Shown: piece by piece, positions 1 through 20,283 of the stretch
How positions within the stretch are numbered: the stretch's first letter is position 1
Layout of the letters: each line of letters opens with the position of its first letter
Position numbers and translations under genes: made by a program
IMG/VR virus record: IMGVR_UViG_3300046810_000191
Location: 1 to 20,283 of that record
Source of the DNA: a virus
Strand: one strand, 5' to 3'
DNA length: 20,283 bases
The notes under the pieces: generated by a model
Seen by the model: only the letters and a program-made list of their open reading frames with translations
Told to the model about the DNA's origin: nothing
Database searches by the model: none

Positions 1-4
1 AACC

Positions 5-1651
5 TCATCCAGTTCCCTCACCAGCAGCCGCAAGGCCAGCCGCAGCGTGAGCGGTCGCGGGAGCACGGAGTCGTCCGGCCCTGAACCCCGGCTCACCGAA
101 GAACGCCAGCCGGATACGGCCGTCATCCAATGCGCGCCGGCCAGTCGACTTCACCTTGTGCAGACGCACCGTCACGATCTTCCGGATCACCTCGCGTTTC
201 TGATCCATCGTGAGCCCCGGCTCCGCAGGTTGGTCCGCAGTCTGGGGGCGTCCGTTCCATACGAGGTCGGGATCGTTCGACTCCAGCATCCGGAGCAGCA
301 GTGGCGACACCCCCGTGAACGTCGTCAGCTTCTTCCGCTCCGTCTCCAGCTTCGGCTCCAGCCGCGACTCCATCGCCGCGAGCGAGCCCGCGGACAGTTT
401 GAACCGGCCGGTTTCCTTGTCGAATTCATGGGCCAGAGCGCGAGCTTCGGCGAGCTGCTCCTCGTAGGCGTTGATCAGCTTCTGTGTGGCGGCCGCCTTC
501 TCCTTGACCTTGTCGTCCGCCGGTACCAGCGCAGCCCGCGCCGTCTTCTTATCGCTGAACCAGTCGAGGACCGCTTCCTCGACGTAGGCGTCGAGCACGG
601 CCATGACGATGGAGGTATCGAACTTCTCCTTGCAGACCAGCGTCGTCTTCCGCACGCCACTCGGAGCGAGGTAGCGCAAGACCGCGTGGTCGCCGCACTC
701 GCCACACAGAGCGACGTACGACAGCAGGTGCTTCGGTTCGGTGCCGCGTTGCGTCCGGCGGGCTGGGTCGGTGAGCTTGGCCGTGACCCGGTTGAACATG
801 GCCCGGCCCTGCGGGGTGTCGAGTCCCTTGATCGGAGCCCACACGGCTGGGATGTACGTGGTCAGGTGAAGACGTTCACCCAGGTAGGCCCGGTTCAGCA
901 GCATCTGCCGGACCGCCTGCTCTTTCCACTCGCGACCGTCCGGGCGTGCCGCGTCCGTCTCGGAGCGCAGCCATCGCGTGAGGGCCCTGAGGGAGTGACC
1001 AGCGTCCATGCGCTCCAGGGCCTGGAGTACGTAGGTCCCGCGCACGGGATCTTCGGTCTGTCCCGTGCAGCGCTTGCGCCCGCTGACTGTCTGGTAGGTG
1101 CGGATGTAGCCGTAGATGGCTTTGCCGTGCGGCATGCCTGCCTGGGCTTGGGAGTTGGTGGTGCGGATGTTCCGGTCGCGGATGCCTTCGGCCTCGTCTT
1201 CGGCATCGATGGCGTGCATGGCCGTGGCCTTGCTGTCATCGCGTCGGCTGAGGTCGTAGATCTGGCCGTTGTAGCAGAGGAGGGTGCCGGTGTCCCGGCA
1301 TGCTTTCCGGAAGCGGACGTAGGCTTCCAGGTCCCTGTAATAGCGGGATGCTTCGAAGGCGATCACGATGCGTCGCACGCCCCGGGGAGGGGGCTCCTCG
1401 GTCATGGAGGCGATCAGAGCCTCGAAGTCGTCGCGGACCTTGCGGCCGTGGCGGCTGGCTGAGACGTCTGTGTCGTTGAACTCGCGGCGGATGCGCCAGT
1501 TGTGTCTGTTGCAGAGACCGCGCCCGTTGGCGAGTTGGTCTTCGACGGAGGCGCCGCTGCTTGTGGAGTCGTCGCTGTTGCGGCCGTAGAGCAGGGCTTC
1601 GAAGGTGACGCCGGGGATGACCAGGTGCAGGTATTCGGGCGCGTAGGGCAT
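5..1651 (-). CDS. int: Large serine recombinase (phage integrase)
   Basis: A 548-residue serine integrase that would carry out site-specific attP x attB recombination. The N-terminal resolvase domain has the Y-x-R-x-S motif (Y22, R24, catalytic S26 candidate) and the later E-x-S-R-x-x-R motif (E100, S102, R103, R106). The recombinase domain covers about 170-300. A zinc-ribbon region starts with CGEC (C316, C319) and continues to C340, followed by the usual LDAYVEEAVL helix. A charged coiled-coil insert spans about 383-445 and the C-terminus is Ala/Gly-rich. Length fits large serine integrases. ATG 1651 is the only reasonable start: an in-frame TAA lies just upstream. No Shine-Dalgarno is visible, so translation may be leaderless or weak. 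Oddity: the expected fourth zinc cysteine is not seen after C340 (sequence KEKFDTSI). The gene ends four bases from the window edge but is complete. Confidence 0.96.
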   Translation of the reverse strand: MPYAPEYLHLVIPGVTFEALLYGRNSDDSTSSGASVEDQLANGRGLCNRHNWRIRREFNDTDVSASRHGRKVRDDFEALIASMTEEPPPRGVRRIVIAFEASRYYRDLEAYVRFRKACRDTGTLLCYNGQIYDLSRRDDSKATAMHAIDAEDEAEGIRDRNIRTTNSQAQAGMPHGKAIYGYIRTYQTVSGRKRCTGQTEDPVRGTYVLQALERMDAGHSLRALTRWLRSETDAARPDGREWKEQAVRQMLLNRAYLGERLHLTTYIPAVWAPIKGLDTPQGRAMFNRVTAKLTDPARRTQRGTEPKHLLSYVALCGECGDHAVLRYLAPSGVRKTTLVCKEKFDTSIVMAVLDAYVEEAVLDWFSDKKTARAALVPADDKVKEKAAATQKLINAYEEQLAEARALAHEFDKETGRFKLSAGSLAAMESRLEPKLETERKKLTTFTGVSPLLLRMLESNDPDLVWNGRPQTADQPAEPGLTMDQKREVIRKIVTVRLHKVKSTGRRALDDGRIRLAFFGEPGFRAGRLRAPATAHAAAGLAAAGEGTG

Positions 1652-1674
1652 GCGTCGATGTTAGCGAAGTCTTG

Positions 1675-1720
1675 CCATCCCTAAATAGGCTTGTGGAGCC
1701 ACAAAGTGGTTTAGGGGTGG
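1675..1720. other. Candidate phage attachment site attP
   Basis: A concentric dyad centred on 1697.5. Inner arms TTGTGG (1691-1696) and CCACAA (1699-1704) flank a central AG. Outer arms CCCTAAA (1679-1685) and TTTAGGG (1710-1716) share that centre and extend to CCA/TGG with one mismatch, giving 46 bp. Serine integrases use sites of about 50 bp with inner and outer inverted repeats around a non-palindromic dinucleotide, often next to int. This matches in size, symmetry, centre and position, 24 bp upstream of the integrase start. It could instead be a regulatory dyad; no U-run follows on either strand, so an intrinsic terminator is less likely. The function is inferred; the symmetry is directly seen. 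Confidence 0.55.
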
Positions 1721-1953
1721 TTATTTGTTGGGTCCGGCTGGTCCGGCGGGGTGGCGTCGCAGACCTCGTCGACGAGCTCCAGCGTCTCGTAGAGGCGGAT
1801 GCGTAGCTGTTCGACGATCAGGATCAGGGACGCCGGCTCCAGCTGCGCAAGGTCCTCGGCCCGGAAGGTTTCCAGGTCGCGACGTGCGTAGTCGATCTGG
1901 GCCTTCTGGATGTCGGTCAGGCGCGCTGGTGGGCGTGGGGGGTCTTCGTGCAT
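1711..1953 (-). CDS. Small acidic helical protein upstream of integrase, function unknown
   Basis: An 80-residue protein with a predicted helical, charged middle (about residues 12-68: LTDIQKAQIDYARRDLETF, then LILIVEQLRIRLYETLELVDEV) and Pro-rich ends. I do not recognise the family. ATG 1953 is preferred because AGGTGA lies about 8 bases upstream; a GTG at 1965 would add four residues but has no good ribosome site. The gene is in the same direction as the integrase and probably shares its transcript. Its stop codon lies inside the right outer arm of the candidate attP, so integration at that site would remove or replace the last codons. A role in integration control is possible from position only. 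Confidence 0.6.
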   Translation of the reverse strand: MHEDPPRPPARLTDIQKAQIDYARRDLETFRAEDLAQLEPASLILIVEQLRIRLYETLELVDEVCDATPPDQPDPTNNHP

Positions 1954-2079
1954 GGGGGCTTTCACCTGATGCTGGGCGCGGGATGGTGGGGGCGCGCCAG
2001 GGTGGGCGGCCGATGCATGGGTGGCACAGCTAATTGTGTGTTCAATATTTGCACACGCGCAATGACAGTTAACTCACAT

Positions 2080-2093
2080 CACTCGAACGAGTG
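2080..2093. promoter_or_regulatory. Palindrome CACTCG-AA-CGAGTG, candidate operator
   Basis: Perfect 6-bp arms around AA in the divergent region. As RNA on the plus strand it could form CACTC-GAAC-GAGTG followed by TTTT, a weak terminator-like hairpin. Its place among two other palindromes favours a protein-binding site. Confidence 0.4.
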
Positions 2094-2111
2094 TTTTATT
2101 CGAAGTTGGTT

Positions 2112-2129
2112 GCGTTCTGGCCGGAACGC
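2112..2129. promoter_or_regulatory. Palindrome GCGTTC-N6-GAACGC, candidate operator
   Basis: Perfect 6-bp arms with GGCC exactly at the centre. The only break in the 18-bp dyad is a T opposite G pair. It lies 34 bp (centre to centre) from the palindrome at 2080 and 29 bp from the one at 2141, roughly three helical turns each. Confidence 0.45.
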
Positions 2130-2140
2130 GATCTCGCAAA

Positions 2141-2158
2141 TGTACCAACGATGGTACA
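2141..2158. promoter_or_regulatory. Palindrome TGTACCA-ACGA-TGGTACA, candidate operator
   Basis: Perfect 7-bp arms with a 4-bp spacer, 33 bp upstream of the GTG start of the small XRE protein. Size and symmetry suit a Cro/CI-type dimer site. The TGTACC half-site also occurs in the tandem repeats at 3523-3566. Confidence 0.5.
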
Positions 2159-2191
2159 GACAATGATCACGCCCGCCACCAGCGTGTATGC

Positions 2192-2425
2192 GTGCCCACC
2201 GATCCCCTGCCCGCCCGGGTACTCGCCCGCCGACAGGCCATCGGAGACCGCATCCGCGCCGCCCGGACTGAGCGGAAGCTCACACAGGAGAAGCTCGGCG
2301 AGGCGACGGGCCTGGACCGCAAGACAATCAACCGGATCGAGAACGGCGCGTACGCGACGCTCATCGACCACCTGATCCTCATCGCCGACGCCCTCGACAC
2401 CCCGCTCGTCGACCTCGTGAGGTGA
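2192..2425 (+). CDS. Small XRE/Cro-CI family repressor
   Basis: A 77-residue protein that is almost entirely a helix-turn-helix domain (about residues 13-76). The region IGDRIRAARTERKLTQEKLG, then TGLDRKTINRIENG, is the classic HTH_3 pattern, with the recognition helix around LDRKTINRIENG. It would act as a DNA-binding repressor in the cytoplasm. The start is GTG 2192; no clear Shine-Dalgarno precedes it. It is the only plus-strand gene on this side of the control region and is divergent from the small gene and int, the usual layout of a Cro/CI-type switch. The three palindromes upstream are its likely targets, including self-regulation. It ends in the left arm of a strong hairpin at 2422-2463. 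Whether it acts as a Cro-like or a CI-like regulator cannot be told. Confidence 0.88.
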   Translation: MPTDPLPARVLARRQAIGDRIRAARTERKLTQEKLGEATGLDRKTINRIENGAYATLIDHLILIADALDTPLVDLVR

Positions 2426-2490
2426 CCCGCCGCAAGCCCATCGGGAGCACTGCGGCGGGTCACGACGGCCACCGCTGACAAGCGGCCGTC
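2422..2490. terminator. Two consecutive hairpins between convergent genes
   Basis: The first hairpin has perfect 13-bp arms, GTGACCCGCCGCA (2422-2434) and TGCGGCGGGTCAC (2451-2463), and includes the stop codon of the repressor gene. The second pairs GACGGCC (2464-2470) with GGCCGTC (2484-2490). Neither has a U-run, which is common for Streptomyces terminators. They sit between the plus-strand repressor and the end of the minus-strand DUF397 gene and would serve both. Confidence 0.6.
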
Positions 2491-2545
2491 CTCATCCCAC
2501 AGCCGGGCGTGGGGCGGTCCCGGCAGTGGAACGTCTTGCAAGGGG

Positions 2546-2743
2546 TCAGGCGCCGAGCGTCCCCGCCCTCACGCCCTGGAGGAACGCGCCCCAAGCGTCG
2601 CCCGAGGCGGCTGCGGCGGGAATGCCGCGGTCCTTGGTGTCACGGAAGAACGCCCCGCCGGTGGTCTTGGCGACCTCGACGCAGGCCCCGTTGCCGCCGG
2701 AGTAACTGGACGTGGCCCAGGTGAGGTCGTCGGTGTTGTGCAT
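2546..2743 (-). CDS. DUF397 family protein
   Basis: A 65-residue protein with the DUF397 signature: W-x-x-SSYSGGNG early (about residues 9-18), ACVEVA, a FFRDTKDRG segment corresponding to the usual RDSKDP, and a C-terminal W-x-x-F-L helix. ATG 2743 is chosen because AAAGG lies 6 bases upstream; the open frame continues up to 2806 without support. In Streptomyces, DUF397 proteins (for example Scr2) are encoded next to WhiJ/Scr1-type HTH regulators, act as their small partners and affect development and antibiotic production. Here the likely partner is the 417-residue XRE protein at 3576-4829, separated by two small genes. A 13-bp hairpin lies between it and the upstream gene, so it may have its own promoter or be made at a reduced level. 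Confidence 0.88.
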   Translation of the reverse strand: MHNTDDLTWATSSYSGGNGACVEVAKTTGGAFFRDTKDRGIPAAAASGDAWGAFLQGVRAGTLGA

Positions 2744-2771
2744 GGTGCGCCTTTCAGTAGTTGTTCTTGAC

Positions 2772-2808
2772 GGGTGGCCGTCTGTCCCGTCGGACCAGAC
2801 GGCCACCC
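2772..2808. other. Strong hairpin upstream of DUF397 gene
   Basis: Perfect 13-bp arms GGGTGGCCGTCTG (2772-2784) and CAGACGGCCACCC (2796-2808) with an 11-base loop. It lies 28 bp upstream of the DUF397 start. No U-run follows on the minus strand. It could be a U-less terminator for the two genes upstream, an attenuator in the DUF397 leader, or an operator. Confidence 0.5.
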
Positions 2809-2913
2809 ACCCGCGGCGTCACGGTCTACCCAGCGCGCGCCGCGGGTTCACCGCTGCCGTTTGGCAACACAGGTCGGCAGCGGAGTCTTCAGTGGGGTAG
2901 AGACCGGGGGTCG

Positions 2914-3111
2914 TTATGACCACGTGCTCCCGGACGTGTCCGTGAGGCTGCGGCGGCCGTTGAAGCGGTCGACGTGCTTGCCGGCGTGACCGGGCCGGAG
3001 TGTGCAGCGGCCCGCCTTGCGCGGGTTCCGTGCCCAGCAGTAGCCCGCCGCCCGCCCGGCTGCGCGGGACTTCTCCTCATTGTCCGGGAACGCCGGCTTC
3101 CGCCCGCTCAT
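2914..3111 (-). CDS. Small Cys/His protein, possible zinc finger
   Basis: A 65-residue basic protein with C25-x10-C36-x5-H42-x3-H46, spacing that could bind one zinc ion; the core reads CTLRPGHAGKHVDRFNGR. Similar small proteins are familiar from actinophage and Streptomyces genomes, but I know of no established function. ATG 3111 overlaps the stop of the gene before it (ATGA, 4 bases), which sets the start and indicates translational coupling. A longer open frame runs upstream through the neighbour but is only its shadow. The C-terminus is Ser/Thr-rich. DNA, RNA or protein binding is possible. Confidence 0.7.
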   Translation of the reverse strand: MSGRKPAFPDNEEKSRAAGRAAGYCWARNPRKAGRCTLRPGHAGKHVDRFNGRRSLTDTSGSTWS

Positions 3112-3452
3112 GCGGCTGCCCTGCCCTGCTTGGCGAGCTGCTGGAGCGCGTGCCCCTGGTCGCAGCCCGGGGCGGAGTCCTTGCATGTGTGGCAGTCCTG
3201 GGTGTGGTCCAGGAGGGCCCGATACGCGGCGCGGCGGGTGCAGGCGCGGCAGCCGCGCGGGTACCAGGACACGGGCTCCCCGGCGCGGCTCGCGCTTTGC
3301 ACGCCAAGGTCGACCGCGGTCGCGGGCGTGAGGGCGATACCGTCCCACACGCAGGCCATCCCGCGGACCTGGTGCTCAGACAGTCCGGCGACGCCAGGGA
3401 TGGCTAACAGGTCGAGCACGCTGGCCTGGCTGGTGTGGGTTTCCGCTTGCAT
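3108..3452 (-). CDS. Small cysteine-rich protein, putative zinc-binding
   Basis: A 114-residue protein with two CxxC pairs, C68-x2-C71 and C87-x2-C90, followed by C97. An aromatic MACVWDG segment starts at 32 and a WYPRGCRACT core surrounds the first pair. This looks like a rubredoxin- or zinc-ribbon-style knuckle protein of a kind common in Streptomyces; the function is unknown to me. ATG 3452 has GGAGG about 9 bases upstream and is preferred to the internal Met32, which has no ribosome site. It is coupled to the next small gene by a 4-base overlap. It lies just past the terminator hairpin of the XRE regulator, so it probably has its own promoter in 3453-3515, although none is obvious. Confidence 0.75.
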   Translation of the reverse strand: MQAETHTSQASVLDLLAIPGVAGLSEHQVRGMACVWDGIALTPATAVDLGVQSASRAGEPVSWYPRGCRACTRRAAYRALLDHTQDCHTCKDSAPGCDQGHALQQLAKQGRAAA

Positions 3453-3515
3453 GTCTCACGCCTCCGCGGTCACGGTGATCCGTCTCACATCCGGGACCGT
3501 AAGGCGCAGCAGAAA

Positions 3516-3546
3516 GCCGAGGGGGTACACCTCCTACCCCCTCGGC
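3516..3546 (-). terminator. Intrinsic terminator of the XRE regulator gene
   Basis: Perfect 12-bp arms GCCGAGGGGGTA (3516-3527) and TACCCCCTCGGC (3535-3546) with a 7-base loop. On the minus strand the stem is followed by TTTCT. It lies 30 bases after the stop of the regulator gene. The same DNA holds one copy of the tandem repeat described at 3523-3566, so it may also be an operator. Confidence 0.65.
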
Positions 3547-3566
3547 CACGGGTACAGTTCCTACCC
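3523..3566. repeat. Two tandem palindromic repeats, candidate operator pair
   Basis: GGGTACACCTCCTACCC (3523-3539) and GGGTACAGTTCCTACCC (3550-3566) match at 15 of 17 positions. Each is itself a dyad, GGGTA-N7-TACCC, and the centres are 27 bp apart. Repetition of an internally symmetric unit suggests binding of a dimeric regulator. They lie between the XRE regulator and the small Cys-rich gene, where they could control the latter. Confidence 0.5.
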
Positions 3567-3575
3567 GCTACGTGA

Positions 3576-4829
3576 TCACACGGGCACACCCAGTTCCCGC
3601 GCCAGCCCCAACGCGTCATCCCGGACCATCCGCGGCCCCGACTTCACCAGCTCCGGCAGCACCGACCGGGTGTGCAAGTTGTACTGGATCGTCTCCGGAG
3701 ACTCACGGAACGCCTTCCCCAGCAGCGACACCGCGGCCGTGCCCTCCCCAAGCATTCCGTGCGCCCGGGCCGACTCGATCAAGTGGTACGAGCGGCGCGT
3801 CGCCGATGGAATCTGGCCCAGGTCCAGCGCGTCCGCAACCTCCAGCGCCTTCGCGGGCTGCATCAGATCGTTGTGCATGGTGATCGCGTACCCGTTGACG
3901 ATGCCCCGCCCGAAGACCAACCAGGGGTGCGCGTAGTCGTCACCGAGCTGGCGGGCAGCGTCGTCGGCCTTGTCCCAGTACCGCCACGCATCCCCCTGCT
4001 GGCCCGTCTTCGCGTACGACAGGGCCACCGCGAGATACAGCAGCCCGCGGCGGGCAATGTGTTCCGGGTCCTCTCTGTCCTGCAACAGGGCGGCGGCCTG
4101 CTCGGCGAGGTCGACGCGCGCCTCCGCGGCTTCTCCGGCGTCACGGTGGACGTGGTTCATGTACCAGGCGGCGGCCGCGATCGCGCGCGGGCTGTCCGCG
4201 TCCTGCGCAGCCGTCATGGCCCGGTCGCCGGTGAGGACGACGAGATCCGGCGCGGGCTGGAAGCTGAGGAACAGTTGAGCGAGGTGGTAGGTCTCCGCGA
4301 GCGAGACCAGCGCCCGCCGGCGCTCCGCCCCTTCAAGGGCGCGTGCCGCGTGCTGGGTGTCGGCGAGGAGGCTGGGCAGTAGGCCGACGATGCGGGTGCG
4401 GTTCCCCTCCACCGTCGTCCCGTGGTTGGTGCGGGGGTCGCTGTCGTGCCACAGCTTCCATGCGGTCCGCAGCCGGGCGGCGAGGATCTCCGCGGACTCC
4501 GGCTCGCGGTCGTCGGGGGCGAGCTGGTAGGTGGTGAGAGCACGCTTCACGGTCGGCAGGGCGCCGTGCTCCGCCTTCGTGTAGGTGGCGGCTGCGAGGC
4601 GTTCTTCGCCGGTGAGTTCGGCGAGGTCTTCGATGCCGAGGACGTGCGCGAGCCTGAGTAGTTTCGGGAGGCGGGGCATTCCGATGCGGCCTGTCTCGAT
4701 GGCTTTGACCCACTCGGCGGACTGGTCCATGAGGCCTGCGACGACGGCGCGGGTTTTCCCGGTGCGTAGGCGGGCGTGTTGGACGCGCTGGCCAAAGGTA
4801 GGGGGTGCGGTGTCGGTGTGCTCGGGCAT
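3576..4829 (-). CDS. XRE-family regulator with TPR-like C-terminal domain (WhiJ/Scr1-like)
   Basis: A 417-residue transcriptional regulator. Residues about 10-75 form a helix-turn-helix (TFGQRVQHARLRTGKT, then SAEWVKAIETGR as the recognition region). From about 95 to the end it is all-helical with TPR-like repeats, for example RRGLLYLAVALSYAKTGQQG then AWRYWDKADDAARQLGDD. Such regulators are common in Streptomyces and often pair with DUF397 proteins; one is encoded three genes downstream. The helical domain may bind that partner or a signal molecule. ATG 4829 has a GGAG about 7 bases upstream. A perfect 8+8 bp dyad begins 10 bp upstream of the start and is probably its own operator. The gene is divergent from a 59-residue gene and ends before a terminator hairpin. 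It could be a host-derived gene controlling lysogeny or host development. Confidence 0.9.
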   Translation of the reverse strand: MPEHTDTAPPTFGQRVQHARLRTGKTRAVVAGLMDQSAEWVKAIETGRIGMPRLPKLLRLAHVLGIEDLAELTGEERLAAATYTKAEHGALPTVKRALTTYQLAPDDREPESAEILAARLRTAWKLWHDSDPRTNHGTTVEGNRTRIVGLLPSLLADTQHAARALEGAERRRALVSLAETYHLAQLFLSFQPAPDLVVLTGDRAMTAAQDADSPRAIAAAAWYMNHVHRDAGEAAEARVDLAEQAAALLQDREDPEHIARRGLLYLAVALSYAKTGQQGDAWRYWDKADDAARQLGDDYAHPWLVFGRGIVNGYAITMHNDLMQPAKALEVADALDLGQIPSATRRSYHLIESARAHGMLGEGTAAVSLLGKAFRESPETIQYNLHTRSVLPELVKSGPRMVRDDALGLARELGVPV

Positions 4830-4838
4830 ACTGGACTC

Positions 4839-4863
4839 CGTTCTGACCTAGACACTCAGAACG
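4839..4863. promoter_or_regulatory. Dyad CGTTCTGA-N9-TCAGAACG, candidate operator of the XRE regulator
   Basis: Perfect 8-bp arms (4839-4846 and 4856-4863) immediately upstream of the ribosome site of the 417-residue regulator. The position suits autoregulation by that protein. No clear -10/-35 pair could be assigned. Confidence 0.55.
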
Positions 4864-4897
4864 CTACTCCCCCTCCGCGTGGGGGATATGGCGGTTG

Positions 4898-4934
4898 CGC
4901 CCCCTGTTCGGCCTGCGGGCCTGTTCAGGGGGCG
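4898..4934. other. Inverted repeat in the divergent intergenic region
   Basis: CGCCCCCTG (4898-4906) and CAGGGGGCG (4926-4934) are perfect 9-bp arms. Inside them CCTGTTC occurs twice as a direct repeat (4903-4909 and 4920-4926). No U-run follows on the plus strand. It could be an operator for the plus-strand gene at 4969. Confidence 0.4.
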
Positions 4935-4968
4935 TGCCTATGTCCGCAGTGGCCCGTAGGCTTGTCTC

Positions 4969-5148
4969 ATGTCCCCCACCCCTCTGCCTAGCGGCGCTGT
5001 GCGGCCTGCTGCGGTCGTGAATGAGGACATCCGCGCCCTGTGGCCGCGCGCGCGGGCGGAGCTCACCGCGGAGGAACGCGAGGCGTACGAGCGGCTGTTG
5101 GTGGAGTGGGCGGCCGCGGTCCGGGCCGAGGTCGTCGAGGCCGCGTAG
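4969..5148 (+). CDS. Small helical protein, conserved Streptomyces type
   Basis: A 59-residue protein starting MSPTPLPSGAV and continuing as an acidic helix: EDIRALWPRA, LTAEEREAYERLLVEWAAAV, then a VVEAA end. The pattern LTxEEREAYERLLVEW is familiar from small Streptomyces proteins encoded near XRE regulators; the function is unknown. ATG 4969 follows GTAGG by 8 bases. A TAGGCT (4957-4962) seven bases before the ATG could be a -10 box, in which case the mRNA would be nearly leaderless. The gene is divergent from the XRE regulator and probably shares its control region. A strong plus-strand terminator lies about 100 bp downstream. Confidence 0.65.
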   Translation: MSPTPLPSGAVRPAAVVNEDIRALWPRARAELTAEEREAYERLLVEWAAAVRAEVVEAA

Positions 5149-5160
5149 AACTTCGCTGAA

Positions 5161-5178
5161 CTCCCCAGCCGTGGGGAG
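5161..5178. other. Small hairpin CTCCCC-N6-GGGGAG
   Basis: Perfect 6-bp arms (5161-5166, 5173-5178), 12 bases after the stop of the 59-residue gene. The rest of the space from 5179 to 5245 has no recognised feature. The whole stretch to 5274 would be a structured 3' untranslated region, or a small RNA if it has its own promoter. Confidence 0.35.
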
Positions 5179-5245
5179 AAATCCCGGCGCCCCTCCGCTA
5201 CCGTCGGGGTGCTGACGTTGCACCGTGGCCGGTCCGTACAGCAGT

Positions 5246-5274
5246 GCCCCCGGGGTGGTGCCCGGGGGCTTTTT
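5246..5274 (+). terminator. Strong intrinsic terminator, plus strand
   Basis: Perfect 9-bp GC stem GCCCCCGGG (5246-5254) / CCCGGGGGC (5261-5269), a 6-base loop and TTTTT (5270-5274). It ends plus-strand transcription from the 4969 gene. The late operon ends convergently at 5274, and the same stem may slow minus-strand polymerase, although no U-run follows in that direction. Confidence 0.8.
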
Positions 5275-5915
5275 CACAGGTACTTGCGGCGCGGGTCGAG
5301 GCCTGCGGCGAGTGGGGTCGGGGTGCTGCTGCTGCCCGGATCGGGGGCGCCATCGCGGCGGCACACCAGCGCATCCGGGTCGTACGAGGGCGCCTGAAGG
5401 CTGTATCCGTCCGGGCAGGTCTGCCCATCCTGCCCGTCACGTCCGTTCGTCCCGTCCTGCCCCGCAGGTCCAGCCGGTCCCTGCGCGCCCTGGGCTCCTG
5501 TGGGTCCGACAGGACCGGCCGGACCGACCGCTCCGGGACTGCCCGCGGACCCCGTCGCGCCCGCCTTCCCCGGAGACCCGGACGGCCCCGGAGAACCCGC
5601 CGGGCCCTGCGGCCCAGGGATCGGCACCGGGACCTCCGTTCGTGCGGGCAGATTGTCCACAGCCTTCGTCGGGTCCGGAGCCACCGGAGTCCCACCCCGC
5701 GCCTGCACCTGCGCCCGCAGCGCCCGCACATCCCCCGCCAGCGTGGACACCGCATCGCCCCGCTTGTTCGCCTCAGCCGCGGCCGCCGCATAGTTGCGGT
5801 CCGAGGAGTCGATGCGATGCCACAACGCCCACGAGATCCCGAACAGGCAGAGGATCGCGCACAGGGTCGCGATACCCCGCCAGTGCAGGACGATCGTGCG
5901 CTCGGTCCGGGTCAT
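5274..5915 (-). CDS. Membrane-anchored collagen-like protein
   Basis: A 213-residue protein with a short basic N-terminus, one membrane helix (about 15-32), an Ala-rich helical or coiled-coil stalk (about 38-73) and a Pro-rich linker. Residues 101-166 then hold 22 uninterrupted Gly-x-y collagen triplets. The C-terminal knob has two cysteines (C167, C185) and a Pro/Ser-rich end. With a single N-terminal anchor the collagen rod would face the cell wall. Its place after the endolysin, holin and one-helix coiled-coil protein, with a 4-base overlap (ATGA) with the latter, makes it the last gene of the late operon and ties it to lysis or to the envelope. Collagen-like segments are otherwise common in phage tail fibres, so a structural role is possible. 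The trimeric coiled-coil/collagen fold is known for such repeats; the lysis role is inference. Confidence 0.88.
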   Translation of the reverse strand: MTRTERTIVLHWRGIATLCAILCLFGISWALWHRIDSSDRNYAAAAAEANKRGDAVSTLAGDVRALRAQVQARGGTPVAPDPTKAVDNLPARTEVPVPIPGPQGPAGSPGPSGSPGKAGATGSAGSPGAVGPAGPVGPTGAQGAQGPAGPAGQDGTNGRDGQDGQTCPDGYSLQAPSYDPDALVCRRDGAPDPGSSSTPTPLAAGLDPRRKYL

Positions 5916-6184
5916 GGGATCGGTGTTCCTCCGAGTCGGATGATCTCTATCTCAAGGTGCGTGATTCTGATGAGGTCGACGCGGCGCTGCTCCTGCAACG
6001 CGATGATCTGCGTGTCCCGATCGGCGAGCCGCTTCAGAAGACCGTCGCGTTCCTCTTGGACCTGGTCGATCTCCGAGTTGAAGCGCGACGTAGCGTTCTC
6101 GCCGCGCTTCCCCACGTACACCACCACCGAGCCGATCAGCCCAGCTACGCACGCGAGGACCGCGCCGATGGTGGTGGAATCCAA
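5912..6184 (-). CDS. One-helix membrane protein with coiled coil (lysis cassette)
   Basis: A 90-residue protein with an N-terminal membrane helix (about 6-24, GAVLACVAGLIGSVVVYVG) and a long charged coiled coil (about 30-82, heptad-like EEERDGLLKRLADRD and IIALQEQRR patterns). The start is TTG 6184, supported by GGGAGGT about 5 bases upstream; no ATG is available. It sits directly after the holin and overlaps the collagen-like gene by 4 bases. Small proteins of this shape next to holins may be a second holin, a holin regulator or a spanin-like factor. The sequence cannot distinguish these. Confidence 0.78.
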   Translation of the reverse strand: MDSTTIGAVLACVAGLIGSVVVYVGKRGENATSRFNSEIDQVQEERDGLLKRLADRDTQIIALQEQRRVDLIRITHLEIEIIRLGGTPIP

Positions 6185-6213
6185 CAGACCTCCCAGCGCT
6201 TACGAGGGGCAGA

Positions 6214-6480
6214 TCAGACGCCCGAGGCGGTCGACGCGGAGTTCTTCGCACCGACGGAGCGCGCCACGATTCCCTTCACCAGGGACACCACGGCGGCGCC
6301 ACCAGCCACGCCGACTGACTGCCAGAAACTGGCGTGCAGCATGTCGGCAGGGCCCGCGGCTATCTCCACGGACGCGGTGGCGCCGAGGAACGTCCAGATG
6401 ACGCGCTCGGCGAGATCCTTTCCGTAGGTGGCCGCGGACTTCACCACGGTGTTCACATCGGGGAGAGAAGAGTCGGACAT
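6214..6480 (-). CDS. Holin
   Basis: An 88-residue protein with two hydrophobic stretches, about 27-43 (VIWTFLGATASVEIAAG) and 52-73 (FWQSVGVAGGAAVVSLVKGI), separated by a short turn, and a polar Ser/Ala tail. The layout resembles r1t-type holins of actinophages, which form holes that let the endolysin reach the wall. ATG 6480 has AAAGGA upstream. It follows the endolysin gene by 20 bases in the same operon. Confidence 0.85.
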   Translation of the reverse strand: MSDSSLPDVNTVVKSAATYGKDLAERVIWTFLGATASVEIAAGPADMLHASFWQSVGVAGGAAVVSLVKGIVARSVGAKNSASTASGV

Positions 6481-6500
6481 GGTCGTTTCCTTTCGATGGG

Positions 6501-7361
6501 TCAGACGTTCGGAACGTGGAGCTTGGACCAGCTCGACGGACCGGGCATGCCGTCCGCGGCCGAGCCGGTGTAGCCGAGCTTCCGCTGCCAGGCCGCGTAG
6601 GAGCGCTCGTCACCAGGGCCCCAGACATCGGCGTGGGACGAGCTCGCGTAGTGGTTGCAGCCGACCGCGACGAGCCTCCGGTGCATCGCCGCGACGATCG
6701 GGGACCTGTGGCCGGCCTTGAAGAACGACGTCCCCGGGAACGGCTCGTAGGTGGGCTTCTGCGCGGGCTTCGGCGCCTTGATGAACTCGGGCCACGAGCC
6801 CGGGTCGACGTGGCTGTTCTCGGGGACTTGGCTGTGCCCGTACCAGCCGCCTTCGGTCTCCCACACGTGCTCGCCGCGGTGCGGGGAGAAGTCCGTCGGG
6901 TGCCCCATGGGCCACGCCTGCGGGACGCCCCACGAGGTGACCCAGTTCTGTAGGGAGGACCAGCCCTTGCACGGAGTGTCGGCCAGCGTCGCGTAGACCT
7001 TGCCGTCGACCCGGCAGTACGGGAAGAACAGCGCTTCGACCTGGATCACGACCTTCCCCGCACGGTTCGTTCGCGTCCCGCCGGCCAAGTCGACGACGCT
7101 CTTGGACCGGGAGTCGGCCGGGTAGAACTGCGCGAACTCCCCCGTGAACGGCGACCACAGGATGTGCGGGGCCATGCCCACGCCACCACCGGTGAAGTAG
7201 GACTTGAGGTTGGCGAAGGGGACGAGATCCTGCGGCTTCGACGCGGTGGCGTTTTTGTCCCACGTGATGTGCGCGATCGCCTTCGCGGGGTACTGCGTGT
7301 CGCATGCGGCGTGGCCGCCGACGTCGGCCCGTATCGCCCCGGGCATCCACAGTTCGGCCAT
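6501..7361 (-). CDS. Endolysin: N-acetylmuramoyl-L-alanine amidase with peptidoglycan-binding domain
   Basis: A 286-residue lysin that would cut the bond between N-acetylmuramic acid and the stem peptide. Residues 1-190 form an amidase_2/PGRP-like domain. Probable zinc ligands are H31 (AIAHITWDKN) and H176 and H184 in GHSQVPENSHVDPG. A Pro-rich linker (about 195-210) leads to a C-terminal peptidoglycan-binding domain (about 211-286) with the usual FFKAGHRSPIV, WGPGDERSY and ADGMPGPSSW landmarks. There is no signal peptide, as expected for holin-dependent export. ATG 7361 has GGGAG about 7 bases upstream. It starts the lysis cassette and follows the tail genes after a 96-bp gap containing a hairpin. 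Confidence 0.93.
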   Translation of the reverse strand: MAELWMPGAIRADVGGHAACDTQYPAKAIAHITWDKNATASKPQDLVPFANLKSYFTGGGVGMAPHILWSPFTGEFAQFYPADSRSKSVVDLAGGTRTNRAGKVVIQVEALFFPYCRVDGKVYATLADTPCKGWSSLQNWVTSWGVPQAWPMGHPTDFSPHRGEHVWETEGGWYGHSQVPENSHVDPGSWPEFIKAPKPAQKPTYEPFPGTSFFKAGHRSPIVAAMHRRLVAVGCNHYASSSHADVWGPGDERSYAAWQRKLGYTGSAADGMPGPSSWSKLHVPNV

Positions 7362-7388
7362 GGTCAGACTCCCTTGCTGTCGCTACAG

Positions 7389-7408
7389 GAGACGATACGG
7401 TTCGTCTC
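7389..7408. other. Inverted repeat between tail and lysis genes
   Basis: GAGACGA (7389-7395) and TCGTCTC (7402-7408), perfect 7-bp arms with a 6-base spacer, in the 96-bp gap before the endolysin. This is the longest gap in the late operon, so an operator, RNA processing site or weak terminator is possible. No promoter was recognised. Confidence 0.35.
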
Positions 7409-7457
7409 GCCAACTTGCCTGAGCAGTCCCGGTGTGGATCTCCTCAGAAACCACGGG

Positions 7458-7655
7458 CTATATGACGGTGATGACCTGCTCGTACTGCTGCGCGACCACA
7501 CTGCCCACACCAGCCGTACCAGCAAGGAACGCCCTCACAGCGTTCACCACGTCGATCTCCTGCACGACGGGCGTCTCCTGATCGATCGCGGTGATATTCA
7601 CCGACACCACAGGCTGACCGCTCCCGTTTTTCCCAGTAATCACGTAAGTGGGCAC
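7458..7655 (-). CDS. Small conserved phage protein, function unknown
   Basis: A 65-residue protein with alternating hydrophobic residues suggesting a small beta-rich fold (MPTYVITGKNGSGQPVVSVN, then VGSVVAQQYEQVITVI). The start is GTG 7655, supported by AAAGGAG about 8 bases upstream. It lies between the last tail gene and the lysis genes. I do not recognise a function; it may be a tail-tip or capsid-decorating component. Confidence 0.72.
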   Translation of the reverse strand: MPTYVITGKNGSGQPVVSVNITAIDQETPVVQEIDVVNAVRAFLAGTAGVGSVVAQQYEQVITVI

Positions 7656-7668
7656 AGTCCCAACTCCT

Positions 7669-8223
7669 TTAGGCGATGCGCTGGAGGCGCAGCCAACTGT
7701 CGGTATAAAGAGTGGTGGCGGTCGCGGATGAGGTGCCTTGTGCCCAGTCCAGAGACACCGTCCCTGACGTCGGTCCGACGCGGATCGTTCCGTTGATGGT
7801 CACCACCAGCGTTGCTCCAGCCCCGAGGGCGCCATGGACTCGGCCCGCCCCCAGATCGGCGGATTCCGTACGGATCAAATAGCCCGTCCCGCCCGACGTG
7901 TTAAGAGTGAGGGTCGGCGTTGCGTTGGAGCCCACGACGTTGTTACCGGCTCCCAGTGCCATCCATTCGCCGAGCGCTTGAGAAGGTGCGGTCACCTGCA
8001 ACTTGAAATCGCCAGCGGTATCACCGTCGTATTTGAGCCAGCCGTCCATGATGTACACGGCATTTGCGTCGACAGAGAATTGCAGATGAGGATCAGCGGA
8101 TGTTGTCGTCGTTGCCGAACGTTGGGTGTCCGCAGTTTTGCGGGCCACCTGCGGCAGCATCGACCGCAGCAGTGCGGCGGCGAGTCGCTGCCCTGCGAGG
8201 GGCGTGGGATAGGCCTCCGGCAT
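7669..8223 (-). CDS. Tail-tip or minor tail protein
   Basis: A 184-residue protein. The N-terminal helix (about 8-35, LAGQRLAAALLRSMLPQVAR) is followed by a beta-rich domain with DPHLQFSVDANAVYIMDGWLKYDGD, ALGEWMALG and a C-terminal Trp/Leu strand. Proteins with this layout are common after the large minor tail gene of Streptomyces siphophages; a beta-sandwich that trimerises is likely. A receptor-binding role is inferred from position only. ATG 8223 has a strong AAGGAGG about 6 bases upstream. Confidence 0.75.
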   Translation of the reverse strand: MPEAYPTPLAGQRLAAALLRSMLPQVARKTADTQRSATTTTSADPHLQFSVDANAVYIMDGWLKYDGDTAGDFKLQVTAPSQALGEWMALGAGNNVVGSNATPTLTLNTSGGTGYLIRTESADLGAGRVHGALGAGATLVVTINGTIRVGPTSGTVSLDWAQGTSSATATTLYTDSWLRLQRIA

Positions 8224-8233
8224 GACAGCCTCC

Positions 8234-11200
8234 TTACTCGGCGAGAATCGTCGGATAGGCGAGACGGACGTCTTCGCCAGCAGAATGGGCTTTTACGACG
8301 CCGTTTGTAGAGCGGGTCACCGTGAAATTCTGCGGGTTCAGCAGTTGGAAGACGGCGTGCGTGAACAGCACGGGCAGTGTGTTCGTGTTGGTGGCGTCGA
8401 GGATCGAGCGGACGCCGACCGATCCGGCAGCCGTCTGTGAGGTGTCGGTGGCGGTCGCCTGCCAGATGGGCGGTTCGACTTGGCCGCGCGGCCACGCTTT
8501 GGCCCGAAGGGTGGACCCTTGCACCTGGAAGCGGAGGGTGAAATAGGCGCCCGCCGCGTGGGTTCCCGGAATGGGCACGGTGGCGAGATCGGTTTGGGCG
8601 CCGCCGGCACGCTTCTCCAGCACCAGTGTGAGCGTCTGATCTGGGTTGAAAGCGACGCGTGCGTTGTAGTGGTTGTTGACGTCGGTGGCGCGCGCGATGA
8701 GGTGTGTGTATTGCGGGCCGCCCGTGGCCAGAGCGCTCGTTGCCACATCCATTTGCAGGTCGATGTCCGCCGACGGGGACGGGACCATAGTGAAACGGTT
8801 CGAGTTGATGGCGCCCACGGAATGCACTGCCTCGGCGCCCTGGGTGAAGTAGTCGGACGCCGCGCCGCCCGATGTGGTCCACGCCTGTCCCGTGTCTGCG
8901 GATCCCCAGGTGTTCGCCTGGGTGCGAGTGAACGTGTCGAGGATCGCCGGGGTGATGGCGCCCGCCCGCATCACCTCGCCGCCCACGCGAATGTCGAAGG
9001 GGAAGTCATCGCCGCTGGTGTCGCTGGCGAGACGGAAAATGATCTCGTCGGCGTAGAGGACGTCCGTCACGGGCGGGAAGTTCGGCACCGTCGGGGCCAG
9101 GTTCGCGTAGACGGCGGACGCTGGAGGTGTGGCGGTGAGCTGGAAGAACGTCCACACGTTGGCGGTGACCGCCTGGTCGTTGGACGTGGTCGTCAGATAC
9201 CCGTGGGAGACATCGAACCAGTTGATGTTCAAATCGACATTGCGACTCGTGGCGCACAGCAGCCACCCGGACAGCACGTACTGCTGGCCCACGGTCACGG
9301 CGATCTGTTCTGAGCCCGCGTTCGGGAACTGCGAGACTCCGTCTGGGGTGATCCGCATCGACCACGAGCCGCCGAACGACGGTGTGCCAGGCGTGGCCAC
9401 ACGGGCAATGCTGGCACCCGAAGCCACCCAGTTGGCCAAGTCGGTTTCGAAGGAGCGGTTCGTGTTGAGCTGCCCGGACTGGACCCAGCCCGGGCCCGAG
9501 GTGGTGGCCACGGTGACGCTGGTCGTGGTCGCGTCGAGGTCGGCGGCGAGCTGACTGCCGTCTGTGTCGATCCGGGCTGTCGTGGTGTCGAGGTAGCCGA
9601 TCGTGTTGTACGGGCTCGCGGGAGCACAGGTGACCGTGATCCGGTGCTGGAAATGGGTGATGCTCTCGGAGAACCCGAGGACGAGTTGGTCAATCGTGTC
9701 CCCACCCAGCCACGCCGGCGGGTTGATGACCTGCACCCGGTCGCCCATCCGCAGTCCGAGGATCGCCCGCCGCATGTCCGGAGTGATCGACGCGTGCGCC
9801 AAGTTGACGCTGATCTGCGGGTAGCGGGCTTCGTCCACGGTGCCCAAGTGGACACGCCATGCGGCCTGGTCCAGCAGTGTCGGCGTGCCCGAGGTGGCCA
9901 AGTTCAGGGCGAGCGGGGAGTTCGCGTTGGGCCCATAGACTCCGACCCCGGTCGGAGGGGGCGCCGTCGACAGGGGCCCGGACGTCTCCTCGTAGGTGGC
10001 CGTCACGCCGCCCACGCTGACGGTGACCCGGTTGGCGAGGTACCGGTCGTCCTCCACAGGGGTGGGGACCTGGGACAAGTTGAACCCGCTGTAGTTGAGC
10101 ACCAAGGCCGGGTCCTGGTTGTACAGGCTGGCCCGGGTCCGGTAGCCGAGGCCGAGGGTCGCGAGGTTCTCGTACAGCAGCCCGTCGTCGGCGAGGACGG
10201 CCTCCTGCATCAAGGCGAGAGGGTTCTGCTTGCTCTGCGCGCCGAGGGCCACCGTGTCGTCGAGGTCGCCGACCCAGTCGAAAGGGATCCCGCTCTCGCC
10301 ACACAGCCGCTGAATGCGGCGCCCGGATGCCTCGCCGACCGGGTTGAGGCGCACCCCGAGCGCGCCTACTGCGGTGATCGTGTTCTCTACGGTGACGTGC
10401 CCGATGGCGACTCCGGGCAGGAACTGGGTCCCGTTTGGGCCGACCGCGGACCGGCTGGCCGGGCCGAACTGGACCTTCGTCACCCTCGACAGCTGGGTCA
10501 CGTTCGCCGTGTCGTTGACGGAATACGTGAGCCCCGTGTTGACGTCCGTGATCCGCACCGCGCGGGTGATTGCCGTCCCGGACTCCTGGAACTCCACGCT
10601 GATGTACATCTGACGGCCGCGCACGTCGAGGGTGTGCGGTAGCTCGATGCCGAGGAGGGACCCGTCGGCCGCGCACATGCGCAGGGTGAGGCTGGTGGAG
10701 GTCGCGGAGTAGTACAGCTCCCAGAACTGGGCACTGCCGGCGCTGTAGTCGACCTGGTCGATCGAGCAGATCACCTTGCCGTCCGACAGCCCAGCCGCCG
10801 GGATGAACACCAGGAAGCGGACCTGCGTCGCGGTGGGGTCGGCGTATGCGGCAACGCCGCCGGACAGGTAGCTGGAGGTGAGGTCGGGGAGTGGGTCGGA
10901 CGCGCCGAACCCGGAGTAGCTTGCCAGGGCCGGGGTGCCCGAGACGGTCATCGGGGAGCCGCTCGCCAGGGCCGACGCGATCGTCGTCGCATCCGATGGG
11001 TCCTCGCACGACCAGTACGCAACGACCTGCGGGCCGATCGGGTCCGTGACCGCGTTGTAGATCACGCTGCGTTCGGGAGCCGGGCCCTGCACGAGACGCT
11101 GCAAGAGCCCGTTCACGCTGACGTCGACCCACACGTCCGTGCCCGTCGGGTCCCACGACGCCGGCCAGCGCGGGATCTCCCCCTGGATGCGGTAGCTCTT

Positions 11201-11557
11201 GCCGCCCAACCCGTCCGGGACGGAGACCCTGATCGGCTGGTTGCGGCCGATAGTCCCGTACCAGACGCCCATGGGGTTCCTGGGGGTGAATCTTCCGTCC
11301 GGGTTCTTCAACGGCAGCGTAGCGTTGCCCTGTTCGGTCTGGTTGCCCTCGTCGCGAATGCCTTTGGTGAGGGTGATCTGTCCCTGGTCGTCGCGGACCA
11401 TGACGTACGAGGTGATGTCCACCCACGTTCCGTTGACGAGCAGCTCTACCGTCACGGGGGCGCCGGTCGAGGCTTCCCCGGACGCGCCGAGGGGACCGGC
11501 CGCGGTGCGCATACGCCGCTGCCAGCCCATCACATGCGCTGCGAGACCTCCAGGCAT
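8234..11557 (-). CDS. Minor tail protein with carbohydrate-binding-like domains
   Basis: A 1107-residue tail protein. The N-terminus (about 32-130) has the phage tail pattern VELLVNGTWVDITSYV and PRNPMGVWYG. A concanavalin-like beta domain follows (about 185-390), then a hub-like middle (about 400-680). A segment opening NTNRSFETDLANWVASG (about 694-850) looks like a CBM4/9-type module. The C-terminus (about 868-1075, ILDTFTRTQANTWGSADTG) is another concanavalin/glucanase-like beta sandwich. Such domains in tail proteins bind cell-wall polysaccharide. ATG 11557 has only a poor ribosome site; GTG 11533 or ATG 11530 after a GGAGGT are alternatives. It follows the 171-residue tail gene closely, within 3 bases, so coupling is likely. 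Domain names rest on pattern recognition only. Confidence 0.85.
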   Translation of the reverse strand: MPGGLAAHVMGWQRRMRTAAGPLGASGEASTGAPVTVELLVNGTWVDITSYVMVRDDQGQITLTKGIRDEGNQTEQGNATLPLKNPDGRFTPRNPMGVWYGTIGRNQPIRVSVPDGLGGKSYRIQGEIPRWPASWDPTGTDVWVDVSVNGLLQRLVQGPAPERSVIYNAVTDPIGPQVVAYWSCEDPSDATTIASALASGSPMTVSGTPALASYSGFGASDPLPDLTSSYLSGGVAAYADPTATQVRFLVFIPAAGLSDGKVICSIDQVDYSAGSAQFWELYYSATSTSLTLRMCAADGSLLGIELPHTLDVRGRQMYISVEFQESGTAITRAVRITDVNTGLTYSVNDTANVTQLSRVTKVQFGPASRSAVGPNGTQFLPGVAIGHVTVENTITAVGALGVRLNPVGEASGRRIQRLCGESGIPFDWVGDLDDTVALGAQSKQNPLALMQEAVLADDGLLYENLATLGLGYRTRASLYNQDPALVLNYSGFNLSQVPTPVEDDRYLANRVTVSVGGVTATYEETSGPLSTAPPPTGVGVYGPNANSPLALNLATSGTPTLLDQAAWRVHLGTVDEARYPQISVNLAHASITPDMRRAILGLRMGDRVQVINPPAWLGGDTIDQLVLGFSESITHFQHRITVTCAPASPYNTIGYLDTTTARIDTDGSQLAADLDATTTSVTVATTSGPGWVQSGQLNTNRSFETDLANWVASGASIARVATPGTPSFGGSWSMRITPDGVSQFPNAGSEQIAVTVGQQYVLSGWLLCATSRNVDLNINWFDVSHGYLTTTSNDQAVTANVWTFFQLTATPPASAVYANLAPTVPNFPPVTDVLYADEIIFRLASDTSGDDFPFDIRVGGEVMRAGAITPAILDTFTRTQANTWGSADTGQAWTTSGGAASDYFTQGAEAVHSVGAINSNRFTMVPSPSADIDLQMDVATSALATGGPQYTHLIARATDVNNHYNARVAFNPDQTLTLVLEKRAGGAQTDLATVPIPGTHAAGAYFTLRFQVQGSTLRAKAWPRGQVEPPIWQATATDTSQTAAGSVGVRSILDATNTNTLPVLFTHAVFQLLNPQNFTVTRSTNGVVKAHSAGEDVRLAYPTILAE

Positions 11558-11560
11558 CGA

Positions 11561-12076
11561 TCACTCGTCCCAAACGATCCAGCACGTCATGTTGACCGCG
11601 GCGCCGAACGTCGCCCGCACTCGCAGAAACTTGGACACCGCGATGATGGGCCGCTCGTCCGGCATCCACTGGTACGTGTAGTTGATGTCCGTCGCCCCGG
11701 CGGTCGGCGGAACGAGGTTCGCGTCGAACGTGCGCGTGGCGGTGGTGGCGCCTTCCGTGGTGAAGGTGTAGCCCGTCAGCGCTGTGCCGAGCTGCACGAG
11801 GGACGCCGGGGCATTCGGGTCCAACGGCTGCACACCCGCGGCGACGTGCGCCGTACCGACCGAAGCAGCCACGTCGGTCTGGATGAGCTCCACCTGCCCG
11901 GCCGACCCCGGAACTCCGTCCAGGGTGAAGCCCCACGAAATGAGCTGCATCTGCCGCGTCGACGGCGGGGCGATCTGCAACATGGTCTTGATGACCGTGC
12001 CAGTTGTCACCTTCTGCTGGGCCGCCGTTGTCGGTGCAGGCCCGTTGAAGCACTTGTAGCGATGGATACTGATCAC
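11561..12076 (-). CDS. Tail-associated structural protein
   Basis: A 171-residue beta-rich protein between the tape measure and the large minor tail gene, the usual place of a distal tail or minor tail component. Features include SIHRYKCFNGPAPTTAAQQK near the N-terminus, WGFTLDGVPGSAGQVEL in the middle and a C-terminal ASKFLRVRATFGAAVNMTCW-like strand pair. The start is uncertain: GTG 12076 comes five bases after the tape measure stop (TGA-GGGA-GTG), which suits reinitiation, while TTG 12100 would overlap that gene and has no ribosome site. I do not recognise a named family. Confidence 0.75.
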   Translation of the reverse strand: MISIHRYKCFNGPAPTTAAQQKVTTGTVIKTMLQIAPPSTRQMQLISWGFTLDGVPGSAGQVELIQTDVAASVGTAHVAAGVQPLDPNAPASLVQLGTALTGYTFTTEGATTATRTFDANLVPPTAGATDINYTYQWMPDERPIIAVSKFLRVRATFGAAVNMTCWIVWDE

Positions 12077-12080
12077 TCCC

Positions 12081-15000
12081 TCATTCGGGTCGCCCTGCAA
12101 GGACGAGTTGGACGTTGCCGCCGCGCACGCGAACGGCGCGGCGGATCATCATCAGAAGGAACTCGTCGGTCTCAGAGCCGCTCGACCGGATCTCCAGCAC
12201 CGCGTGCGCCGGGCCACCGCCACCTCCAGCGGCCATGCGGCGCGAGTCCGGCCCCGACCACACCCGCGACCCCACCGGCAGATCCAGGAGCTCCGGCTCG
12301 TGCTCGCCCACCCACGTCAACCCGCCCCGCAGACCGCCCGACGCGGCCGCGCCGACGATCCCGCCCGAGGCTTTCTTCCCGATGGCCTTCGAGATGGACT
12401 TCTCCATGACCGACGCGAGATGCGACATGGCCTTTTCCAACTTGGCCTGCTGGCCCTTCAGGGAGTCGACCAACTTCTGCTGCGCCTTGATTGCCGCCCC
12501 GTACACCGCGTCCGCCGTGGTCGAGCCCGCGGACGAGGCAGCCTTCGCGATCTGGCCCTGAAGGGAGTTGATCGACGAGATCTCCGAACCCGAAGCCCCC
12601 AGCAGTGCGCCCGCAGTCTCCAGGCCGCCGCCGTTGACACCGGCCTCGCCGATCTGCTGGATCAGCCCCTTGTCGAGGCCCTTCGACTTCAGGCCCTTCA
12701 GGGCGTCGGCGAACGCGGTCGCCTTGTCCCTCGACTGGGTGAGGCCGCCCATGATCGAGGCGACCGTGATCGTGCTCCCGGACGCCCCCTGGGTGATGTT
12801 CGCCGACGACAGCACGTTGCTCTTCACGCTGTCCGACAGCTGCGAAGCCGAGTTCTTCAGGTCGTCCAGCTTGGACTTGGCCTTATCCAGCGACGCGCTG
12901 ACGCTGTTGAGGTTCTTCTCGTACTTGATCAGGCTCTTGCCGACCGAGTTCAGCTCTTTCAGCAGGTGCGACTCCGTACGCCCCCGCGTCGCCGCCTTGA
13001 TCTCCCCGCTCGCCTGGTTCAGCGCGGACACCAGACTGCTCAGATCGGACGGCGCGCCAAGGCTGTGCTCGAACGGGGTCCGCTGATACCCGGCCATCCG
13101 CCCGAACGCGGAGATACCGAACTGGCCCCGCAGGCTGCCCCTCGCATCCTTCTCCGCCTGCGACAGGCCGCCCTTCGCGAACTTGTCCAGCCGGTACCCG
13201 AACCGGTTGGCGACCTCGTCCAGGATCGCCATCGACCGCGGGCGCTTCGACGTGGCCAACGGGATGTACGCCTCGCCTCCGGTCTCCGGCTCGGCCCACA
13301 GGCGCATGGACGGCTGCGCAATCTCGGCCACGTGGTTCTCCACGCCGCCGTTCGCGTACGCCCGTCCGCGGAAGATGTTGCCGTTGGCGCTGCCGACCAT
13401 GTCGTGGACACTCTTGCCGCCGGAGACGCTGTTGGAGGTCGAGTAGTTCGTCTTGATGTTGTGGAAAGTCCACGTCGTGGCGGTCTTACCGTTCAGCCGG
13501 CGCAGCGCTGCGGCGATGTTGTTGATCGCGGAGAGGGCGCCGCCCTTCGTGGAGACCGTGACCGACCCATTGGGCAGTCGTTTGACCTTCAGTCCGAACG
13601 ACTCCAGCACCTGCTCGCCGCTCTTGGACAGCGTCTTGAGGGTGACGCTCTTCGCCCCGGGTGTCCGCTTCACCGCGGCGTTGAACGAGTTGAGGTCGTT
13701 CGTCGCGTCCTCGGTGTCCATCTTCACCCGGGCCGTCTTGTCCGGGATCCGCAGGATCTGATCGGCGAGTGCCTTCGCCTCGCCTTTACTCAGACCCATA
13801 GCCTGCGCCGACTTGATCAGCTCGGAACGGCCGCGGGCATAGATGGCGTTGGCGCCCTCCCACGAGTTGGTGCTCTCACGAGATGCCGCAGCGGCCGAGT
13901 CGGTCTTGTCCGCGAGGTCCTGCAACGCGCTGGCCGCGTTCCTGGCCTTCTCCGAGCCTAGGTTGAGGACCCCGTTCGTCATGCTCAGCGCGCCCGCGTT
14001 GTCCTTCGCCGCCTTCGACGCGGCATCGATGGCTCCCTCGAACCCGATCATCCCGCCCAAGCCCTGGCGCTGCACGTCATTCAGGGCCTGGATCGCACCG
14101 CGCAGCCCGTCAGCGCTGGCCTTCTGTGCCTCCAGCTTCGCCGCCGTGTCCTGAGCCGCCTGCCCGAACAGCCCCTGCGACTCAGCGGTGAGCTTCGCCT
14201 CCAATGCCTGATCGGCCAAGGCGGACTTGTAGTCGTCGAGACTGCTCTTGAGCTCCTTGAAGTCCTTCGGCTTGAGCTTCTTCCCAACCGCCTCCAGGGC
14301 CTTGGCGGCAATGTCCGCCTTACCTCCCTTGACGAGATCGGCCAGGGACTTATCGAGGGAGTCGATGTCGCCTTTCGCGGTCTTGACCTGCGTCGAGTCC
14401 GTTCCCAGGAACTTGGCCCAGCCCTGGAGGAACCCGTCAAAACCCTTGGGGTTAAGACGCGAGAGGCTCTCACTGAGCCCGTCAAAGTTCGTGCCCCAAG
14501 CCTTCACCGACTCGCCGGTGTTCTTCCCTGTCTCGGCCAGTCCCTTGAGGGACGTCGTCACCTTGTTGACGTCAGGCGGCGTCTTGTCCCCCATCGAAGA
14601 CAGCATCCCGAGAGCAACGACGATGGCGCCGACGCCTGTGGTGATGAGGGCGGCACGCGCGCCGATGCTCAGAGACATGAACGCCGCCCGCAGACCCGCC
14701 AGCCCGCCACCCGCAGCAGCCGACGCCGCAGTCAGCCCCGCGATAGCCGCCCGGAGGGACGTGATGCCCTCCGCTGCCACGCCGATCCCCGCACCCGCCA
14801 ACTTGATCAACTTGAACGCCGCGTACACCTGCATCAGGTTGCCGATCAGCGACGGAGGCACCGCCGCCACCAGCTTCGCGAACGCGTTGACCAACGACAG
14901 CATCCCCGGGCCCGCCTGTGACGCACCCTGAAGCAGGTTGCTGACAGCCTTGGCCACGTTCGTCAGCAGCTCCTTGACGGCCGGGCCCTGAGCCTTGGCG

Positions 15001-15734
15001 TAGGCGAAGAACGACGCGATCGGGCCGGATGACTTCCCCTCCGACAGGACCCGCATGAAGTGGATCGCGCCGTCGGTGGCGTTCTTCAGGCTCTTGTTCG
15101 CGAAGTCCGACACCTTCGTCGACAAGGCGTTGAACCCGGACGTGTTGACCGCGCCCCCGGCCACCGACACCAGCCGGTCCAACTGCGTCGACGCGCCGCG
15201 AGCCATCGGCGTCAGCTTCGGAATGATCTGCCCCAGCACCGCGAACGACTTCTCAACCGGAGCCATCGTGAACTTCGCGTTGCTGTCAGAGAACTCCCGG
15301 AACGTGTCCCGCAAATTCGAATACGCGGCAGACGCCCGCTGCGTCGCCGCAGGCATCGACGCCAACGAGTCCGCAACGAACTGCTGCGCCGCCATGGCCT
15401 GCTTCGACTGCGCCCCGTACTTCGTAACGGCCTGCGTGTACTTGTCCTGCGCGCCGGCCGCGTCCTTCAGATTCCCGATCTGCGGAATCACGGCAGCACC
15501 GAACGCCGCGACCGCCAGCCCCGCCGCGCCCGCATGCACTGCGATCGGAGCCAACGCCGCAGCCACCGGGACCGCGGCCGGCGCCAGCGACAGCATCGTC
15601 GCCCGAAGATCCTTGAACGCGCCCCCGCCGTCCTTCGCGGACCGGGCGAGTCCATCGACACGCCGTGTGACAGCGGTGATCCCCGGGCCGGTTGCGTCGC
15701 TGACGCGGACTGTGATCGTCACGTCATCGGCCAT
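12081..15734 (-). CDS. Tail tape measure protein
   Basis: A 1217-residue protein that sets tail length and is ejected with DNA. It has helical, Ala-rich sequence, a hydrophobic stretch at about 49-85 and another at about 360-382 (ARAALITTGVGAIVVALGML). A Gly/Asn-rich region follows around 790-830 (FRGRAYANGGVENHVAEIA), then a coiled coil at about 925-975 (LKELNSVGKSLIKYEKNL onward). The C-terminus has HAVLEIRSSGSETDEFLL. ATG 15734 overlaps the stop of the frameshifted chaperone product (TGATG) and has a near-perfect GGAGGTGA upstream. It is the longest gene and follows the chaperones, as in nearly all siphophages. It corresponds to a tail of roughly 180 nm if about 0.15 nm per residue applies. 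Confidence 0.95.
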   Translation of the reverse strand: MADDVTITVRVSDATGPGITAVTRRVDGLARSAKDGGGAFKDLRATMLSLAPAAVPVAAALAPIAVHAGAAGLAVAAFGAAVIPQIGNLKDAAGAQDKYTQAVTKYGAQSKQAMAAQQFVADSLASMPAATQRASAAYSNLRDTFREFSDSNAKFTMAPVEKSFAVLGQIIPKLTPMARGASTQLDRLVSVAGGAVNTSGFNALSTKVSDFANKSLKNATDGAIHFMRVLSEGKSSGPIASFFAYAKAQGPAVKELLTNVAKAVSNLLQGASQAGPGMLSLVNAFAKLVAAVPPSLIGNLMQVYAAFKLIKLAGAGIGVAAEGITSLRAAIAGLTAASAAAGGGLAGLRAAFMSLSIGARAALITTGVGAIVVALGMLSSMGDKTPPDVNKVTTSLKGLAETGKNTGESVKAWGTNFDGLSESLSRLNPKGFDGFLQGWAKFLGTDSTQVKTAKGDIDSLDKSLADLVKGGKADIAAKALEAVGKKLKPKDFKELKSSLDDYKSALADQALEAKLTAESQGLFGQAAQDTAAKLEAQKASADGLRGAIQALNDVQRQGLGGMIGFEGAIDAASKAAKDNAGALSMTNGVLNLGSEKARNAASALQDLADKTDSAAAASRESTNSWEGANAIYARGRSELIKSAQAMGLSKGEAKALADQILRIPDKTARVKMDTEDATNDLNSFNAAVKRTPGAKSVTLKTLSKSGEQVLESFGLKVKRLPNGSVTVSTKGGALSAINNIAAALRRLNGKTATTWTFHNIKTNYSTSNSVSGGKSVHDMVGSANGNIFRGRAYANGGVENHVAEIAQPSMRLWAEPETGGEAYIPLATSKRPRSMAILDEVANRFGYRLDKFAKGGLSQAEKDARGSLRGQFGISAFGRMAGYQRTPFEHSLGAPSDLSSLVSALNQASGEIKAATRGRTESHLLKELNSVGKSLIKYEKNLNSVSASLDKAKSKLDDLKNSASQLSDSVKSNVLSSANITQGASGSTITVASIMGGLTQSRDKATAFADALKGLKSKGLDKGLIQQIGEAGVNGGGLETAGALLGASGSEISSINSLQGQIAKAASSAGSTTADAVYGAAIKAQQKLVDSLKGQQAKLEKAMSHLASVMEKSISKAIGKKASGGIVGAAASGGLRGGLTWVGEHEPELLDLPVGSRVWSGPDSRRMAAGGGGGPAHAVLEIRSSGSETDEFLLMMIRRAVRVRGGNVQLVLAGRPE

Positions 15735-16293
15735 CAGGGATCACCTCCGTCGTCGTCGGGTCTGTCAGGGGTTCCGGCCTTCTCGATCGCCACAAGGCGC
15801 AGGAGCTCGGTGTCCTCCTGCATGAGGGTTTCGAGGGTGTAGCCGGGGAAGCGTTCGAGGAGCCCGAGCAGTAGCCGGGCTCGTCTCAGCTCGCGAGGGG
15901 CTCGGACAGGGGTTCCATCGGAATCGACAGCGCCGGGGACTGTTCGCCAGAGGTCGAGCTCTCGGGCAAAGGGTCAGCGTTGTGGACCCCCGTGAGGGTC
16001 TTGATCCACGCGTTGTTCATGGCCACGACCAGGTCGTGGTCAACCGACAGGACGCCCTTCTCGGTGGGCGGGACCGGTTCCCCGGTGTCCTCGTCTTCGA
16101 GGTTCCAGCTCACGAGGTGGCCGATGAAGTTCCGCAGGCTCCCGGCGTCCCCGTCGCCGTCGCCGCCGTCGAGGCCCGTGGCCTCCATGTACTCGCCGAG
16201 TGACATGCCGCGGACCGTGGCCTCGGCCCCGTGGTGCTCGTGGCCTGGGCCGAACTTGATCGTGTAGGTCTTGACCTTGGTCTTGTAGCCCAT
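15734..16293 (-). CDS. Tail assembly chaperone, -1 frameshift product (gpGT-like)
   Basis: The long form, about 186 residues: 109 from the upstream frame, then 77 after a -1 shift at CCCTTTG. The -1 frame is open only from a TGA just before the slip site to the TGA at 15734-15736, and has no good start of its own. It encodes ARELDLWRTVPGAV, RELRRARLLLGLLERFPG and ETLMQEDTELLRLVAIEKAG, the typical T-domain of actinophage chaperones. In lambda-like tails the GT form loads the tape measure while gpG coats it. The tape measure start overlaps its stop by one base. The frameshift is inferred from the heptamer, the overlap and the protein pattern. Confidence 0.85.
15886..16293 (-). CDS. Tail assembly chaperone (gpG-like)
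   Basis: The 135-residue short form, starting MGYKTKVKTYTIKFG. The middle has MSLGEYMEATGLDGGDGDGD and FIGHLVSWNLEDEDTGEP, typical of actinophage gpG-like chaperones, and the C-terminus is Ser/Pro-rich. ATG 16293 is chosen because GAGAGG lies about 10 bases upstream and the previous gene ends at 16307. The open frame extends further up to 16671, but that part is a shadow of the tail gene upstream. It is directly followed by the frameshift partner and the tape measure gene. Confidence 0.88.
   Translation of the reverse strand: MGYKTKVKTYTIKFGPGHEHHGAEATVRGMSLGEYMEATGLDGGDGDGDAGSLRNFIGHLVSWNLEDEDTGEPVPPTEKGVLSVDHDLVVAMNNAWIKTLTGVHNADPLPESSTSGEQSPALSIPMEPLSEPLAS
15967..15973 (-). other. Programmed -1 ribosomal slippery site CCCTTTG
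   Basis: In the gpG frame this reads C-CCT-TTG, a canonical X-XXY-YYZ heptamer with X=C, Y=T, Z=G. A -1 slip gives CCC-TTT and continues as GCC-CGA-GAG into the T-domain. It lies 25 codons before the gpG stop, within the window where the -1 frame is open. Confidence 0.8.
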
Positions 16294-16306
16294 GTGCGTG
16301 TGCCTC

Positions 16307-16714
16307 TCAGGCCCAGGTGGGGACGGTGCCGTCGGCGAGGACTCCGGGCACCGACGCCGTGAGCTCGCCGGACGCGGACCGCTGCAGCGGGTAGTCCGTG
16401 TACAGCACCTCGTTCGCCAACGTCTTGCCAGCGACGGTGAGGGTCGTGCTCCGGGCGACGGAGGTGCTGGGGACGGTCTTGAACACGTCGTGGCTCGCGT
16501 TGGCCGCGAAGTTCGCCACGATGTTGAGCGTGATCGAAAAATCCGCGAGGAGCAGGAGCCGCTCGATCGCCGACTTGTCGATACCCGTGATGTCCTGCAC
16601 AGCGCGCGGGGTCGCGAACTGGAGGTTGGTGACGTCGTTGATGATGGCGCGGACGGTGCCGGCCGAATCATCCACGGAGCACACCGACCACCCGAGACCC
16701 GATGTCTTGGCCAT
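16307..16714 (-). CDS. Tail tube-like protein (major tail protein candidate)
   Basis: A 135-residue protein starting MAKTSGLGWSVCSVDDSAG, with TGIDKSAIERLLLLADFS at 43-60 and later strands VFKTVPSTSVARSTTLTVAG. The pattern fits a small beta-barrel tail tube subunit. It lies immediately before the chaperone genes, the usual place of the major tail protein. It shares the AKTSGLG and TGIDK-x-A-x-ER motifs with the 253-residue protein at 17172-17933, so the two are probably related. AAGGG lies about 10 bases before ATG 16714 and overlaps the stop of the upstream gene. Confidence 0.8.
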   Translation of the reverse strand: MAKTSGLGWSVCSVDDSAGTVRAIINDVTNLQFATPRAVQDITGIDKSAIERLLLLADFSITLNIVANFAANASHDVFKTVPSTSVARSTTLTVAGKTLANEVLYTDYPLQRSASGELTASVPGVLADGTVPTWA

Positions 16715-16720
16715 GGCTGG

Positions 16721-17155
16721 TTATCCCTTCTGCTGCAGGTCGACGAGGCGGACCTGGTTTTCGGTCATGTCCTCAACCCAGTCCGCTGGGCGGGTGTGTT
16801 GCCGCGTCCGGCCGGTCGGGTTCCCACGGTGATCCCCGTCGCGGACGAGGTAGATCTCCGGGCGGGTGCGGTGCTCTTCGAAACAGCGCTGGTGGGCCTC
16901 GAAGCGGAACACGGTCAGCCCGGCGTCCGTCTTCATCTCCCGGAACGCGCGCCGGGACTGGCCCCGGATGTACGCGGCCTGCTGCTGGCCGAGTTCGGTG
17001 CGTTCGTCGATGACGGAGTCCCAGCCGTTCAGCCACGCCGCGCACCCGACCTGCTCGCACGCGGCCACGATCGTGGTGTCCTGAGGCGCGGTGATGCTGT
17101 ACGTCTGGTACTGGCTGACAGGCAGGTTCGGGTCGATCCGGTTGACCATCTGCAT
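16721..17155 (-). CDS. Conserved actinophage protein between tail genes, function unknown
   Basis: A 144-residue protein with CEQVGCAAWLNGWDSVIDE near 33-51, then YIRGQSRRAFREMKTDAGLT, an RFEAHQRCFEEHRTRPEIYL stretch and a TENQVRLVDLQQ end. Three cysteines (about C33, C38, C91) with a His are of possible metal-binding interest. The same type of protein is familiar between tail genes of Streptomyces phages, but no function is known to me. ATG 17155 is used, with a G-rich but imperfect ribosome site; Met3 is an alternative. Confidence 0.75.
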   Translation of the reverse strand: MQMVNRIDPNLPVSQYQTYSITAPQDTTIVAACEQVGCAAWLNGWDSVIDERTELGQQQAAYIRGQSRRAFREMKTDAGLTVFRFEAHQRCFEEHRTRPEIYLVRDGDHRGNPTGRTRQHTRPADWVEDMTENQVRLVDLQQKG

Positions 17156-17171
17156 GAGAACCCCACCCCTC

Positions 17172-17933
17172 TCAGAAGGCCGTAGCCACGTCGTTGCGGA
17201 TGGCGGTCACCGCGAAGGTGCACGAGGTGAAACCGCCAGTCGTTGTGGTCACGGCGCGGAGGTAGCGGCGGATCGTCGCCCCCGAAGCAGTAGCGATCCG
17301 CTGCGTCCCGGGCCCGGTCGTCACGGCTGTGAACGTCATGCCAGCGACGTCGGCAAAGGTCGCGTTGTCCGCGGAGTCCTGGACCTTGATCGTCACATCG
17401 GTCCCGGTGAACGCGAACACCTGGAGATAGCACTGCGCCCCGAACAGGCCCTGCCCGTTGAACAGCGGCGGGCTGCCGAGACCGAAGTCCACGCCAGTGC
17501 CGTTCGTCGCCACGGTGTCGACGCGCTTGCCCGCGGTGAGGAGATAGCCCCACTCCACGCCGAACCCGTTGGCCTGCATGGACACCGAAAACGGGAAGGA
17601 GCCGTCCTGGCCGCGCTGCCCGTCGTAGTTGGGCTGCTTGCCGACGATGTTCGCCGCCGGGCTGCCGAGCGTCGTCCCGCGGCAGTACATGCTGTGCACG
17701 TCCGCCGTCGGCAGCGCTGACAGCACCGGGTGGGACAGCGTCGGGTTGAACCACGCGGTGGCCTCCAGCCGGCCGTCACGGGCGCCGCCGATCCGTTCCA
17801 TCGCGCCCTTGTCGATACCCGTGGTTGTCAGCGGTGATGGGCCGCCGCCGACGTTGCCGATCGCGGTGAAGTCACCGCTCAGGTCGTTACCTGCGATGAA
17901 AAGCGCATCACCCAGGCCGCTTGTCTTTGCCAC
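17172..17933 (-). CDS. Tail tube-like protein with C-terminal beta domain
   Basis: A 253-residue tail protein starting (V)AKTSGLGDALFIAGNDLSG. It has TGIDKGAMER at 38-47, the motif shared with the 135-residue tail protein downstream, and a C-terminal jelly-roll-like part (about 160-253, VTIKVQDSADNATFADVAG and SGATIRRYLRAVT). GTG 17933 is preferred to ATG 17951 because GGAGG lies about 7 bases upstream and it overlaps the stop of the previous gene by one base (TAGTG). It may be the major tail subunit with a surface domain, or an adaptor ring at the top of the tube. Confidence 0.8.
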   Translation of the reverse strand: MAKTSGLGDALFIAGNDLSGDFTAIGNVGGGPSPLTTTGIDKGAMERIGGARDGRLEATAWFNPTLSHPVLSALPTADVHSMYCRGTTLGSPAANIVGKQPNYDGQRGQDGSFPFSVSMQANGFGVEWGYLLTAGKRVDTVATNGTGVDFGLGSPPLFNGQGLFGAQCYLQVFAFTGTDVTIKVQDSADNATFADVAGMTFTAVTTGPGTQRIATASGATIRRYLRAVTTTTGGFTSCTFAVTAIRNDVATAF

Positions 17934-18391
17934 TACGGGGCCTCCGTCCACACGTCGTTGATGATCAGGGGCACCGTGAGCGTGGCCACCCGGTACGTTG
18001 TCGAGTCGAGCCGCGTGTATCCGAACCGGGCCCGCAGGCTGGCGCCGTGCATGCCGAGCAGGTCCACGTTCGCGACCGTCCCGCCGAGCTCGAAGTCCCC
18101 GCTGTAGGCGTTCATCAGCCCGCTCACGGCGCCCGTGACCTGGGTGTCGACGTCCCCAAGTGGCTCGCTATCGGCGGGGTAATACACGCGGCCGCCCATC
18201 TCCAGCCGGGCCGACACGGAGGCGAGCCCAGACCGGTCGGGTACCGGTGCCACGTCGGTCACCCACAGCGCGTACGTCAGACCGCTGCCGGGCGCTGATA
18301 CGGGCTCGTGGTCCAGCACTTGATCGAACAGGCCTAGGGCCTGCCCGTGCGACGCGAGCGCGCTGCGGTAGGAGCCGAGGTCAAGAGACAC
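17933..18391 (-). CDS. Tail terminator-like protein
   Basis: A 152-residue protein with DLGSYRSALASHGQALGLFD at the start and a beta-rich body with LTYALWVTDVAPVPDRSGLA and SVSARLEMGGRVYY. A TVPLIINDVW strand closes the sequence. Length and position between the neck protein and the tail tube genes fit a tail terminator/completion protein that caps the tube and joins it to the head. The start is GTG 18391, 6 bases after the upstream stop; the ribosome site is weak, suggesting coupling. The assignment is mainly by order. Confidence 0.68.
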   Translation of the reverse strand: MSLDLGSYRSALASHGQALGLFDQVLDHEPVSAPGSGLTYALWVTDVAPVPDRSGLASVSARLEMGGRVYYPADSEPLGDVDTQVTGAVSGLMNAYSGDFELGGTVANVDLLGMHGASLRARFGYTRLDSTTYRVATLTVPLIINDVWTEAP

Positions 18392-18397
18392 GGGGCA

Positions 18398-18772
18398 TCA
18401 CATCCGTCCCGTGTACCGGCGCAGGAGCCGCTCACCGATACCGACCTTGCGCGCGTTGAGCCTGTCCCGGGTGACAAGCCAGTGGTCGTAGCCCTTGAAC
18501 TTGGTCACCGGGTAGTTCCGGGAGCCAATGCCGGCCAGCCACGGCCCGTAGATCACGCGGGAGTCGGAGATCTTGTGGCCTTCGATGACCTTGCAGCGGG
18601 ACTCGTAGTAGCCGGTCGGGTTGCGGAACACGCGGTGCATCTCGCCGCGCAGGATGTTCAGGCCTTCTTCGGCGAGGTCGCGTTCCAACCGGTTGACGTA
18701 GGCGTTCGCGGCGGCGCGGGCCCGCCCGTCGAAGAGGGGGCCGCGGCTGCTGCTGGAGACGTCAAGGAGCAT
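18398..18772 (-). CDS. Neck protein (HK97 gp10-like or minor capsid candidate)
   Basis: A 124-residue basic protein with an N-terminal helix (RARAAANAYVNRLERDLAEE) and a central FRNPTGYYESRCKV region. YPVTKFKGYDHWLVTRDRL and a basic RLLRRYTGRM end follow. It sits between the head-tail connector and the tail terminator-like gene, where HK97 gp10-type neck proteins are found. ATG 18772 is two bases after the previous stop. The name is by position and general look; no diagnostic motif was found. Confidence 0.65.
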   Translation of the reverse strand: MLLDVSSSSRGPLFDGRARAAANAYVNRLERDLAEEGLNILRGEMHRVFRNPTGYYESRCKVIEGHKISDSRVIYGPWLAGIGSRNYPVTKFKGYDHWLVTRDRLNARKVGIGERLLRRYTGRM

Positions 18773-18774
18773 GA

Positions 18775-19833
18775 CTAGACCGCCCTCGTCCGAGCCTTGC
18801 GGCCGTGGCTGGTGTACACGCGGTCGCGGAGATCCTTCAGCCCGCGGCCGGACGCCTCGCGCTCGTTCTCCCCGGAGCCCGCGGTCCGCGCGTACCCGGA
18901 GCGGCCCTGAAGGAGATCAGTGAGCGCCTCGGCGACGCACAGCTGCCGGACGCTTCCGGGCGCGTCCCACCGGTACACGCTCGCCCCGTTGCTGTGCGCG
19001 GCGGCCGTGGTGCCGAGGGCGCCGCGTGCGACGGTGAGGATCCGGGGTGCGAAGATCGCGGAGTCGGTGTGTGCGGCGAGGACGCTGCCGTCCCAGGCGC
19101 GGGTCACGGTGAGGAGGTTGCCTGCGATGTCGGTGATCAGCATCCGCTCGGAGTCCCGGAGGATGACCTCACCGACTGCGTACGCAGCCCCGTTCGCTGC
19201 GCCGATGGAGACGTCGTTGTTGGTCGCGGTCATCGAGTCGCCGAAGCCCTGCCCGGTGTCGAGTTGGGCGCGGCCGGTGACGATCATCCGCTCGTTGTCG
19301 ATACGCAGCAGCGAACCGATACCCAGTGCGGCCGACGCGGGCCCGTCGACAGTGATGGTGGTGGCGCCCGCGGTCGCGACCTGCGCGGCGAGGGTGCCGG
19401 CCGGGGTCTCGTCGTTGCGGTAGCCGAACAGCCCGGTGACGGTGATGTCCTGCTGGTAGGTGCGGCCCCCGCTGAACGATGCGTTGGAGCCGAGGTTGAC
19501 TTCGATGCGCGTGTACGGGGGTTCGGCCTTGTCGTCGGCCCGGCGTAGGAGGTAGTCCCCGGGGGCGATGGTGACGCTTCCGGAGGTGAGGGAGGTGACG
19601 GAGATCAACTCGTTTGCGTCGAGGCGCAGGATCCACGGGGTGGCCCCGGAGCGGGGCGGCCAGTCGAACTTGCGGGTGTCCTGCACCGGGTAGAACGTTC
19701 GGTGCGTCAGGCCCTCGACGGCCTCGGTCGCATCGGCCAGCGCGCGATCGATCCGCGCGTTGGAGCGTGCGGTTTCCTTCACGTCCAGCTCGGCTTTGAT
19801 CTCCTCGCGGGTCGCATACCACGGGGTCGTCAT
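18775..19833 (-). CDS. Head-tail connector (gp6-like) with inserted repeat domain
   Basis: A 352-residue protein. The N-terminus (about 6-150) has the connector pattern: helices (ATREEIKAELDVKE, ARIDRALADATEAVE), THRTFYPVQDTRKFDWP, then ANELISVTSLTSG. The closing helical part (about 291-345, GSVRQLCVAEALTDLLQG) is the usual gp6-like end. Between them a beta-rich insert (about 150-290) has two pairs of internal repeats: G-x-x-L-x-x-D-x-ERM at 173-183 and 221-231, and LTV-x-R-x3-G-x4-AAH at 241-255 and 266-280. Ordinary connectors are about 100-150 residues, so the insert more than doubles the size. ATG 19833 has GGAGGTGA upstream. Confidence 0.82.
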   Translation of the reverse strand: MTTPWYATREEIKAELDVKETARSNARIDRALADATEAVEGLTHRTFYPVQDTRKFDWPPRSGATPWILRLDANELISVTSLTSGSVTIAPGDYLLRRADDKAEPPYTRIEVNLGSNASFSGGRTYQQDITVTGLFGYRNDETPAGTLAAQVATAGATTITVDGPASAALGIGSLLRIDNERMIVTGRAQLDTGQGFGDSMTATNNDVSIGAANGAAYAVGEVILRDSERMLITDIAGNLLTVTRAWDGSVLAAHTDSAIFAPRILTVARGALGTTAAAHSNGASVYRWDAPGSVRQLCVAEALTDLLQGRSGYARTAGSGENEREASGRGLKDLRDRVYTSHGRKARTRAV

Positions 19834-19871
19834 CTCTCGTCACCTCCTCTCGATGCGTGCTGTCGGGCGGG

Positions 19872-20117
19872 TCAGTCGGTGCGCTCGGGCCAGTGCCAGG
19901 AACCGCCGGGCGGCATGCCCGCGCCGTCCGGCTCGTACTGAGCACAGCTCTGGTTGAAGAACAGGCCCTCCGGGTTCAGGACCGCGAGCGAGACCGCCCG
20001 CCCCTCAGTGCCAGGGGCGACGGCCGTAACGATCGCCGCCCTGCACTGCGAGGTGTACTCGCCGCCCGGGGTGCCGTGGCTGACGTAGTGGACGATGCGG
20101 CCCACGCTGGGCTTCAC
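19872..20117 (-). CDS. Small conserved actinophage protein
   Basis: An 81-residue protein with GRIVHYVSHGTPGG near the start, CRAAIVTAV in the middle, then LAVLNPEGLFFNQSC and a GGSWHWPERTD end. This pattern is familiar from Streptomyces phage structural regions; the function is unknown. It appears to be a small beta-barrel-like fold. The start is GTG 20117, overlapping the upstream stop by 4 bases (GTGA), which indicates coupling. Confidence 0.78.
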   Translation of the reverse strand: MKPSVGRIVHYVSHGTPGGEYTSQCRAAIVTAVAPGTEGRAVSLAVLNPEGLFFNQSCAQYEPDGAGMPPGGSWHWPERTD

Positions 20118-20283
20118 GCGTCCTGCTCGTCAGCTGCCGACGTACCGGCCGCCTGGCCGCCACCCGTCTGAGGGGCAGAAGAGTCCTTGTCCGTCGCCGC
20201 CTTCTTTGAGCGGCTCCCCGTCGTTCGGGCACGCGACGGGCTCGCGCTGTCGCTCGTCTCGGGCGAGCTGCTGTCCTTCTCGG
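20114..20283 (-). CDS. C-terminal end of a truncated gene with disordered tail
   Basis: The last 55 residues of a protein whose start lies beyond the right edge. The tail is Ser/Ala/Asp/Lys-rich and low in complexity (EKDSSSPETSDSASPS, RSKKAATDKDSSAPQTGGG) and ends at TGA 20114-20116. Codon phase runs cleanly to the window edge and couples to the next gene by a 4-base overlap. In this position it could be a capsid, scaffold or head-associated protein, but nothing diagnostic is visible. Confidence 0.6.
   Translation of the reverse strand, partial: EKDSSSPETSDSASPSRARTTGSRSKKAATDKDSSAPQTGGGQAAGTSAADEQDA

Follow-up and report, generated by a model that had tools for sequence, protein, structure and literature searches.

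The 46-bp dyad that lies between an 84-codon gene and a large serine integrase gene is almost certainly the site at which a Streptomyces phage opens its own DNA for insertion into the chromosome. We have very little doubt that the dyad is the attP of the adjacent integrase. Its assignment as a serine integrase site of a well-known kind, used by an integrase group only distantly related to those of the GenBank phage collection, is well supported by the position and symmetry of the dyad, by its conservation and core variation among related phages, and by the junctions of related prophages, from which attP and attB sites were rebuilt.

The window, i.e. the whole stretch of 20,283 bases analysed here, is IMG/VR virus record IMGVR_UViG_3300046810_000191 and carries tail and lysis genes together with the large serine integrase gene (int). 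Reading from the right end, the minus strand encodes a head-tail adaptor-like protein, the major tail protein, the tape measure, a large tail/phosphodiesterase-like protein, an endolysin, a phage regulator and a DUF397 gene. These are followed by a plus-strand HTH gene, the 84-codon minus-strand gene and, at the left end, int (Table 1). The integrase has an N-terminal resolvase domain (PF00239) followed by a recombinase domain (PF07508), both above cut-off. A zinc ribbon was not matched in Pfam; the protein does have a CGECGDH motif with a further Cys after it, and it matches the PHROG integrase profile over residues 19-507. The top matches to the integrase in the GenBank phage collection, from Gordonia, Mycobacterium and Rhodococcus phages, were only about 30% identical. 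Among the phage genes there is also a 213-aa ORF with a collagen-like triple-helix repeat (Pfam PF01391; 5274-5915, minus strand). At 2192-2806 the HTH gene adjoins the DUF397 gene, here in a phage setting; such pairs are common on Streptomyces chromosomes.

Table 1. Coordinates of the predicted attP and neighbouring features in the window.
Feature	Position	Strand	Description
Large serine integrase gene (int), 548 aa	5..1651	(-)	Pfam Resolvase 3.6e-10, Recombinase 5.5e-6; PHROG 95 integrase 3.6e-46
TAACAT, a TAnnnT -10-like box	1658..1663	(-)	Six bases before the int ATG
Predicted attP, 46-bp imperfect concentric dyad	1675..1720		Between the 84-codon gene and int; from sequence, shuffle test, dyads of relatives and prophage junctions
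Outer arms	1679-1685 and 1710-1716		7/7 match; extended to 11 with one mismatch
Outer arm CCCTAAA, int-side half-site	1679..1685		TATTTAGGGATGG (int strand) retained beside int in prophage G637
Inner arms TTGTGG / CCACAA	1691-1696 and 1699-1704		6/6 match; kept in L005, L012, L013 and L057
Central AG, predicted crossover dinucleotide	1697..1698	(+)	CT on the int strand; non-palindromic; centre of symmetry
Outer arm TTTAGGG, half-site on the 84-codon-gene side	1710..1716		CTCTAAATACTTTTGTGG retained at the other end of prophage G637
84-codon gene flanking the predicted attP	1711..1965	(-)	Marks the far end of integrated prophages

Direct reading of positions 1675-1720 gave CCAT-CCCTAAA-TAGGC-TTGTGG-AG-CCACAA-AGTGG-TTTAGGG-GTGG, in agreement with the concentric arms and AG centre described in an earlier note on this DNA. 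The dyad is separated by 23 bases from the int start codon (1649-1651, minus strand), and the outer arm on its far side contains the stop codon of the 84-codon ORF (1711-1713). Symmetry was scored with 22-bp arms about a 2-bp centre, and no position in the 20,283 bp scored above the 16 of 22 of the dyad. A score of at least 16 by itself was expected 0.37 times per shuffled window, and the significance of the dyad therefore comes from its concentric pattern and its position, not from the total score alone. Perfect 6-bp inner and 7-bp outer arms sharing one centre were found at a single place in the window and never in 300 dinucleotide-preserving shuffles.

Scans of viral contigs yielded three further contigs with an identical integrase and others with integrases 40-76% identical. 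The four identical-integrase contigs, the window included, have different ends and all run through the dyad, which supports the earlier view that the site is unsplit and phage-like. We compared the window with 15 other phages whose integrases are 40-76% identical to its own. In nearly all of these 16 distinct phages, symmetry near int was highest about a centre at roughly -45 to -47, and the dyad scored at least 14 of 22 (range 14-18) in 10 of the 16, compared with 80 of 4000 random places (2%). Dyads were weak (11-13 of 22) in L061, L062, L064, L065, L066 and L068, so that symmetry alone would miss the attP in these six phages; in L064 the best-scoring centre does not coincide with the aligned core. 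The bases at the dyad differ between phage groups, for example CGTACGGCTGTGTGTGCACGTCTC-ATCC-CAGATGTGCACACAGGGCCGTACG in L006, with the architecture unchanged. The arms hardly differ among the closest relatives, and the int-strand core is CT in the window and L005 versus AC in L012, L013 and L057. Even in L013, whose 84-codon gene is down to 40% identity, the adjoining arm matches that of the window at 21 of 22 bases. Kept arms with a variable core are expected of a serine integrase attP, because the protein reads the arms and the core need only match that of attB. Comparison with L012 and L013 also marks the attP region (window ~1650-2250) as a mosaic boundary: L012 is 94-100% identical to the window on the 84-codon-gene side and about 75% identical in int, and L013 is similar in int and attP and about 55-65% identical on the other side. 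A half-site pattern run against the viral contigs recovered only intact phage sites and L010, an AT-rich chance match that was discarded.

Streptomyces genomes were searched with the integrase, and integrated relatives were found, six of which (G187, G241, G200, G637, G460 and G599) could be read at both ends. The integrases of these six are 45-73% identical to that of the window (72-73% in G637, 71% in G460 and 62% in G187). All six prophages have int at one end and a homologue of the 84-codon gene at the opposite end, 53-68 kb apart with other phage genes between them, and the phage map was therefore opened at the dyad position. The earlier note had proposed an attP here and had named related junctions mapping elsewhere as the result that would speak against it; in the six prophages the break instead separates int from the 84-codon gene, just where the dyad lies. 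The cores shared by attL and attR are TGTGGGGCGACA (G187), TGGGTCCAGA (G637), GTGGAGCCACA (G460), TCCCCCGAAG (G599) and TCCCCCGA (G241). The stretch common to attP and attB is 10-12 bp in G187, G637, G460 and G599, and in the first three of these the bases equivalent to the AG of the window fall inside the 10-12 bp common to attL and attR.

Rejoining the phage ends gave clear attP dyads in four prophages: G460 (CCATCAGTAAGTCACATTGTGG-AG-CCACAAAACCGCTTACTGATGG, 17/22), G637 (CCACCTCTAAATACTTTTGTGG-GT-CCAGAAACCTATTTAGGGATGG, 17/22, close to that of the window), G200 (ACCCCTCTAGCGGGGTTTCTTC-CC-AAACTACCGACGCTAGAGGGGT, 16/22) and G187 (GCGGAGGTAAACAACTTTGTGG-GG-CGACAACGTCGCTTAGGTACAC, 14/22). The rebuilt attP of G241 was weaker (11/22), and G599 gave no resolvable dyad. 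Rejoining the host flanks restored open reading frames in G187, G200, G637 and G460. Judging by sequence alone, we take these to be GH43/AbfB-like (G187), DUF4192-like (G200), GH18 chitinase-like (G637) and DUF779-like (G460); the G241 insertion appears to be intergenic. Of 60 other Streptomyces sampled, 34 have the DUF779 gene intact. The DUF779 genes read at the junction are unbroken, and L097 has one difference from the rejoined G460 site over 45 bases. Prophage copies of related integrases had no dyad at the attP offset; their best scores, 8-12 of 22, were no higher than background, which is what split sites should give.

Several other flanks were noted during these searches. The G241:C2 and G599:C4 prophages (L043, L088) have a similar attL host flank (CCCCCGAAGG...CAGCACATGAC), apparently representing one conserved intergenic attB, and the rebuilt attB of G241 has perfect 13-bp arms (GCCGGAAGTACGT/ACGTACTTCCGGC). 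L020, L021 and L022, three Streptomyces prophages which have integrases about 40% identical, carry the same flank upstream of int (~7920-8000), GAAGGGGAGTAGCTCTTCGCCCG, and this is probably a recurrent attB of a different subgroup. The records of L063 and of G790 contig 876 (L090) both start 46 bp ahead of int, on the expected crossover or directly beside it; these starts may be assembly or trimming breaks at att sites and were not counted as evidence. The L063 record, checked for a second junction, did not include the other end.

The dyad might instead serve the int promoter as an operator or other regulatory palindrome, to which a repressor or the integrase would bind. If TAACAT is the -10 box the dyad overlaps the would-be -35 region, and a bound protein could affect int transcription. 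A mere operator, however, leaves unexplained that the prophages break inside the dyad, and the central dinucleotide varies among relatives while the arms stay. We consider it very unlikely that the dyad is an operator and not a recombination site; a regulatory role could exist alongside attP function.

A transcription terminator separating int from the 84-codon gene is a still less probable reading of the dyad. In its favour, the inverted repeat coincides with the 3' end of the upstream ORF, but the arms are interrupted by unpaired 5-bp spacers and, by eye, no T run follows on the int strand; moreover, the dyad is taken apart in prophages and its core changes while the arms stay. We give as little credence to the reading of the dyad as a prophage junction, attL or attR, whose symmetry is fortuitous. 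In favour of this reading, attB sites can be symmetric too, as in the rebuilt site of G241. Phage sequence nevertheless lies on both flanks of the site, with the L004 viral contig extending at least 6 kb past it on each side. Four contigs with different ends pass through it, and the prophage copies of related integrases lack a dyad there (best 8-12 of 22).

With the dyad as attP, we infer that both half-sites would be bound by an integrase dimer, whose recombinase domain is expected to occupy the inner part and its zinc domain the outer arms. The integrase would synapse attP with a chromosomal attB that has the same central dinucleotide. Staggered 2-bp cuts would then be made at the predicted crossover bases, AG (1697-1698), and the exchanged halves would be rejoined. 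Once integrated, the phage would be bounded by int and by the 84-codon gene, with one P half-site retained at each end.

In each of the 35 integrase genes examined, from phages and prophages, a TAnnnT motif begins 11-13 bases upstream of the ATG (at -12 in 31 of them), leaving a gap of five to seven bases to the int ATG; the background for TAnnnT is about 0.05-0.09% per position. With a -10 box in this position, transcription would start at or near the ATG. This suggests that the int mRNA is leaderless and is made from a putative promoter between attP and int. Leaderless mRNAs are common in Streptomyces. Integration should leave the box with int, because TAnnnT lies on the int side of the crossover. 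Use of the site had been expected to disconnect int from both its upstream gene and its promoter. This is correct for the 84-codon gene and is not supported for the promoter, given that the motif is on the int side in all 35 genes. Any -35 element at the usual distance from the box would share bases with the int-side P arm, and one may speculate that int might be repressed by integrase occupying attP or the int-side junction.

Homologues of the 84-codon gene, which in the six prophages lie at the opposite end from int, were also present in 9 of 12 viral contigs searched, and no match was found in GenBank phages. The L013 homologue is 40% identical to that of the window, whereas the integrases are 73% identical. 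We do not favour a role for the 84-codon gene as directionality factor, since its identity does not track that of the integrase.

Searches of Streptomyces genomes and viral contigs with half-site and DUF779 junction patterns did not find the attB of the window phage. Across all genomes searched, the prophages found had integrases at most 73% identical to that of the window, and the attB and junctions of this phage are therefore derived from its relatives. Scanning genome contigs with the single protein turned up nothing closely related to the integrase, and an alignment scan found only 38-48% identical relatives. The search for prophage ends carrying half of the dyad, as the earlier note had advised, was unproductive: 394 Streptomyces genomes gave two one-mismatch matches, no more than the reversed-pattern control, and neither resembled an att junction. 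DUF779 junction patterns gave nothing in the viral contigs, and no junction with the attP of the window was seen.

The attP of the window and the DUF779 sites of several Streptomyces have 12 bp in common (TGTGGAGCCACA, plus strand, inner part). G460, with a 71% identical integrase, is inserted in DUF779, and the core of the window matches the DUF779 site with its polarity relative to int reversed. The 12-bp match adds little beyond the dinucleotide, because the inner arms equal the family consensus. A forward CT match was sought at the DUF779 codon at the core; the 27 genes read had AG (16), CG (9) or GC (2), and none had CT. The int-strand cores of a supported clade of seven integrases, AG, CT, CT, GT and AC (three), form two reverse-complement pairs, AG/CT and AC/GT, each in both polarities. 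From these sequences it is possible, though we doubt it, that relatives flip the polarity of the attP core, so that phages with almost the same arms would enter the same site in opposite orientations. The CT of the window (int strand) would then be the partner of the AG in DUF779, and insertion would run opposite to that of prophage G460. This pairing is unproven, and the target of the window phage is more probably a site other than DUF779. No account of DUF779 as an attB was found in the papers searched.

The characterised attP of Streptomyces phage phiJoe lies 18 bp upstream of int, is at most 50 bp long and is an imperfect inverted repeat about GG (Fogg et al. 2017, PMC5311408). By description it is like that of the window, being just upstream of a serine integrase gene and consisting of an imperfect inverted repeat with a non-palindromic dinucleotide. 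The dyad of the window, an imperfect inverted repeat of about 45-50 bp about such a dinucleotide, is in the same size range (PMC5311408). The phiJoe gene across attP is divergent from int and was tested as a directionality factor (PMC5311408), whereas its counterpart in the window runs in the same direction as int and is no obvious candidate for that role. The Streptomyces phages phiC31, TG1 and phiBT1 likewise have a large serine integrase that recombines phage attP with host attB (general knowledge and PMC11530663); unlike theirs, the integrase of the window belongs to a distinct group. Prophages G637, G460 and G187 have the same attP position as the window, while their cores are GT, AG and GG, respectively, versus CT in the window (int strand), and their attB loci differ (chitinase-like, DUF779-like and GH43-like).

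These results provide a mapped integration site for a Streptomyces integrase group that is only about 30% identical to its nearest members in the GenBank phage collection. The rebuilt attP/attB pairs of several relatives are possible integration tools. The natural variation of the core with kept arms supplies test cases for changes of target site and of insertion direction in serine integrase phages.
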